Assembly (NCBI RefSeq): GCF_025960985.1
Contig: NZ_JAOQMX010000019.1
Coordinates: forward strand, 1 to 64,000
Direction of reading: 5' to 3'
DNA from: Flavobacterium psychraerolatum
GTDB lineage: Bacteria > Bacteroidota > Bacteroidia > Flavobacteriales > Flavobacteriaceae
Length of the DNA: 64,000 bases
Part shown: in pieces, positions 1-64,000 of the stretch
Numbering within the stretch: the first letter of the stretch is position 1
How the letters are laid out: each line of letters opens with the position of its first letter
Program-made: the position numbers and the translations under genes
The notes under the pieces: model-generated
What the model was told of the DNA's origin: nothing
Databases searched by the model: none
What the model saw: the letters and a program-made list of their open reading frames with translations, nothing else

Positions 1-73
1 TTTCTTTTGGAACTATTAAATCATACAACGAAGAATACTCGCTGAATTGTATTGTTTGTTGTTGTACTAACAT
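1..73 (-). CDS. IS1182-like transposase, N-terminus only (runs off window)
   Basis: Read on the minus strand, an ATG at 71-73 opens a frame that stays open to the window edge and encodes MLVQQQ followed by TIQFSEYSSLYDLIVPKE. From memory this resembles the N-terminus of Bacteroidetes IS1182-family transposases, which often begin with a phrase ending in YDLIVPKD. Only 24 residues are visible, so neither the catalytic DDE residues nor the terminal inverted repeats can be checked. The alternative plus-strand frame (3-77) gives a cysteine-rich tail that looks less protein-like. Moderate-to-low certainty on family. Confidence 0.45.
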   Translation of the reverse strand, partial: MLVQQQTIQFSEYSSLYDLIVPKE

Positions 74-108
74 CTAAAAAACACTTATAATTAGATTTAA
101 ATATAAGA

Positions 109-146
109 AAAAAGGAGTAGAAATCCATAGATATCTACTCCTTTTT
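109..146. terminator. Bidirectional intrinsic terminator downstream of argS
   Basis: A perfect 13-bp inverted repeat (AAAAAGGAGTAGA at 109-121, TCTACTCCTTTTT at 134-146) with a 12-nt loop has A and T tracts on both sides. It can therefore stop transcripts from either direction. On the minus strand it follows the argS stop codon by about 90 nt. Confidence 0.75.
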
Positions 147-235
147 ATGTGTCAATTTATTAGAAAGACTTTTTCAGTGCCCTCCGCAAACTGCTTAGCC
201 ATTTTTTTTTTTGTGGGCACGCCCAAAATATTATT

Positions 236-2014
236 TTACATTCTAGCCGGTACACTGATACCTAATAACTTGAAAGTATCTGCGATTGTATCGGCCACTC
301 GTTTTGAAAGCTGAACTCTGAAGGCTTTTTTGTTTGCATCGGCCTCTCCCAAAATAGGCACGGCTTGGTAGAATGAGTTGTACTCACGAACCAAGTCATA
401 GGTGAAATTGGCTATCAATGCTGGACTGTGATTGTTGGCAGCGTTTTGAATCACCTCTGGAAACAACTCCAATTGCTTGATTAATTCTTTTTCTTTTTCG
501 TGCAATTCAACCACTGATGCATCTTGTGAATAGTCAAATGTTGCTTTGCGAATGATCGACTGTATACGTGCGTAGGTGTACTGTATGAAAGGCCCCGTGT
601 TTCCTGCAAAATCTACTGATTCTTCGGGATTGAAGAGGATTCTTTTCTTTGGATCTACCTTTAAGATGTAATATTTTAAGGCACCTAAACCGATGGTTTG
701 ATACAAATTGGCTTTTTCTTCTTTCGAATACTCTTCTAATTTACCTAAATCTTCGGCGATTTTTTGAGCTGTAGCGGTCATTTCTTCCATCAAATCATCG
801 GCATCTACAACTGTACCTTCACGAGATTTCATTTTTCCTGATGGCAAATCTACCATTCCGTATGACAAATGAAACAGATTTGCAGCCCAGTCAAATCCTA
901 ATTTTTTCAAAATTAAGAACAATACTTTAAAGTGATAATCTTGCTCATTACCTACGGTGTAGACCATTCCGCCTACGTCTGGCATGTCTTTTACACGCTG
1001 AATGGCGGTACCAATATCTTGGGTCATGTACACGGCTGTACCGTCTGAACGCAAGACAATTTTACGGTCCAAACCTTCGTCGGTCAAATCAATCCAAACC
1101 GATCCGTCTGGATCTTTTTCAAATATGCCTTTGTCTAATCCAATTTGAACTACGTCTTTACCCAACAAATAGGTATTGCTTTCGTAGTAAAAACTATCAA
1201 AGTCTACACCCATTGTTTTGTATGTGGTTGCAAAACCGTCATAAACCCATTGGTTCATTTTTTTCCAAAGTGCGATCACTGCTTCATCGCCCGCTTCCCA
1301 TTTTAAAAGCATTTCTTGTGCTTCTAGAATAATTGGCGCTTGTTTTTTTGCTTCGTCTTCGGTTTTTCCTGCTGCCATTAGCTGGCTTATTTCTTCTTTG
1401 TAGGCTTTGTCAAACGCTACATAAAAATTACCAACTAGTTTGTCTCCTTTTAATCCTGTAGATTCTGGAGTAGACTCATTACCAAATTTTTGCCAAGCCA
1501 ACATGGATTTGCAAATATGGATTCCTCTATCGTTGATGATTTGTGTTTTGTATACTTTTTTACCCGATGCTTTGATAATCTCTGCAACTGAGTATCCTAA
1601 TAAATTGTTACGTACGTGTCCAAGATGCAAGGGTTTGTTGGTGTTTGGTGACGAATATTCGACCATTACCGCTGTATCGCCTTCTTTTGGAGATTGAAAG
1701 CCAAATTGCTCTACCGTTCTAATTTGGTTGAAAAAACCCAAATAATACGCGTCTGAAATCACAATATTCAAAAACCCAGAGACTACGTTAAACTTGCTAA
1801 CGGCCTCGACATTTTCGACCAAATAGTTCCCTATTTTATTTCCTAATTCTACTGGATTACCCTTTACCACTTTTAATAATGGAAAAATAACCATCGTAAT
1901 ATCACCCTCAAACTCTTTGCGAGTGGATTGAAATTCGAATTTTTCAATGGCTACTCCAAACAACTCTTGAATGGCTTTTGTAATAAACGGACTAAGAATC
2001 TCTTGTAATGACAT
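236..2014 (-). CDS. argS: Arginyl-tRNA synthetase
   Basis: Class I aminoacyl-tRNA synthetase that charges tRNA-Arg in the cytoplasm. At 592 residues it has the usual bacterial length. The N-terminal Add1 domain (about 1-90) is followed by the catalytic fold with the HIGH-type motif HLGH at 130-133 and a KMSKS-type motif GKMKSREGT near residue 395. The C-terminal anticodon-binding DALR domain ends in the ArgS-typical tail GISVPARM. A -7 element (TATCTTTG, minus strand) lies at 2038-2045, 24 nt before the start codon. The gene is divergent from the outer-membrane protein gene at 2235. An ordinary housekeeping gene. Confidence 0.97.
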   Translation of the reverse strand: MSLQEILSPFITKAIQELFGVAIEKFEFQSTRKEFEGDITMVIFPLLKVVKGNPVELGNKIGNYLVENVEAVSKFNVVSGFLNIVISDAYYLGFFNQIRTVEQFGFQSPKEGDTAVMVEYSSPNTNKPLHLGHVRNNLLGYSVAEIIKASGKKVYKTQIINDRGIHICKSMLAWQKFGNESTPESTGLKGDKLVGNFYVAFDKAYKEEISQLMAAGKTEDEAKKQAPIILEAQEMLLKWEAGDEAVIALWKKMNQWVYDGFATTYKTMGVDFDSFYYESNTYLLGKDVVQIGLDKGIFEKDPDGSVWIDLTDEGLDRKIVLRSDGTAVYMTQDIGTAIQRVKDMPDVGGMVYTVGNEQDYHFKVLFLILKKLGFDWAANLFHLSYGMVDLPSGKMKSREGTVVDADDLMEEMTATAQKIAEDLGKLEEYSKEEKANLYQTIGLGALKYYILKVDPKKRILFNPEESVDFAGNTGPFIQYTYARIQSIIRKATFDYSQDASVVELHEKEKELIKQLELFPEVIQNAANNHSPALIANFTYDLVREYNSFYQAVPILGEADANKKAFRVQLSKRVADTIADTFKLLGISVPARM

Positions 2015-2037
2015 GTAAACTGTGTTTTAAAAGTGCG

Positions 2038-2045
2038 CAAAGATA
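2038..2045 (-). promoter_or_regulatory. Bacteroidetes -7 element for argS
   Basis: The minus strand reads TATCTTTG, a match to the TAnnTTTG consensus recognised by the Bacteroidetes primary sigma factor, 24 nt upstream of the argS ATG. No convincing -33 TTTG at the ideal spacing was seen. Confidence 0.6.
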
Positions 2046-2186
2046 GGTATTATGTAGCAAATTGAAAATCGCAACGCAAGATAAATTGTATTAACCAAAA
2101 GAATGCGCGATGTTACCCTATCATAAATTTTTAAAATAAAAAACAAAATAGTACTATGTAATACATGATACTATCTAAAAAACAAT

Positions 2187-2194
2187 TACATTTG
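2187..2194 (+). promoter_or_regulatory. -7 element for the outer-membrane barrel gene at 2235
   Basis: TACATTTG matches TAnnTTTG and lies 41 nt upstream of the ATG at 2235. The -33 region is weak. Confidence 0.5.
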
Positions 2195-2234
2195 CTCCAT
2201 CAACAACCAACATAAGAATCAAAACAGCATCACC

Positions 2235-4652
2235 ATGAAAAAATTACACCTCTTTTTAATCTGTCAATTTGGACTCCTATTCTCCATCCAGGCCCAAACT
2301 AATACAAGTGAAATAGTCACTGAAGATAAAGTCACCGTCTCGGGAAAAGTGATTGACAAAGGAAGCAAACAAACCATTCCGTATGCCAATGTGTTAATCA
2401 AAGTAGCTGGCAAAATAATTGCAAGCGGAGTTACGACAGACAATGGAACTTTTGAAATTAAAAAAATTAGTACCAAAAGCTTTATGGTCGAAATCAATTT
2501 TATTGGTTACAAAAACTTCCAGAAAGAAGTACAAGTAAGTAGTGGACAAAAAACATATAACCTCAACACGATTATTCTCGAAGAAGATGCCATAGCCCTA
2601 AAGAGTGTAGAAATTATCAATGAAAAATCTACTATTGAGCAAAAGATTGATCGAAAAGTAGTCACCATCGGGAAAGATCTCTTGTCTATGGGAGCAACTG
2701 CCGGCGACATCATGAACAATATTCCGTCTGTGAGTGTGGACCCACAATCCAATGCTATAAGTATGAGAGGAAACTCGAATGTAAAAATCTTGATCGATGG
2801 TAAACCAACTACAATGGATGCTGCTCAGGTGCTAAAACAAATTCCGTCTACCTCAATCAAGCAAATCGAGTTGATTACCAACCCTTCTGCCAAATACAAT
2901 CCTGAGGGAATGAGCGGAATCATCAATATTATTCTAAATAAAAATACGAAAGTCGGTTTTAACGGTAGTATTTCTAGTAGTTTCACAATGGGACGTACAC
3001 CTAAAAGTAATCAAGCTTTCGATCTAAATTATCGTTCTGGGAAATTCAATTTCTACACTAATTATGGTTTCAACTACGGCCAAAACACCAACCGAGGAAG
3101 AATCGAGAGTTCAGAACTAGACAAAGAAAACATTCAGTTATTCAATTTCAACAGTAAATACACCTCTCACCTAGCCAAAATTGGTGTCGATTATTACATC
3201 AATGACAACAATACCTTATCTTTTTACACCAATCAAGGTGTTTACAAAACTGATAATTATGGACAAACAGTAGTTGATTACAAAAATAACACGACCAATA
3301 TTGACCAACTGCAACTTTTTGATTCGAAAGACAAAAGCAACTCTCCTACTTATAATGTAGACTTTAAACATAAATTCAAAAAAGAAGGTCATACTATAGA
3401 ATTGGAATCGAATATAAGCCAGTCCAACGAACCTGAATTTGCGCTGTATACCAATTTGAACCAAGTAGACAATAGTGTTCTCAACAGTTTTTCTAACGAT
3501 ATTGGTATTGACAGCAAAAACTACCTTACCAACCTAGATTACGTAAACACATTGACCGAAACTGTAAAACTAGAATTAGGATTGGAAAGTCGCATCGAGA
3601 AAACGTCTAACAATTTGTTATTGAACAACAACTACCAATCTGATTTTAAATACGATCGAAAAATTATGTCGGCCTACTTTACTATTGGTAAACAATGGAA
3701 AAAATGGAGCGCTCAAGCTGGAACACGTTTTGAGAATTATGAAGTAGATGCACTTTTTAAACAAGTAGCTACGGCAGATAGTCCTTTTACCAATAACTTA
3801 TTCAATATGTATCCTTCGGCATTCTTGTCTTATACCATGTCTGACAAAAATACCTTTACCATTAATTATTCTCGTCGAATAGACAGACCAAGTATTGGAC
3901 AAGTAAATCCAATACGCCAATGGAGTACTGCAACGATAGACTCACAAGGAAACCCCTTTTTGATTCCGCAATTTACGAATTCATTTGAACTAAATTACAG
4001 TCGAAAAATAGGATTAGGAACTATTAATTCAAGTGTTTTTTATCGAATAATCGAAGATGAGATTACCCGCGTACTGTACACGAATCCTATAAACGAAAAC
4101 AAACAAATACTATCCTACGACAACTTCAACACCAATAATGCGTACGGTGTGGAAACATCAGCAAATTTAAATTTTAGAAAATGGTGGTCTGCAAACATAA
4201 GCCTAGACGCTTACATGAAAAAAGTACAGGGAACTGTAGAAACCACTCCTGGAAATTATGAATTTGTATCCCTGAACGCAACCAATTTTAATGCACGTAT
4301 TAACAATACCTTCAAAGCTAGCAAAGAATTGCAGTTCACCTTATTTGGAATGTATCGTGGTCAAGATTTGAGTTTGCAGTTTAAAAACAATCCGATGTGG
4401 AAAATGGATTTCGGGACCAGTTATACCATCTTAAAAGGTAACGGAACCATAACAGCTCGTATGAGTGACATCTTCAATAGCATGAAATTCTCCTTCACAA
4501 CCGATCGCCCATACACATCTGCAGGACGCTTTAAGTGGGAAAGTCAAACGGCTTACTTAGGATTTAATTACCGCTTTGGATCAGGAAAAAACAAGGCTGT
4601 ACAAAGAAAACAAAGAGATTCTAATGAAGCTAGTAGCAGCGGTGGTTTCTAA
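2235..4652 (+). CDS. Outer-membrane beta-barrel protein with CarboxypepD_reg-like domain (TonB-receptor family)
   Basis: The protein has 805 residues. A Sec signal peptide (1-20, ending FSIQAQ) precedes a carboxypeptidase-regulatory-like beta-sandwich (about 32-115, VSGKVIDKGSKQTIPYANV). Next come a plug-like segment (about 135-235, with IPSVSVDP and MRGNSNVKILIDGKP) and a long barrel rich in alternating aromatic and polar residues. The barrel end resembles the outer membrane beta-barrel family 3 group (PF14905), relatives of TonB-dependent receptors. The C-terminus is a basic, Ser-rich tail rather than a terminal aromatic strand residue. Substrate unknown. It stands alone, divergent from argS, with no SusD-like partner, so a polysaccharide-utilisation role is not supported. 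Confidence 0.85.
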   Translation: MKKLHLFLICQFGLLFSIQAQTNTSEIVTEDKVTVSGKVIDKGSKQTIPYANVLIKVAGKIIASGVTTDNGTFEIKKISTKSFMVEINFIGYKNFQKEVQVSSGQKTYNLNTIILEEDAIALKSVEIINEKSTIEQKIDRKVVTIGKDLLSMGATAGDIMNNIPSVSVDPQSNAISMRGNSNVKILIDGKPTTMDAAQVLKQIPSTSIKQIELITNPSAKYNPEGMSGIINIILNKNTKVGFNGSISSSFTMGRTPKSNQAFDLNYRSGKFNFYTNYGFNYGQNTNRGRIESSELDKENIQLFNFNSKYTSHLAKIGVDYYINDNNTLSFYTNQGVYKTDNYGQTVVDYKNNTTNIDQLQLFDSKDKSNSPTYNVDFKHKFKKEGHTIELESNISQSNEPEFALYTNLNQVDNSVLNSFSNDIGIDSKNYLTNLDYVNTLTETVKLELGLESRIEKTSNNLLLNNNYQSDFKYDRKIMSAYFTIGKQWKKWSAQAGTRFENYEVDALFKQVATADSPFTNNLFNMYPSAFLSYTMSDKNTFTINYSRRIDRPSIGQVNPIRQWSTATIDSQGNPFLIPQFTNSFELNYSRKIGLGTINSSVFYRIIEDEITRVLYTNPINENKQILSYDNFNTNNAYGVETSANLNFRKWWSANISLDAYMKKVQGTVETTPGNYEFVSLNATNFNARINNTFKASKELQFTLFGMYRGQDLSLQFKNNPMWKMDFGTSYTILKGNGTITARMSDIFNSMKFSFTTDRPYTSAGRFKWESQTAYLGFNYRFGSGKNKAVQRKQRDSNEASSSGGF

Positions 4653-4783
4653 AAATTATCTTGTGGTAACATAATTACGAACGGATATAAAGGTTTAATT
4701 TTCTTTTGCCCTTAGCAATCAAAAACAATTTCGAACGAATACATTTAAAAATGAATTAGTACTAAATCACGCGTTGGAAATAA

Positions 4784-4813
4784 AAAAGGCTTCAAATTAC
4801 TTTGAAGCCTTTT
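4784..4813. terminator. Intrinsic terminator between the barrel gene and fabH
   Basis: A perfect 13-bp stem, AAAAGGCTTCAAA and TTTGAAGCCTTTT, with loop TTAC is flanked by A and T runs. It sits between two convergent genes (ends at 4652 and 4839) and can serve both. Confidence 0.8.
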
Positions 4814-4838
4814 GTGTATTTATAAAAAGTGAACTAAA

Positions 4839-5846
4839 TTACCATTTGATAATCGCACTAGCCCATGTAAAACCACTACCGAAAGCGGCTAAAACAAGAG
4901 TGTCTCCTTCTTTTATTTTTCCTTGTTCCCAAGCTTCGGTTAATGCAATCGGAATAGAAGCTGCCGTTGTGTTTCCGTATTTTTGAATATTATTAAAAAC
5001 TTGGTCATCATTCAGTTTAAACTTACCTTGAATGAATTGTGAAATTCTCAAATTGGCTTGATGCGGAATCAACATATCAATGTCTGAAACCGTCAAATTA
5101 TTGGCCGCTAATCCTTCGTTGATTACTTCGCTAAAACGTACCACTGCATTTTTGAATACAAATTGACCATTCATGTATGGGTAGTAGCTTTCGTCATCTG
5201 GATCGTTGTCTGCAAGAATATCAGTTACCCAACGTCCGCCCATTCCTGGTGCTTTCAAAGATAACTCTTCGGCATGAACTCCCTCAGAATGTAAATGTGT
5301 AGATAGAATTCCTTTAGTCAAATCTTCTTCACGGCTTAGTACTGCTGCACCTGCACCATCACCAAAAATAACAGAAACAGATCGTCCTCTTGTAGTCATG
5401 TCCAATCCTGTAGAATGTACCTCAGACCCGATGACCAAAATGTTTTTGTACATTCCGGTTTTAATGTATTGATCTGCAACAGATAATGCATAAATAAAAC
5501 CTGAACATTGGTTACGTACATCTAATGCTCCTACCGTACGTAAACCTAAATCACGTTGTACCAAAACTCCTGGTCCTGGAAAATAGTAATCTGGACTTAA
5601 CGTAGCAAAAACAACAAAATCAATATCCTCTTTGGCTACACCTGCACGCTCAATAGCAATTTCGGCTGCTTTTACTCCCATTGTGGTAGTAGTATCTTCA
5701 CCTTTTATAATGTGACGACGCTCTTGAATTCCAGTTCTTTCTTGAATCCAAGCATCGTTGGTGTCTATCGTTTTTGACAAATCGTCATTGGTGACGACAT
5801 TTGGCGGGACATAGAATCCCAAGCCTGTTATTTTGGAGTGAAACAT
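4839..5846 (-). CDS. fabH: 3-oxoacyl-ACP synthase III family protein (FabH-type)
   Basis: A thiolase-fold condensing enzyme of 335 residues. The catalytic triad is visible: Cys114 in RNQCSGF, His in PHQANLRIS near 260, and Asn in KYGNTTAAS near 290. In type II fatty-acid synthesis such enzymes condense an acyl-CoA primer with malonyl-ACP to start a chain. Flavobacteria usually carry more than one FabH-like paralog. With no fatty-acid genes adjacent (fabD, plsX and acpP are absent), this copy may be the housekeeping enzyme or a paralog for branched or secondary chains. Family certain; symbol less so. Confidence 0.88.
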   Translation of the reverse strand: MFHSKITGLGFYVPPNVVTNDDLSKTIDTNDAWIQERTGIQERRHIIKGEDTTTTMGVKAAEIAIERAGVAKEDIDFVVFATLSPDYYFPGPGVLVQRDLGLRTVGALDVRNQCSGFIYALSVADQYIKTGMYKNILVIGSEVHSTGLDMTTRGRSVSVIFGDGAGAAVLSREEDLTKGILSTHLHSEGVHAEELSLKAPGMGGRWVTDILADNDPDDESYYPYMNGQFVFKNAVVRFSEVINEGLAANNLTVSDIDMLIPHQANLRISQFIQGKFKLNDDQVFNNIQKYGNTTAASIPIALTEAWEQGKIKEGDTLVLAAFGSGFTWASAIIKW

Positions 5847-5926
5847 AATTACATTTATATTAGTTAGCTAACTACAAATTACTATTTTTTGATCAAATAT
5901 TCATTTATTTTTCGAATAAAACAACC

Positions 5927-6871
5927 TTATGCAATCATTAAGCTAACTTCTTGATTGAATTCTAAGGCAACATCATGCTCAAAGAAAACGACTTTTCGAT
6001 TATAAACTGCTTTAATCAAATAATAACTTCCTTTGAAATACGATTGCTTTACCACCACCTTCATCAGGCCGTTATCAACCAATTTGAGTTGATGAGGATA
6101 TAGTAAAAGAGTTTTATCTTCATCGTCAATTATGACCAAATTAGACAATTGCACTTCGTTTACTTCTCCAAAAAGGGATGCTACATATTTATTGGCTGGT
6201 ACATTGTACAAATCAACTGAGTTCCCCATTGTTACCATCTTACCATCAAATAAAACGATAGTTTGATCGGCAAAAGATAGCGCATCTGTACTGTCATGGG
6301 TAGCAACGATGCAGGTAACTCCTTTTCCTTTTAGGTAAGCAAATAAATTACGGCGTAAGGCATTTTTTCTAAAGTTATCAATATGACTAAAGGGTTCATC
6401 CAACAAAAGTATCTCTGGTTCTAATGCCAAGGCACGAGCCAAAGCCACACGTTGTTGTTGCCCTCCACTTAATAGTTTTGCTTTGACATCTGCAAATTCG
6501 GTCATTTCGACAATTTCTAACAGTTCTTGAATTCTAGCATTTTTTTGATCTTGATGCACATTAGATAAAAATTTACCCACATTTTCGGCAACAGTCACAT
6601 AAGGCATCAAATCAAAATCTTGAGATAGATATTTGATAAAAGGCATACCAGGAACTAAATAAAATTTGGGACCTCGTATTTCGAAATCATTCCAAAAAAG
6701 ATTGCCTTCATCCAAATCATATAACCCGTAAATTAACTTGAGTAAGGTACTTTTACCACAACCACTCTCTCCAATTATCGCTATATTTTCACCTTTATCT
6801 ATAGCAAAATTAACGTTTTGAATTACTGGCTTATCTGTGTATGCAAAAGATATATTCTGAACTTTAAGCAT
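5927..6871 (-). CDS. ABC transporter ATP-binding protein, orphan
   Basis: An ABC ATPase of 314 residues. Walker A GESGCGKST is at 34-42, the Q-loop region near 85-95, signature LSGGQQQRVALARA near 134, and Walker B ILLLDEPFSHID near 158, followed by the H-loop (VATHDST). The C-terminal ~90 residues form a small beta-rich domain resembling the regulatory/TOBE-like extensions of importer ATPases such as PotA. No permease or binding protein is adjacent, so the substrate cannot be inferred. The -7 element TATCTTTG (minus strand, 6899-6906) lies 27 nt upstream of the ATG. Confidence 0.88.
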   Translation of the reverse strand: MLKVQNISFAYTDKPVIQNVNFAIDKGENIAIIGESGCGKSTLLKLIYGLYDLDEGNLFWNDFEIRGPKFYLVPGMPFIKYLSQDFDLMPYVTVAENVGKFLSNVHQDQKNARIQELLEIVEMTEFADVKAKLLSGGQQQRVALARALALEPEILLLDEPFSHIDNFRKNALRRNLFAYLKGKGVTCIVATHDSTDALSFADQTIVLFDGKMVTMGNSVDLYNVPANKYVASLFGEVNEVQLSNLVIIDDEDKTLLLYPHQLKLVDNGLMKVVVKQSYFKGSYYLIKAVYNRKVVFFEHDVALEFNQEVSLMIA

Positions 6872-6898
6872 TGTTTGTCGTTGTTATTTTTGAGTTTG

Positions 6899-6906
6899 CA
6901 AAGATA
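6899..6906 (-). promoter_or_regulatory. -7 element for the orphan ABC ATPase gene
   Basis: The minus strand reads TATCTTTG, a TAnnTTTG match 27 nt before the start codon at 6871. Confidence 0.55.
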
Positions 6907-7284
6907 GATTACTTTAAGTAAAATACCTTATTTTAACAATTTTTAACCTTCGGATTATAGTCTTTATTAAACCTAGACCACTTATTAAAAAAGTCCAATC
7001 CTAAAAAAGGGTTTTAATACTATAAAAAAATTGGTACTTCATACGCTATTTTTCTTTTTTTTTAATAATTCCAACTTCCCAACCAAGGGTTATTTAGGAG
7101 ATTTCAATTTTATTCTGACCAGAATTACCTTCAGTGTCTATGGGAGAGACATTTTTCTAAAAAATATAGGAAGTATTAAAAACGGATTTCCTCTCTTTGA
7201 AGGAAATTTGACAACAAGCACTATCTTTATTGGAAAGGAGGTACTATATTTACATCCAAACGCGATGGTATATGACGGTATTTT
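6907..7284. other. Intergenic stretch without a recognisable gene
   Basis: This lies between the divergent ABC ATPase and acetyltransferase genes. A TTG-initiated frame (7031-7297) is open for 88 codons, but it starts in a poly-T tract, looks like no protein family known to me, and ends inside the repeat copy at 7285. I take it as chance or a relic. Confidence 0.4.
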
Positions 7285-7364
7285 GCATGAGGGATAACTG
7301 TAAAAATCCTTTTTTAAGGTTTTTGTATCTCAAAAAAGAGGATAAGGTATAACCCGCCCGACAC
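7285..7364 (+). repeat. Degenerate copy of the dispersed GCGTGA...TCACGC element
   Basis: The order of sub-motifs matches the better copies at 20882, 26791, 44324 and 56499: GCATGAGGGAT, then AATCCTTTTTT, a CAAAAAAGAGGA segment, then TATAACCCGCCCGACACC. The central hairpin and the right terminal repeat have decayed. Confidence 0.55.
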
Positions 7365-7431
7365 CATTAGCAATCGTTTTTTTTGGAGCGCAAACTCTAA
7401 AATATGAACTAATGATTTTTTATAGTATAAT

Positions 7432-7989
7432 ATGATGACCGAAAAAGAAAAAATGATTACGGGAGAACATTATTCAGCTGTTGATGCCACACTTATAAAA
7501 GACCGTCGACGTGCAAAGAATTTGTTGCATAGACTGAATATCACGGAGTACCGAATTACCAAAAAAGCTCGAGAAATTATTCAAGAATTGATCCCGAATA
7601 CAGGTGATAAATTTTATATAGAGCCGCCTTTTCACTGTGATTATGGATACAACATTTATTGCGGAGAGAATGTTTATTTTAATGTAAATTGTGTGGTACT
7701 CGATTGCGCACCAATTACAATTGGCTCGAATGTGTTTTTTGCTCCTGGTGTGCATTTGTACACGGCTACTCACCCACTTGATGCCATATTGCGAAGAACA
7801 CATGAAAGTGCTTTACCCATCACCATAGGCGACGATTGCTGGATTGGTGGAAACTCGGTGATTTGCCCTGGAATTACAATTGGAAAAGGGTGTGTAATCG
7901 GGGCTGGTTCTGTGGTTACCAAGGATATTCCGGAGAATACATTGGCCGTAGGAAATCCGGCTAAGGTAATTCGGAAATTAAATCAATAG
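7432..7989 (+). CDS. Sugar O-acetyltransferase (maltose/galactoside acetyltransferase family)
   Basis: The protein has 185 residues. The N-terminal Mac-type segment (MITGEHYSAVDATLIKDRRR) precedes hexapeptide repeats forming a left-handed beta helix (about 60-180, with ITIGDDCWIGGNSVICPG and ITIGKGCVIGAGSVVTKDIP). The catalytic His lies in YTATHPLD near 112. Members move an acetyl group from acetyl-CoA to the 6-hydroxyl of glucosides or galactosides in the cytosol. ATG follows a second possible ATG by one codon (ATGATG); the first is used. No operon partner. Could equally be a cell-surface glycan acetyltransferase. Confidence 0.88.
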   Translation: MMTEKEKMITGEHYSAVDATLIKDRRRAKNLLHRLNITEYRITKKAREIIQELIPNTGDKFYIEPPFHCDYGYNIYCGENVYFNVNCVVLDCAPITIGSNVFFAPGVHLYTATHPLDAILRRTHESALPITIGDDCWIGGNSVICPGITIGKGCVIGAGSVVTKDIPENTLAVGNPAKVIRKLNQ

Positions 7990-8098
7990 CAATTTGTTTT
8001 TGTTTGCTATTTAAGGATTCTGTTCATAGAATACAATTGATTTTATTAATGAAACATTAATAAATGTTAATTTACAAACAAAACCTTTTTTGATTTTA

Positions 8099-8106
8099 TA
8101 AATTTG
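8099..8106 (+). promoter_or_regulatory. -7 element for the ClC-HPP operon
   Basis: TAAATTTG, a TAnnTTTG match, 33 nt upstream of the ATG at 8140. Confidence 0.5.
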
Positions 8107-8139
8107 CAAACGTAAAAAAAAATCAAAATCAGTTACTCG

Positions 8140-9420
8140 ATGACTAAAACGGCTACGATTAAAAAAAATTATCATTATATCATTTTCAGAAAACTAGTAC
8201 TTGTCTCTATTTTAATTGGCTTTTTGTCTTGTTTTTTGGGTATACTATTAAAGAATGCTACTGAATACTATGAAGGAATATTCTTTGAAAGAGCCAATGC
8301 TAACATTATTTTCTACTTAGTATTTCCATTCATGGGTTTTTCTACAATCTATTTTTTACGTCAATATTTATTCAAAAAGAAAGAGAACAAAGGTATTAAA
8401 GAAGTTTTTGAAAGTACCGATTCTAAATCCAAAAACCTTCCGAATTATAAAATTCCATCACATTTTATTAATGGTTTTTTGACAGTGATATTTGGTGGTT
8501 CTACAGGAATCGAAATTTCGACGGTAGTTGCAACTGCAACAATTGGTTCTGTGGCACAGCAAAAGAAAAACTTTTTTAGACAATATAAAACTGAGCTCAT
8601 TTGTGCTGGTGTAGCTGCTGGTATTACAGCATTATTTGGTAGTCCAATTGCTGGGTTATTGTTTGCTTATGAGGTTATTTCAAAAAAGGTCTCTCAAGTC
8701 TTTATTTTAACGACTGGAATAGCAGTTGCGATCGCTTTTGGTTTACTTAACTTGATCAATGAGCCACCTTTATTTGCAATCAATATTAGTACTTGGCACC
8801 TCAAAGCCATCCCTTATTTTATTTTACTTGGAATTTTGGCTGGAATGAATGCAGTGTATCTTACCAAAAGTGTCCTTTTTATCAAAGGTCAATTTTTAAA
8901 AATAAATACTCATTTTTACAAAATTATCTTGGGTTCTGTTATTCTTAGTGCTTCTTTAATTTTATTCCCAGAATTATATGGTGAAGGATATCATTCGATA
9001 AAAGCCATCATTAATACTCCCACACAAATTTCACTCACGGTTTCGGTTGCATTGAGTCTTGTAGCATTATTGATTCTAAAACCTATTGTCACTTCTATAA
9101 CATTAGCATCTGGTGGAGACGGTGGTGTTTTTGCCCCTAGCCTTTTCATTGGTGCTTTTTTGGGGTTGCTAACTGGTTTGTGTTTGAACCATTTTTTTAA
9201 TAGCGAGGTAATTGTTTTAAACTTTATGGTCCTTGGAATGGCAGCTGTATTGAGTGCAAGTATCGACGCACCTTTCACAGCATTGTTTTTGACCTTGGGA
9301 TTGACCAATAATTATGTGTTATTTGTTCCAATTCTGATTGTTTGCTTTGTGTCAAAATATACAGCTAAGATGATTTTCCCACATACTGTTTACACTTTTA
9401 TCCCTAATACAACAAAATAA
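8140..9420 (+). CDS. ClC-family anion channel/transporter
   Basis: An integral inner-membrane protein of 426 residues with about ten membrane segments and the ClC fold. The selectivity-filter segment GGSTGIE (119-125) aligns with GREGP of E. coli ClcA, FGSPIAGLLFAYEVI (166-180) with its helix H, and GGDGGVFAPSLFIGA (about 324-338) with GGIFAP. By this alignment the external gating glutamate (E148 in ClcA) is Thr122, and the internal proton glutamate (E203) is Val179; both are missing. A Tyr in PHTVYTFI near the C-terminus could match the central Tyr445. No CBS domains. HPP-family gene follows after 1 nt. Probably passive anion conduction rather than H+ exchange. Confidence 0.88.
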   Translation: MTKTATIKKNYHYIIFRKLVLVSILIGFLSCFLGILLKNATEYYEGIFFERANANIIFYLVFPFMGFSTIYFLRQYLFKKKENKGIKEVFESTDSKSKNLPNYKIPSHFINGFLTVIFGGSTGIEISTVVATATIGSVAQQKKNFFRQYKTELICAGVAAGITALFGSPIAGLLFAYEVISKKVSQVFILTTGIAVAIAFGLLNLINEPPLFAINISTWHLKAIPYFILLGILAGMNAVYLTKSVLFIKGQFLKINTHFYKIILGSVILSASLILFPELYGEGYHSIKAIINTPTQISLTVSVALSLVALLILKPIVTSITLASGGDGGVFAPSLFIGAFLGLLTGLCLNHFFNSEVIVLNFMVLGMAAVLSASIDAPFTALFLTLGLTNNYVLFVPILIVCFVSKYTAKMIFPHTVYTFIPNTTK

Positions 9421-9421
9421 A

Positions 9422-10024
9422 ATGCCAACGAAATATATTAAAAAAGGATATCAAAAAACCAAGTACATAATATATAAGGAGACTTTAATTGACTTCAGAG
9501 AACAATTTTGGTCCTTTATTGGATCCTTTGTTGGAATAGGAATTCTTGCATATTTACAATCTCAAACGCTTCCAGATTCGGATGTGTTATTTTTGATAGG
9601 ATCCTTTGGCGCTTCATCTGTTTTGATTTATGGAATTATTCAAAGTCCGCTGGCGCAACCTCGTAATTTAATTGGAGGTCATGTTATCTCTGCAATTGTA
9701 GGAGTTACTGTTGCTAAATTTATACCTGATATTATTTGGTTAACGGCAGCCTTATCAGTTTCACTTTCGATAATATTGATGCAACTTACAAAAACATTAC
9801 ACCCACCAGGTGGAGCTACAGCGTTAATAGCAGTAACTGGATCATCACATATAAAAAGTTTAGGATATTGGTATGTAATTTCTCCTGTATTAAGTGGTGT
9901 ATTAATTTTATTGTTTGTTGCTTTGATCGTAAACAATGTAACGGAGCATAGAAGTTACCCTTCAAACAACAGATTCCACAGGAACTACCACAATTTTCGA
10001 AAAAGAATTAATCAAAAGAAGTAA
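9422..10024 (+). CDS. HPP family membrane protein
   Basis: The protein has 200 residues and about four to five hydrophobic segments between 25 and 175, with the family-defining motif LHPPGGATALI near 126-136. HPP proteins (PF04982) are small inner-membrane proteins; some plant and cyanobacterial members carry nitrite, but the function of most is unproven. The ATG starts 1 nt after the ClC stop codon, so the two are very likely one transcript. The basic, Arg/Asn-rich C-terminus is cytoplasmic by the positive-inside rule. No terminator was recognised downstream. Confidence 0.85.
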   Translation: MPTKYIKKGYQKTKYIIYKETLIDFREQFWSFIGSFVGIGILAYLQSQTLPDSDVLFLIGSFGASSVLIYGIIQSPLAQPRNLIGGHVISAIVGVTVAKFIPDIIWLTAALSVSLSIILMQLTKTLHPPGGATALIAVTGSSHIKSLGYWYVISPVLSGVLILLFVALIVNNVTEHRSYPSNNRFHRNYHNFRKRINQKK

Positions 10025-10098
10025 ACATTGCAATTATGTCTGTTTTTAAAATTTATTAACAAAAGACGATTCGTAAAATGTATTCTAAAATTTAATTT

Positions 10099-10106
10099 TA
10101 CCTTTG
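10099..10106 (+). promoter_or_regulatory. -7 element for the pRiA4b ORF-3-like gene
   Basis: TACCTTTG, a TAnnTTTG match, 22 nt upstream of the ATG at 10129. Confidence 0.55.
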
Positions 10107-10128
10107 ACCTCTCATTAAAACAACGATT

Positions 10129-10668
10129 ATGGTTTACAAATTCAGAGTAATTCTAGATGCAGAAGAAGATATTTTCAGAGACATTGCCATCCTTGATGAT
10201 GATACTTTAGAGGATTTACACAACGCAATTTTCAACTCCTTTGGATTTGATGGTTTGGAAGTTGCTTCGTTTTATACTTGTGACGAAACATGGAATCAAG
10301 AAGATGAGATTGCTCTTTTTGACACGGGAGATGTGCTTGGGGAACAAAAGACGATGAGCGACTACAAACTCTCTGACTTACTAGACGATGAGAATACAAA
10401 AATCATCTATGTATATGATTTTATCAACATGTGGACTTTTTTGGTCGAATTGGCTGCCATTGAAGAACAAGAAGCAGGTACTCATTATCCTGAAGCCTTA
10501 TTCTCACACGGTGAAATGCCTGACGAAGCTATGGAGAAAAATTTTGAAGCTGATAACGCAGATGATTTTGCCAATGACTACGAAGACGGACTAGACGAAG
10601 ATGATCTAGATATGTTTGGTGGTGATGATAGCTTCGAAGACTATGGCTCTGAGGATTTGTGGAATTAG
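10129..10668 (+). CDS. Plasmid pRiA4b ORF-3-like family protein
   Basis: The protein has 179 residues and is very acidic. The N-terminal ~110 residues (VYKFRVILDAEEDIFRDIAI, then FDGLEVASFYTCDETW, then LSDLLDD) fit the pRiA4b ORF-3-like/TnpR-passenger fold (PF07929). The last ~50 residues are almost all Asp/Glu and probably disordered. The family is widespread in chromosomes without transposons; its role is unknown and the plasmid name is historical. No partner gene is visible; it precedes the broken IVP gene. Confidence 0.8.
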   Translation: MVYKFRVILDAEEDIFRDIAILDDDTLEDLHNAIFNSFGFDGLEVASFYTCDETWNQEDEIALFDTGDVLGEQKTMSDYKLSDLLDDENTKIIYVYDFINMWTFLVELAAIEEQEAGTHYPEALFSHGEMPDEAMEKNFEADNADDFANDYEDGLDEDDLDMFGGDDSFEDYGSEDLWN

Positions 10669-10773
10669 TTTTATTAAGTTGCTAAGTTACTAAGAATCTG
10701 AGTTGCTAAGTTTTCACATATTATGTTTCATTTTTTTATAACTTGTAAGTTCAAAACTTATAAATTAATTAAA

Positions 10774-11131
10774 ATGAGCAATTTTAGAAAGCTTTTGGTA
10801 TGGCAAAAAGCCATGTCACTTACAACAAAGATTTATACTAGTACACAAAATTCCCCAAAGAAGAAATATTTGGGTTAACGTCGCAGTTAAGACGATGCAC
10901 TGTTTCAATTCCAAGTAATATCGCTGAAGGTATTGGAAGAGATAGTAACCCCAATTAATTAGATTTATAAATATTTCCATAGGTTCTCTATTTGAGCTAC
11001 AGACACAGCTTGAAATCGCTAAGAACATTTTATATTTAAATACCGAAGAATTTAACAAATTATATGAGGATAGCCGAGAAATAGAAAGAATGCTAATTGC
11101 GTTCCTTAAAAAATTAAAGGAAAACAAATAA
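10774..11131 (+). pseudogene. Broken four-helix-bundle protein (23S rRNA intervening-sequence protein family)
   Basis: Three frames together spell one family member. MSNFRKLLVWQKAMSLTTKIY opens at 10774. FPKEEIFGL and [20 protein letters not shown] follow in a shifted frame from about 10850. SLFELQTQLEIAKNILYLNT runs to ...LKENK and the TAA at 11129-11131. At least two frameshifts and one in-frame stop interrupt it. The family (S23/IVP-like) is encoded in 23S rRNA insertions and free-standing in many Bacteroidetes; function unclear. AT-rich 'cttag' low-complexity sequence flanks both sides (10669-10716 and 11131-11170). Confidence 0.85.
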
Positions 11132-11176
11132 CATCTTAGAAACTTTACGACTTAGTATCTCAGAAACTACAAAAAA

Positions 11177-12235
11177 ATGATCAACTTATTCAACACCCAC
11201 ATCGATACGCTTTCTATTCACAGAGTAGGAAATAAAAGTCGTAACGAAGCATTATTTTTATCAGAACAGCCTTTTAATCTTCAGGATGAAATCGTGCCGT
11301 TGATCAAGGAATTTTTCTTAAAACCTTTTAGAGAGAAAGAAGAAAACTACTATCAGTTTGCTCATGAAGTAGATTTAGATTATAATGACATGTACAAATT
11401 GGCTTGTGAGATTTTTGACAATCCTGCCAACATACATGAGGTTTCAAAAAAAATCACTACACATTTATTTGAACAATCCAATCATCCACATATTAAAAAC
11501 GGTGAGGTTTATGTAACTTATTTGACAAATGTGAATATTGATAATACCCCTGTTGATGCTATCGGGATTTTCAAAAGTGAATTGCAAGCCGACTTTTTGC
11601 AGTTTGAAGAAAAAGATACGCACTTGGAAATGATTTTACAGCACGGTATCAATTTGAATAAATTGGACAAAGGTTGCATTATCTTTAATCATAAAAAAGA
11701 AGAAGGTTTCAAAATTTTAACCGTTGATAGCAATCGTTATGATGCGCGCTACTGGTTGGAGCACTTTTTGAATGTAGACGCTTTTGAAGATGAAAACTTT
11801 ATCACCAAAAAATACTTGAAATTTTGTCAAGGATTTGCTAAAGATGTCGTTTTTCCGGCCGAGGATAAAAAAGAAGAAGTAATGTTTATGAACCGTTCTG
11901 TGAATTATTTTGCGAAAAATGATCAGTTTGATGAAACAAACTTCTTGAACGAAGTAATTGATAACCCCGAATTGATTCCAGAATTTAAGAATTATAAGGT
12001 TGACAAAGGTGAAAAATACAGTATTGAAGATGTTACTAGTTTCCCAATTGCCAATGCAGCAGTAAGTGATGCGCGTAAGTCTATCAAAAACGTAATTAAC
12101 TTGGATACCAATATCCAGATTAAAATGGACTTTATCAACCCCGAAAGTGCAGAGAAATTTGTAGAAAAAGGTTGGGATGAGGAAAAACAAATGTATTACT
12201 ATCTTGTTTACTTCAACAAAGAACAAAAATCATAA
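11177..12235 (+). CDS. Nucleoid-associated protein, NdpA/YejK family
   Basis: The protein has 352 residues. MINLFNTHIDTLSIHRVGNK at the N-terminus and the body match the 37-kDa nucleoid-associated protein family (PF04245, NdpA/YejK). Recognisable segments are GIFKSELQADFLQFEE and the central LNKLDKGCIIFNHKKEEGFK. Family members bind the nucleoid, but their role is poorly defined. It is a single gene with a strong terminator 18 nt downstream. No signal peptide. Confidence 0.85.
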   Translation: MINLFNTHIDTLSIHRVGNKSRNEALFLSEQPFNLQDEIVPLIKEFFLKPFREKEENYYQFAHEVDLDYNDMYKLACEIFDNPANIHEVSKKITTHLFEQSNHPHIKNGEVYVTYLTNVNIDNTPVDAIGIFKSELQADFLQFEEKDTHLEMILQHGINLNKLDKGCIIFNHKKEEGFKILTVDSNRYDARYWLEHFLNVDAFEDENFITKKYLKFCQGFAKDVVFPAEDKKEEVMFMNRSVNYFAKNDQFDETNFLNEVIDNPELIPEFKNYKVDKGEKYSIEDVTSFPIANAAVSDARKSIKNVINLDTNIQIKMDFINPESAEKFVEKGWDEEKQMYYYLVYFNKEQKS

Positions 12236-12252
12236 ACTATTTCATTTAATAC

Positions 12253-12289
12253 AAAAATATCCTTAATCATCTGTGTTAAGGATATTTTT
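12253..12289 (+). terminator. Intrinsic terminator after the NdpA-like gene
   Basis: AAAAATATCCTTAA pairs with TTAAGGATATTTTT across a 9-nt loop and ends in a T tract. Confidence 0.75.
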
Positions 12290-12630
12290 ACAGAATCATT
12301 GTTTTTGTATTAAAAAACAACTACTAAATAAATTTTAAAGTATTTAATCGGTAAAAAACAACGATTTAACGAAAAATTAATTACTTTTACATTTCCAAAA
12401 ATCATACGGAGTTTAATATACGTTTGTTCTTTTTAAGTAGATGCAGGCCTGAAACTTTTCACTATAATTATTTTAACCTTTTAGATTCAAAAACAAAAAT
12501 ACCATCCTAAGAAAAATCGAAACTCCAGTTACCAACGTAATTGGGGTTTTTTTTTTACTTTTACACCTTCAAAAACAATTGCCTCTTACTACCTATTTCT
12601 GGTTATTATTTGACCCTAAAGAAAATAAAA

Positions 12631-14997
12631 ATGAATCATCCTATATTTACTGAAAGTCCATTTAGCACTCATATCTCTTTTCACAAATTAATTGCGTCTT
12701 TAGAAGAAATTGCTTTAACCAATATCGATTACCGTTCCAATTACGCAAAAGCATTATTGGAAGAAGTGGAAAAAGTCCCCGAATTAAAAACCGGAATTGT
12801 AGATTATGAAACAATCAAAAAACATAAGGAGTTAATCAAAAACTTATTATCCGATTTATTTCCTACGGCATTATCCAAGAATGAAATTAAAGCAATTACA
12901 ATTCCCTTTCAGAATTTAACCTTTAATTTTACCGATCGTTTTACTTCTATTTTAAAAAATGCAGGAACATCGTTTGATATGGCAATTCGTAATTATAGTG
13001 ATGACCAACTCTACATCATGAGTTGCATTTTGATTCTCAACAGTCAGTACGGACAAAAATTGGATTACAACAAACCATTATTTTATGATATTCCAGATGC
13101 TAACGGAATTTTGAAACATTACCGTATTTTGTACAATGCCGATTTTATGGAAATCATACCTACTCCACAATCTGTGATATTGAACCAAGAGGACATTGAT
13201 TTATTGATGGATAATTATGATGATATTGCTTTATGGAAAACTAAATTTCCTCCCAGCAGTTGGATTTTAAAAGGTTTCGGAATTATATCTCTATTTGATG
13301 CATCGGTCGAAAGTGCCATCTCTAACCTAAAAACTAGCTTACTGCGATCGGATGTACAAGAAAGTAGCAATGATGATGATATTCAAACCATCTTTAGAAC
13401 CATTTTTAAAATTCCTGATTTAAAACTAGGCTTTGTTTTGTATAACGAAGAAGAAAATAAATTCACAACCCCCCCTTTTAGCAACAATACTGAAAAGAAC
13501 AGCTATATCCTTCTCGAAAAAGAAGAAGAAAAATTATGTGAAAATTCTATCTTTGGATGTGCCTTAAGTGCTTTGATTACCGAAAAAAAACCTTTTATAA
13601 TATCTGATGTTGATCGTTTCACCATCAATAATACTGCCTTCGCAAACCATTTGTCCAAACAAAACATCAAGAGTTGTATACTAGCCCCTGTGATTAATAA
13701 TGATAAATTACTTGGAGTTATTGAACTAATTTCGTCACAACCAAAAATTTTGAATAGCATTAACGCCAACAATCTTGATTTGCTGTTACCATATGTAATT
13801 GAAACAATTGAACGCTATAACATCGATTTACAAAACCAAATCGAAGCCATTATTCAAAGAGAATATACTTCTATACATCCTAGTGTGTATTGGAAATTCA
13901 GAAAAGAAGCCCAGAAATATTTTCAGATTCAAGCCCCAAATAAAGATTACATATTTAAAGCTATTGTCTTCAAAGAGGTCTATCCTCTTTACGGACAAAT
14001 TGATATTAAAAGTTCTTCGAATCATCGAAACGAAACGGTTAAAGAAGATTTAAGAAATCAGATTAATCAATTGATACAAATTTTAGACTATTTGACTACC
14101 AATAGTAAATTGGAATTACTAGAACAGCGTAAATTTGAATTATTTTCTTTTTCGAAAGAATTATTGATCGAATTAAAAGCTGATACGGAACAACAAATTC
14201 AACTGTATATTCAAAAAGAGATTCATCCTATTTTAATAAATTCTAAAAATGATACGAAACTACAAGTATTGATTAACAATTACTTTAATGAATTGGACGA
14301 GAAAACAGAACTCTTTTACCATGCGCGCCGGAAATTTGATGATGCCATGTCTATCATTAATAAAAAAATGGCATCGGTTTTAGACAAAGAACAAATTGAA
14401 GCGCAACAAAATTATCCACACTACTTTGAACGTTTTAAAACAGATGGAGTAGAACACAATTTATACATAGGACAAAGCATCAATCCAAATCTACCATTTG
14501 ATATGATGTATCTCAACAATCTACGTTTATGGCAATTGCAAACTTTATGCAAGATGGAACTCGAACACCACCGATTGAAACCTTTATTGCCTTATGAATT
14601 GGAGGTTACCTCTTTGATTTTGGTCTTTAGTTCTCCATTATCCATTCGTTTTAGGATGGATGAGAAACGTTTTGACGTAGACGGTACTTATAATGCGCGC
14701 TATGAGGTAGTTAAAAAACGAATAGACAAAGCCAATATCAAAGGCACTTTGGAACGCATAACACAAAAAGAAAAAATAACCATCGTGTATTCGCATCAAA
14801 GTGAAGAAACCGAATATTTAAAATACATTCAGTATTTACAATTTAAGAAAATAATTGAACCCGAAATAGAAAAGTTTGATGTAGAAGAATTACAAGGTGT
14901 TTCTGGACTAAAAGCCATACGTATCAAAGTCCTCAATACCGATGTTAATCATAAAACCGATTACACGTACCAAGAATTATTGAATGAATTAAACTAA
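12631..14997 (+). CDS. GAF-domain protein, large cytoplasmic sensor-like
   Basis: The protein has 788 residues from the ATG at 12631, which follows AAAATAAAA. An upstream TTG at 12541 would add 30 residues read from a poly-T leader and is rejected. The N-terminal ~240 residues are helical with no recognised domain. Residues about 250-400 resemble a GAF fold (IFRTIFKIPDLKLGFVLYNE; SCILAPVINNDKLLGVIELI). The C-terminal half is helical. There is no histidine kinase, cyclase or HTH output, no signal peptide and no membrane segment. It converges on, and overlaps by 9 nt, the HD-PycTM gene. GAF domains often bind cyclic nucleotides, but no ligand can be assigned here. Confidence 0.75.
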   Translation: MNHPIFTESPFSTHISFHKLIASLEEIALTNIDYRSNYAKALLEEVEKVPELKTGIVDYETIKKHKELIKNLLSDLFPTALSKNEIKAITIPFQNLTFNFTDRFTSILKNAGTSFDMAIRNYSDDQLYIMSCILILNSQYGQKLDYNKPLFYDIPDANGILKHYRILYNADFMEIIPTPQSVILNQEDIDLLMDNYDDIALWKTKFPPSSWILKGFGIISLFDASVESAISNLKTSLLRSDVQESSNDDDIQTIFRTIFKIPDLKLGFVLYNEEENKFTTPPFSNNTEKNSYILLEKEEEKLCENSIFGCALSALITEKKPFIISDVDRFTINNTAFANHLSKQNIKSCILAPVINNDKLLGVIELISSQPKILNSINANNLDLLLPYVIETIERYNIDLQNQIEAIIQREYTSIHPSVYWKFRKEAQKYFQIQAPNKDYIFKAIVFKEVYPLYGQIDIKSSSNHRNETVKEDLRNQINQLIQILDYLTTNSKLELLEQRKFELFSFSKELLIELKADTEQQIQLYIQKEIHPILINSKNDTKLQVLINNYFNELDEKTELFYHARRKFDDAMSIINKKMASVLDKEQIEAQQNYPHYFERFKTDGVEHNLYIGQSINPNLPFDMMYLNNLRLWQLQTLCKMELEHHRLKPLLPYELEVTSLILVFSSPLSIRFRMDEKRFDVDGTYNARYEVVKKRIDKANIKGTLERITQKEKITIVYSHQSEETEYLKYIQYLQFKKIIEPEIEKFDVEELQGVSGLKAIRIKVLNTDVNHKTDYTYQELLNELN

Positions 14998-16170
14998 AAC
15001 TGAATTAAATGCCAACACAAAAGCAATCACCGAAACAATAATTCCGATCATAAAAATGTTATAAGTAATTCTAAGTAATCTGTATTTTTTTTCGAGTACA
15101 ATTCCCAAAAAGTACAAATCTTTAATCATGGAATTGTATAAATAATTACGGTCTTTCATCAATTCATTCACTGCCCACTGGTATTCATCAAGGGGCATTT
15201 TGTAAAAGTTACCAAAAAAAAGTAAATTAACCTTTTGAGCTTCGATATCTTCACGAGTAAAAGTTCCTGTAGTTACCTTTGGTCTAGTAGACAAAATAGC
15301 AAAAATTATCGATACCACACTAAACATCAACAAGATAAATGTTGGAATTATCAAATGCGCATTGTTAGGACTGTCTAATTTTGGAATAATAGAAGACAAT
15401 GCTATCGAAATAATAATTGCATTTACGGATAGTAAAATATTGGCTTTACTATCTGCAATACCACTCAATCGAGTATGATTGCTCAATGTGATTCGGAAAA
15501 GCGTATCAATACCACGGTCTGGTTTTTCTTTTTTACTTTTTTTCTTTTTTACTTTTTTCACAACCATAGCTTGTTCCTCACCCATTTTCATCTTTTCTTT
15601 AATCATTTTAATATTCTGTTCTTTTATGGGTTGCCAGTATTCTAAGGCATATTTAGAATGATACTGATGTTTATTCTCCATAAAATAAAGATTCTCACGA
15701 GACCATTCTTGATTTGTAAAATCCTTTTGAATAGTAACTTTCCATTCTTCACGTAATTGCTCACAAATTTTATTGTATTCTACACTTCCAAAATGAGCAT
15801 AATCAGCATCTCTGATTATTTTTTCCAAACTATTTTGAGGCTGATAATCATATACCGTTGCTTGGATGAGCATACTTACTTTGGCAATAAAGTCATGAGA
15901 TTGATGCTTGTCCTTCAAAAAACCAGAAGCGATTAAAACACTTGATTCTTCATGATTCTGGCATCCTTTGGTATATCCCGTATCATGAAACCAAGCAGCA
16001 ACCAAAAGCGCTTCTTTGTCCTCTGGGCTTATATTTTCCAGACCAATAATTGCACCAACTCCTGCTACCACGTCCTGAGTATGTCCTAAATTATGGTAGG
16101 TAAATGATTTAGAAAGTTTATCTTTGAGTAATTCTGAGACAAATGCTTCGGCTTGTTGGAGGAGATTCAT
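14989..16170 (-). CDS. HD-domain phosphohydrolase fused to a Pycsar-effector-type (PycTM) membrane domain
   Basis: The protein has 393 residues in two parts. Residues 1-180 form an HD domain: H30 in HNLGHT, H62-D63 in AAWFHDTGY, H73 in QNHEES, and a late Asp in IRDADYAHFG. A Lys-rich linker (about 195-212) leads to a domain (about 215-393) starting DTLFRITLSNHTRLSG and IADSKANILLSVNAIIISIA. It has two N-terminal and one C-terminal membrane helices and resembles the Pycsar effector PycTM (PF18967/DUF5706). HD domains hydrolyse phosphate esters, including cyclic nucleotides. No pyrimidine cyclase gene is adjacent. Flanked by a GAF protein and, divergently, by a large phosphoesterase lipoprotein. 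Confidence 0.8.
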   Translation of the reverse strand: MNLLQQAEAFVSELLKDKLSKSFTYHNLGHTQDVVAGVGAIIGLENISPEDKEALLVAAWFHDTGYTKGCQNHEESSVLIASGFLKDKHQSHDFIAKVSMLIQATVYDYQPQNSLEKIIRDADYAHFGSVEYNKICEQLREEWKVTIQKDFTNQEWSRENLYFMENKHQYHSKYALEYWQPIKEQNIKMIKEKMKMGEEQAMVVKKVKKKKSKKEKPDRGIDTLFRITLSNHTRLSGIADSKANILLSVNAIIISIALSSIIPKLDSPNNAHLIIPTFILLMFSVVSIIFAILSTRPKVTTGTFTREDIEAQKVNLLFFGNFYKMPLDEYQWAVNELMKDRNYLYNSMIKDLYFLGIVLEKKYRLLRITYNIFMIGIIVSVIAFVLAFNSVLV

Positions 16171-16195
16171 AATAAAAAAATTATACGACTAAAAT

Positions 16196-19100
16196 ATGAA
16201 ATTGTTTTTTGAAAAACGGCTGATTCTTATTTTTATATCTGCTCTTTTATGCGCTTGCGCTACAAAAAAAGAACAATATGGTTCTAAGGTAAATAATTCG
16301 AATGGTATAAACGAGAAAGATAGCTCAAAAATTGCCCATACCTTTTATTTAATTGGAGATGCCGGGAATACCAATACAGACATTTCGAACTCTATTCTAT
16401 CACCTCTACAAGAAAAATTGAAGACAGCCGAAAAAAACTCTACTCTACTCTTCTTGGGTGACAATGTGTATCCCAAAGGTATACCGAGTAAGGAATCAAA
16501 CCCCAATTACAAATCGGCCGAACAAAAATTATTCAACCAACTAAAAATCACTAAAGATTTCAAAGGGCAAACCATTTTCATCCCAGGAAACCACGATTGG
16601 TATAGCGGAATTGAAGGTTTAAAAAAGCAAGAAGATTTAGTTCAAGCCTACCTCAAAGACAAAAAAGCTTTCTCCCCCAGAAAAGGTTGTGCCATTGATG
16701 ATGTTAAGATTAATGATGATGTGCTACTGATCACCGTGGATAGTGAATGGTATCTGGAAGACTGGAATAAATCACCAACAATAAATGATGATTGTGACAT
16801 CAAAACTCGTGAAGCTTTTTTTGTTGCGCTAGAAGATCTTTTAAATAAAAATAAAGACAAGACTATTGTATTAGCCATGCACCATCCACTGATGAGCAAC
16901 GGTAGTCATGGCGGACAATTTTCATGGAAGAAGCAAATTTTCCCATTAGAGCAAAAAATCCCATTACCTATTCTTGGATCGTTTCTTAATCTTATTCGAA
17001 AAACATCCGGCGTTAGTCCTCAAGATATCCAAAACAAACAATATTCTACATTTGCCAACAGAATCAAAACCTTACTTCAAGGTCAAGACAATGTTGTAGT
17101 CGTTTCTGGTCATGATCACAACTTACAATATATAGACCATCAAAATATCAAACAAATTGTGAGTGGAGCTGGTTCGAAAGAAGAAGCTGCAAAGACGCTA
17201 TTCCCCAATGACTTTTCATATGGTAAAAAAGGGTATGCGGTTCTTACTATTTATAAAAATGGAAAAACAGCTGTTTCGTTTTACAACCAAAAAAAACTAC
17301 TATTTCAACAGACCATTTTAGAATCCCCCCCTATATTGGTCCCGAAGTTCTCTACTACATTTGCTCCAACTATAGAAGCTTCTGTTTATACCCAAGCAAG
17401 AACACATAAATCTGGGCTCTATAATTTTATTTTTGGAAAACACTATAGACCCTATTATAGTATTCCAATTGAAACAAAAACGGTAAATCTGGATACGCTA
17501 TACGGAGGATTGTGGCCAAAAAGAGCCGGTGGTGGTCATCAATCCAAATCACTACGACTTGTAGATGCAAACGGAAAAGAATATGCCATGCGCGCTTTAA
17601 AGAAAAGTGCATCTCGTTTTTTGCAATCGGTTGCTTTTAAGGATCAATACGTAGAAGAAGCATTTGAAAACACCTATGCCGAAGACTTTTTATTGGACTT
17701 TTATACCAGCTCACATCCTTACACATCACTTGCAGTTGGATATTTGGCCAAAAAAATAGGTGTAAGCCATACAAATCCTAAATTATTTTATGTACCGAAA
17801 CAAAATGCTTTAGAGGAATTTAATACCAATTTTGGTAATGAACTGTATTTTATCGAGGAACATGTTTCAGAAGGTCAAAAAAACCTAGCCAGTTTTGACA
17901 CTCCCGAAGATATTATCAGTACCGAAGAAGTTTTAGAAAAAATCCACAAAGACGAAAAATATCATATTGACGAACAAGCGTATATCAGAGCTAGGTTGTT
18001 TGATATGTTACTTGGTGATTGGGACAGGCATCATGACCAATGGCGTTGGGGAGAATACCATGACGGTGAAAAAATTGTATATAAAGCTATTCCACGTGAT
18101 CGCGATCAAGCCTTTTCCAAATACGATGGTGCCTTGCTATCCATTTTGATGAATATACCAGATTTGCGTCATATGCAAACTTTCAAGAACAAAATAAAAA
18201 ATGTAAAATGGTTTAATAGAGAACCTTATCCATTGGATTTAGCCGTTTTAAAAACAGCTACCGCAGACGATTGGATTGCACAAGCCGAATTTATTCAAGA
18301 TAATTTATCTGACAAAGCCATTGATGAAGCATTTCGTTCTTTGCCAAAAGAAGTTCAAGACAGAACAATTAGTTCATTGGAATCCAAATTAAAAACTCGT
18401 AAAAAGGAACTAGTACACTATGCAATTGCATATGCCAAAACCTTAGAAAAAAGAGTATTGATTGTTGGTACCAATAAGAAAGACCAGTTTATCATCGAGA
18501 GAAAAAGTGGTAATAAGCTGCAAGTAACTGTTAACCGAATTAAAAAAGATGGACCTGAATTACTATACACTAAAATAATTTCTGGTAAAAAAACAAAACA
18601 CCTATGGGTATATGGCTTAGATGATGACGATACCTTTGAAGTAAAAGGAAATGCAAAAACTACGGTCAGAATGATTTTGTTGGGTGGTCTTAATCATGAC
18701 AACTATACTGTTGAAAATGGTACAGGAGTACGTATTATAGATTTTAATTCAAAAAAGAACACATTCGATGTAGCTATTGAAACCAAAAAACAATTAACCG
18801 ATGACTATACGGTCAATAGTTATAACTACAATTTACCCAAATACAATGCTTTTTCGGGTTTACCAACTATCGGTTTTAACCCTGATGATGGAGTAAAATT
18901 GGGGATAATAGCCAATTATACAGTCAATAACTTCAAACAAAATCCATACTCGAGAAAACATATTTTGAAAGCCAATTATTATTTTGCAACAAGTGGTTAT
19001 GAATTGTTATATTCTTTTAAAGCTCCAAAAATCTCAACAAAATGGGATTTCAACCTAGAAACTCGTTTTACTAGTCCAAACTTTGCTATTAACTTTTTTG

Positions 19101-19891
19101 GATATGGAAATCAGACAATCAATACTGAAGAACTGAATGGCATGAACTACAACAGAGTCAAAATTAGCATTGTTACTATTGCACCGCAATTCGAAAAAAT
19201 TGGTGGCTTTGGTAGTCGTTTGCAAATACAACCCACTTTTGAAAATATTCAAGTACAAAAATCGGCAACACGCTACATTGCAACCCCAACTATTGTTGAT
19301 CCTATTATTTTTACCAATCAACAATTTGCAGGTCTTACAGTAGGATACCATTATGAAAACTATGACAACCCCTCCTTACCTACTATGGGAATGGGATTTT
19401 CATTAATTGGATCATGGAAAACCAATCTAAGCGAAACTCGTAAAAACTTCCCAACGATAGAATCTAAGTTAAATTTTAACCATAAAATTGATGCATATGG
19501 TAAATGGGTCGTTGCCTCGATTGTGAAAGCAAAAGCTATTTTGAACAATAATTATGAGTTTTACCAAGGAGCTGTTTTGGGTGGAGACACCAGTTTACGA
19601 GGCTTTAGAAATCAACGCTTTTTGGGTAAAAGCTCTTTTTACCAAAGTAGTGATTTGCGCTATAACATCGGGAATATCAAAGAGAGTATTGTCCCTATGA
19701 GTTATGGTGTTTTAGCAGGTTTTGATTACGGTCGTATATGGTTGGATGGTGAGAATAGTTCTCAATGGCACCAAGCGGTAGGCGGCGGTTTGTGGCTTAA
19801 CGGAATCAATACTCTAACGGCTAGATTGACCTACTTTAAGAGCAAAACAGAAGAAGCTCGAATTAGTTTTGGACTGGGGTTTGCATTTTAA
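16196..19891 (+). CDS. Lipoprotein metallophosphoesterase with C-terminal Omp85/BamA-like barrel
   Basis: The protein has 1231 residues. A lipoprotein signal ends at Cys21 (SALLCAC). A calcineurin-like phosphoesterase follows (about 48-370) with GDAGN at 54-58, GDNVYP at 88-93, GNHDW at 131-135, AMHHPLMSNGSHGG, and SGHDHN near 304; all metal-binding blocks are present. The middle region (about 420-880) is a large domain of unknown type. The last ~350 residues are strand-rich and end FGLGFAF, with GGDTSLRGFRNQRFLG, the Omp85/BamA-type RGF motif. The outer-membrane barrel would anchor the enzyme at the cell surface or periplasmic face. The substrate is unknown. Its 3' end overlaps the opposite lipoprotein gene by 29 nt. 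Confidence 0.85.
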   Translation: MKLFFEKRLILIFISALLCACATKKEQYGSKVNNSNGINEKDSSKIAHTFYLIGDAGNTNTDISNSILSPLQEKLKTAEKNSTLLFLGDNVYPKGIPSKESNPNYKSAEQKLFNQLKITKDFKGQTIFIPGNHDWYSGIEGLKKQEDLVQAYLKDKKAFSPRKGCAIDDVKINDDVLLITVDSEWYLEDWNKSPTINDDCDIKTREAFFVALEDLLNKNKDKTIVLAMHHPLMSNGSHGGQFSWKKQIFPLEQKIPLPILGSFLNLIRKTSGVSPQDIQNKQYSTFANRIKTLLQGQDNVVVVSGHDHNLQYIDHQNIKQIVSGAGSKEEAAKTLFPNDFSYGKKGYAVLTIYKNGKTAVSFYNQKKLLFQQTILESPPILVPKFSTTFAPTIEASVYTQARTHKSGLYNFIFGKHYRPYYSIPIETKTVNLDTLYGGLWPKRAGGGHQSKSLRLVDANGKEYAMRALKKSASRFLQSVAFKDQYVEEAFENTYAEDFLLDFYTSSHPYTSLAVGYLAKKIGVSHTNPKLFYVPKQNALEEFNTNFGNELYFIEEHVSEGQKNLASFDTPEDIISTEEVLEKIHKDEKYHIDEQAYIRARLFDMLLGDWDRHHDQWRWGEYHDGEKIVYKAIPRDRDQAFSKYDGALLSILMNIPDLRHMQTFKNKIKNVKWFNREPYPLDLAVLKTATADDWIAQAEFIQDNLSDKAIDEAFRSLPKEVQDRTISSLESKLKTRKKELVHYAIAYAKTLEKRVLIVGTNKKDQFIIERKSGNKLQVTVNRIKKDGPELLYTKIISGKKTKHLWVYGLDDDDTFEVKGNAKTTVRMILLGGLNHDNYTVENGTGVRIIDFNSKKNTFDVAIETKKQLTDDYTVNSYNYNLPKYNAFSGLPTIGFNPDDGVKLGIIANYTVNNFKQNPYSRKHILKANYYFATSGYELLYSFKAPKISTKWDFNLETRFTSPNFAINFFGYGNQTINTEELNGMNYNRVKISIVTIAPQFEKIGGFGSRLQIQPTFENIQVQKSATRYIATPTIVDPIIFTNQQFAGLTVGYHYENYDNPSLPTMGMGFSLIGSWKTNLSETRKNFPTIESKLNFNHKIDAYGKWVVASIVKAKAILNNNYEFYQGAVLGGDTSLRGFRNQRFLGKSSFYQSSDLRYNIGNIKESIVPMSYGVLAGFDYGRIWLDGENSSQWHQAVGGGLWLNGINTLTARLTYFKSKTEEARISFGLGFAF

Positions 19892-20735
19892 AGACATAGA
19901 GCTTCCCCCCTGACTTTTTTACTTTTTCGTCTGCGATGAAAATGGTGGTATTGTCTTTGAAACAGATCGCTTCTTTTTGAGAAAAATGCTGTAAATCTAT
20001 TTCAGTTTTTTTGCCAGATAGAAAATTGTCATCTTTAAAATTTTCAAAAACAATAATTTTACTGTGTGTCAAGATGGCTAACTTGTTTTGGTCTGGGCTT
20101 ATTGCTGCACTTGTTATTACATAATTTTGATAATTTGGTCCCGTTTTAAACTCCCCTACTTTCTGGGCTAGGTGTTTTCCTGCTACATTGGGAACTTTAT
20201 AAATAAAAGCCGTTCCGTCAAATTTGGAGGAGCGATTTTTGGTAAATAAGTAAAAGTTATTCTTAAAAAAAACGAAGCCTTCTACATCAAAAATTCGATT
20301 TTTCTTTTTGGGGGGAAAATCAGTTTGCTCTGGATACGCAAATTGAATGATAGCCGTTGGTTTGGTTTTGGCAGATGATAATTGGTCTTTATCGATTTTA
20401 TAGATAGCCAAATTTTTTCGTTCGTTTTCATTGTTCCCAAAATCACCGATGTATAAATTCCCTTTAACGTCTTTGGTGATGTCCTCCCAATCATTGTTTT
20501 TGACCTCATTAATTTTGATGGTGTTTTTAATTTCCCCATTGGAATCCAACAGGTAGATTTCGTTTTTATTCCCGCTATCTTCAATGCAGGCCATTAAGTC
20601 TGAATTTTGGAGGGTTATTAAACCTGAAACTTCTTTTAATGATTTGGGAAAAGCATATTTTTCGACTAGATTATTTGACTTTTGTTGGCAAGCCAAGACA
20701 AAAAATACGACGATGATATTGAGATATTTTTTCAT
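19863..20735 (-). CDS. Lipoprotein, beta-propeller-like (SdiA-regulated/phytase-like)
   Basis: The protein has 290 residues with a lipoprotein signal (VVFFVLACQQK, Cys16). The body alternates blade-like strands with Asp/Asn-rich turns (SGLITLQNSDLMACIED, DWEDITKDVKGNLYIGDFG, NRIFDVEGFVFFKNNFYLFT). This is the pattern of SdiA-regulated or esterase-like phytase propellers. No enzyme motif can be confirmed. It is convergent with the phosphoesterase and overlaps its last 29 nt; a phosphate-related partnership is possible but only inferred from position. Confidence 0.65.
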   Translation of the reverse strand: MKKYLNIIVVFFVLACQQKSNNLVEKYAFPKSLKEVSGLITLQNSDLMACIEDSGNKNEIYLLDSNGEIKNTIKINEVKNNDWEDITKDVKGNLYIGDFGNNENERKNLAIYKIDKDQLSSAKTKPTAIIQFAYPEQTDFPPKKKNRIFDVEGFVFFKNNFYLFTKNRSSKFDGTAFIYKVPNVAGKHLAQKVGEFKTGPNYQNYVITSAAISPDQNKLAILTHSKIIVFENFKDDNFLSGKKTEIDLQHFSQKEAICFKDNTTIFIADEKVKKSGGKLYVFKMQTPVQN

Positions 20736-20881
20736 TATTATATGTTTTAATATTGATTTGGCTCGGGTGATTTTTGCCTCAAATATACTGAGATCAACTT
20801 AAAAAGTCTTTTTGATCCATTTGTAACGAAACTTACTTTGATATAATTATTTAAATCTCATGATGGACTCATGATGGTTTT

Positions 20882-20986
20882 GCGTGAGGGATAGAAGAGG
20901 AAAGCCCGCAAAAAAGTGTAGCGATAGCGAAACTTGTTGAGGACTTGCAACGTATAGCCCGACCCGCTTTTTTCAGCGGGTCACGC
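20882..20986 (+). repeat. Dispersed intergenic element, copy B
   Basis: GCGTGA at 20882 and TCACGC at 20981 form terminal inverted repeats. Inside are GAGGAAAGCC, a divergent central part, then GTATAGCCCGACCCGC, which pairs with GCGGGTC as a hairpin. Same element as at 26791 and 56499, opposite orientation. Confidence 0.75.
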
Positions 20987-21013
20987 CCATAAGATGAATC
21001 AAGTGAGTATAAA

Positions 21014-22078
21014 TTAAAACCCTGGCCTGAAGATATTGGTATTTTTATAATTTCTAGATACAAATCCAAAAGCGGCTTCTAATACATCTCCCATCGAGTT
21101 CGCATTTTTGAAATTGATATCGCTGGTGTACCGAAATAATTCTAGTTTTAATTTTTCGGTATGGGCATCGGGTGCTAAAAAGTCATTGCACATAATGTGT
21201 AATAACCTCCCCACTCGCTTGCGGGCAGAGTGAAGCCTTTTGGATAATGCAGCACGTTCTTCGTCTTTGTATTGTTCAATAGAGGAGTCTTGCAATTTTG
21301 CTTTTACCAATTGTACCATTGGTGCATTTTCTTTAAAAAACTGCGGTCTATAAATTTTAAAATTGCCCTCGTAACATTGTTGATCGAAGTCAATTGGACG
21401 AATACGATATACTACTTGGTCAAAATCATGAATAGGCAAAACCACATAATTGTATGCACGCATGTCTCCCAATAGTCGAATCATGCAGCGCTCATTGAAT
21501 TTTACAAATTCTTTGGCGATTTGTGCTTTTTCAGTTTCTGTACATTTTTTCAATAATGTTTCCATAAATACGTCACCTGGTATTCCGATGATGTGCTCTT
21601 CGATTAAGGTGTCTTCATAGACCAAAAAATTAATTTTATCTGGTGAAAGAATATCTTCTAATTCTAGACCATAAAGGCGGGAAGCATCTGCTTTTTTGAT
21701 GTAAAAGTGAACGTAATTATCGTTGAGTATGTTTCTTACTTTTACTCGAAAGGGTTTTGAGTTTCCAAAGGTACAATAGTCAATGGCATCAATATTAAGA
21801 AATTTAATGATTTCTAGATTTCCATCAGAGTGCAATAACGAGTAGATTTTCTTTAGATTCAAATCAATCTCATTGCGTTCAAATTCATTATAATAGACGC
21901 GTACCCATAGCGTATCATGGTCGTTTTTGTCATAAACAACAATGGAGCCCGAAAATCGGAGCAAATCATCATAACAAACAGAAACAGGCGATATGCGATC
22001 GTAACGATCTAAATATTCAAATAAAAACTCATTGATAGGATAGGAAGGCTTTTTAAACTGAACAGAAGAATCACTCAT
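21014..22078 (-). CDS. Unrecognised protein with kinase-like motifs
   Basis: The protein has 354 residues, no signal peptide and no membrane segment. I recognise no named family. GDMRAYNYVVLP (about 203-214) followed by YRIRPIDFDQQCYEG (about 225-239) resembles the catalytic loop and metal-binding DFD motif of the kinase fold, as in aminoglycoside phosphotransferase, HipA or lipopolysaccharide kinases. The C-terminal third is helical and basic. It stands alone, with no obvious partner. Function unknown; the kinase reading is an inference from two motifs. Confidence 0.55.
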   Translation of the reverse strand: MSDSSVQFKKPSYPINEFLFEYLDRYDRISPVSVCYDDLLRFSGSIVVYDKNDHDTLWVRVYYNEFERNEIDLNLKKIYSLLHSDGNLEIIKFLNIDAIDYCTFGNSKPFRVKVRNILNDNYVHFYIKKADASRLYGLELEDILSPDKINFLVYEDTLIEEHIIGIPGDVFMETLLKKCTETEKAQIAKEFVKFNERCMIRLLGDMRAYNYVVLPIHDFDQVVYRIRPIDFDQQCYEGNFKIYRPQFFKENAPMVQLVKAKLQDSSIEQYKDEERAALSKRLHSARKRVGRLLHIMCNDFLAPDAHTEKLKLELFRYTSDINFKNANSMGDVLEAAFGFVSRNYKNTNIFRPGF

Positions 22079-22256
22079 AATAGTAGGGCTTTAATGCAAA
22101 TTTACATCAAATTTAGTTTCTTTAAGTTACTCTTTAATTTTTAAAATCAAATTAAAAAAAATCGCTTTTAATAATCTAACAAAGTTTTAACTAAAATAAA
22201 GACAGATTGTTATTATTTTTAATCACATAAATAAAAAACATCAATATTTTTAGCAA

Positions 22257-25200
22257 ATGAAAAATACTTTATTAACGTTATTTGTATTTGTTACTCTCAA
22301 TAGTTTTGCGCAGTTTAGTAAGACTCACTATATCCCACCATTGACCTCTGCCAGTGGAACAACTGTTACTCCAGAAGATCAGTATTTATATATTTCAACT
22401 CCAACAATTACTGATGTAATTGTTACCATAACTCCAATTGGTGGTACTCCAATTACAAAAATTGTTAATAATGCAAATCCAATCGTATATACTATAGGAA
22501 CTGGTACGAATACCCAATTATGTACACCAAGTACAACTATTGGTAAACTAACAAACAAAGGTTACATTGTAGAAGCTCCGGATTTAATTTACACTAGTGT
22601 TCGAACAAACAATGGTGACAACAATCAATCCGGCGGGCTAGTTTCCAAGGGGAATAGTGCCTTAGGTAAAACATTTAGAATTGGAGCAATGCTTAACAAA
22701 TATAACACTACGGGGTTACTGAATTTCGCTTCAATATTAGCTACTGAAAATGACACTCACATTACCATTACTCTTAACAGTACAGCTGTTGGAACCACTT
22801 TGACAGATGGGACTATATACAATAGTCCCATTTCTGTAACATTAAATAAAAACGAGAGTTATATTATGGCTATCGAAAATAATGGTACTAATTATAGAAG
22901 TAATCTCCTCATTGGAGGATTAATCACTACTGATAAAAATGTGGTGGTAAATTGTGGCTCTATCGGAGGAAGTAATTATCAGTCTACTGGAATAATAGGT
23001 GACGTTACTACAGGTATTAATGGAAGGGATGTTGGCTATGATCAAATTGTATCCTTTGAAAAAACAGGTAATGAATATATTTTCATCGAAGGATTAGGGA
23101 GTAACGCCTTAGAAAGAGTTTTACTCATTGCACAAGAAGACAATACTCAAATTTCAATAAATGGTTCCGCTAGTACAGTGACGATAAATGCTGGAGAATA
23201 CTTTGTTTATGATGGACATGATTTTATTAATGGAAATCTATATGTTACATCTACTAATAATGTTTTTGCTTACCAAAGTATTGGTGGGGGAAAATCAGCA
23301 GCTAATCAAAATTTATGTTTTGTACCACCATTAAATTGTGCAACACCTAGCATCGTAGATAATATTCCTTTTATAAATAAAATTGGCACAACAAATTATA
23401 CCGGAACTGTAAATATTGTGACTAAAACTGGAGCCGATGTATCTATTAACAATTCGGCAATTGTATCAAGTCCTAAAGCTATTAATGGAAATCCTAATTA
23501 TGTTTATTACTCAGTAAGCGGATTATCCGGAAATACCTCTATACAATCAACTAAAGAAGTTTATGTATCCTATTACGGAACTAATAATGCTGCCACGTAT
23601 GGTGGTTACTACTCAGGCTTTGACTTAAAACCAGAAATTGCATTAAACAATGTAGTATCAACCACTACAGGTTGCATGCCTAATATTCAATTAAAAATAA
23701 CTTCAGACCCGCTAAATAATACTTTTCAATGGGTATTTAATGGCGTTGATATTCCAGGAGAAATTTCAAACACTTACATACCAAGCCTTTTAGAAAAAGG
23801 CCCCGGTTATTATCAAGTAAAAAAAAACATCACAAGTTGTAGCACAACAACTGTATCCGATGAAATCCCAGTAAGCGACTGCCCTGTAGACACTGATGGA
23901 GATGGCGTAAACAACAATATCGACATTGACAACGATAATGATGGGATAACCAATTGCACGGAATCTTATGGTGACAAAGCAATTGATATTTCAAATTTAT
24001 CTGGAGGAACTATTGCTATTGGCAATTACAGCAATTCATATACCAGTTCTTCTTCATCAGTGGGAGCAGGAACAAATACCTTTACAGGGAACATTAATGG
24101 AAGTTTCACCACTAATATAGCTGCAGGAAATACAAATTCCATAAATTATCAATTAAAATTTAACACCCCCATTAGTCTTGGTTTAAAATATAATCCAATT
24201 GCTACTGCAACTGCTTCTTCGCTTTCAAATGAAGAATTTATTATTAAATCATCAACCAATAAAACAATAACTATTTTAAACCCCTCAAACCAATTATTGA
24301 TAGATACCAATTATGACGGAATTTATGAAAGTGACGTCACCGAATTTTCTTCTTTCGACGTTCGATTTAGGTTAAATGGAACAGTGTTATTGCCTGCTTC
24401 TGGAACTGCTCCCGCTATAGACTTTAAACTTCAAACTAACCTTTCCGAAACTATCAGTTTTACCCATATCAATTTATCAGATACAGAAGCAAATTCGGCT
24501 AGTTTTAGCTTTTATGCCAGTTGCGTTCCAAAAGATTCTGATGCTGATGGAATAACAGATGACTTAGATTTAGATAGTGACAACGACGGAATACCAGACA
24601 CGATTGAAGGGCAAGAAAATACATTTATCATATTATTTGTTGATGCAAATCATGATGGATTGAATGATGCTTTTGGAGCTGGTGGACTAACTCCTAAAGA
24701 CACTGACAATGATGGAATTGCCGATTTTTTAGATTTAGATAGTGACAATGATGGAATTTATGATTTAGTAGAATCTGGAAGTAGTACACCAGATGCTGAT
24801 ACTAATGGAGTAGTTGATGGCAATTCGTTTGGCACGAACGGACTTGCCGATAGTTTAGAAACTAATCCTGACAATGGTATACTTAAATATTCCATTACAG
24901 ATACGGATGCTGACGGAACAGCAAACTTTCGTGATCTAGATAGTGATAATGACCTTTGTTACGATGTAAAAGAAGCTGGTTTTTCAGATCCAAATGATGA
25001 TGGTCTACTAGGCTCAAATGTGCCACCAACAGTTGACAATAAGGGATTGGTTACTAGCAAAACAGATGGCTATACTACACCACCCAATAACAATTATAAA
25101 ATTGCCGCACCAATTATCATTACTAACCAACCAAATGCTCCAGCAACCTGCGAATTACAGCAAGCAATAATTCCAGTTGTAGCAAATGGAGATAGTTATC

Positions 25201-26777
25201 AATGGCAAGTAAGCACCAATGGCACTACATGGACTACGATTGCAAATGGTACCACTTACAGCAACGCAACCACAAACCAACTAAAAATAAATTCAGTGAC
25301 AACTACTATGAATGGCTATAAATACAGAGTTTTTATTGATCGAATAGGAAATAGTTGTGGACTACTCTCTTCTGAAACTACGTTAACTGTTTATCCAATA
25401 CCTACTGTAAACGACATTAGAATTGTCCAATGTGACGACGATACAGACGGCATTTCAATTTTTAATCTAACGGTTAAAAATGATGCTATTTCAGCAAATG
25501 CAGTAAATGAATCTATCCGTTATTATACTTCACAGTCGGGTGCAGATACAGGAACTACAACAGATTTAATTCCAGATCCGATACATTTTGCCAATACCAC
25601 TCCTACACCAATGACCGTTTGGGCAAGAGTGGAAAACAGCAACAATTGTTTCAATACATCACAAATTCAACTGGATGTAGTAAATGCTCAAATACCATCA
25701 ACTTTTAATAGAACAATTGAAATTTGTGACGACTTATTAGATACTGATGGCAACAACAACTCCAACAATAATGACCAAGATGGTATAGCAACATTCGACT
25801 TTAGCAGTGTCGAAAATGACTTAAAAATAATGTTTCCTGAAACGAATTATTCAGTATATTTTTATAAAAGCAAACAAGATGCTTTGGCAGAACTCAATCC
25901 CATACAAAATACCTCCAACTATAGAAATATTAGCTCTCCTAATGAACAACAAATATGGATACGAGTCGATTCAAATAGTGACAATTCTTGTTCTGGACTC
26001 GGATTCATTACCTTAAAAACAAACCCTTTACCTGTTATCAATACCAACTTAAATGGTAACGAAGACAAATTAATTTGCTCCAACATCCCCACTTTTTTTA
26101 TTCAACTTGATGCAGGTATTCAAGATGGCTCTTCTACTTCAGATTACTTTTACAAATGGTTCAAAAACAACACAGAAATTCCAACAGAAACAAATTCTAC
26201 GCTAGAGGTAAATGCAGAAGCCGATTATTCTGTCGAGGTAACATCCAAGATAACTGGATGTAGCAGAATCAGGAATATAAAAGTCACTCCATCAGATATT
26301 GCTACTATTTCATCTATTGAAATCAATGATTTAATAGACAACAATTCCATAACCATTATCGCCAAAGGATTAGGCGACTACGAATATAGTATTAATGATG
26401 AATTCAACTTCTTCCAAACCTCCAATACATTTAACAATGTAGCAGCAGGTATTCAGACTGTATATGTCAGAGACATCAATGGATGCGGAACGGTATCTCA
26501 AGTAATTTCAGTACTAGGAGCTCCTAAATTCTTTACCCCAAATGGAGATGGATACAATGACTACTGGAACATTCAAGGAATAAACAATGACTTTAATGCC
26601 AAATCTGTTATCTACATTTTTGACCGATACGGAAAACTACTTAAACAATTAAACCCATTAGATCAAGGCTGGGATGGGATTTACAACAACAATCCACTTC
26701 CTGCGGATGATTATTGGTACACAGTCAAATTTGAAGATGGCACAGAAGCCAAAGGTCATTTTAGTTTAAAAAGATAG
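22257..26777 (+). CDS. T9SS type B surface protein with IgGFc-binding-like N-terminus and TSP3 repeats
   Basis: The protein has 1506 residues. Signal peptide (1-19, LNSFAQF). The N-terminal half (about 25-450) resembles the IgGFc-binding domain found in secreted Bacteroidetes proteins. Asp-rich calcium-binding thrombospondin type 3 repeats follow (about 545-560, 760-790, 820-850, 875-905; e.g. DTDGDGVNNNIDIDNDNDGI). Ig-like modules come next. The C-terminus (about 1415-1506) is a gliding-motility/CHU_C type B sorting domain with FFTPNGDGYNDYWNI and GWDGIYNNNPLPADDYWY. It is exported by T9SS, probably to the cell surface. Partner type B processing genes are not nearby. A dispersed repeat follows 13 nt after the stop. 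Confidence 0.88.
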   Translation: MKNTLLTLFVFVTLNSFAQFSKTHYIPPLTSASGTTVTPEDQYLYISTPTITDVIVTITPIGGTPITKIVNNANPIVYTIGTGTNTQLCTPSTTIGKLTNKGYIVEAPDLIYTSVRTNNGDNNQSGGLVSKGNSALGKTFRIGAMLNKYNTTGLLNFASILATENDTHITITLNSTAVGTTLTDGTIYNSPISVTLNKNESYIMAIENNGTNYRSNLLIGGLITTDKNVVVNCGSIGGSNYQSTGIIGDVTTGINGRDVGYDQIVSFEKTGNEYIFIEGLGSNALERVLLIAQEDNTQISINGSASTVTINAGEYFVYDGHDFINGNLYVTSTNNVFAYQSIGGGKSAANQNLCFVPPLNCATPSIVDNIPFINKIGTTNYTGTVNIVTKTGADVSINNSAIVSSPKAINGNPNYVYYSVSGLSGNTSIQSTKEVYVSYYGTNNAATYGGYYSGFDLKPEIALNNVVSTTTGCMPNIQLKITSDPLNNTFQWVFNGVDIPGEISNTYIPSLLEKGPGYYQVKKNITSCSTTTVSDEIPVSDCPVDTDGDGVNNNIDIDNDNDGITNCTESYGDKAIDISNLSGGTIAIGNYSNSYTSSSSSVGAGTNTFTGNINGSFTTNIAAGNTNSINYQLKFNTPISLGLKYNPIATATASSLSNEEFIIKSSTNKTITILNPSNQLLIDTNYDGIYESDVTEFSSFDVRFRLNGTVLLPASGTAPAIDFKLQTNLSETISFTHINLSDTEANSASFSFYASCVPKDSDADGITDDLDLDSDNDGIPDTIEGQENTFIILFVDANHDGLNDAFGAGGLTPKDTDNDGIADFLDLDSDNDGIYDLVESGSSTPDADTNGVVDGNSFGTNGLADSLETNPDNGILKYSITDTDADGTANFRDLDSDNDLCYDVKEAGFSDPNDDGLLGSNVPPTVDNKGLVTSKTDGYTTPPNNNYKIAAPIIITNQPNAPATCELQQAIIPVVANGDSYQWQVSTNGTTWTTIANGTTYSNATTNQLKINSVTTTMNGYKYRVFIDRIGNSCGLLSSETTLTVYPIPTVNDIRIVQCDDDTDGISIFNLTVKNDAISANAVNESIRYYTSQSGADTGTTTDLIPDPIHFANTTPTPMTVWARVENSNNCFNTSQIQLDVVNAQIPSTFNRTIEICDDLLDTDGNNNSNNNDQDGIATFDFSSVENDLKIMFPETNYSVYFYKSKQDALAELNPIQNTSNYRNISSPNEQQIWIRVDSNSDNSCSGLGFITLKTNPLPVINTNLNGNEDKLICSNIPTFFIQLDAGIQDGSSTSDYFYKWFKNNTEIPTETNSTLEVNAEADYSVEVTSKITGCSRIRNIKVTPSDIATISSIEINDLIDNNSITIIAKGLGDYEYSINDEFNFFQTSNTFNNVAAGIQTVYVRDINGCGTVSQVISVLGAPKFFTPNGDGYNDYWNIQGINNDFNAKSVIYIFDRYGKLLKQLNPLDQGWDGIYNNNPLPADDYWYTVKFEDGTEAKGHFSLKR

Positions 26778-26790
26778 AATTTAATGATGC

Positions 26791-26886
26791 GCGTGACCCG
26801 CAAAAAAGCGGGTCGGGCTTTACGTTCCAATCTTTTTAGGGGCAAAAAAAGCCCCAAAAAAGGATTTCCACTGCAATCCCTCACGC
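26791..26886 (-). repeat. Dispersed intergenic element, copy C (best preserved)
   Basis: Terminal repeats GCGTGA (26791) and TCACGC (26881) enclose three hairpins: GACCCGC with GCGGGTC, GGGGC with GCCCC around seven A residues, and GGATT with AATCC. The 96-bp unit lies 13 nt after the T9SS gene stop, in opposite orientation to copy B. Confidence 0.8.
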
Positions 26887-27056
26887 AAAACACAACCCAT
26901 CATGTAAAATACAACAACTGAATTTGTTTTAGTATTAATTTTACTAGTAATACAGAACTAACTATGTCGCTTAATTGTCAAAATTTAAAAATATTACAAT
27001 GTTTTTCCAGTATCAAAACAAATCCACAAAAAAAATTAGCACTACTATTGAACAAA

Positions 27057-27088
27057 AAAAAAGCCATTTCTTTCGAAATGGCTTTTTT
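27057..27088. terminator. Intrinsic terminator downstream of typA
   Basis: AAAAAAGCCATTTC pairs with GAAATGGCTTTTTT across loop TTTC. It lies 19 nt after the typA stop codon; both flanks carry A or T tracts. Confidence 0.85.
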
Positions 27089-27106
27089 AATATACTTGTG
27101 ATAGTA

Positions 27107-28903
27107 TTAGATTTTAAATCTTTTTCTATCAGTTTCAGTCAAATAAATTTTTCTCAAACGAATAGATTTTGGAGTAACCTCTACATATTCATCTTTTTGA
27201 ATGTATTCTAAAGCTTCCTCTAGAGAGAAAATGATTGGCGGGATAATTCTCGCTTTCTCATCATTTCCAGAAGAACGAACGTTAGATTGTTTTTTCTCTT
27301 TCGTTACGTTTACACACATATCATCAGCACGAGAGTTTTCACCAATTACCTGACCTTCGTAAATTTCAGTATTTGGTTCAACAAAAAACTTACCACGATC
27401 TTGTAATTTATCGATAGAATAAGGAATAGCTTTACCTTTTTCCATAGAAATTAATGAACCTTTGTTACGTCCAGCAATTTCTCCTTTGTAAGGTTCGTAT
27501 CCAATAAAACGGTGTGCCATAATAGCCTCACCAGCAGTTGCAGTAAGAAGTTGATTACGCAATCCGATAATTCCACGAGATGGAATATTAAATTTTACAA
27601 TCATACGTTCTCCTTTTGTTTCCATACTTAACATTTCACCTTTACGCATAGTAACAAACTCTACCGCTCTACCCGAAAGTGTTTCTGGTAAATCGATTGT
27701 TAATTCCTCAATTGGCTCACATTTTTTACCATCAATTTCTTTGATGATAACTTGTGGTTGACCGATTTGTAACTCATACCCTTCTCTTCTCATTGTTTCA
27801 ATAAGAACAGACAAGTGAAGTACACCACGACCAAAAACCATAAACTTATCAGCAGAGTCAGTTTCACCCATTTTCATGGCTAAATTTTTCTCAAGCTCTT
27901 TAGTTAATCTTTCTCTAATATGACGAGATGTTACAAATTTACCCTCTTTCCCAAAGAAAGGAGAATCATTAATTGTAAACAACATACTCATTGTAGGCTC
28001 ATCAATAGCAATCGATTTTAATCCTTCAGGATTTTCAGCATCAGCGATAGTATCACCAATTTCAAAACCTTCAACACCAATGATTGCACAAATATCTCCT
28101 GCAATAACTTCTTGTACTTTTTTACGTCCAAGACCTTCAAAAGTATGTAATTCTTTGATACGAGATTTTGTTACAGTACCATCTCTTTTTACTAATGAGA
28201 TTGGCATTCCTTCTTTCAATACACCTCTTTCAAGACGACCAATAGCGATACGACCTGTAAACGCAGAAAAGTCAAGAGACGTAATCAACATTTGAGGAGT
28301 TCCTTCTGATACTTTAGGAGCTGGTACATTTTCGATAACCATATCTAATAATGCCTCAACATTATCAGTTACATTTTCCCAATGGTCAGACATCCAGTTG
28401 TTCTTAGCAGAACCGTAAACCGCTGGGAAATCCAACTGCTCTTCAGTAGCCCCTAATTCGAACATTAAGTCAAAAACTTTTTCATGAACTTCTTCAGGAG
28501 TACAGTTTTCTTTATCAACTTTATTTATAACAACGCATGGTTTCAAACCAAGGTCTAATGCTTTTTGTAATACAAAACGCGTTTGAGGCATAGGGCCTTC
28601 AAATGCATCAACAAGCAAACAAACTCCATCCGCCATATTCAATACACGCTCTACCTCACCACCAAAATCGGCGTGACCAGGAGTATCAATAATGTTGATT
28701 TTTGTTCCTTTGTATTGTACTGAAACATTTTTAGAAGTAATAGTAATACCTCTTTCACGCTCTAAGTCGTTGTTATCAAGGATTAAGTCACCTGTGTTTT
28801 CGTTGTCACGAAATAACTGACAGTGATACATAATTTTATCAACCAAAGTTGTTTTACCGTGATCGACGTGGGCAATAATTGCAATGTTTCTAATAGATTC
28901 CAT
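27107..28903 (-). CDS. typA: Translational GTPase TypA/BipA
   Basis: The protein has 598 residues, the usual length. The G domain carries AHVDHGKTTL (G1, 11-20), RGITI (G2, about 50), DTPGHADFGGEV (G3, about 75), NKVDK (G4, about 130) and a G5 near 160. Domains II, III and V and a C-terminal domain follow. TypA is an EF-G-like ribosome-associated GTPase important in stress and cold growth. The promoter TTTG-N22-TACCTTTG (minus strand, 28953-28956 and 28923-28930) is close to the consensus. An ordinary conserved gene. Confidence 0.96.
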   Translation of the reverse strand: MESIRNIAIIAHVDHGKTTLVDKIMYHCQLFRDNENTGDLILDNNDLERERGITITSKNVSVQYKGTKINIIDTPGHADFGGEVERVLNMADGVCLLVDAFEGPMPQTRFVLQKALDLGLKPCVVINKVDKENCTPEEVHEKVFDLMFELGATEEQLDFPAVYGSAKNNWMSDHWENVTDNVEALLDMVIENVPAPKVSEGTPQMLITSLDFSAFTGRIAIGRLERGVLKEGMPISLVKRDGTVTKSRIKELHTFEGLGRKKVQEVIAGDICAIIGVEGFEIGDTIADAENPEGLKSIAIDEPTMSMLFTINDSPFFGKEGKFVTSRHIRERLTKELEKNLAMKMGETDSADKFMVFGRGVLHLSVLIETMRREGYELQIGQPQVIIKEIDGKKCEPIEELTIDLPETLSGRAVEFVTMRKGEMLSMETKGERMIVKFNIPSRGIIGLRNQLLTATAGEAIMAHRFIGYEPYKGEIAGRNKGSLISMEKGKAIPYSIDKLQDRGKFFVEPNTEIYEGQVIGENSRADDMCVNVTKEKKQSNVRSSGNDEKARIIPPIIFSLEEALEYIQKDEYVEVTPKSIRLRKIYLTETDRKRFKI

Positions 28904-28922
28904 CTGTGATTTTTAATGGGTG

Positions 28923-28956
28923 CAAAGGTACACTTTATTTTGAAATAAAAAACAAA
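28923..28956 (-). promoter_or_regulatory. Promoter for typA (-33 TTTG and -7 TACCTTTG)
   Basis: Minus strand: TTTG at 28953-28956, then TACCTTTG at 28923-28930, with 22 nt between. It sits 20 nt upstream of the start codon. Confidence 0.65.
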
Positions 28957-29067
28957 TATCAAAGTAGTTTACACATTCTTAACTCTATATAACCATTAAC
29001 TACCTACTTTAATCTTTTTTTTTCAATTAATTTATTTTTCATAACTTTATAAATCATATTTATTAAT

Positions 29068-29075
29068 TACTTTTG
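29068..29075 (+). promoter_or_regulatory. -7 element unusually close to the histidine kinase start
   Basis: TACTTTTG ends 4 nt before the ATG at 29080. If it is used, transcription starts at or inside the first codons, so translation would be leaderless or would start farther in. The match may also be chance in AT-rich DNA. Confidence 0.35.
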
Positions 29076-29079
29076 GGTA

Positions 29080-30804
29080 ATGAAAAACAAAATAAATCAA
29101 ATAACCATTGTTTATCTTCTTATTGCACTATTTGCAGTAATTGTTTTTCATAAACTTTCTTTAAAGTTAGGATCAGTAGAAAATTATCCTATTTGCAACT
29201 TCGCAAAAGACATCCTATTAGTAACTATTACGGGATTAATTTTTAGATTTATTTTAAAAGATAATAATACTAAAAACAAGGCTATTTATGAGCGTTTAAA
29301 AAAGAGTATGTCCGATATTCGAGAATCTAATGAAAAATATGATATTGTAGCTAAAGCTACTAGTGATACTATTTGGGACTGGAACATAACTGAAGATAGC
29401 TTTTCTTGGAATAATGGTATCAAAAGCCTTTTTGGGTACGAAAATGATGAAGTAGGTAAAAAATCACTTTGGTGGTTTGAAAATATTCACCCGGAAGACA
29501 GTATTAAAATGTCTATCAAATTATATGCTTTTATTGAACAAAAAACAGAAAAGTGGCAAGACGAGTATCGCTTTAAATGCGCAGACAATACCTATAAATA
29601 TGTACTAGATCGAGGTTTTCTAATTAAAGACGAAAATGGCAAACCTACTAGAATGATCGGAGCCGTTCAAGACATCACCAAAAGAAAAGAAGAAGAATTA
29701 CGATTGAAATTACTAGAAACTGTAATTATACAAACAAAGGATTCAATTGTCATAACGGAAGCACATTTCAATAAAAACAAATTACCTAAAATAGTCTATG
29801 TAAATCCAGCTTTTACAACCATGACAGGATATTTGCCCGAAGAAATCCTAAATAAATCTCCGGACTTTCTTGCAGGAAAAAATACAGATTTAAAAATCGT
29901 GAAAAAAGTTATCTCTTCCATAAAAGAACAAAAAGAATCTTTAATTGAGATGATCAGTTATAAAAAAAATGGAGAAGCATTTTGGCTACACTTCTCTATG
30001 ATTCCTATATTTAATTCCGATAAAGAACTCTTACACTGGGTCTCTATTCAAAGAGATGTATCCGAGGTAAAAAGACAAGAAAAGGAAAAAGAACAATTAA
30101 TTCTAGAATTAACTAAAAACAATAAAGACTTAAAACACTTTTCATATATTACTTCTCATAATTTAAGAGCTCCAATATCAAATTTAACAGGACTTCTAAA
30201 TCTAGTTGAAGATATCCCTATTCAAGATATTGAATTAAAAGAAATTCTTCATGGCTTCAATAAATCAACCAATTTATTAAGCGAAACCATTAATGATCTT
30301 ACCAAGGTAATGATCATAAAAGACAACACTTCAATTGAAAAAGAATCTATATTATTGAAAGATGTATTTGAAAACGTTTTCAATCAGCTTTCTTTTCAAA
30401 TTGAGAAACAAAGCCCAATTATAAAAATTGAATTTGATAAAGCGCCCTCTTTAATCATAAATAAATCTTACATTGAGAGCATATTATTAAATTTACTATC
30501 AAACGCTTTAAAATACCGATCATACAAACGCCCCCTAAAAATAACAATCATTGCAGAACAAGTAAATGACCTTATTACATTAACTTTTAAAGATAATGGA
30601 ATCGGTATAGACCTAAATAGAAACAAAAATAAAGTCTTTGGACTTTACCAACGTTTTCACGATCTCCCCGACAGTAAAGGACTTGGTTTATACCTTGTTA
30701 AATCTCAGATTGAAGCGATGGGAGGTACCATAAGTATAAATAGTGAAGTCGACAAGGGCACAACTTTTACTTTAATTTTCAAAAATAAACAAAATGCTAA
30801 ATAA
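29080..30804 (+). CDS. PAS-domain sensor histidine kinase
   Basis: The protein has 574 residues. Two N-terminal membrane helices (about 7-23 and 40-58) are followed by two PAS/PAC regions (about 92-205 and 212-335; PAC signatures KYVLDRGFLIKDENGKPTRM and LLHWVSIQRDVSEVK). A HisKA-type dimerisation helix carries the phospho-acceptor His360 in YITSHNLRAPISN, as is typical of the PAS-rich kinases of Bacteroidetes. The HATPase domain has N-box NLLSNALKY, G1 DNGIGID and G2 SKGLGLYLVK. The response regulator gene overlaps its end by 11 nt, indicating co-translation. The sensed signal is unknown. Confidence 0.93.
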   Translation: MKNKINQITIVYLLIALFAVIVFHKLSLKLGSVENYPICNFAKDILLVTITGLIFRFILKDNNTKNKAIYERLKKSMSDIRESNEKYDIVAKATSDTIWDWNITEDSFSWNNGIKSLFGYENDEVGKKSLWWFENIHPEDSIKMSIKLYAFIEQKTEKWQDEYRFKCADNTYKYVLDRGFLIKDENGKPTRMIGAVQDITKRKEEELRLKLLETVIIQTKDSIVITEAHFNKNKLPKIVYVNPAFTTMTGYLPEEILNKSPDFLAGKNTDLKIVKKVISSIKEQKESLIEMISYKKNGEAFWLHFSMIPIFNSDKELLHWVSIQRDVSEVKRQEKEKEQLILELTKNNKDLKHFSYITSHNLRAPISNLTGLLNLVEDIPIQDIELKEILHGFNKSTNLLSETINDLTKVMIIKDNTSIEKESILLKDVFENVFNQLSFQIEKQSPIIKIEFDKAPSLIINKSYIESILLNLLSNALKYRSYKRPLKITIIAEQVNDLITLTFKDNGIGIDLNRNKNKVFGLYQRFHDLPDSKGLGLYLVKSQIEAMGGTISINSEVDKGTTFTLIFKNKQNAK

Positions 30805-31195
30805 AATTTTTTGTGTTGACGATGATCCTATTACGTTAATGCTATGCAAAAAGGTCATTTCCAAAATGGAATTTTCAAAAGAAACTGTTACAGCAAAAAA
30901 TGGAGAAGAAGCACTCCAATATTACATTGACAGTAAGAAAGATGGAATTACAACAAACCTTCCGCAACTTATCTTCTTAGATTTAAACATGCCTGTTATG
31001 GGCGGATGGGAGTTTCTAGATAGTTTTTGTAAAGATGAATTTAGTGAATTTAATAATACTCCTATTGTTGTATTATCCTCTACTATTGACCCTGCAGACT
31101 TAGAGAAAACAAAAAAATACCCAATGGTTATTGATTTTCTTTCGAAACCAATATCTTTTGCTATGTTAGACTATTTATCTCAAAAACTCGTTTAA
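30794..31195 (+). CDS. Single-domain response regulator
   Basis: The protein has 133 residues, all receiver domain. The acidic pocket is Asp9-Asp10-Asp11, the phosphorylation site Asp63 (LIFLDLNMPVMGG), Thr/Ser near 95 (VVLSST) and Lys near 118 (FLSKPIS). With no DNA-binding or enzyme output it probably relays phosphate or acts by protein contact, as CheY-like regulators do. Translationally coupled to the kinase. Confidence 0.93.
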   Translation: MLNKIFCVDDDPITLMLCKKVISKMEFSKETVTAKNGEEALQYYIDSKKDGITTNLPQLIFLDLNMPVMGGWEFLDSFCKDEFSEFNNTPIVVLSSTIDPADLEKTKKYPMVIDFLSKPISFAMLDYLSQKLV

Positions 31196-31695
31196 AGAAA
31201 ATATATAAATAGCTATCCCACTATAAAATCCCTAGATCTCAATTATGTCAATATTTTTAAAACATAAAGGTATGGTATGTTGTTTACGAATTATTTAAAA
31301 AAAAATCGAAATTTCATCCCTCCATTTTCAATGCGGTACTATCCTCGATGACAGAATCCATTTCAATAGGTAACATAACGCTATAAGCTCCCCGAATGTG
31401 AGGTTTACCATGAACTAAAATGAAATTTTCGGTGAATAGAAAATCCTTTAATTTGCCCATAAATCCAACGGAGTTACTTGAAAAATAGTATTTTTTTTGG
31501 GTTAAAATATACAAAATTATATTATCACCTTTGAACAAATCCCACTTACCCGAAACACACCCTTTATGGCTGGCCTATTCTTTCAATTTAGCAATAGTAT
31601 CTATTTGAGGAGTATTCAACACCAAACAAAGACGTTAGAATGGGCCAATATATCGTAATGTATTTTAAAACAAATGTATTTCTCTTTACTTAATC
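31196..31695 (-). pseudogene. Possible gene relic (product not recognised)
   Basis: No intact gene lies here. A minus-strand frame (31314 up to about 31620) encodes KWDLFKGDNIILYILTQKKY ... GKLKDFLFTENFILVHGKP ... IEDSTALKMEG with protein-like composition. A stop codon (TAG, about 31571-31573) interrupts it upstream, and the segment above the stop (NTPQIDTIAKLKE) continues in the same frame. The start codon and any Shine-Dalgarno-like signal are unclear. I cannot name a family. Confidence 0.35.
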
Positions 31696-32160
31696 TTATT
31701 GGTGCATCATTCTGCGGCGAGCAAACATCTCACCTAACTCTTTTACAAGTGCCTTAAATTTCTCTTGCTGTTCTGGGGTTTTACAAATAGATTTCATTTT
31801 TCTAAAATGTTCGAAGTGAGCATTTTCAATTACTTTTTGATTTTCTGCCAATACAGTAATCAAGCTATCCTTCACGTTTTCATTCACTTCGGGTTGCGTT
31901 AATTGAGTAAACAAGCTCTCCTTAGTATTTTTTTGGACTTGATCCAAGCTATCAATTTTTGCTTTATGAATTTTAACTATGGCCTCAAACTGTACTTGTT
32001 GTTGGGTATCAAAATCAAGTTTTTTGATAATCATAGTACGCATTCCACCCCTAGAGCCGCCAAACATTCTAGACTTCATAACTCTTATAAACACTATCAA
32101 CCCAATATTCAAAAGTACAAGGGCAATAACAGAGATTGTTAATATTTTTACTTTGTTCAT
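31696..32160 (-). CDS. Small membrane-anchored Spy/CpxP-like protein
   Basis: The protein has 154 residues with an uncleaved signal-anchor or single membrane helix at 6-28. The remainder is helical and charged (FDTQQQVQFEAIVKIHKAKI; PEQQEKFKALVKELGEMFAR), the pattern of Spy/CpxP-like periplasmic proteins that dampen envelope stress signals. It is the third gene of the ECF sigma operon (sigma, anti-sigma, this gene), 3 nt after the anti-sigma stop. An envelope-stress or metal role is inferred, by analogy with CnrX/ZraP/CpxP. Confidence 0.75.
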   Translation of the reverse strand: MNKVKILTISVIALVLLNIGLIVFIRVMKSRMFGGSRGGMRTMIIKKLDFDTQQQVQFEAIVKIHKAKIDSLDQVQKNTKESLFTQLTQPEVNENVKDSLITVLAENQKVIENAHFEHFRKMKSICKTPEQQEKFKALVKELGEMFARRRMMHQ

Positions 32161-32163
32161 AAT

Positions 32164-32439
32164 TTATCTAAAATAAAATTGATTTGAATCTGACACAGAA
32201 GCCACTAGAGCAGTCTCTTCCATTTCGTGCTCTACTTGAAGGTCACTATAAATCACCTTAATATTGATCGATGCCAAAATCACGATTGAAGCAGCTGCAA
32301 GCCACATTACTTCTTTGCGTACTTTTTTCTTTGCGTTTAGCTTTTGTTGAATTTGAAAATACAAACCATCTGCAGGTGCAACTTCAACAATCTGTTTCGC
32401 CGTATCCATTACCCCCTCTATCCATTTATCTTTTTCCAT
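32164..32439 (-). CDS. Putative anti-sigma factor, small membrane protein
   Basis: The protein has 91 residues. The N-terminal ~42 residues are cytoplasmic and helical, one membrane helix spans about 43-62 (VMWLAAASIVILASINIKVI), and the tail is short and extracytoplasmic. It lies directly downstream of the ECF sigma factor, the usual place for the cognate anti-sigma factor. No zinc-binding HxxxCxxC motif is present, so it is not a ZAS-type. The 108-nt gap before it contains a short in-frame stretch (TRGLQSELEKHKKEETEREE) that could be an N-terminal relic. Confidence 0.6.
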   Translation of the reverse strand: MEKDKWIEGVMDTAKQIVEVAPADGLYFQIQQKLNAKKKVRKEVMWLAAASIVILASINIKVIYSDLQVEHEMEETALVASVSDSNQFYFR

Positions 32440-32547
32440 TTTCCTAAAATTTCATTTTCATTAATCGTTCTTCCCTTTCGGTTTCTTCTTTTTTGTGTTT
32501 TTCTAATTCACTTTGAAGTCCCCTTGTCTATTAGACTATTTTTATAT

Positions 32548-33093
32548 TTATTTCTTGCGGTACTCGTCAAATTTATTTCCTAATTTTTTCTTGAGGTTTT
32601 CTTTTGCTCGAAAAAGCAAGGACTCCACAGCCGAAACTGTTATCTCCATTATCACCGAAATTTCAGGATTAGTCAAGCCATCAATTTTAGATAAGATAAA
32701 AGCTGTTTTTTGTTTTTCGACTAGTTCATTAATCACTTCAAAAAGTAATTTGGATTTTTCTTTGTTTTCTAATAAAATTCCGGGGTGTTCAAAATTAGAA
32801 ATATTTTGAATCTCATATTCGTTATCCGATCGTTTCCCAAAAATAAAGAAACGTTTTTGACTTTTTTTATGCTTTAAAAAATCCAAACTTTTATTTATTG
32901 CAATACGATATATCCAAGTTTTTAAACTCGACTGACTTTTAAAAGTGCCTATTGATTGATGCAATTGTACAAAAACATCTTGAGTAATTTCTTCGGCATC
33001 TTCAACATTTTGCACATAACTAAGCGCCACGTTGTACACGAGAGACTTGTGTTGTTTGTACATATCTTGAAAACTTGGGGCGTCAAAACTCAT
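32548..33093 (-). CDS. ECF sigma factor (sigma-70 family)
   Basis: The protein has 181 residues. Region 2 (about 12-85: LVYNVALSYVQNVEDAEEIT, TQDVFVQLHQSIGTFK, SLKTWIYRIAINKSLDFL) and region 4 (about 115-175: VNELVEKQKTAFILSKIDG, LTNPEISVIMEITVSAVESL) are clear; regions 1 and 3 are absent, which defines an extracytoplasmic-function sigma factor. It leads a three-gene minus-strand operon with a putative anti-sigma factor and a Spy-like protein. A TATATTTG -7 element (minus strand, 33126-33133) lies 32 nt upstream. Probable envelope stress sensing. Confidence 0.92.
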   Translation of the reverse strand: MSFDAPSFQDMYKQHKSLVYNVALSYVQNVEDAEEITQDVFVQLHQSIGTFKSQSSLKTWIYRIAINKSLDFLKHKKSQKRFFIFGKRSDNEYEIQNISNFEHPGILLENKEKSKLLFEVINELVEKQKTAFILSKIDGLTNPEISVIMEITVSAVESLLFRAKENLKKKLGNKFDEYRKK

Positions 33094-33125
33094 TTTGATC
33101 AGTAGTAATTGTATTTTATAAAAAT

Positions 33126-33133
33126 CAAATATA
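33126..33133 (-). promoter_or_regulatory. -7 element for the ECF sigma operon
   Basis: The minus strand reads TATATTTG, a TAnnTTTG match 32 nt before the start codon at 33093. Confidence 0.5.
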
Positions 33134-33350
33134 ATCGAAAATTGAGAAGTTTTTAGTTTTATAACTTTAGATTAATATTTTTACTATTTTGTTAACAGAG
33201 AATTCTATGGTGTGATTTATAATTGTAATGATTAAGGTTATGGGTGTAGAATGGAAATTTGCTTTATTGTGTTTATTTATTAATTCTAATAGTAAAACTA
33301 TAAATTTATTTAATTATTTTTCCGTTTTCATTAAAACAAGTAATATAGAT

Positions 33351-34382
33351 ATGCAAGATAACGAACGAATTTTTAGTGATTTTGAGAATGTAGACAAATT
33401 TAAAAGAGAAGTTCTCAATCCAATTCTGCCAAAAGCTAAATTTTCTAGCTGCTTTATGCAATCAACTCCGGGAGTACCTGCAGATGATTTTAGTGGACAA
33501 CTATCTCCGATACATTTACTAAAAGGAAGTGTTTATGAGTACAAAGGAGATAACAGCTTTATACATTACTCTTCGTTATTTGGTTTAAAAGCTATTTTAG
33601 AATCTGGTTTTTTAAGAATGTCTGAATTTGGAAATCTCATGGATAAAAAAGAATTGAATTTTGCTTCAACTATTTTTGAAGATAATAACTCATTATTCAG
33701 AATCGATGAAGATACAATTACAGTGTTAAAAGAAAATATATTTTGTTTATCCTTATGCGAGTCAAATGAAGAAACAAAAAGAAATGACTTTATGTGGGAA
33801 GTATACGGAGATAAAGGCAAAGGAGCGATTATAGAATTGAAGTTGACAAAAAAAGATCCCGAATTTTTCATACAAGGAAAAGTCCTTTATGGAAATGAAA
33901 AACTAAACTCCATTAGGGAAATCAAGAATCTTACTGAGAAATTTGCAGCAGAAAACAATAATTTCATTCCTAATAATTTTGCTGAATTTTTAATTGAACT
34001 ACAAGCTTTTCATAAATCTAAAAGATATTCCATTGAGAATGAAGTGCGATTCTTAATGAAGGAAAATAAACAACAATATGATGAGCATAAACTGGAAACA
34101 ATTTATAGAGACATTAATTCAAATCAAGAAGTGAAATATTTCAACAAATTATTTTTAAAAGGAAGACATCCTTATTTAAATTCTGACCAAACAAAAAACA
34201 ATAGGAAAGTATTAGATGAATTTCCGCAAGTTGAAATTAAAAGAGTTATTCTGGGGTTTAATATCTCCATTGAAAACAAGGTTGATATTTATACTTTATT
34301 AAACAAAATAAAAGTGCAACACAACTACGATTTTGAAATTAGCCAAATTAACGATGATAAGGAAATCTTCCCAATGAGATAA
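33351..34382 (+). CDS. DUF2971 family protein
   Basis: The protein has 343 residues from the ATG at 33351 (MQDNERIFSDF). An earlier in-frame ATG at 33228 would add 41 residues rich in Phe/Leu/Asn that look like an untranslated leader, so I prefer the later one, with some doubt. The core (about 85-250: FIHYSSLFGLKAILESGFLR, NIFCLSLCESNEETKRNDFM, WEVYGDKGKGAIIEL) matches DUF2971 (PF11185). DUF2971 proteins have no proven activity; from memory they recur among accessory and defence-associated genes. Single gene, more AT-rich than its neighbours. A partial repeat copy follows 29 nt downstream. Confidence 0.8.
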   Translation: MQDNERIFSDFENVDKFKREVLNPILPKAKFSSCFMQSTPGVPADDFSGQLSPIHLLKGSVYEYKGDNSFIHYSSLFGLKAILESGFLRMSEFGNLMDKKELNFASTIFEDNNSLFRIDEDTITVLKENIFCLSLCESNEETKRNDFMWEVYGDKGKGAIIELKLTKKDPEFFIQGKVLYGNEKLNSIREIKNLTEKFAAENNNFIPNNFAEFLIELQAFHKSKRYSIENEVRFLMKENKQQYDEHKLETIYRDINSNQEVKYFNKLFLKGRHPYLNSDQTKNNRKVLDEFPQVEIKRVILGFNISIENKVDIYTLLNKIKVQHNYDFEISQINDDKEIFPMR

Positions 34383-34410
34383 CTTTAAAAACTAATTACT
34401 TCAAACATAG

Positions 34411-34484
34411 TCCTGATCGAAACGGCATCCTTTTTGGCTTTTTTGGCAAAAAAGATAGAGTGTCCCGAAGCGTCGGAAGCAGGA
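34411..34484 (+). repeat. Partial or variant copy of the dispersed element
   Basis: TCCTGATCGAAACGGCATCC, CTTTTTTGGCAAAAAAGATAG and a trailing GTCCCGAAGCGTCGGAAGC share the inner order of the element at 44324 (CGGCATCC, GGGGC hairpin, AAAAAAGATATAG). Outer ends differ: TCCTG at 34411 and CAGGA at 34480 form a new inverted pair. Confidence 0.5.
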
Positions 34485-34548
34485 CAAATAGTAAATGAAA
34501 CCACAAATTTTCTGCTCTTCAAAAAACTTTTTCTTAGAAACTAGAAAC

Positions 34549-34580
34549 TTTGCATCTTAGCGACTTAAAAAGTATCTTTG
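34549..34580 (+). promoter_or_regulatory. Consensus promoter for lysS
   Basis: TTTG at 34549-34552 and TATCTTTG at 34573-34580 are 20 nt apart, a full match to the Bacteroidetes -33/-7 consensus. The ATG follows at 34602. Confidence 0.75.
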
Positions 34581-34601
34581 CGGTCTTAAAATTAGCATAA
34601 A

Positions 34602-36299
34602 ATGGCACTATCAGAACAAGAAATCATTCGAAGAGAGAAACTTCAAGCCCTACGCAACCTAGGAATCAATCCTTATCCTGCGAACCTTTTTCCTGTAAAT
34701 CACACTTCGAAGCAGGTGAAAGAATCGTTTGAAGAAGGTAAGAAGGTCATTGTTGCTGGACGTTTGATGAGTGTACGTGATCAAGGTAAAGCGTGTTTTG
34801 CCGAGTTGCAAGACAGCGAAGGCCGTATTCAATTGTATGTGAACCGTGATGTTTTGTGTACGGGTGATGATAAAACGCTTTACAACCAAGTGTTTAAAAA
34901 ATTGACCGATTTGGGTGATTTTATTGGTATTGAAGGGGAATTGTTTACTACCAAAGTAGGTGCGCAATGTATTCGCGTGGATGGTTTTACGTTTTTGAGT
35001 AAAACGTTACGTCCGTTGCCTTTGCCAAAAGTAGATGAGGACGGAAAAGTACACGATGCTTTTAACGACGCCGAATTGCGTTACCGCATGCGTTATGTGG
35101 ATTTGACGGTGAACCAAAACGTAAAAGAAACTTTTGTAAAACGTACTAAGTTGTTTAATGCGATGCGTGGTTACTTTAACGACGCTGGATATTTGGAGGT
35201 TGAAACTCCCGTTTTACAATCCATCCCTGGTGGTGCTGCGGCGCGTCCGTTTATTACGCACCACAATTCGCTGGACATGCCGTTGTACATGCGTATTGCG
35301 AATGAGTTGTATTTAAAAAGATTAATTGTTGGTGGATTTGATGGAGTGTATGAGTTTTCGAAAAACTTCAGAAACGAAGGAATGGACCGTACGCACAATC
35401 CTGAATTTACCGCTATGGAAATATATGTAGCCTACAAAGACTACAACTGGATGATGGATTTTACAGAGAAATTGTTGGAGCATTGCGCTATTGGCGTAAA
35501 TGGTACTAGCGAAGCGACTTTTGGTGAACACCAAATTAGTTTTAAAGCGCCGTATGCTCGTCTGACGATGACCGATTCTATCAAACATTTTACTGGTTTT
35601 GATATCTCTGGTAAAAACGAACAAGAATTATTCGATGCTGCTCGTGGTATGGGAATTGACGTTGATAACACCATGGGTAAAGGAAAATTGATAGATGAAA
35701 TTTTTGGAGCAAAATGTGAAGGAAATTATATTCAGCCAACTTTCATCACCGATTATCCCAAAGAAATGTCACCGCTTTGTAAAGAGCACCGTGACAATCC
35801 TGAGTTGACAGAGCGTTTTGAATTGATGGTTTGTGGTAAAGAGGTTGCGAATGCGTACTCTGAACTAAATGACCCAATTGATCAAAGAGAGCGTTTTGAA
35901 GACCAAATGCGTCTGGCTGCAAAAGGTGATGATGAAGCAACAGGAATTATTGACGAGGATTTCCTAAGAGCATTGGAATACGGAATGCCGCCAACATCTG
36001 GATTGGGAATTGGAATGGACCGTTTGATGATGTTCTTGACTAATAATGCTTCGATTCAGGAAGTATTGTTGTTTCCACAAATGAGACCAGAGAAAAAACA
36101 AGTGCAACTAGAGGAAGATGAGAAATTGATTGTTTCTATTTTGCAAGCCAATGAAAACCAAATGGAATTTGGTTTACTGAAAATCAAATCGGAATTGAGC
36201 GGTAAAAAATGGGACAAAGCCATGAAAAACCTATCAGCTTTAGGAATGACAGAAGTTGTTGTTGAAGGTGATGTGAAGGCTTGTAGATTGAAGGAGTAA
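34602..36299 (+). CDS. lysS: Lysyl-tRNA synthetase, class II
   Basis: The protein has 565 residues. The OB-fold anticodon-binding domain (about 45-150: VIVAGRLMSVRDQGKACFAE, LQDSEGRIQLYV) precedes the class II catalytic core. Motif 2 is YEFSKNFRNEGMDRTHNPEF, with TAMEIYVAYKDY after it, and motif 3 is GLGIGMDRLMMFLTN. A C-terminal ~60-residue extension is typical of Flavobacteriia. Charges tRNA-Lys. Codon choice is GC-richer than its neighbours, as expected for a highly expressed gene. Confidence 0.97.
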   Translation: MALSEQEIIRREKLQALRNLGINPYPANLFPVNHTSKQVKESFEEGKKVIVAGRLMSVRDQGKACFAELQDSEGRIQLYVNRDVLCTGDDKTLYNQVFKKLTDLGDFIGIEGELFTTKVGAQCIRVDGFTFLSKTLRPLPLPKVDEDGKVHDAFNDAELRYRMRYVDLTVNQNVKETFVKRTKLFNAMRGYFNDAGYLEVETPVLQSIPGGAAARPFITHHNSLDMPLYMRIANELYLKRLIVGGFDGVYEFSKNFRNEGMDRTHNPEFTAMEIYVAYKDYNWMMDFTEKLLEHCAIGVNGTSEATFGEHQISFKAPYARLTMTDSIKHFTGFDISGKNEQELFDAARGMGIDVDNTMGKGKLIDEIFGAKCEGNYIQPTFITDYPKEMSPLCKEHRDNPELTERFELMVCGKEVANAYSELNDPIDQRERFEDQMRLAAKGDDEATGIIDEDFLRALEYGMPPTSGLGIGMDRLMMFLTNNASIQEVLLFPQMRPEKKQVQLEEDEKLIVSILQANENQMEFGLLKIKSELSGKKWDKAMKNLSALGMTEVVVEGDVKACRLKE

Positions 36300-36475
36300 A
36301 AATTTTTAAAAATATTCATTTAATCAGTTTGATACTAACATTGATAACTGGTTGTGATTGTAGTTTGTACGTAAAATTGGGCTTAGGCATTTTGTATGAT
36401 TGTATTATAACTTGTTACTTTAAAAACTCAAACCTTATGATAAAAATAAAAAATGGCGTGTTTAAAACTTTGACT

Positions 36476-36551
36476 GCGTGAGCACAATTTTATTACAAAT
36501 TACATCATAATGAATAGCTCAAAGTTTAGGGTTCGAATCCCTACTCACGCG
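36476..36551 (+). tRNA. tRNA-like relic (T-arm and acceptor stem only)
   Basis: GCGTGAG (36476-36482) pairs with CTCACGC (36544-36550). TAGGG/TTCGAAT/CCCTA (36527-36543) is a perfect T-arm directly before the 3' acceptor strand, and the total is 76 nt including the discriminator, exactly tRNA length. The interior (36483-36526) does not fold into a D-arm or anticodon arm and I cannot assign an anticodon. The following CAA is not CCA. I read it as a degenerate tRNA or the 3' tRNA end left as an attachment site. GCGTGAG may partly be chance or match the dispersed-repeat end. Confidence 0.4.
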
Positions 36552-36557
36552 CAATAG

Positions 36558-36588
36558 AAAAGGAACTTCGTAATGGAGTTCCTTTTTT
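36558..36588 (+). terminator. Intrinsic terminator after the tRNA-like relic
   Basis: AAAAGGAACT pairs with AGTTCCTTTT; a T tract follows. The same AGGAACTTC stem recurs at 38462 and 43432. Confidence 0.7.
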
Positions 36589-36624
36589 GGAATTAAATCT
36601 TAATTATTTTCATATTTTTGAAGA

Positions 36625-37953
36625 ATGGAAAGAGCAAAACTTATTGTTAAAAATTTTGGACCTCTAAAGGATATAGATATTGAAGTTAGAGAAATGGTTA
36701 CTTTTATTGGAGCTCAAGCTTCGGGTAAAAGTACATTAGCTAAATTGCTTTCTATATTGGAAGATGAAGAATTTAGAAGCAATCATAATTTAGACTTCAA
36801 GTCAGAGTTAAAAAAATATAACATTTTAAGTTATTTAAATAACAACACTTATATAAAATATGACGTATTAAATATTAAGATAAGTAAATTTAGTTTTGAA
36901 TACAAAAATGATGATTATTCAAAAAATTCTATTCTACAAATACTTTCTGCAATAAAAAAAGGAAAAATCCAAGAAGATAAAATTGCAGAAGGTACAGAAG
37001 CATTAAAAGAACTAATAGCATTATATATCAATACTTATGATCTAATTGGAAAAGTTGAATTCTATGAAATATTTACTACCCATATACAAAAAGTAAAATT
37101 TGAAGTTGATTTTTTTGAAAAGCGAATTAATAAAATTGAACTTCAGAAAAATGATATTGAATTATTAATCGAAATTTCAGAAAAAGAGAAAATACTTGAA
37201 AATTACTTTACACTTTTAAATCAAATTGTAAATTGTTTTCCTAGTATATTTCAATTTGATTCAATATATATTCCTTCAGAACGAAATTTTCTTCATTTAA
37301 TAGCTGAAAATGCTCTAGGACTGATTAATAATAATATTCAAATACCTAAACATATATTAAACGCTGGTCAGGAATACGAAAAAGCAATCCAAACTGTAAA
37401 AGAATTACCCCTTAGTATTATTGATAAAAATTACACATACAAAAGAGAAGGAAAAACTTCTTACATCTATCACAATGAAACTGAAAAAGTTGATTTATTA
37501 GAATCTGCGTCGGGATTACAAAGTATAATTCCAATTTTACTTTTAGTTGAGTATTCGAAATCATTGAAAGAAAAATATAATTTCAATTTCGTGGTTGAAG
37601 AACCTGAACTTAATTTGTACCCAAAAGCACAACACGAATTAATCAAGTATTTGGTGAAAAACTGTTTATTTGAAAGAAAGAATTTAATTCTTACCACGCA
37701 TAGTCCGTTTGTTTTGGCATCTATCAATAATTTGTTATTGGCTTTTGATAAAGGTAAAATGAATCCAAAAGAAGTCAATAAAATTATCAAGAAAGAATCT
37801 TGGCTTGACCCAAAAAATTTCATTGCTTATGAATTGAAAAACGGTAAAGCAAAGAAAATAATGGATGATAAATTAGGGCAAATCAAGGAGAATATGATTG
37901 ATGGTGTATCGGATGCTTTTGCTGATGAATTTGATAAATTGTTGGATTTATGA
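36625..37953 (+). CDS. AAA-family ATPase (AbiEii/OLD/SMC-like), first gene of a putative defence pair
   Basis: The protein has 442 residues. It opens AKLIVKNFGPLKDIDIEVRE with Walker A GAQASGKST at 29-37. A helical insertion (about 60-240) separates this from the second half of the ATPase. EEPELNLYPKAQHELIKYL (near 325) provides the Walker B acid pair and ILTTHSPFVLA (near 355) the H-loop, as in the AAA_15/AAA_21 ATPases of OLD, PARIS AriA and Septu PtuA. No Toprim domain follows in the same protein. It is translationally coupled (ATGA at 37950) to a nuclease-like gene and sits next to a tRNA relic. Confidence 0.85.
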   Translation: MERAKLIVKNFGPLKDIDIEVREMVTFIGAQASGKSTLAKLLSILEDEEFRSNHNLDFKSELKKYNILSYLNNNTYIKYDVLNIKISKFSFEYKNDDYSKNSILQILSAIKKGKIQEDKIAEGTEALKELIALYINTYDLIGKVEFYEIFTTHIQKVKFEVDFFEKRINKIELQKNDIELLIEISEKEKILENYFTLLNQIVNCFPSIFQFDSIYIPSERNFLHLIAENALGLINNNIQIPKHILNAGQEYEKAIQTVKELPLSIIDKNYTYKREGKTSYIYHNETEKVDLLESASGLQSIIPILLLVEYSKSLKEKYNFNFVVEEPELNLYPKAQHELIKYLVKNCLFERKNLILTTHSPFVLASINNLLLAFDKGKMNPKEVNKIIKKESWLDPKNFIAYELKNGKAKKIMDDKLGQIKENMIDGVSDAFADEFDKLLDL

Positions 37954-38456
37954 GTCATGAAGAACTATTAGCAAATTTTCCTAATCTAGAAAAAGGTATT
38001 TGTTACAAAATATTAGAAGAAGCAACTTATTATTTGGAAGAAGTTAAGGAGTCAACTGTTACTTTCAAAACTGAAACTGACTACTGGAATCTTTGCATAG
38101 AAAATAACTTATTAAAGACAATTTTATTATTAGAAAATGAATTCTCAATAATGAAAAATGAAACTTCAAAAAAATGTGATTGGGTTTTATATGAAGATAA
38201 AAAAATATTTTTTGTTGAATCAAAAGATGTCAAACCACGAAGTAGAAACAAGGAAAGGAAAGATGCCGTAAAACAATTGATAGCCACTATAGAGTATTAT
38301 AATTCTAAAATTGATTTAAGTACTTTTACAATTTCATCTCAGATTTGCTTCAAATCTAACTCTCGCACTATTAAAACTGGGGATCAAGCTAGAAAAGTAT
38401 TATTTAAAAAATACAATTCTGATTTTAATGAAAGTAATTTCATTTCTTTTGAATAA
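37950..38456 (+). CDS. Small PD-(D/E)xK-like protein, partner of the AAA ATPase
   Basis: The protein has 168 residues and is not a family I recognise. CDWVLYEDKKIFFVESKDVK carries Asp77, Glu90 and Lys92 in a D-x12-ExK arrangement across a beta hairpin, the core motif of PD-(D/E)xK nucleases. A downstream helix (KERKDAVKQLIATIEYYNS) fits the following alpha helix. No HNH or Toprim motif. Its start codon overlaps the ATPase stop by 4 nt, so the two proteins are probably made together. The shared terminator follows 6 nt after the stop. Nuclease activity is inferred. Confidence 0.65.
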   Translation: MSHEELLANFPNLEKGICYKILEEATYYLEEVKESTVTFKTETDYWNLCIENNLLKTILLLENEFSIMKNETSKKCDWVLYEDKKIFFVESKDVKPRSRNKERKDAVKQLIATIEYYNSKIDLSTFTISSQICFKSNSRTIKTGDQARKVLFKKYNSDFNESNFISFE

Positions 38457-38461
38457 TGTGG

Positions 38462-38491
38462 AAAGGAACTTCTTGTTGAAGTTCCTTTTTT
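38462..38491 (+). terminator. Terminator of the ATPase/nuclease-like pair
   Basis: AAAGGAACTTC pairs with GAAGTTCCTTT across loop TTGTT, followed by T residues. It closely resembles the hairpin just before the pair (36558). Confidence 0.8.
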
Positions 38492-38619
38492 TACTTTAAA
38501 CAATGAGCCAACCCTTTCAAAAACCCTAATTAAAACCTAACCAAATCACAAACTCTTCTTAATGAGCGAAGTTTATTAGACATTCTGTCGTCTAACTAGT
38601 AAATGAAAAATATTCAATT

Positions 38620-39084
38620 ATGAAAAAATTATTTACAACAGCCCTGATTGCTCTTATTACAATCACTGGCTTCGCACAAGAAAAGCAAAATGCTCAATGT
38701 AGAAACGAACATCATGGTATGGAGAATTTTACTCCTGAACAGCGCCAAGAGCTGATGCTAAAAAAAATGACACTGGAGCTTGATTTGAATGCATCGCAAC
38801 AAAAAGAAATGAGTAAAATCGTTGGAGAGCAGATGGCAAAAAGAGAGGCCTTTATGAAAGACCATAAGGCTAAAACAGAAAAACCTAGCAATGACGAAAT
38901 GTTTGCCATGAAAAGTAAAATGCTAGACGAACAAATTGCAATGAAAGCAAGAGTTAAAAAAATCTTGTCTACAGAACAATTTTCGAAATGGGAAAAGATA
39001 AGCCACCATCACCACAATGGGATGAAAAAGCACCATTCTGATAAAAGAAAAGGAGATAAAGATAAGGAAGCAGAAACAAAATAA
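38620..39084 (+). CDS. Secreted His-rich Spy/CpxP-like protein
   Basis: The protein has 154 residues. The Sec signal peptide ends TGFAQ (about 1-19). The mature part is helical (FTPEQRQELMLKKMTLEL, LNASQQKEMSKIV), with LTxxQ-like phrasing and a His-rich, Lys-rich tail (ISHHHHNGMKKHH). The pattern matches periplasmic Spy/LTXXQ proteins and suggests metal binding, perhaps copper or zinc. Single gene. A second Spy-like protein sits in the ECF operon at 31.7 kb. Confidence 0.75.
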   Translation: MKKLFTTALIALITITGFAQEKQNAQCRNEHHGMENFTPEQRQELMLKKMTLELDLNASQQKEMSKIVGEQMAKREAFMKDHKAKTEKPSNDEMFAMKSKMLDEQIAMKARVKKILSTEQFSKWEKISHHHHNGMKKHHSDKRKGDKDKEAETK

Positions 39085-39097
39085 TTTTCTTGCACTC

Positions 39098-39138
39098 AAA
39101 AAAAGGGTTTGACACATTTGGATGTCATTCCCTTTTTT
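39098..39138. terminator. Imperfect intrinsic terminator between convergent genes
   Basis: AAAAAAAGGG...GACA pairs with TGTC...CCCTTTTTTT with an internal mismatch loop, between the Spy-like gene and the dehydrogenase. Confidence 0.6.
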
Positions 39139-39147
39139 TAATTTACA

Positions 39148-40155
39148 CTAGGTCAAAAGTCCCGCTTTGTTTACAAATTCTCTTCCTTCTAATAGATCCG
39201 TTACATTTTGCAACGTTGTCAATGCAATTTGCGTCAATGCTTCATTGGTAAAAAAAGCTTGATGTGCCGTTACTAATACATTTGGAAAACTCATTAATCG
39301 CTGGATATCATCGTCCTGAATAATATCTTCTGACAAATCTTTAAAAAACAATTTTTCTTCTTGCTCATAAACATCGATTCCGAGATAGCTAATTTTAGCA
39401 TCTTTCAAAGCATCAATTACATCTGGTGTATCAATCAAAGCTCCCCTGCTAGTATTAATGATCATGACGTTTTTTTTCATTATCGAAAGCGATGTCGCAT
39501 TAATAATATGTTTTGTTTTTTCAGTTAAAGGACAGTGTAAAGAAAGTACATCTGCTGATTTAAAGATTGTATCTAGAGGTTCATATTGTACCCCGATTTT
39601 TTCTAATTCCTCGTCTTTGGTAATATCAAAAGCTAGGACTTTACAACCAAAACCCAATACAATTTTAGCAAATGCTTTACCAATATTTCCGGTACCAATT
39701 ACACCTATAGTTTTTCCGTGAAGATCAAATCCTAATAAGCCGTTGAGAGAAAAATTTTGTTCCCTAACACGATTATAGGCTTTGTGCGTTTTTCTATTTA
39801 AAGTCAAAATCATTGCCATAGCATGTTCTGCAACCGCTTCAGGCGAATAGGAAGGAACGCGACAAACTCGAATCCCTACTTTTTTGGCTGCAGTCAAGTC
39901 AACATTGTTAAAGCCTGCACAACGCAAGGCAATAATCGAGACCCCTTTGTTTGCAAGTGCGGCTATCACACCTGCATCAAGTATATCATTTACAAACACG
40001 CATATAATAGGACTGTCCTGAATTAACTCTACTGTATGATGATTTAACTGCATTTCAAAAAAATCTAACTCATACTTATAATCGGAATTGTATTTTTCGA
40101 AGAAAAATTTATCATAAGGTTGAGTCGAAAAAAAAGAAATCTTTGTCGGAATCAT
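39148..40155 (-). CDS. ldhA: D-isomer 2-hydroxyacid dehydrogenase (D-lactate dehydrogenase type)
   Basis: The protein has 335 residues. A Rossmann NAD+-binding motif GVIGTGNIGKAFAKI lies near 152. The catalytic Arg is in INTSRGALID near 235, the Glu in YLGIDVYEQEEKLFF near 264, and the His in LVTAHQAFF near 296. Overall closest to fermentative D-lactate dehydrogenases (pyruvate to D-lactate). Single gene. ldhA is used by analogy; other 2-hydroxyacids are possible. Confidence 0.85.
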   Translation of the reverse strand: MIPTKISFFSTQPYDKFFFEKYNSDYKYELDFFEMQLNHHTVELIQDSPIICVFVNDILDAGVIAALANKGVSIIALRCAGFNNVDLTAAKKVGIRVCRVPSYSPEAVAEHAMAMILTLNRKTHKAYNRVREQNFSLNGLLGFDLHGKTIGVIGTGNIGKAFAKIVLGFGCKVLAFDITKDEELEKIGVQYEPLDTIFKSADVLSLHCPLTEKTKHIINATSLSIMKKNVMIINTSRGALIDTPDVIDALKDAKISYLGIDVYEQEEKLFFKDLSEDIIQDDDIQRLMSFPNVLVTAHQAFFTNEALTQIALTTLQNVTDLLEGREFVNKAGLLT

Positions 40156-40524
40156 AGATCATTGTTTTATTAATTGTGAAAATAACTATTTTAAAGAAAC
40201 ACTACTATTAATTAAATTAGCACAATAAAAATTATTTATATTTTTGTAATTAATTTATTCTCTAAACTAAATAACACACCAATGAGATAAAAGTAATTAA
40301 AAATTAACGTAGTATGTCTATTTTTCAAAGTAAAAGAATAGCATAAAAACACCACTATACGAATGAAAAATCTATTTCTATACTAATAAATAGGATAAAT
40401 TACAAGTTACTTTGGGTAAAATTCTTTTATTATTACAGATGAAACACTTATAATTTTATACTTACAGACCTAAACTATTTTAACCAACCAAACAACTTTC
40501 AATTCATACTATAAATTCAAAATT
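40156..40524. other. Intergenic region between divergent genes
   Basis: AT-rich, no gene found. No perfect TAnnTTTG element was seen for either neighbour; TACTTTGGG at about 40406 is the nearest to a promoter. Confidence 0.35.
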
Positions 40525-43401
40525 ATGAAGCTATCATTACACGTAAAAACATTCATTATTATCTGTTGCTTATTTCTATCTACGAGAATTGAAGCGCAAA
40601 ACAATTTTTATCAGGGTACACTTGATCAAACCTCTTGGGACAACTTAATTACTCAAATTAGTACCAAAAGAGCCTTTTTATCAAATCAAATTACACAACT
40701 TCAAACTGCAAACTTGGAGGCACGTTATGCTCAAGGAACTATAGTTACAGCAGATGAATTCGTAGTCTACGCTAGCCGAGATCGTGATAATGCAGGCGTT
40801 TTACAAACGAAATATACAGGGAGTGGTTACACTGGTTTCAATAATCAGTTTACAGCGCAATTAACACGTCAAGGAATGACTGCTTCTACTTTTTCTAGTT
40901 TTGATCCCTTTCAAATACTAAATGATTGTGTGAAAATTTTGGATAATGCTATAGCCGAAGCGACCAAACAATTGGACGGTAGCATTATGTTGCCAGCAGT
41001 TCAAGATTTTTCGAGCTCGGGAGACCCAACACTTTCAAATACTTCTAGCTATTATAAAAAAGGAGGAAGAACCATTTTTCCAAGTACAATGTGGAGTATG
41101 CAATCCGATCCTAATTTGATGCAAACCCTTGGCTATTTGAGTTCAAGTTTTTTATCTCCTCAAACGACAAATGCTCCAAATGCTACCTTTGCGCCTAATC
41201 AACTTTCGAGTCAAACTAATATGGTTTCGACAAATGTTTCCAAAGGACAAAGTCCAGTACAAGTTCAAATTACTCATAACCCACTAGCTGGATGGATGAC
41301 AACTGCTTCCAACGATAGTAGTTCTCCTTTCTACAAAATTGCAGATTACAGACGTGCCTTTGCAGCCTATGACATTGACTACCCCATTATTGCTGACAAT
41401 ACTGATCCAAACAACTGGAACAAGAACATGTTACAATCTTATATCCCAGGTATTAAGAGTGCAGCAGGAAGTAGTCCTCTTATTTATGTTTTATCGAATG
41501 AGCCACACTGGGACTTAATTTCAACTTCAAAAAATGATGATGCTTCAAAAGGATTATCACCTTATACTCGAACTGCATTTGTTGAATATTTAAAAGTAGC
41601 CTATAACAATAACATCGCCACATTAAATACAGTTTACAATCCATTTAATAGCAATGCTAATTACAGTAGTTTTGACGATCTGAAGAATCTTCCAGCACAA
41701 ACCTCTTCAACTTCACCTTTAGCACTTTTTACAGATATTCAACAAGCAACGTTGCAAGGAACTCCTATTTGGTATGATTGGTTACGTTTCAACCAGAACA
41801 GAGCTACTAAATGGCATTTAAACCTAAAAAAATACACCTTAGAATCTGATCCAACTGCTAAGGTTTCAATTAAAATAATTGGTAATGAAGTAGAGTCTCC
41901 AGATAGAGATAGCGGAATCGACCTAGAAGCTTCTGGGGATTTAATGGACATCATTAGTTTTGATAGCCAAATTACTCCTAGTACTACACATGGAAGAAAT
42001 GCTCGTTTTTACAGAGATTGGTGGCTAGGACGCTACATTACAGAATGGAGAGAACAATCGATAAATATTGACTTCTTCAAATCTTTATACCCAAATAAAC
42101 CAATATTTGATTCAGAGTGGCATGGTATATCTAGTAACGCTTGGTATAATTTTGCTCTTGACAAAGGTTTCGTACATTCTGGTTTATGGCACGGATTTAC
42201 AAATGGTTTAGGAGTTGTGAATGCATGGTGGTGGTATCGTGAGGATGGAACTAATGGTACAATAAAAGGTGACCTTGAAGGAAAAACAAATACAGTAGGT
42301 AATACCATGTCTTCTCCACAGCACCAACCAATAGCTTTTGAAGATTTTGGCCGTACAATGAAAGAGGTAAATGCCTTGAGTGAAACAGTAGCTAGTTTAT
42401 CTCCTCTTAAAAGAGATTTCCTAATATACTACAGTAATGAAGCTGCCCTACAAGACTTTACGTATATCCAGCAAATGGGACAAATTTACGAAGCCTTGAA
42501 ACTTATGAATGTTAAGGTTGGTTTCACTACCGAAAATAAAATTCAAAATCTTGGATACACACCAAAAGCAATCATAATCCCACCTACTTTATTTATAAAA
42601 AACACGAGTATTGATGCTTTGAATACTTACAAATCTAATAATTCATCTGTTGCCATCTTGGAAATCAAACGTTCAGGAACTACAAATTTTGTAAATGACG
42701 AAAAAGGAACACCAAACACCTCCAGAAATATCGGTTTTACTACAGCAAATTTCACATACAACGGTGCCTTTAGCTATCTTCCAACAAATGCGACGCCAAA
42801 CAGTGCGCAAATAGCAACCAATTCTGCAAATGCAAACACAATTCTTACAACACTAATTACAAATCTAAGATCAACCTTAACTATCCCTACCCCAACTATT
42901 GATTTTAAAATTCAAGAAGTAGGAAGCAGTACTGAAGCTTTTGGTGTACTCGCATCACAAGGAAATACTCCTGATGGAAAAGCAGTCGTATCTCTTATAA
43001 ACTTAAGTTTGACAGACAAACAAATAAAATTACCTACATCGAGCGTTGCATATAGTAATATGATTGATGGAACCACGTTAGGCGAAACATTTATAATGAA
43101 GCCTTATGATGTATTACTGGTCAAAACAGGAATCACATTGGCTACCAAAATTTTTAGTGATAATGTTTTTAAACCTTATAAAATTTACCCAAATCCTGCC
43201 AAGGATGTGATTACTATCGAAAACACTATTGGTGGATATTATAGTATTTACAATACATTAGGTCAAAAAGTAAAGGAAAGAACAACAGAAAATCTTTCAA
43301 TCACAATTCCATTAAATGATTTGAATACTGGGGTATATTTTATCTCTATACCTAATACTGAAAACAAAAATGTTTTTGAGAAAATAATTATTTCGAAATA
43401 A
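40525..43401 (+). CDS. T9SS-secreted glycoside hydrolase, clan GH-A (beta-galactosidase/agarase-like)
   Basis: The protein has 958 residues. Signal peptide about 1-24 (STRIEAQ). A (beta/alpha)8-like catalytic domain follows, with acid/base Glu326 in YVLSNEPHWD and a probable nucleophile Glu531 in IFDSEWHG, the NEP...E pattern of clan GH-A and most like GH42. A Rossmann-like beta-galactosidase trimerisation-type segment (about 630-750) and a beta-sandwich follow. The C-terminal ~75 residues are a T9SS type A sorting domain (YKIYPNPAKDVITIEN, LNTGVYFISI). It stands alone: no SusCD or regulator. Substrate not assignable; agarose, porphyran or galactan types are possible. Confidence 0.75.
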   Translation: MKLSLHVKTFIIICCLFLSTRIEAQNNFYQGTLDQTSWDNLITQISTKRAFLSNQITQLQTANLEARYAQGTIVTADEFVVYASRDRDNAGVLQTKYTGSGYTGFNNQFTAQLTRQGMTASTFSSFDPFQILNDCVKILDNAIAEATKQLDGSIMLPAVQDFSSSGDPTLSNTSSYYKKGGRTIFPSTMWSMQSDPNLMQTLGYLSSSFLSPQTTNAPNATFAPNQLSSQTNMVSTNVSKGQSPVQVQITHNPLAGWMTTASNDSSSPFYKIADYRRAFAAYDIDYPIIADNTDPNNWNKNMLQSYIPGIKSAAGSSPLIYVLSNEPHWDLISTSKNDDASKGLSPYTRTAFVEYLKVAYNNNIATLNTVYNPFNSNANYSSFDDLKNLPAQTSSTSPLALFTDIQQATLQGTPIWYDWLRFNQNRATKWHLNLKKYTLESDPTAKVSIKIIGNEVESPDRDSGIDLEASGDLMDIISFDSQITPSTTHGRNARFYRDWWLGRYITEWREQSINIDFFKSLYPNKPIFDSEWHGISSNAWYNFALDKGFVHSGLWHGFTNGLGVVNAWWWYREDGTNGTIKGDLEGKTNTVGNTMSSPQHQPIAFEDFGRTMKEVNALSETVASLSPLKRDFLIYYSNEAALQDFTYIQQMGQIYEALKLMNVKVGFTTENKIQNLGYTPKAIIIPPTLFIKNTSIDALNTYKSNNSSVAILEIKRSGTTNFVNDEKGTPNTSRNIGFTTANFTYNGAFSYLPTNATPNSAQIATNSANANTILTTLITNLRSTLTIPTPTIDFKIQEVGSSTEAFGVLASQGNTPDGKAVVSLINLSLTDKQIKLPTSSVAYSNMIDGTTLGETFIMKPYDVLLVKTGITLATKIFSDNVFKPYKIYPNPAKDVITIENTIGGYYSIYNTLGQKVKERTTENLSITIPLNDLNTGVYFISIPNTENKNVFEKIIISK

Positions 43402-43431
43402 TTACAAATTCACTATATTTTTATTACAAAT

Positions 43432-43462
43432 AAGGAACTTCATCACGAAGTTCCTTTTTTTT
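43432..43462 (+). terminator. Intrinsic terminator after the glycoside hydrolase
   Basis: AAGGAACTTC pairs with GAAGTTCCTT, followed by nine T residues. Third copy of the AGGAACTTC-type hairpin in the window. Confidence 0.8.
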
Positions 43463-43787
43463 TGAGTCATTTGTTTGCCTATTATTTTTAGGTTGACTCC
43501 ACTTTAACGAATAATTCAATCCACTAAAAACTATTAAAAATAACACCAAGTAAGCGATAAAGACAGGAATTAAAATTTCTCAATAATAATCTAATACCTA
43601 GTTAAATGAAGCATACAGCAACCAAATTTGAATGTATGGTATTCCGTTTATTTGGGTTAGCTATACTTTTGACTGGTTCGAATAGTACTCATAAGCTTTT
43701 ATATTAAATTTGACTTCACTGTGATACTCCACTTTTTTTTGCAGCTTTCACATAGATAATATTGTCCTTGTAAAAAAAATCTAAATT
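43463..43787. other. Intergenic stretch with only a short unassigned frame
   Basis: A 33-codon plus-strand frame (43605-43706, MKHTATKFECMVFRLFGLAI) resembles a signal-like hydrophobic start but is not linked to any family. The minus strand carries KDNIIYVKAAKKSGVSQ then a stop. Nothing else supported. Confidence 0.35.
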
Positions 43788-44182
43788 TTACAAAGAGTAT
43801 AGCGGCGGTCCTACAATTACATCTCCTGTTTTGGCATCAAGATAACCTTCATCATAAGGGCAATGAATAATTCCTGTTCCTGGCTTGTAAAATATAGAAC
43901 AAGAAAAATATGTACATTTTTTGTTCATAGGCTTTGAATTTACCTGTTTTTAGACGAATAAAATATAAGGAACCATACCTCCTTCGATTACAAAACCACG
44001 AGTTCCTCCTGAAAGTACATCGCCTTTTTTGCATATAAAATGTTCTCCCGCAACTTCTTCATTTGATGTTAAATAAACTTTGGCAGCAACTAATCTACTT
44101 CCTGTCATTAATCCTTCAAAGAATAAGATCAATAATTATGTAAAATCACGACGACTTATTTTTGTTGCTTGTTATTTTTCAT
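43788..44182 (-). pseudogene. Tat-signal Rieske [2Fe-2S] protein, frameshifted
   Basis: Pieces of one gene appear in three frames. MKNNKQQKISRRDFT at the start has a twin-arginine motif (SRRDF), then GSRLVAAKVYLTSNEEVAGE, ...FVIEGGMVPYILF, then RLKTGKFKAYEQK, then CTYFSCSIFYKPGTG and IIHCPYDEGYLDAKTG with DVIVGPP to the stop at 43788-43790. An intact Rieske protein would show CTHxxC and CPCHxG. Here CTYFSC and CPYDEG replace His/Cys ligands by Tyr, Tyr and Asp. At least two frameshifts (one A too many before CTYFSC) and an in-frame TAA near the Tat motif are visible. Clearly dead. Confidence 0.85.
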
Positions 44183-44323
44183 TTGAAAAATCTTTCTTCC
44201 AATTATCTTCTTTTGAAATGGTTCTATTAAAAAAAAGCTATAAAATAAATTTATAGCCCTTTGAATCTGAGGAAAAATTAGTAATTATTTTATTTACTGA
44301 CTAAATAAACATGTGGTGTATTT

Positions 44324-44421
44324 GCGTGAAGGATGGTAGCGGCATCCTTTTTTGGGGCTTTTTCTGCCCCAAAAAAGATATAGCGAACAGCCTGACCCGC
44401 AGTTTTTACGAAGGGGCACGC
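44324..44421 (+). repeat. Dispersed intergenic element, copy E
   Basis: GCGTGAAGGAT at 44324, CGGCATCC, then GGGGC pairing with GCCCC around the T-rich loop, AAAAAAGATATAGCGAACAG, CTGACCCGC, ending GGCACGCCC at 44421 (right terminal repeat slightly changed from TCACGC). Confidence 0.7.
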
Positions 44422-44436
44422 CCAAATAATGCTATT

Positions 44437-45699
44437 TTACTTAAAAGAAAAAAGTTTTGGACTTATAGAGACCATCAACCAAGCCCAATTGTTGGTGTTG
44501 GCTGGATTTGCCACACCATTAATGTGTTCCAATGTACTGGAGCCAAACATTTGAGAATAGCCCCCAGACAACATAATGTCTTTTTGAAGGGCATAATTTG
44601 CTGTAAAATCTACTTCTGTTCCTAAGTAATTGTCCATTTTATTACTTGCACCATCTAAAACTGTATTAGCGGCATTGAAAACATGTGGAATCAAATTGAA
44701 CTGCCATTTGTTTGAAGAATAGTTAAGTTTCAAAAATACATCTTGCAAGCCTACGCTATTTACATAATTTTTGACATAGAAATAATCCATGTATCCGTTG
44801 AAAGCGTGATTGGTCCCAAATAAAGGCGTAAAAGATTTGAATCCCGCTCTGCTATCATCTTGACCTTTTCCAGAAAGGTATTCATAACCAAAACCTACTT
44901 TGAAGTTGGTAGTTGCAGCATACATCAAATTGGCAGCGGCTGTCCAAGCATTTACATTTTGACCGACACTTTTACCCGTTTGCGCATAAACTCCCAAATT
45001 GGTATCCCATTTTTCGTCTTTGAAAACCAAATAAGTCCCAAATGTTTGTTTGTAATCCACCTCCAAATCAGTAGGTGTTTTGGCGTATTGATAGCCTGTA
45101 TTCAAGAACAAGAAACTTGCACTTATTTTGTCCAATTGTGTGTGATACCAAGCATATTGCATGGCTTTGTAATTCATAGTATAAGGAGTCGTTGGAGCAA
45201 TATTATTCTCTGCTGCAGCATTCTGGGCAAATCCTAAATCCAATTGGTTCGTTTTTTTATGATACGAAAACACAATTGCATCATGACTTTGACCTTGTTG
45301 CGCCCAATCAATTTCGCCTAGAATACGTTGATTATCATACGAAATCACTTGGCGCCCTAGACGCACATTCCAATCTGGATTAAAATCATATTGTCCCCAT
45401 GCTTCAAATATGGCTACTCCATTTTTATCGGCTAGCGTCGTTGTAGCTACATCTCCCCAAGTACGAACATTTTGAAGGCTTAATTTGGTTTTCAATTTAT
45501 CTTGCTTAAAATTCATATTCAAACGAGAACGTTGCGAAACAAATGAAGTTGGGCTTTCGCCATTGGCGATTAATTTACTAAATCCGTTGCGGTACTCATA
45601 ACGTGGACGCAATTGCAAACTAGCGTCAAATTCTTGGGCAATAGCTCCTACACCGGTCATTGTTATTAATGACAAACTGATGATTTTTAGTAATTTCAT
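44437..45699 (-). CDS. Alginate-export-type outer-membrane porin
   Basis: The protein has 420 residues. Signal peptide 1-21 (ITMTGVGAIAQ). The body is a beta-barrel (SLQLRPRYEYRNGFSKLI, RSRLNMNFKQDKLKTKLSLQ, WGQYDFNPDWNVRLGRQVIS, FNGYMDYFYVKNYVN) matching the alginate_export family (PF13372), ending SPKLFSFK. In Bacteroidetes this family is often found beside respiratory and nitrogen-oxide genes rather than alginate genes. It is the only intact minus-strand gene of the decayed locus, and its function is uncertain without its former neighbours. Confidence 0.82.
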   Translation of the reverse strand: MKLLKIISLSLITMTGVGAIAQEFDASLQLRPRYEYRNGFSKLIANGESPTSFVSQRSRLNMNFKQDKLKTKLSLQNVRTWGDVATTTLADKNGVAIFEAWGQYDFNPDWNVRLGRQVISYDNQRILGEIDWAQQGQSHDAIVFSYHKKTNQLDLGFAQNAAAENNIAPTTPYTMNYKAMQYAWYHTQLDKISASFLFLNTGYQYAKTPTDLEVDYKQTFGTYLVFKDEKWDTNLGVYAQTGKSVGQNVNAWTAAANLMYAATTNFKVGFGYEYLSGKGQDDSRAGFKSFTPLFGTNHAFNGYMDYFYVKNYVNSVGLQDVFLKLNYSSNKWQFNLIPHVFNAANTVLDGASNKMDNYLGTEVDFTANYALQKDIMLSGGYSQMFGSSTLEHINGVANPANTNNWAWLMVSISPKLFSFK

Positions 45700-45862
45700 T
45701 ATTTTAATTTATTTTTTAAAGATTCAACAATAATTATTTTTAAAAGTTGAATTGCCTGCAACTTTAACTGGAGCTATAAAATTAGACTTTAACAGTGTGA
45801 CTTTGACTACAAAATGTATAATTTTGGCTAAATTTTATACACTACATTGTTTTTTTTACTTC

Positions 45863-46010
45863 AGCTGAAGTTGGAGCCAATTGAAACTACTATTCTTTAT
45901 GAATGGTACCCTTTTTTTTAAATGTTTTTTTGCTTCTTCAATAATCTTCTACACACTCTAGCTGAAGCTGGAGGCAATTGAAACTATTATTATCATGAAT
46001 GTTACCTTTC
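45863..46010 (-). repeat. Degenerate tandem duplication
   Basis: AGCTGAAGTTGGAGCCAATT at 45863 recurs as AGCTGAAGCTGGAGGCAATT at 45960, both followed by GAAACTA.. and ATGAATG.TACC, a period of 97 nt. On the minus strand an ATG directly after the SCO relic stop opens into this repeat (MKGNIHDNNSFNCLQLQL) but ends after 24 codons. Probably the relic of one more gene. Confidence 0.55.
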
Positions 46011-46012
46011 AT

Positions 46013-46545
46013 CTAATTTATTTTTTTAGTATCCTCAATGATATTCTGTACTGTATTATCTGAATTCACCCCTAAAACTTCTAGCTGAAAGGTAAGTTCT
46101 CCCACGACATCAAAAATACTAATAATATTGAATTGATAAAAATATAAAAGAGCATTTTTCTTATAATTCACTACCAATACTGCTGTAAATTCTCTAGTAT
46201 TATCTTCAATATAACGTAAGAATCCCCCATTGTTTTCCTTTCATTTTATTAGCGATTGCTAACTCTTTTAAGTGTTCTGGAGTATTAGTTTTTGTGTCAA
46301 TACTAATTAAAACCAACTTTATATCCTTTTTTCATACCCCCGGCAATCGAGATTCTATATTTCGCATATCGGCCACCAAACGAGTACAAGCTGCTTTGCA
46401 AGAACTATAAATCATGACCATGACCAATACTTTTCCTATCAACATTTTCATTTCGCTTTCCTGTCCTTTTTGGTTGGTTCATTTAGAGGTTAAATTATAA
46501 ATCGCCAAGGCAGAGGTAGGTTTCTCTTTTACTTTAACTAACTTT
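46013..46545 (-). pseudogene. SCO/SenC family protein, frameshifted
   Basis: Minus-strand pieces spell a SCO protein: EKPTSALAIYNLTSK (interrupted by TGA), then GKVLVMVMIYSSCKAACTRL and VADMRNIESRLPG. Next come KVVLISIDT-like fragments, KELAIANKMKGKQWG, then NTREFTAVLVVNYKK, SNIISVFDVVGELTFQLE and NSDNTVQNIIEDTKKIN to the TAG at 46013-46015. The copper-binding CxxxC (CKAAC) is retained, but several frameshifts and stops break the gene. SCO proteins deliver copper to cytochrome oxidases or nitrous-oxide/nitrite reductases. Confidence 0.85.
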
Positions 46546-46601
46546 TTTTTTTACAAATATCTGATCTCTTTACTAATTAGAGTCTTAAGAATAATTTAAA
46601 A

Positions 46602-47001
46602 ACAGCTCATAAGTACTACTATTCAACTAAAAAAGGAGCCGAATTTCAACCATTTAAACACGACCATCACCAAGGATTAATGCTATGCAGTAAAATACGC
46701 ACTGGAATAAAAATGAAGTTTCACTAAAATGCATTAAAGAATACACCAATTGGTTTTTTGAAAATCACTTAAAAACCCATTTTGAATTAGAAGAAAAATA
46801 AATTTTCTCGCTTTTGGATGATAAAAATTCTCTGATTCAATACATTTCTTTTGAACTAAACCGCCTTAAAAGTTTGTTTGAGGTAACAACTTAAATAGAA
46901 GGGAATCTAATTTTATTTAGAGAGAAATGGACTCACATATTTATTTTAAAAAAAGTATATTGTTTGCAGAAATTCAAAAAGAAACTAGTGGTCATAACTA
47001 G
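46602..47001 (+). pseudogene. Hemerythrin-like protein, frameshifted
   Basis: Plus-strand frames give TAHKYYYSTKKGAEFQPFKH with DHHQGLMLCSKIRTGIK, then after a shift NEVSLKCIKEYTNWFFENHL and KTHFELEEK, a TAA where Tyr is expected, IFSLLDDKNSLIQYISFELN, RLKSLFEVTT, and in a third frame HIYFKKSILFAEIQKE to TAG at 46999-47001. His residues typical of the diiron site remain (DHHQG, ENHLKTHFE, HIYF); FEHNRL has become FELNRL. Such proteins (YtfE-like) repair iron-sulfur centres under NO stress. Confidence 0.85.
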
Positions 47002-47074
47002 TAAAAACAGAAGAAATACATTCAAAATTATCATTTACCAAAAATGAAGAAAATATTTTTTGGTTATAAAATCA

Positions 47075-47082
47075 TACTTTTG
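47075..47082 (+). promoter_or_regulatory. -7 element for the heme-copper-oxidase-like gene
   Basis: TACTTTTG, a TAnnTTTG match, 46 nt upstream of the ATG at 47129. Confidence 0.5.
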
Positions 47083-47128
47083 AACGATTAAAGTTCTTCA
47101 AAAAACACCGTTCAAATAAAAATCAATT

Positions 47129-48364
47129 ATGAAAAAGCATTCCTTTGTAATTTGTTTTGCCAATTTTTTTATTGCCTCATTAATGGGATTGCTCCTGAGA
47201 TGGATGTATGTTTCCCCAATCGAAGGCATAAATTTTCAGTTTTTGATGCATGGTCATTCTCATGTAGCCATGTTAGGTTGGGTTTATATGATGTTGTATT
47301 GTTTAATCATTTATAATTTTGTTCCAAAAGAAGTACAACAAAAACGAATTTATAATCGCTTATTTTGGATTACGGAAGTTGCTGTCATTGGAATGATGCT
47401 CGATTTTCCTGCCCAAGGTTATGCTTTTATCTCTATCCTTTTCTCTACTGTTCATATTTTTTGCAGTTATTATTTTGCTCGAATGATATGGAGAGAAGCA
47501 AAACCCACAACTTTCCCCGAAAAAAAAATGCTGCGTACCGCTTTACTTTTTATGGTTTTCTCTACTTTCGGAGTTTGGTGTCTAGGACCAACGGTGGGAT
47601 TACTAGGCAAATCAAGTGCTTTTTACCAAATATGTATTCAGTATTTTTTACATTTTCAATTTAATGGTTGGTTTTTATTTGCTGTTTTAGCCTTGTTTTT
47701 CAAACAAATAAAATTAAAAATTGACGAGAAAAAATTCCGCTTGTTCTACAACTTATTCGTTATTGCAACAGTCATGACTTTGGCTTTGCCAGTAAGTTGG
47801 TTTTTTACAAATCCTGTTTTTTATTGGATAAATGTTGTTGCTGTAGTAATACAATTGCTTGCTGCGATTCTTTTTATTAAAAACACTAGATCACAATTAC
47901 AAGTTTTTTTTGGTACTTTAACTTCTGTAGAAAAAATAGTTTATGGATTTGCTCTATTTTCGTTAGTATTAAAAATCGGAATTCAATTGGTTGTTTTAGT
48001 ACCTGAATTAGCACAAATTTCGCATCAAATTAGGGATTTTGTCATTGGATATATTCACCTGACAATGCTTGGAATTATCACTGGATTTCTGTTTGGCTTT
48101 GCTTTGCAGAATAAATTTTTAGATATTCAAAATGTTTTTCATAAATGGGGAGTTATGATTGTCTTGATAGGTTTTATAACTACCGAGATCTTATTATTTC
48201 TGCAAGGATTCTATTTTTATTATGACATGGGATTACTTCCTTATTATTATCTCAGTTTATTTATTGGTAGTGTACCTTTAGCAATGGGACTTTTGATAAT
48301 AACGAGTAATTTACAAAGTCAAGTAAAATATACTTTAAAAGTAGTAGCGAAATCACCTCACTAA
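47129..48364 (+). CDS. Heme-copper-oxidase subunit I-like (NnrS-like) membrane protein
   Basis: The protein has 411 residues and about eleven to twelve membrane helices. Conserved His-bearing helices are MHGHSHVAMLGWVYM (about 40-54), IQYFLHFQFNGWFLF (about 170-184) and VIGYIHLTMLGIITGFLF (about 306-323), like CcoN/NorB-related proteins without the full copper site. Annotations for relatives alternate between cbb3 subunit I-like and NnrS-like. It is the only intact plus-strand gene of the decayed locus; the hemerythrin and Rrf2/NsrR-like relics flank it. A role in nitric-oxide response is inferred. Confidence 0.7.
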   Translation: MKKHSFVICFANFFIASLMGLLLRWMYVSPIEGINFQFLMHGHSHVAMLGWVYMMLYCLIIYNFVPKEVQQKRIYNRLFWITEVAVIGMMLDFPAQGYAFISILFSTVHIFCSYYFARMIWREAKPTTFPEKKMLRTALLFMVFSTFGVWCLGPTVGLLGKSSAFYQICIQYFLHFQFNGWFLFAVLALFFKQIKLKIDEKKFRLFYNLFVIATVMTLALPVSWFFTNPVFYWINVVAVVIQLLAAILFIKNTRSQLQVFFGTLTSVEKIVYGFALFSLVLKIGIQLVVLVPELAQISHQIRDFVIGYIHLTMLGIITGFLFGFALQNKFLDIQNVFHKWGVMIVLIGFITTEILLFLQGFYFYYDMGLLPYYYLSLFIGSVPLAMGLLIITSNLQSQVKYTLKVVAKSPH

Positions 48365-48477
48365 TATAAATGTAACTGGAGTGGATATAATTTCAATTGA
48401 TAAATTATCACAAAATTTAAATGTCAAAAAACATTTATAAAATTTAGAATTATTTTTTTTTTAAAAATAAACAAAAA

Positions 48478-48911
48478 AATTTTTCTAAAACTTGTAAGTA
48501 GGCATTAGAGCCATACTGTTTTAAGGCTTCTGAATCCTCTCAAAACAATAGAGTGACATTGTGTGACAACACCAAAAAAATTGGGTCCCCAGAAGCTTTT
48601 ACAGCCAAGATTATTAAGATTTTATCTAAGGGTAAAATCATCGACTCTATAAAAGGTATTGGTGGTGGTTTTAAAATTCAGAAGGACAAAATGAAAGACA
48701 TAAAATCATCTCAAATTGTAACTTCACAGAATGGAGATAATGTTTTACCGATTGTGGTTTTGGATTAAGCAATTGTTCGGAAACACATCTATGTCCAATA
48801 CATGATAAATCTAAATTCATAAGAGAAGAATTTAGAGTCACGCTGCAAGATACCAATATTGAAGAATTGGCATTAGAGGTTAAGTCGGGGGATATTTTTT
48901 TGAGATACTAA
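48478..48911 (+). pseudogene. Rrf2/NsrR-like transcriptional regulator, frameshifted
   Basis: Frames give SKTCxxGIRAILF (with stops), NNRVTLCDNTKKIGSPEAFT, AKIIKILSKGKIIDSIKG, IGGGFKIQKDKMKDIKSS and QIVTSQNGDN. After a +1 shift they give TDCGFGLSNCSETHLCPIHD, FIREEFRVTLQDTNIEELAL and EVKSGDIFLRY ending TAA at 48909-48911. The winged-helix segment and the three-Cys cluster (CGFGLSNC...LC) of iron-sulfur Rrf2 regulators such as NsrR are both recognisable, but split by a stop and at least two frameshifts. Confidence 0.88.
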
Positions 48912-49154
48912 TTTTATTTTAAAAAGATTCTTTTAAGAAGCATTAAACCCAAAAAAAATACTTTATTAAATAAATATTTTCGTGAGAATTTAACCAATTT
49001 AGTTTTAATAAACAGCCCCGCTCCTCTTTTTTTTGGTGGATAAGTTCAAAACAAATAGATTTATAGACAAATCAGTCTTAAAATTTCAGTAAAAAAACAA
49101 ACAAAATATTTTTTATACTTATATTTACTACTTTAATACCCTTTGAAATATATG

Positions 49155-49162
49155 TATATTTG
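49155..49162 (+). promoter_or_regulatory. -7 element for nadA-nadB
   Basis: TATATTTG, a TAnnTTTG match, 55 nt upstream of the nadA ATG. Confidence 0.55.
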
Positions 49163-49217
49163 CAACACATTTATATTTACCTTAGGAAATCATAAAAAAT
49201 AACAAAATAGATTAGGA

Positions 49218-50147
49218 ATGAAAGATCTTAAAGAAAAAATATTGGCCTTGAAAAAAGAGAAGAATGCGGTTATTTTGGCCCATTATTATCAAGAATCCGA
49301 TATTCAAGATGTAGCCGATTATGTTGGCGATAGTTTAGGACTGTCTCAAGAAGCGGTGAAAGCAGAAGCTGATATCATTGTTTTTGCAGGAGTACACTTT
49401 ATGGCCGAAACTGCCAAGATTTTAAATCCGTCGAAAAAAGTTATTTTACCAGATGCAAATGCGGGATGTTCTCTAGCCGATGGTTGCCCTCCTGATGAAT
49501 TCAAAAAATTTACAGAGGCACATCCAGATCACTTGGTTATCACATATGTTAACTGTTCTGCTGAAGTGAAAGCCTTAACTGACATCGTAGTAACCTCATC
49601 AAATGCGGTGAAAATTGTAAACTCGATTCCGAAAGACAAACCCATTATTTTTGCCCCAGATAAAAATTTGGGTAAATATGTGATGGAAGTTACCGGTCGT
49701 GAGATGTTACTTTGGGATGGTTCCTGTGTGGTTCACGAAGCATTTTCGTTAGAGAAATTATTAGATCTTTACAAAGAGCATCCAGACGCTAAAATTATAG
49801 CGCATCCAGAATCGGAAACTCATATTTTGCAAACTGCAAAATATATTGGTTCTACTGCAGGAATGATTGATTTTGTAAAAACAGACTCTAACCATAAATA
49901 CATCGTTGCTACTGAAGCTGGAATTTTGCACAAAATGCAACAAGAAGTTCCTCATAAAATTTTAATTCCTGCACCAGCAAAAGAAGACAATACTTGTGCG
50001 TGTAGCGAATGTGGATACATGAAAATGAATACTTTACAAAAACTATACAACTGCTTATTGAACGAATCGCCAGAAGTTACTGTTCCGGAGGATATTATTG
50101 CAAAAGCGTTGATTCCTATTGAACGAATGCTGGAATTATCTAAATAA
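49218..50147 (+). CDS. nadA: Quinolinate synthase A
   Basis: The protein has 309 residues. It condenses iminoaspartate with dihydroxyacetone phosphate to quinolinate in NAD synthesis. [4Fe-4S] ligands appear as C84 ([10 protein letters not shown]), C113 region (VNCSAEV) and the [10 protein letters not shown] cluster near 259-266. Other signatures: [20 protein letters not shown] near the N-terminus and HPES near 194. Start of nadB overlaps the stop (taATGa), so the two are translationally coupled. An ordinary pathway gene. Confidence 0.96.
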
Positions 50148-51679
50148 TGATCAAAACCAATTACTTAATTGTAGGATCTGGCGTTGCAGGTCTAACTTTA
50201 GCTTTAAAAATAGCACACCAATTTCCGCAGAAGACAGTTACGATTGTAACCAAAGCTACTGCGGACGAGTCCAACACGAAATACGCACAAGGCGGAATAG
50301 CAATAGTAACGGATAAAATTGGAGACTCCTATAACAAACACATTGAAGACACGATTATATGCGGTGACGGTTTATGCGATCCCGCTGTAGTAGAAATGGT
50401 GATCAATGAAGGTCCAAAGCGCCTAAAAGAACTTATAGAATGGGGTGCGATGTTTGACAAAAATATCGAAGGAACTCTAGATCTAGGTAAAGAAGGTGGT
50501 CACTCTGAAAACCGAGTAGTACATCACAAAGACCAAACAGGTAAGGAAATTGAACGTGCTATATTAAGCCAAGTTCAATTAAAAACTAATATCGACGTAC
50601 TACCTCATCATTTTTCAATTGATTTAATCACAGAAAATAGCCGCTGTTTGGGCGCACATGTATTGAATCAAAAAACCAAAGAGATCATTACTTTTCGTTC
50701 TGATTTTACTGTTTTGGCAACTGGAGGAATTGGCCATTTATATGGCCATACGACCAACCCAGTTATAGCAACTGGTGACGGAATAGCAATGGCCTATCGA
50801 GTGGGTGCAGAAATTAAGGACATGGAATTCATTCAATTTCATCCGACATCGATGTATAAAAAATCTGACGGACCTTCTTTTTTGATCTCAGAAGCTGTAC
50901 GTGGATTTGGAGCTCATTTGCGAACAAAAAAAGGGCATCTATTCATGCCCGATTATGATGCTAGAGGCGACCTTGCGTCAAGAGATATTGTCTCTCAAAG
51001 TATTGAGAAAGAGCTAGCCAAATCAGACGATGAATGTGTTTACTTAGATTGTACACATTTAGACATGCCTGCTTTCATCAAGCACTTTCCTATGATTTAT
51101 GACCGCTGCAAACTTGCAGGTATTGACCTTGCTAAGGATTGGATTCCGGTGGTTCCTGCACAACATTACATTTGTGGAGGTATTGCTGTTGATCAATCAG
51201 GTAAAACATCGGTACAGAATCTTTTTGCCTGTGGCGAATGTTCAAGAACTGGTTTGCATGGTGCCAATAGACTCGCATCAAATTCTTTACTGGAAGCTTT
51301 AGTGTACTCAGACAATATTTATGATTACTGGAGTGAAAACACTTTTCCGTCCACTCAATTTGAAGGTAAGGTTGAAGACTGGGGAGCAAACAACAAACCG
51401 AGAATCGATGCTGATTTTGTAACAAAAACTAAGGAAGACTTACAACTATTAATGCGTCAAAATGCAGGTATTGTTCGTAATGACTATGATCTGAAATTGG
51501 CTCAAAAAAAACTAGACCTTTTAGAAAATGAAATAAAAAAAGCTACCGAAGACTACCAAGTTAATGCTAATCTATGGGAGTTATATAACCTCGTTATAAT
51601 TGGAAAAATAATTGTAGAACAATCTATTGCCCGTAATGATAATCGTGGTGGTTTTGTTAAAATTGAAAAAATAGTTTAA
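50147..51679 (+). CDS. nadB: L-aspartate oxidase
   Basis: The protein has 510 residues. FAD-binding motif LIVGSGVAGLTLALK at 7-21. The succinate-dehydrogenase-like flavoprotein fold has TKYAQGGIAIV (about 45) and an HPTSMY-type substrate loop with RG (SEAVRGFGAHLR), then CGECSRTGLHGANRLASNSL near 363-382. It oxidises L-aspartate to iminoaspartate, the substrate of NadA. Followed directly by a strong terminator. Confidence 0.96.
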   Translation: MIKTNYLIVGSGVAGLTLALKIAHQFPQKTVTIVTKATADESNTKYAQGGIAIVTDKIGDSYNKHIEDTIICGDGLCDPAVVEMVINEGPKRLKELIEWGAMFDKNIEGTLDLGKEGGHSENRVVHHKDQTGKEIERAILSQVQLKTNIDVLPHHFSIDLITENSRCLGAHVLNQKTKEIITFRSDFTVLATGGIGHLYGHTTNPVIATGDGIAMAYRVGAEIKDMEFIQFHPTSMYKKSDGPSFLISEAVRGFGAHLRTKKGHLFMPDYDARGDLASRDIVSQSIEKELAKSDDECVYLDCTHLDMPAFIKHFPMIYDRCKLAGIDLAKDWIPVVPAQHYICGGIAVDQSGKTSVQNLFACGECSRTGLHGANRLASNSLLEALVYSDNIYDYWSENTFPSTQFEGKVEDWGANNKPRIDADFVTKTKEDLQLLMRQNAGIVRNDYDLKLAQKKLDLLENEIKKATEDYQVNANLWELYNLVIIGKIIVEQSIARNDNRGGFVKIEKIV

Positions 51680-51685
51680 TATTCG

Positions 51686-51720
51686 AAAGAGAGAATTTCA
51701 AAAGTTCTCTCTTTTTTTTT
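51686..51720 (+). terminator. Intrinsic terminator after nadB
   Basis: AAAGAGAGAA pairs with TTCTCTCTTT across a 9-nt loop; a long T tract follows. It closes the nadAB operon 7 nt after the stop. Confidence 0.85.
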
Positions 51721-51788
51721 ATGTAGCTTTCGTTTCAATCAAATTGACATTACTTAAAAAAGCTTTCGCAAAATTCAATTTTACATAC

Positions 51789-51796
51789 TATCTTTG
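51789..51796 (+). promoter_or_regulatory. -7 element for the DUF6660-like/TonB receptor pair
   Basis: TATCTTTG, TAnnTTTG match, 4 nt before the GTG at 51801. It lies inside the longer TTG-initiated frame (51744), which argues against that longer start and puts transcription start at or near the GTG. Confidence 0.55.
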
Positions 51797-51800
51797 TTTC

Positions 51801-52112
51801 GTGAAAATAGTATCCCTCCTATTAGCGTTCTTTATTTTGGCTTTATCAAGTCATGGGTGCTGCGATGACGACAATTGCGACACTAAAAAAACTAAAAGCA
51901 ATACCGAAAAGCAACATAAGGACAACAGTGATAACTCATGTTCTCCTTTCTTTAATTGTGGCTCTTGCATTGGTTTTACTTTCCCAAATCCTACCTTTTA
52001 TAATCTTGAACAACACTTTACTTTAATCGAAACCAATTTGGATTCTACTTTTATTCCGCAACTTCGGTCGCAATTTAACTCTGCTATTTGGCAACCTCCA
52101 AAACTTAGTTAA
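51801..52112 (+). CDS. Small secreted Cys-rich protein (DUF6660-like)
   Basis: About 103 residues from a GTG at 51801 (VKIVSLLLAFFILALSSHGC). A longer TTG start at 51744 is possible, but a promoter element lies within it. A signal peptide-like stretch is followed by CCDDDNCD, a Lys-rich linker, and CSPFFNCGSCIGFTF, suggesting metal binding or disulfides. Bacteroidetes often place such proteins just upstream of a TonB-dependent receptor. Function unknown; with the receptor it may take up a metal or metal chelate. Confidence 0.6.
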   Translation: MKIVSLLLAFFILALSSHGCCDDDNCDTKKTKSNTEKQHKDNSDNSCSPFFNCGSCIGFTFPNPTFYNLEQHFTLIETNLDSTFIPQLRSQFNSAIWQPPKLS

Positions 52113-52201
52113 CTCTTAATAGGTGCGTTAGCACTACTTATTTTACGGAAGTAATACTTACTTCCACAAATTACTCCAAGAGATTAACTAAATTTTCAAT
52201 A

Positions 52202-54373
52202 ATGAAAAAAATTATCCTGTTGTTGATTATTGCAATCAACTTTACAGCTGTTTTTGCGCAAAATAATTTTAAAGCAGTCCTAAAAGACAACAAAACAAAT
52301 GAACTACTAATTGGTGTAAACGCCCAGATTCAAAATAGTACCTTAGGCGGTATGACTGATGGTAATGGAGTTCTCGAAATTGCCAAGATTCCTAACGGAG
52401 AACAATCCTTTATATTTACAGCTGTAGGCTATGAAGACAAAATTATACAATTCACTTTTCCTTTAGATTCTACTGAGACACCAACTATATTACTTGAAAG
52501 TAAAGGTGAAGATTTAGACGATGTAGTCATTACCACTACACGTAGTAGTCGTACGATTGCCAACACACCTACCCGCGTAGAAACAATCGCTGGTGAAGAA
52601 TTAGATGAAAAAGGAAATATGAAACCCGGAGACATTAGAATGTTATTAAACGAAAGTACCGGTATACAAACCCAACAGACATCAGCAACAAGTTACAATT
52701 CCTCCATTAGAATTCAGGGATTAGATGGTAAATACACTCAGATTATACGTGATGGATTTCCATTATACTCTGGATTTTCGGGTGGATTAGGTTTGATGCA
52801 AATCGCTCCTTTAGATTTAAAACAAGTCGAAGTGATTAAAGGTGCTTCATCAACTCTTTATGGTGGCGGAGCTATTGCGGGTTTGGTCAATTTGGTCTCG
52901 AAAACTCCTACTGATAAGCGAGAATTGAACTTTATTCTCAACGGAACATCTGCTTTAGGATTGGATGCCAGTGGATTTTATTCGCAGAAATTTAAAAAAA
53001 TAGGAACTACCATTTTTGCTTCCTATAATCACGGAACTCCTTATGATCCGGCAAATATTGGATTAACTGCCATTCCGAAATTCAATCGCTTTACGTTGAA
53101 CCCTAAATTATATTTATATCTAAACGAAAAAACGAACTTGCATGTTGGTTTTAACAGCACGATAGAAAACCGAATTGGTGGTGATATTGAATACATCAAA
53201 GGGAATGGCGATGCGAATCATTCTTATTTCGAAAAGAACAAAACCAATCGATTTAGTACCCAATTGGCTTTCGACCGAATTATTAATAAGCAATCTAAAT
53301 TTTCATTTAAAAATAGTTTTAGTTTTTATGACCGTAGCATTGTTATACCAAATTACAGTTTTTCAGGTAAACAATTTTCTTCTTTTGTAGAAGCAAACTA
53401 CAACCATAATACCAAAGAAACAGAATGGATTGGAGGGCTTAATCTTTGGACAGACCAATTTACCCAGGACAAAATTGAAGCCACAAAAGCGGTAGATTAC
53501 AAATATACCACTGTTGGCGCTTTTGTTCAAAACACATGGAATCCTAACGAAAAAATCGCGTTTGAAACAGGATTGCGTATGGATTACCAAAATAAATACG
53601 GTGTTTTTCTACTACCTCGATTATCGGCTTTGTACACCATTAGCCCGAAATTGAGTGCCCGTCTTGGTGGAGGGTTAGGTTATAAAACTCCAACCGTTTT
53701 TACGGAAGATGCAGAAAGAATTCAGTTTCGAAATGTCCTACCCGTCGAAACTGCCAATACCAAAGCGGAAAAATCTATCGGAGGAAATTTTGATTTGAAC
53801 TACAAAACATACCTAACAGACCAATTAGCTTTAACCATAAATAGTTTATTTTTCTATACAAGAGTAAATAACCCACTGGTTTTGACTGCTATCAGTGACA
53901 AAAATTACGAATTCAAGCAACCAAAAGGAAATATTGATACTAAAGGAATCGAAACCAACATTAAGCTATCTTACCAAGATTTCAAGCTATTCATTGGGTA
54001 CACTTTGGCTGATGTAAATGAACATTATAACGGAATCACAACTACGTACCCACTTGTAGCCAAGCACCGTTTGAATAATGTATTAATGTATGAGATTGAA
54101 GAAAAACTAAAGATTGGTTTGGAAGCCTATTATTTCAGTCCACAAAAATTAAACGATGGCGCAACTGGAAGACAATATTGGTTGGGTGGCTTCATGATTG
54201 AAAAGCTATGGGAAAACTTTTCAATTTTTCTCAATTTCGAAAATTTAGGTGATACTCGACAAACTAAGTTCGATACCATCTATACAGGACCTATTACCAA
54301 TCCCACTTTTAGAGACATCTATGCTCCAGTTGATGGATTTGTTGTTAATGGTGGAGTTAAGATTAAATTGTAG
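52202..54373 (+). CDS. TonB-dependent receptor
   Basis: The protein has 723 residues. Signal peptide 1-20 (AINFTAVFAQ). CarboxypepD_reg-like domain (about 25-100: AVLKDNKTNELLIGVNAQIQ). Plug domain (about 115-235: RVETIAGEELDEKGNMKPGD, KVEVIKGASSTLYGGGAIAG). Barrel to the C-terminus (PVDGFVVNGGVKIKL). It resembles siderophore/metal-chelate and vitamin receptors rather than SusC (no SusD follows). The small Cys-rich gene upstream may be its partner. The intergenic DNA to moaA (54395-54512) carries GTGCGAATTTGTGTAATTTG-type common flavobacterial low-complexity repeats. Confidence 0.88.
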   Translation: MKKIILLLIIAINFTAVFAQNNFKAVLKDNKTNELLIGVNAQIQNSTLGGMTDGNGVLEIAKIPNGEQSFIFTAVGYEDKIIQFTFPLDSTETPTILLESKGEDLDDVVITTTRSSRTIANTPTRVETIAGEELDEKGNMKPGDIRMLLNESTGIQTQQTSATSYNSSIRIQGLDGKYTQIIRDGFPLYSGFSGGLGLMQIAPLDLKQVEVIKGASSTLYGGGAIAGLVNLVSKTPTDKRELNFILNGTSALGLDASGFYSQKFKKIGTTIFASYNHGTPYDPANIGLTAIPKFNRFTLNPKLYLYLNEKTNLHVGFNSTIENRIGGDIEYIKGNGDANHSYFEKNKTNRFSTQLAFDRIINKQSKFSFKNSFSFYDRSIVIPNYSFSGKQFSSFVEANYNHNTKETEWIGGLNLWTDQFTQDKIEATKAVDYKYTTVGAFVQNTWNPNEKIAFETGLRMDYQNKYGVFLLPRLSALYTISPKLSARLGGGLGYKTPTVFTEDAERIQFRNVLPVETANTKAEKSIGGNFDLNYKTYLTDQLALTINSLFFYTRVNNPLVLTAISDKNYEFKQPKGNIDTKGIETNIKLSYQDFKLFIGYTLADVNEHYNGITTTYPLVAKHRLNNVLMYEIEEKLKIGLEAYYFSPQKLNDGATGRQYWLGGFMIEKLWENFSIFLNFENLGDTRQTKFDTIYTGPITNPTFRDIYAPVDGFVVNGGVKIKL

Positions 54374-54529
54374 AAAAGTATAAATATTTTATTAGATTTT
54401 TGCACCACAAATTCCGCAAACTCGAGATATGTCTTCGGTATATTTTCATATCTAGAATTATGCACAAACAAAATTATTTGTGCGAATTTGTGTAATTTGC
54501 GGTGTAAATTTAATAGAGATAAATACCAT

Positions 54530-55534
54530 TTATCCTCCAATCTTAATCATACTTCTATTTTTTGAAAATAAATCTGGATTTTGAAATTTGGCATCATCAT
54601 CCATTCCGCCTCGCATGGCGTGTTTGGATTGTATGTTTTGAGCAATTAAAGGTTCTATAGACTTTCCTGATCTCAAGGTTTCAAGCAGCGAAGTTTCGGT
54701 ATTCGAAAACAGACAATTTTTTAATTTTCCATCTGCCGTTAGCCTAATACGGTTGCACGAGCTACAAAACGGATTGGTTACCGAACTAATCACAGAAAAA
54801 CTCCCTTTGTAACCTTTAATTTTATGATTTTTGGCGGTATCATTTGGTTTATCTACCAGTCTTTCGACCTTAGTTATCCCATATTTATCATGGGTTTGAT
54901 TCATTATTTCTGCATAAGAAACCAATTTATCTTTGTTCCATTTATTCCCGTCAAAAGGCATGAATTCAATAAAGCGAATCATGATATTACGGTCTTTGGT
55001 CAATTCTATAAAATCCAAAATTTCATTATCATTAAATCCTTTCATTACCACTACATTCAATCGCAGTTTGAAATCATGTTTATCCAACAACTCTAAATTT
55101 TCCCAAAACTGTTCAAAATAATTGCGACGGGTAATAAGGTTAAATTTTTCTTTTTTCAAACTATCGATACTCACATTCAGACCTATAATTCCAGCCTCTT
55201 TGAAGGTCTCTATAAAATCATGTACCAAAATCCCATTGGTCGTAATTGTCAATTCTACGCCCAATTTCCCCAGTCGAGAAATAACACTCTTGGCGTCTTT
55301 CCTAACCAAAGGTTCACCACCAGTCAACCTAATTTTGGTAACACCCAAATTGACAAACGTTTGTGCAATGGTTATAATCTCATCGGAAGTCATCAAGTGT
55401 GGTTTTGGCGTCAACGAAATTCCTTCTGCAGGCATGCAATACGTACACCTCAAATTACAATGTTCAGTAATCGAAATGCGCAAATAGTTGTGCTCGCGAC
55501 CGTGTGTGTCCTGCATGAATTTGTTAGGCACCAT
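54530..55534 (-). CDS. moaA: GTP 3',8-cyclase MoaA
   Basis: About 334 residues from the ATG at 55534; an upstream start at 55600 would add 22 unlikely residues. Radical SAM motif EHCNLRCTYCMP (C26, C30, C33). The second [4Fe-4S] site near 260 is FCSSCNRIRLTADGKLKNC. The C-terminal GG (KIGG) required for activity is present. It carries out the first step of molybdopterin synthesis with MoaC. It overlaps the upstream moaC-moaB gene by 11 nt; last gene of the minus-strand Moco cluster. Confidence 0.93.
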   Translation of the reverse strand: MVPNKFMQDTHGREHNYLRISITEHCNLRCTYCMPAEGISLTPKPHLMTSDEIITIAQTFVNLGVTKIRLTGGEPLVRKDAKSVISRLGKLGVELTITTNGILVHDFIETFKEAGIIGLNVSIDSLKKEKFNLITRRNYFEQFWENLELLDKHDFKLRLNVVVMKGFNDNEILDFIELTKDRNIMIRFIEFMPFDGNKWNKDKLVSYAEIMNQTHDKYGITKVERLVDKPNDTAKNHKIKGYKGSFSVISSVTNPFCSSCNRIRLTADGKLKNCLFSNTETSLLETLRSGKSIEPLIAQNIQSKHAMRGGMDDDAKFQNPDLFSKNRSMIKIGG

Positions 55535-56438
55535 GATTGAATCCGTTAAGTATTTTAAATAAATGTAAAATTGAAGGAAAAACAGCATCCATAGACTCAC
55601 TCGCTCCAGCCGTCGAGCCAGGTAGCGCCATAATCAACGTATTCCCTTTAAATCCAACTACAGAACGAGACAGCATCGCATAAGGCGTACGGTCTTGTCC
55701 ATAGGCACGAATTGCTTCTTCGATCCCAGGAATACGACGGTCAAGCATCGGAATAACCGCTTCGGGAGTGATGTCACGGTTGGACAAACCGGTACCTCCT
55801 GTCATGATAATCAGGTCGATATTGCTTTCGCATAAATCGGTAATCGTGGATTGAATATCCAGAATTTCGTCTGGAATTACCGTATATCTAGACACTTTCA
55901 AACCTAAGTTTTTTACTTTATCCGAAATCACTTTCCCTGCTCTATCTTCTTTTTTTCCGCTTGCAACACTGTCCGAACACACAATTACAGACACCGCCAA
56001 ATCGGGTACATCATTCTTTCCGAAATCTGACTTCCCTCCTTTTTTGTGCAGTAGTTTAATGCTCGAAATTTCCACTTGCTTGTCAATCGGTTTCAGCATA
56101 TCGTACATCGTCAACGCGACAATCGATGCACCGTGCATAGCTTCCACTTCAACACCTGTTCTATATATTGCTTTAACCGTTACTTTTACTAAAATAGAAT
56201 CTTCCATAAATTCGTATTCAATACCCGTAAACTCAATTGGCATCGGATGACAATCCGGAATCGAATTCGAGGTATTCTTCACTGCAAAAAGGCCTGCCGT
56301 TCTTGCTACTTCAAGGACATCGCCTTTGGGAACTGTTTTATTTAGAATCGCTTCCATAGTGGCTTTTGCGCCCACTTTTACAACTGCTTGAGCCGTGGCC
56401 GTACGTTGTGTAATAATTTTATGTGTAATGTCTACCAT
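55524..56438 (-). CDS. moaCB: Bifunctional MoaC-MoaB/MogA fusion
   Basis: The protein has 304 residues in two domains. The MoaC part (about 1-150) has DCHPMPIEFTGIEYEF and MHGASIVALTMYDMLKPIDK, giving cyclic pyranopterin monophosphate. The MoaB/MogA part (about 155-304) has IVCSDSVASGKKEDRAGKVI, MTGGTGLSNRDITPEAV and IMALPGSTAGASESMD, which adenylates molybdopterin. In E. coli these are separate proteins. The ATG lies 58 nt upstream of a dispersed repeat copy (56499-56587); moaE follows across that repeat. Confidence 0.92.
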   Translation of the reverse strand: MVDITHKIITQRTATAQAVVKVGAKATMEAILNKTVPKGDVLEVARTAGLFAVKNTSNSIPDCHPMPIEFTGIEYEFMEDSILVKVTVKAIYRTGVEVEAMHGASIVALTMYDMLKPIDKQVEISSIKLLHKKGGKSDFGKNDVPDLAVSVIVCSDSVASGKKEDRAGKVISDKVKNLGLKVSRYTVIPDEILDIQSTITDLCESNIDLIIMTGGTGLSNRDITPEAVIPMLDRRIPGIEEAIRAYGQDRTPYAMLSRSVVGFKGNTLIMALPGSTAGASESMDAVFPSILHLFKILNGFNHGA

Positions 56439-56498
56439 TTATTTGCTTTTAGCTATTGGCTCTTGCCTTTTAGCACTGTTGTAAAAATATTATTTTGG

Positions 56499-56587
56499 GC
56501 GTGTCCCTACGGGTCGGGCTTTTCGTTCCAATCTTTTTTGGGGCAAAAAAAGCCCAAAAAAAGGATTTGCTCTTCAATCCCTCACGC
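56499..56587 (-). repeat. Dispersed intergenic element, copy F, inside the Moco cluster
   Basis: GCGTG at 56499 and CTCACGC at 56581 end the unit. Inside are GGGTCGGGCT, TTCGTTCCAATCTTTTTTGG, GGGGC/AGCCC hairpin and GGATT/AATCC hairpin, in the order of copy C. It sits between the 5' end of moaCB and the moaE stop. Confidence 0.75.
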
Positions 56588-56693
56588 GAATTTGATTTCA
56601 ATTCAAGTTTAGTTTAAATTAAAAATTTCTTACTACTCTTATTCCTTTTCTCTAAACTCTAACCTCTTTTTTAACCTCTAACCTTTAGCTTCC

Positions 56694-57140
56694 TTACTTG
56701 TTTTCCTTCCAACTATAACTCTCATCTTCAAAAACCTCTTTTCCAAAAATAGCCACACTCTTTTTTATTTCTTCGACCAAAAACTCCAAAGCTTCATACA
56801 CTACTTTGCGTCTTGGTGCCGAAACAAAAACGAACAAACAAATTTCGCCCGCTTTTACCGTGCCTAAGCTATGGTAAATGTGCATGCACGTAAGCTCATA
56901 TTTAGCGAAAGCAGCTTCTCTAATTTCGTAAAAAGATTGCTCTGCCATTTCTTCATAAGCTGTGTACTCAATTGCGGCAACGGTTTTCCCGTCAATAACA
57001 TCGGCACGAACTTGCCCTAAAAAGATGTTGTGTGCACCTATTGACGTTTTAGTTTGGTGTTTCGCAATCGAATTCCCAATAAAATCGGATGTTATTTGCC
57101 CTTTAATAAAAGAACTTTTCTTTGGTTTATCTGATGACAT
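56694..57140 (-). CDS. moaE: Molybdopterin synthase catalytic subunit MoaE
   Basis: About 148 residues from the ATG at 57140. A frame extending to 57191 adds 17 Lys-rich residues and is less likely. IGAHNIFLGQVRADV and IEYTAYEEMAEQSFYEI fit MoaE, then MHIYHSLGTVKAGEICLFVF and RRKVVYEALEFLVEEIKK. The MoaE active-site segment PIWKKE appears as AIFGKE, as known in some Bacteroidetes. It joins MoaD-thiocarboxylate sulfur to precursor Z. A tandem repeat (57211-57576) separates it from moeB. Confidence 0.9.
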   Translation of the reverse strand: MSSDKPKKSSFIKGQITSDFIGNSIAKHQTKTSIGAHNIFLGQVRADVIDGKTVAAIEYTAYEEMAEQSFYEIREAAFAKYELTCMHIYHSLGTVKAGEICLFVFVSAPRRKVVYEALEFLVEEIKKSVAIFGKEVFEDESYSWKENK

Positions 57141-57210
57141 AATTTTTATATTTTTTTCCTCAATTGGGATTATTTTCTTTTTTACTTTCAATTTATCATA
57201 TATATATTCA

Positions 57211-57576
57211 ATACCTGCCCGAGCTTTTGCAAAAGAAAAGACCTCACTGTACGCACTTCGACAAGCTCAGCGGGACAGAGTTGTGGTAAATTCAAATATT
57301 TCAATTACCACGTATTATATGCAAGTCCAATTTTCCACAATGTCCGTCTGAGTTTAGCTGACCCAAAGTTTTTGCCGAAGGAAAGACCTTACTGAAACCA
57401 TTTCGACAAGCTCAGTGTGACAGAGTTGTGGTAAATTCAAATATTTCAATTACCACATATTATAAGCAAGTCCCGTTTCTCCTCAATGTCCGTCTGAGCT
57501 TAGCTTGTCCTGAGCTTTTGCCGAAGGAAAGACTACACGCAAAGCACTTCGACAAGCTCAGTGTGACAGTAGGTAA
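57211..57576. repeat. Tandem TTCGACAAGCTCAG repeat, 2.5 units
   Basis: Three copies begin AGCTTTTGCCGAAGGAAAGA (or variants) and carry ACTTCGACAAGCTCAGTGTG. Units 57211-57360 and 57361-57507 are about 147 nt; a third, truncated, runs to 57576. Between are GTGGTAAATTCAAATATTTC and GTCCGTCTGAG. Similar phrases are scattered in many Bacteroidetes genomes. It is palindrome-rich and fills the space between moaE and moeB. Confidence 0.8.
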
Positions 57577-57608
57577 TTAATTTCGTTTGTTTTAAATCTC
57601 ACAACTTA

Positions 57609-58661
57609 TTATTTATATTTTTCTAAAGACTGAATCCCTTTTTCTAAATGAAAAACCGATTCAAATCCTTGTTTTTTTAAATATTCTACGCCTATTAGGC
57701 TTCGTTGACCAGTATTACAAAACAACACTAATTCTATTTCTTTGTTAATCGTCTGACTGTACTTTTCTAAATCTTCTAGTGGAACTTGAATAACATTCTT
57801 TTCATAAAAAAGAGTTTTTTCATTCGGTTGACGAACATCAATAATCATCACATTGTCCTGATTTATTTTTTCGAAAAAAGCATCAGCGTTTATTCCCTTT
57901 TCAACTTGTTTTTGGTTGAAAAGCAAACTTCCGTTAATGACGCTTTTTTCAATAGCCTTTGGATTTTTAGCGAAAGTAATTATCTGCGTTTGAAAATGAA
58001 GTGCATCATAAACCATTAATTTTCCAGACAAGACTTCGCCAACTCCTAAAATTATTTTCAGGACTTCTGTTGCTTGAAAAGCACCCACCGTATTCGGTAA
58101 AACACCCAAAACACCCATTGTTTCACAATTTGGAGTTTGCTGTAAACCTTCTTTTTCAAGAAACAAACAGCGGTAACTTGGACCATTTTGGTAATTAAAA
58201 ACCGAAACTTGCCCTTCAAACCGATAAATAGATGCGTATACTACGGGGATTTTTTTATAAACTGCCACATCATTAATTAAGTACCTAATCGCAATCGTAT
58301 CGGTACAATCAACTATGATTTGGTAATCACTTACAATATCAAATGCATTCATTCGGTTAAAAAACTGATTGTAAATGGTAACAGTAACATCAGGATTCAT
58401 TTGGGCAATCACTTTCGCTGCAGTTTCTGCTTTGCTTTGACCACAATGACTTAAATTATATAACACTTGGCGGTGTAAATTGGTCTCTTCGACCACATCA
58501 CCATCTACAATCCCGACAAAACCAACACCTGCCGCAGCCAAATTTTGCAAAACAGGACAACCCAAACCACCCGCACCAATGACCAAGACACGAGCCTTGG
58601 CTAATTTTTGCTGACCTATATCCCCTATCTCAGGAAGGATGATTTGACGATTGTATCTCAT
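57609..58661 (-). CDS. moeB: MoeB-like adenylyltransferase with C-terminal rhodanese domain
   Basis: The protein has 350 residues. E1-like N-terminal part with GAGGLGCPVLQNLAAAG (nucleotide site, about 31-47), NLHRQVLYN, and TPNCETMGVLGVLPNTVGAF near 180. The C-terminal rhodanese domain (about 250-350) has IIDVRQPNE and FCNTGQRS with a potential catalytic Cys near 320. It activates the C-terminus of MoaD and may deliver sulfur to it. The zinc Cys pairs of E. coli MoeB are largely lost (SYRC; no CPxC). ThiF-type use in thiamin synthesis is an alternative. Confidence 0.88.
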   Translation of the reverse strand: MRYNRQIILPEIGDIGQQKLAKARVLVIGAGGLGCPVLQNLAAAGVGFVGIVDGDVVEETNLHRQVLYNLSHCGQSKAETAAKVIAQMNPDVTVTIYNQFFNRMNAFDIVSDYQIIVDCTDTIAIRYLINDVAVYKKIPVVYASIYRFEGQVSVFNYQNGPSYRCLFLEKEGLQQTPNCETMGVLGVLPNTVGAFQATEVLKIILGVGEVLSGKLMVYDALHFQTQIITFAKNPKAIEKSVINGSLLFNQKQVEKGINADAFFEKINQDNVMIIDVRQPNEKTLFYEKNVIQVPLEDLEKYSQTINKEIELVLFCNTGQRSLIGVEYLKKQGFESVFHLEKGIQSLEKYK

Positions 58662-58707
58662 TTATTTAAAATTTGATATTGATTTTTAATTTTGAAATTA
58701 ATTTTTG

Positions 58708-58950
58708 CTATCCTCCTGCAAACGGTGGTAAAAACGCAATAACATCTTGTTCTTTCAGATTGGTTTCAATTCCAACTAAAGCTTGATTGACTGCAACAGA
58801 ATAAGATGTTTTTCTCAAATCAGGATAGTTAGCTTCCATGATTGATTTTAATGAAGCCACTGAAGTCAAGGTTTCTTTCAATTGCAATTGTTCTTCTTTC
58901 TTATTTGTTATATCAGCAATCAAACCAAAATATTTTGTATTTATAATCAT
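58708..58950 (-). CDS. moaD: Molybdopterin synthase sulfur carrier MoaD
   Basis: The protein has 80 residues with a ubiquitin-like fold; the C-terminus PFAGG has the double-Gly tail adenylated by MoeB. It partners MoaE. It overlaps the end of mobA by 4 nt. Confidence 0.9.
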   Translation of the reverse strand: MIINTKYFGLIADITNKKEEQLQLKETLTSVASLKSIMEANYPDLRKTSYSVAVNQALVGIETNLKEQDVIAFLPPFAGG

Positions 58951-59516
58951 GATTGTATGTTTTTATACTCTTCGGGGGTATTAATATTTTGAATTTGTTT
59001 ACTCCATTTTTCAGGGACTACAAGGGTTTGGTGGGATAAATCATCAATCACTTGTCGTAATTTTAATTGTTTTCCGGCCATATGTTCTCCAAAAGCAGCT
59101 TTACACGAACGGTCATAAACAGCAATTAGCGGACTTGCTTTTTCTCCTACTTGTACTTGTGTCATCATATAGGAGTCCTCATGTTTGTTTGCCAACCATT
59201 GCAACAATTCTGTTGAGACTAATGGTGCATCAACACTTAGAACAAAATTAAATTTTGTTTTTGAATGTTTTAATGCTGTGTAGATTCCACCTACTGGACC
59301 TTTGTCATCTATCAAATCTTCGATTCGAGGAAAACCTAAAATATCATAATCTACATTAGCAGAAACAATAACAATATTATCTCCTACAATAGGTTTTAAT
59401 GCATCACATATATGACTTACAAATGTTTTACTTTTTAGTAACAGTAATCCTTTTTCTGTTCCCATCCGTTGACTTTTACCACCGGCCAAAATGTATGCTG
59501 TAAAATTATTTTCCAT
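58947..59516 (-). CDS. mobA: Molybdenum cofactor guanylyltransferase MobA
   Basis: The protein has 189 residues. Nucleotidyltransferase motif ILAGGKSQRMGTEKGLL at 9-25; IEDLIDDKGPVGGIYTAL near 85 and LSVDAPLVS near 112. It attaches GMP to Moco to give the bis-MGD cofactor used by DMSO-reductase-family enzymes. No such molybdoenzyme is in the window. Overlaps moaD by 4 nt. Confidence 0.88.
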   Translation of the reverse strand: MENNFTAYILAGGKSQRMGTEKGLLLLKSKTFVSHICDALKPIVGDNIVIVSANVDYDILGFPRIEDLIDDKGPVGGIYTALKHSKTKFNFVLSVDAPLVSTELLQWLANKHEDSYMMTQVQVGEKASPLIAVYDRSCKAAFGEHMAGKQLKLRQVIDDLSHQTLVVPEKWSKQIQNINTPEEYKNIQS

Positions 59517-59660
59517 CTTTTTTTATTATAAATTAAAAGGTAAAAATTTTGCTTTATTCACCATTCGATAAAAATCCGCTATTCTCTAAATGAAAATTTT
59601 AATAGTATAACTAAATCACTTCTTTTCCCCTCTTCTAATCGCTATTCTCACATTTCAAAA

Positions 59661-60404
59661 TTAAGCTGTTATATATAATTTATAAATCGCTATAGCCAAA
59701 ACGGTTGCTAGAACATTCTTCAAAACTACCGAATTAAATTTTTTACTACCATAATACGCACCAAAAAAACCACCTACAAATACAATTCCGACAAGTGGTA
59801 AAGATGATTCTGGCAAAATGCCCCCTTTGGACAAGAAACCTGTTATTCCAGAAATAGAGTTGCCAAAAATAAACAAAGCCGATACCGCCGCCGTTTGTTT
59901 CATCGTCCCCCAACCCATCAGGATAATCACGGGACTCAATATGATTCCGCCACCAATTCCAATTAATCCTGATAAAAATCCGATTATTGCTCCGACTATT
60001 AATGCACCATATAAATTAAGTTCTCTTACTTCCTTTTTCTCTTTTCCTAAAAGTCCAATCAATCGCATGACTGCAAAAATCAATACGGTTGCCAAAATAA
60101 TTTTATAGTAATACGATGAAACCGTCAAATAACCACCCAAAAATGAAAATGGAATTGAGGTTACTGCAAAAGGGTAAAACAAATTCCACTTGAACTCTTT
60201 TTCTCGAAAATAAAAATAAAAAGAAACTCCCGAAACCAAAATATTCAAAACTAAAGCTGTGGGTTTCATGAAAGTTTCCGGAAATGCAAAAGCACTCATC
60301 AATGCCAGATAACCACTGGCACCACCGTGTCCTACACTCGCGTATAAAAAAGCTACAATTGGTAGTAGCATTAGCAACAACGGCATCTCTAATAAATTAA
60401 CCAT
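59661..60404 (-). CDS. TSUP-family anion transporter (TauE/SafE-like)
   Basis: The protein has 247 residues and about eight membrane helices, with the TSUP hallmark GFLSGLIGIGGGIILSPVIIL near 140-160 and an N-terminal VGHGGASGYLALM. TSUP proteins carry sulfite, sulfoacetate or other organic anions; the cluster position suggests a link to molybdenum or sulfur supply. It begins 2 nt after the ModE-like stop. Confidence 0.85.
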   Translation of the reverse strand: MVNLLEMPLLLMLLPIVAFLYASVGHGGASGYLALMSAFAFPETFMKPTALVLNILVSGVSFYFYFREKEFKWNLFYPFAVTSIPFSFLGGYLTVSSYYYKIILATVLIFAVMRLIGLLGKEKKEVRELNLYGALIVGAIIGFLSGLIGIGGGIILSPVIILMGWGTMKQTAAVSALFIFGNSISGITGFLSKGGILPESSLPLVGIVFVGGFFGAYYGSKKFNSVVLKNVLATVLAIAIYKLYITA

Positions 60405-60406
60405 AA

Positions 60407-60745
60407 CTATAATTTGTGTTTTTTAAATTCATTATCCAAAAACTCCCAACAATTGGAGTTTATACTTTCAAAGGCATTAATTAAAGATTGCCCGTATGGG
60501 GTCAAAACGGTTCCGCCTCCTTTGTTCCCGCCAACTTGAGTTTCAATCAAAGGATATTTTGCCGATTTATTGGAAACATCAACCAATTTCCAAGCTTTTT
60601 GATAGGACAGATCCATGGCTTTAGCTGCTTTGTTGAGCGAACCTGTTTCGGCTATTAATTTTAATAATTTCACACGGCCTTCACTAATGAGAATCCCATC
60701 ATCTGTTTCAATCCAGATTTTACTTTTTATTTTCAAAACACGCAT
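60407..60745 (-). CDS. ModE-like winged-helix regulator (DNA-binding domain only)
   Basis: The protein has 112 residues. Winged helix-turn-helix typical of N-terminal ModE: RVKLLKLIAETGSLNKAAKA, MDLSYQKAWKLVD, GGNKGGGTVLTPYGQSLI. The C-terminal molbindin domain of E. coli ModE is absent, so molybdate sensing would need another protein or mechanism. First gene of the minus-strand operon; -7 element TATATTTG at 60764-60771. Confidence 0.88.
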   Translation of the reverse strand: MRVLKIKSKIWIETDDGILISEGRVKLLKLIAETGSLNKAAKAMDLSYQKAWKLVDVSNKSAKYPLIETQVGGNKGGGTVLTPYGQSLINAFESINSNCWEFLDNEFKKHKL

Positions 60746-60763
60746 TTTACCGTTATACTTTTA

Positions 60764-60771
60764 CAAATATA
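60764..60771 (-). promoter_or_regulatory. -7 element for the modE-like to moaA operon
   Basis: The minus strand reads TATATTTG, 18 nt upstream of the ModE-like start codon. Confidence 0.55.
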
Positions 60772-61026
60772 ACGAAATGAATTTTTATAAAAAATTAAAA
60801 AAGCCATAACCTTTAAGAGTATAGCTTTAGAAAAAGATGTATTATGTTAAGTTGAACTCAGTAGTTAATTCAAAAGTTATTGAGTTTTATATGGTAAAAA
60901 TATAATAGAAATCCCTATTATGATTATAGCCAAATTATATTTTTCTAGTTCAAAAAGCTATAGTTCATTCCTAATTATTTGCTTTTTTAAAATCAATAAT
61001 CAAATACTAATAGTAGTGAATATATC
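60772..61026. other. Intergenic stretch without gene
   Basis: AT-rich. No gene, terminator or repeat was recognised between the ModE-like promoter and the moeA stop. Confidence 0.4.
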
Positions 61027-62196
61027 CTAAATCACATATACCTCTACTAAATCACCTTTTGTAAGTTGATAACCTCCATCTTCTACATACATCAATCCAT
61101 TGGAGGTAGAAAAAGTATTCAACATCGACGAGTTTTGATGAGTTAAAACAGTCACTTCATCTCCTATTATATGTGCTTTTAAAAATTGATTTCGAGCATT
61201 ACTTACTACAAAATCATGGGTTAATTTTTTGGAAACTGTTTGTCCATATTCTATTGTATACCCCGAAATCATTTGCAATGTAGGCAATACGTATACATAA
61301 AAGCATGTAAGGGAAGCAGCAGGATTTCCCGGTAAAGCAAAAATCATTTTATCTTTTAATTTACCAGCAAAAAGTGGTTTTCCAGGTTTTTGTTTAACTT
61401 TGTAAAAAAGCCTTTTGACCTTTAAAGTTTCCAATGCTTTTTCCACAAAATCATAATCTCCAACCGAGATACCACCAGATATTAAAATTACATCATTTTC
61501 GACTAAAGCATCTGCTATTTTATTTTTGGTGTTTTCAAAATCATCATTCACATAATATACCGTAGTATTTTCATAGAAAGATTCTTGCAATGCAATATCT
61601 AACATGATTGAATTACTTTCGTAAATTTTACCATGTTTTAAGGGTAGTCCTGGTAATATTAATTCATTCCCCGTTACTAATATTCCAATTTTTGATTTTT
61701 GATATACTAGTACTTCAGTAAATCCTAAGCCAGCCAAAAAACCAATACAAGCTGCATTGAGTAAGGTTCCTTTTTTTAGAGCCAAATCTCCTTTTAAATT
61801 TTGCTCTCCAATGGGACGAATATTCATTTGAAATTTAGGTTGCTCCTCTAATGTTAAAGTAGCTCCTGACACCCTTACTTTTTCGATTTGCATCACTGCA
61901 GTTGCTGAATCTGGAACAGGAGCCCCTGTGAAAATTTTTACGGCTTGCCCAGCTTTTAAGACCACTTGATGGTCGTCTCCAGCTTTAATTTCACCAATAA
62001 TTTCATATACTAAACCTTCATGTACTCCTAAAGCAAAGCCGTCCATGGCCGATTGTCTAAAAGGTGGCATGCAAATGGGGGCTATTAAATCTTCGGCTAG
62101 AGTGTGTTTTTTAGCTTTCGCTAACGATAGCATTTCTAATTTGGGCTCGGGTAGATTGTTTTTTAAAATTGAAAAAGCTTCTTGAATAGTAATCAT
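61027..62196 (-). CDS. moeA: Molybdopterin molybdotransferase MoeA
   Basis: About 389 residues from the ATG at 62196 (MITIQEAFSIL); the frame start at 62223 lies in the -7 element and is rejected. Motifs: PPFRQSAMDGFALG (about 45), VKIFTGAPVPDSATAV near 91, SIMLDIALQE, ISGGISVGDYDFV near 240, and KPGKPLFAGKL with FALPGNPAASLTCFY near 280. Inserts molybdate into molybdopterin. Separate transcription unit just upstream of the ModE-like operon. Confidence 0.93.
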   Translation of the reverse strand: MITIQEAFSILKNNLPEPKLEMLSLAKAKKHTLAEDLIAPICMPPFRQSAMDGFALGVHEGLVYEIIGEIKAGDDHQVVLKAGQAVKIFTGAPVPDSATAVMQIEKVRVSGATLTLEEQPKFQMNIRPIGEQNLKGDLALKKGTLLNAACIGFLAGLGFTEVLVYQKSKIGILVTGNELILPGLPLKHGKIYESNSIMLDIALQESFYENTTVYYVNDDFENTKNKIADALVENDVILISGGISVGDYDFVEKALETLKVKRLFYKVKQKPGKPLFAGKLKDKMIFALPGNPAASLTCFYVYVLPTLQMISGYTIEYGQTVSKKLTHDFVVSNARNQFLKAHIIGDEVTVLTHQNSSMLNTFSTSNGLMYVEDGGYQLTKGDLVEVYVI

Positions 62197-62220
62197 AAAA
62201 TTTATTTTTTTATTCATTTC

Positions 62221-62228
62221 CAAAAATA
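62221..62228 (-). promoter_or_regulatory. -7 element for moeA
   Basis: The minus strand reads TATTTTTG, a TAnnTTTG match 24 nt upstream of the preferred ATG at 62196. Confidence 0.45.
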
Positions 62229-62747
62229 CAATTCCATAATGGATTTTATAATTGAATATTTATTTAATTACAAAAGGAAAATATTAAAAGTCGATTTTCT
62301 AATTTATCTAGCAAATTCTAAACAGTGTCGATTTTTTTAGCCTTAGAAACCTTCCAAACTCCAAACTAAATCTAAGACGAAAAAAGTAAATTTTATTTTT
62401 CGATTCTTATAAATCAAGAACTGAGTCGTCGAAAGAAAACTCAAACACTCGTTGTTTATTTTTTTTATATAAAAAACCTGATTTTTTTAACTACTGTACA
62501 AGAGCTATTTTTTTTTAATTGTTAAGTATGTTTTAAAAAATTATAAATAGTAGCACTCATTTTAATTTAATATATAATCAAAAAACTTCTAATATTCTTA
62601 TTAATCTTACCAATATTTAAGTTAGCTGAAAATAATCAAACTACTAAATCACATACTACATACTAGTTATTTAAAATATAAAACCTACAAATTAATAAAT
62701 AAAACGCATTTCATCGTCTAATAACGTACTTAAATTGTGGTTATTGT
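62229..62747. other. Long AT-rich intergenic region
   Basis: About 520 nt with no protein-coding frame, tRNA or repeat that I could recognise; T and A tracts dominate. A TATATTTG element (62748-62755) ends it. Confidence 0.45.
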
Positions 62748-62755
62748 TATATTTG
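62748..62755 (+). promoter_or_regulatory. -7 element for the surface protein gene at 62812
   Basis: TATATTTG, TAnnTTTG match, 56 nt upstream of the ATG. Confidence 0.5.
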
Positions 62756-62811
62756 AAATTAAAGTGATCGTTCTGAAATAAATATAATGAGTTATACTAA
62801 AAATAATTATA

Positions 62812-64000
62812 ATGCACAAAACTACATTATCAACTTATACATCTTTTTCAATTAGTAAATACATTCAAATAATTGTTTTGAATATATTTATTTATTTTAT
62901 TAGTACATCAAGCGTATTTGCACTGGATGTTACTTCGTACTCCTTTACCGATAGAAAAGAGGGTGGAGCAGCCGTTTCCAATCCCGAAATAAATATTCTA
63001 GGAAACACAAACTCTATTGTTGATGGTGACTCTACACCGAGCATTGTAGATTGGACTATATTCGGATCAATGGAGGTAAGTACAGGAGCTATTGTAAAAA
63101 AATATACGATCCAAAATACTGGTGCGGGTACTTTGATAATTGGTACTATTACCATTTCTGGAAGAAATGCAAGTGATTTTACGGTTATTAAGAATCCGAG
63201 CACTTTAATCCCTGCTAGAGGAAGTTCTACTTTCTCAGTTCGTTTTGACCCTACAACTATAGGTCTAAAAAGGGCTGAAATCTCAATTATAAATAATGAT
63301 CTAAATGAGAATCCTTATAATTTTGATATCCAAGGAACTGGTATTCAATCTTTTTTTGACAGCGACGGAGATGGTGTTTATGATAATTTTGATATTGATG
63401 ATGACAATGATGGTATTCTTGATATAACAGAGGAAAATAATTGTAATAGCGTAAATGGACCTAAAGTTGATTATAAATTCCTGAATGAAACTTTTGGTAC
63501 AGGAGGGAGAACCTCAAATTTTACAACTGCCTATAACGCCACGACTTCCTACTGCTACGAGGATGGAATTGCAGGACCTAATACAACAGAATGTCCTTAT
63601 CAATCTAGTAAAATTCTTGATGATGGTGAATATACTGTGGTTTCAAAAATCGCAGGAACGACTTCTAGTGATCCAGATAATATTCATGGTGATTTAGCAT
63701 GGTATAATGGTCTAGATCATACACCTGGAGATACCGATGGAAGAATGGCTGTTTTTAACGCTAGCTTTACTCCTGGTACTTTTTATGAAACAACAATTAC
63801 AGGGGTCCTTTCAAACCTTCCTATAACCTATAGTTTTTGGGTTCTTAATATAATGGCACAAAGTACATTTCCACGCTCCATCTTACCTAATGTTACTGTC
63901 GAGTTCTATGATTTATCAGACAACCTAATTAGTTCTTTCAACACAGGAGATATTGGTAGATGTCCTGGTAGCAAAACAGACAATAGCTGTAGTCTAGGTG
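62812..64000 (+). CDS. Choice-of-anchor D surface protein with TSP3 repeat (partial)
   Basis: Open from ATG 62812 to the window end (over 396 codons). Signal region ISTSSVFA near 35-42. A choice-of-anchor D/HYDIN-like beta-sandwich (about 75-175: KKYTIQNTGAGTLIIGTITI, FSVRFDPTTIGLKRAEISII, FDIQGTG) precedes SDGDGVYDNFDIDDDNDGI, a calcium-binding thrombospondin type 3 repeat near 185-203. The later part is an extracellular lectin-like or anchor-type module. The C-terminus lies outside the window, but the architecture suggests a T9SS-exported adhesin. Confidence 0.8.
   Translation, partial: MHKTTLSTYTSFSISKYIQIIVLNIFIYFISTSSVFALDVTSYSFTDRKEGGAAVSNPEINILGNTNSIVDGDSTPSIVDWTIFGSMEVSTGAIVKKYTIQNTGAGTLIIGTITISGRNASDFTVIKNPSTLIPARGSSTFSVRFDPTTIGLKRAEISIINNDLNENPYNFDIQGTGIQSFFDSDGDGVYDNFDIDDDNDGILDITEENNCNSVNGPKVDYKFLNETFGTGGRTSNFTTAYNATTSYCYEDGIAGPNTTECPYQSSKILDDGEYTVVSKIAGTTSSDPDNIHGDLAWYNGLDHTPGDTDGRMAVFNASFTPGTFYETTITGVLSNLPITYSFWVLNIMAQSTFPRSILPNVTVEFYDLSDNLISSFNTGDIGRCPGSKTDNSCSLG

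Follow-up and report, generated by a model that had tools for sequence, protein, structure and literature searches.

Predicted PDC-M29 defence pair behind lysS in Flavobacterium: a candidate ATPase and PD-(D/E)xK-type nuclease with evidence for exchange of the nuclease gene between species

PARIS, Septu and OLD-type systems combine an ABC ATPase with a nuclease (reviewed in PMC10568477). In PARIS (AriA/AriB), an AAA_15 ATPase and a separate small nuclease are encoded by a two-gene operon, and the Toprim effector is described as cleaving tRNA (PMC12409363). Septu (PtuA/PtuB) also consists of an ATPase and a small nuclease, in this case the HNH nuclease PtuB, OLD nucleases and Gabija share the ABC ATPase head, and AbiL (AbiLi/AbiLii, RloA/RloB) joins an AAA_21 ATPase to an RloB partner. 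A further two-gene arrangement, PDC-M29 (PDC-M29A and PDC-M29B), is listed in PADLOC-DB 2.0.0. According to a 2026 survey, the PDCs of PADLOC are candidates obtained by 'guilt by embedding' and are mostly unvalidated (PMC12988326), and a literature search for PDC-M29 found neither a naming paper nor an experimental validation.

The window analyzed here is a stretch of 64,000 nucleotides of contig NZ_JAOQMX010000019.1 from Flavobacterium psychraerolatum. A two-gene pair in it had been proposed, from the letters alone, to consist of an ATPase and a PD-(D/E)xK-like protein, and family matches and conserved motifs support that proposal:
36625..37953, + strand: gene A, ABC/AAA_15 ATPase of the PDC-M29A family (442 aa; AAA_15 1.4e-18, PDC-M29A 1.1e-37)
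37950..38456, + strand: gene B, predicted small PD-(D/E)xK-type nuclease of the PDC-M29B family (168 aa; PDC-M29B 1.7e-10)

Gene B overlaps gene A by the 4 nt ATGA, as the sequence-only reading had described. In PADLOC, the best match of gene A among 58 families is PDC-M29A, which outscores AriA (1.4e-22) by far, and the best match of gene B is PDC-M29B. As both proteins match components of PDC-M29 best, the pair is already catalogued as a candidate, and the suggestion that it might be a variant not yet described fails. By these matches the window pair is an intact member, from the Flavobacterium lineage, of the candidate defence system PDC-M29. It has the same two-gene arrangement, although its gene B product is a distant member of the family, whereas the B protein of locus L122, from the class genomes, reaches 2e-63. 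The pair resembles PARIS in its organization, but the B protein is PD-(D/E)xK-like and not of the Toprim/DUF4435 type. Similarly, the A protein matches PtuA (5.5e-13), but B gives no HNH match, and A weakly matches GajA and OLD-family proteins, but it shows no match to a fused Toprim domain, and a helicase partner is absent from the window.

The ATPase motifs read previously from gene A were all recovered, namely Walker A (GAQASGKST, residues 29-37), EEPELNLYP (325-333) and the H-loop TTHSPF (357-362), and the AAA_15 match at 1.4e-18 argues that they are not random. Matches to Pfam were obtained for ATPase domains only (AAA_15 and AAA_21), no Toprim domain was matched, and about 80 residues follow the H-loop up to the C-terminus. 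Across nine relatives Walker A including its lysine, SGLQS (SGxQS), EEPELNL and TTHSP are invariant or nearly so, and by sequence gene A encodes an intact ABC/AAA_15 ATPase. A sequence search of the PDB returned weak ATPase relatives only, including the OLD-family structure 6p74, and an AlphaFold2 model based on a two-sequence alignment (window and L001) had a mean pLDDT of 32. One part of the protein departs strongly from this conservation:
36865..37224, + strand: residues 81-200 of A, hypervariable and a candidate region for phage sensing (mean pairwise identity 13-30%)

On its flanks, identity rises up to 97-100%, with 96-97% in the N-terminal 40 residues and 100% in the Walker B region, and the dip over residues 81-200 is also visible in identity at the DNA level. 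We infer that this segment may be the sensing part of A.

For gene B, the D-x12-ExK motif noticed earlier was confirmed as D77-x12-E90-x-K92. A set of 29 homologues from Bacteroidota was assembled, in all of which a homologue of A is adjacent, the exception being L133, which yielded no intact A frame. C76, D or E77 and E90 occur in 29/29 of them, K92 in 28/29 (Q replaces K in the L138 homologue) and Q109 in 27/29:
38175..38276, + strand: catalytic core predicted for B (residues C76, D77, E90, K92, Q109; conservation in 29 homologues)

The retention of D/E77, E90 and K92 in 28-29 of 29 diverse homologues indicates that the motif is non-random, and D...ExK...Q is, by sequence, the pattern of the PD-(D/E)xK superfamily. 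Cys76 (38175-38177), right before the catalytic acid, is present in all 29 homologues, even where D is changed to E.

Gene B had no match above any Pfam cut-off, its sub-threshold match being to HSDR_N_2 (0.011), and no Toprim, DUF4435 or HNH match was found, in agreement with what had been read from the sequence. NERD and HSDR_N_2, both members of the PD-(D/E)xK superfamily, were the commonest weak matches when 13 B homologues were scanned singly against Pfam. A profile of the 29 B sequences and one of HSDR_N_2, derived from 30 related genomes, were compared by HHalign, with a probability of 84% and a score of 36; D77 was placed on D and ExK on ExK. With majority columns the score was 32, well above the controls (no more than 17 with the columns shuffled 40 times, and 16 with the profile reversed), and the match to NERD was weaker (6-11%). 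The AlphaFold2 model of B, again from the two-sequence alignment of window and L001, reached a pLDDT of only 41 and is, at most, compatible with this fold in its order of strands and helices. A PDB sequence search with gene B gave no match; a hit of the B profile to PDB 9m1w (6e-4), over 48 residues of a prenyltransferase, was judged to be due to chance. Thus, sequence comparisons support gene B as a PD-(D/E)xK-type nuclease.

The pair lies between two genes that had been named as the boundaries of the cargo:
34602..36299, + strand: lysS, lysyl-tRNA synthetase, fixed left boundary of the slot (open reading frame)
38620..39084, + strand: Spy-like gene, which forms the boundary on the right in this genome (open reading frame; directly adjoins lysS in cargo-free species)

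The boundaries are supported by comparison, since lysS and the Spy-like gene have nothing between them in G025, G073 and others, and the region is variable and gene-free in some species. Using lysS as anchor, which was found in 149/151 Flavobacterium genomes, the sequence behind it was surveyed in 92 species; it was occupied in 29, and 63 carried none of the modules listed here. PDC-M29 was present in 9/92 species, AbiL in seven (AbiLi 8e-83, AbiLii 2e-22, RloB 3e-28), a ParE-type toxin and/or antitoxin in 15 (in three of them next to AbiL or PDC-M29), and DUF433/DUF5615 in one. Whenever PDC-M29 or AbiL is at lysS, its genes are the first after lysS, and AbiL differs from the window pair in lying on the opposite strand. 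By 'slot' a site frequently used behind lysS is meant, which says nothing on its rank relative to other core genes. The opposite flank of lysS encodes a DUF2971 protein at 33228-34382 (+), with a match (3.7e-5) above the Pfam cut-off and a weak match to PDC-S31 (1e-6). Homologues occur in only 2/121 genus genomes, this one included, and lysS therefore has variable genes on both flanks.

Similar terminators on both sides of the pair had been reported by the sequence-only reading, and hairpins were indeed found at these places, together with a promoter-like box:
36558..36588, + strand: hairpin resembling a terminator, located between lysS and gene A (folding energy -17.5 kcal/mol, z -5.3)
38458..38494, + strand: hairpin resembling a terminator, downstream of gene B (folding energy -16.4 kcal/mol, z -4.5)
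36613..36620, + strand: TAnnTTTG box directly upstream of the gene A start codon, of the -7 type of flavobacterial promoters (6/6 aligned lysS-linked pairs)

The idea that the hairpins are the matched ends of an element did not hold. A third hairpin of the same type, GGAACTTC, is located at 43432-43456, so that this is a common type of terminator here and not a matched pair of element ends. In all 6 aligned lysS-linked pairs, lysS is followed by the hairpin, then by the TAnnTTTG box and then by the ATG of A. This conserved order suggests that the pair has its own promoter, the box being a putative promoter element. At 43850-44132 (-), broken frames resemble a SRRDFAKFLTLVSGGLMVGSGLVAAKAYL-type (Rieske/TAT) protein, which is intact in L050 (12759-13268), and this stretch is pseudogene-like.

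A tRNA-like 3' end had also been noticed just upstream of the pair, and it is present:
36476..36551, + strand: tRNA-like relic with acceptor and T-arm intact and D and anticodon arms lost (Rfam tRNA 21.7 bits)

Its acceptor stem pairs perfectly over 7 bp and its T-arm over 5 bp (fold z -3.1). ARAGORN found no tRNA in it and the Rfam score is below the cut-off of 29 bits, so the piece is degenerate. Ending 73 bp upstream of A, it could be taken to mean that the pair was carried passively by an integrated element that targeted a tRNA and has since lost its remaining parts. This origin is highly improbable and largely refuted. The relic and its surroundings are about 85% identical in G031, where AbiL follows, and the relic is absent from the five other aligned lysS-linked pairs; in the eight other lysS-linked pairs, A begins 83-89 bp after lysS. 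No intact tRNA with the 3' end of the relic was found in the genome (at most 3 mismatches), no good match to this end apart from G031 in 200 genus genomes, and no exact match in viral contigs. Moreover, no integrase was recognized among the open reading frames at 30-44 kb, and homologues of the pair occupy many non-tRNA sites. The absent source tRNA and the presence of the relic in AbiL-carrying G031 lead us to reject tRNA integration, and from these comparisons we conclude that the relic is independent of the cargo, not an integration mark and without relevance to the pair. Between G031 and the window, the T-arm differs by one compensatory pair and one T-loop change. The noncoding stretch 36300-36590 (+), which runs from the lysS stop and takes in both relic and hairpin, shares about 85% identity with its G031 counterpart and is as conserved as lysS; it could be a small RNA. 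A short open frame at 36287-36481, in the spacer between lysS and the relic, shows 9/4/9 codon-position differences between these two genomes.

Among the lysS-linked pairs, the B proteins fall into three allele groups, I (window, G056, G199, G264), II (G217, G047, G258) and III (G088, G060). Members of one group share 69-85% identity; the value falls to 51-57% for II against III and to only 27-34% for I against either of them, whereas the A proteins of all three groups are 61-75% identical. The trees of A and B are incongruent: the A tree rejects each B group as a clade (AU p 0.00012, 0.00196 and 0.00498), and at least three changes on the A tree are required to explain the split between group I and groups II/III. 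At the DNA level, G258 and G199 are 83-90% identical in the 3' part of A and then 45-54% in B, where G258 is 82-87% identical to G217. The conflict of the trees and the switch of identity at the junction of A and B indicate that B has been exchanged between species as a unit, or cassette, with the break at this junction. As the 3' end of lysS separates two species groups and the A tree mixes them, A too crosses species lines.

These exchanges bear on an alternative in which the pair is a toxin-antitoxin-like or selfish module, the toxic nuclease B being neutralized by A, the pair kept since its loss harms the cell, and defence being a by-product. The tight ATGA coupling, the joint presence of A and B in nearly all fully read loci and the sharing of the lysS slot with ParE-type toxin-antitoxin genes and DUF433/DUF5615, sometimes side by side (G056), would fit such a module. 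However, B alleles are swapped behind diverse A proteins, whereas toxin-antitoxin pairs are usually strictly matched, A, with its full set of catalytic ATPase motifs and its hypervariable segment, has more than an antitoxin would need, and the pair is absent from most of the 92 species and therefore readily lost. We regard this module as an unlikely explanation, if the most serious competitor to defence.

A homologue of A was found in 13/199 related genomes, the close relatives having it directly behind lysS, and in the wider class the family occurs in 16/296 genomes, and these counts, like the survey behind lysS, reveal patchiness. Searches of viral contigs found no relative of A, plasmids gave no match, and phages gave two partial matches, both in short unannotated faecal records. 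Other sites of the pair are behind metG (35 bp), tyrS (29 bp), dnaK (79 and 89 bp) and methylmalonyl-CoA mutase (10 bp), and between sdhA and sdhB in L137 (4115-8438), L138 (5234-9586) and L133 (5312-9778), which belong to three different families. These insertions place the pair inside a core respiratory operon and, with an intact A, are separated from sdhA and sdhB by 3-31 bp; in L133, A is apparently decayed. In L129 (5667-6871) the A homologue lies in two adjacent frames and is apparently broken, and the neighboring B still scores. Aminoacyl-tRNA synthetase genes are involved at 3 of about 22 distinct sites, which is more than expected in a post hoc calculation (P about 5e-4, assuming about 24 synthetases in 3500 genes) and is not to be built on.

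Locations in sdh operons and behind dnaK or aminoacyl-tRNA synthetase genes count against defence, as the pairs could be read as housekeeping partners. One could consider a DNA-repair or genome-maintenance pair with a RecF/Rad50-like ATPase and a nuclease instead of immunity; the copies in such core operons would fit this role, and Rad50-Mre11 and SbcCD are also ABC ATPases with nucleases. Against repair stand the very patchy occurrence, the alternation with AbiL at lysS and the copy inside a type I restriction operon, where the L122 pair is located between hsdS and hsdR; effector swaps and a hypervariable segment fit an arms race better. This role is therefore quite improbable. The search for defence neighbors further revealed that the L061 homologue adjoins a BrxD-like ATPase and a helicase, both read by eye.

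The best explanation, which we consider probable, is that PDC-M29 is an ATPase-gated nuclease defence, and very probably the window pair is an intact defence module catalogued as a candidate. This explanation takes as its base the family membership, motif conservation, patchiness, shared slot, hypervariable segment and effector swap read from the sequences, and its statements on sensing, gating, trigger, substrate and phage protection are drawn by analogy with the ATPase-nuclease systems named at the outset. ATP binding would cause the ABC-type ATPase A to dimerize, and its fast-changing middle domain would detect a phage component. Until triggered, A would keep B, a PD-(D/E)xK nuclease of HsdR-N/NERD type, inactive; triggered B would then cleave nucleic acid, most likely DNA, and phage DNA would be destroyed or the infected cell killed. 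DNA is favored as substrate because HSDR_N_2 belongs to DNA restriction enzymes, and tRNA is the main alternative because the Toprim effector of PARIS cuts tRNA. Recombination between species would place different nuclease alleles behind one ATPase frame in the shared slot behind lysS.

The lysS slot, the hypervariable segment of A and the exchange of B are new here for PDC-M29, and what is chiefly added to the catalogued family is the site behind lysS used by several modules, together with the exchange of the effector. The candidate system becomes testable, as catalytic residues and a possible sensor region can now be named and natural swaps of the effector suggest which parts should be exchangeable. 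Across the genus, defence and toxin-antitoxin modules alternate behind lysS with no visible integrase, which makes this slot a simple hunting ground for new systems. Tentatively, and with somewhat less than even confidence, PDC-M29 of Flavobacterium may be seen as a combinatorial immune module, in which a conserved ATPase frame with a hypervariable sensor segment accepts unrelated-looking nuclease alleles, and in which bacteria reshuffle these alleles through homologous recombination in the slot that the genus uses behind lysS; if so, trigger and effector would evolve independently.
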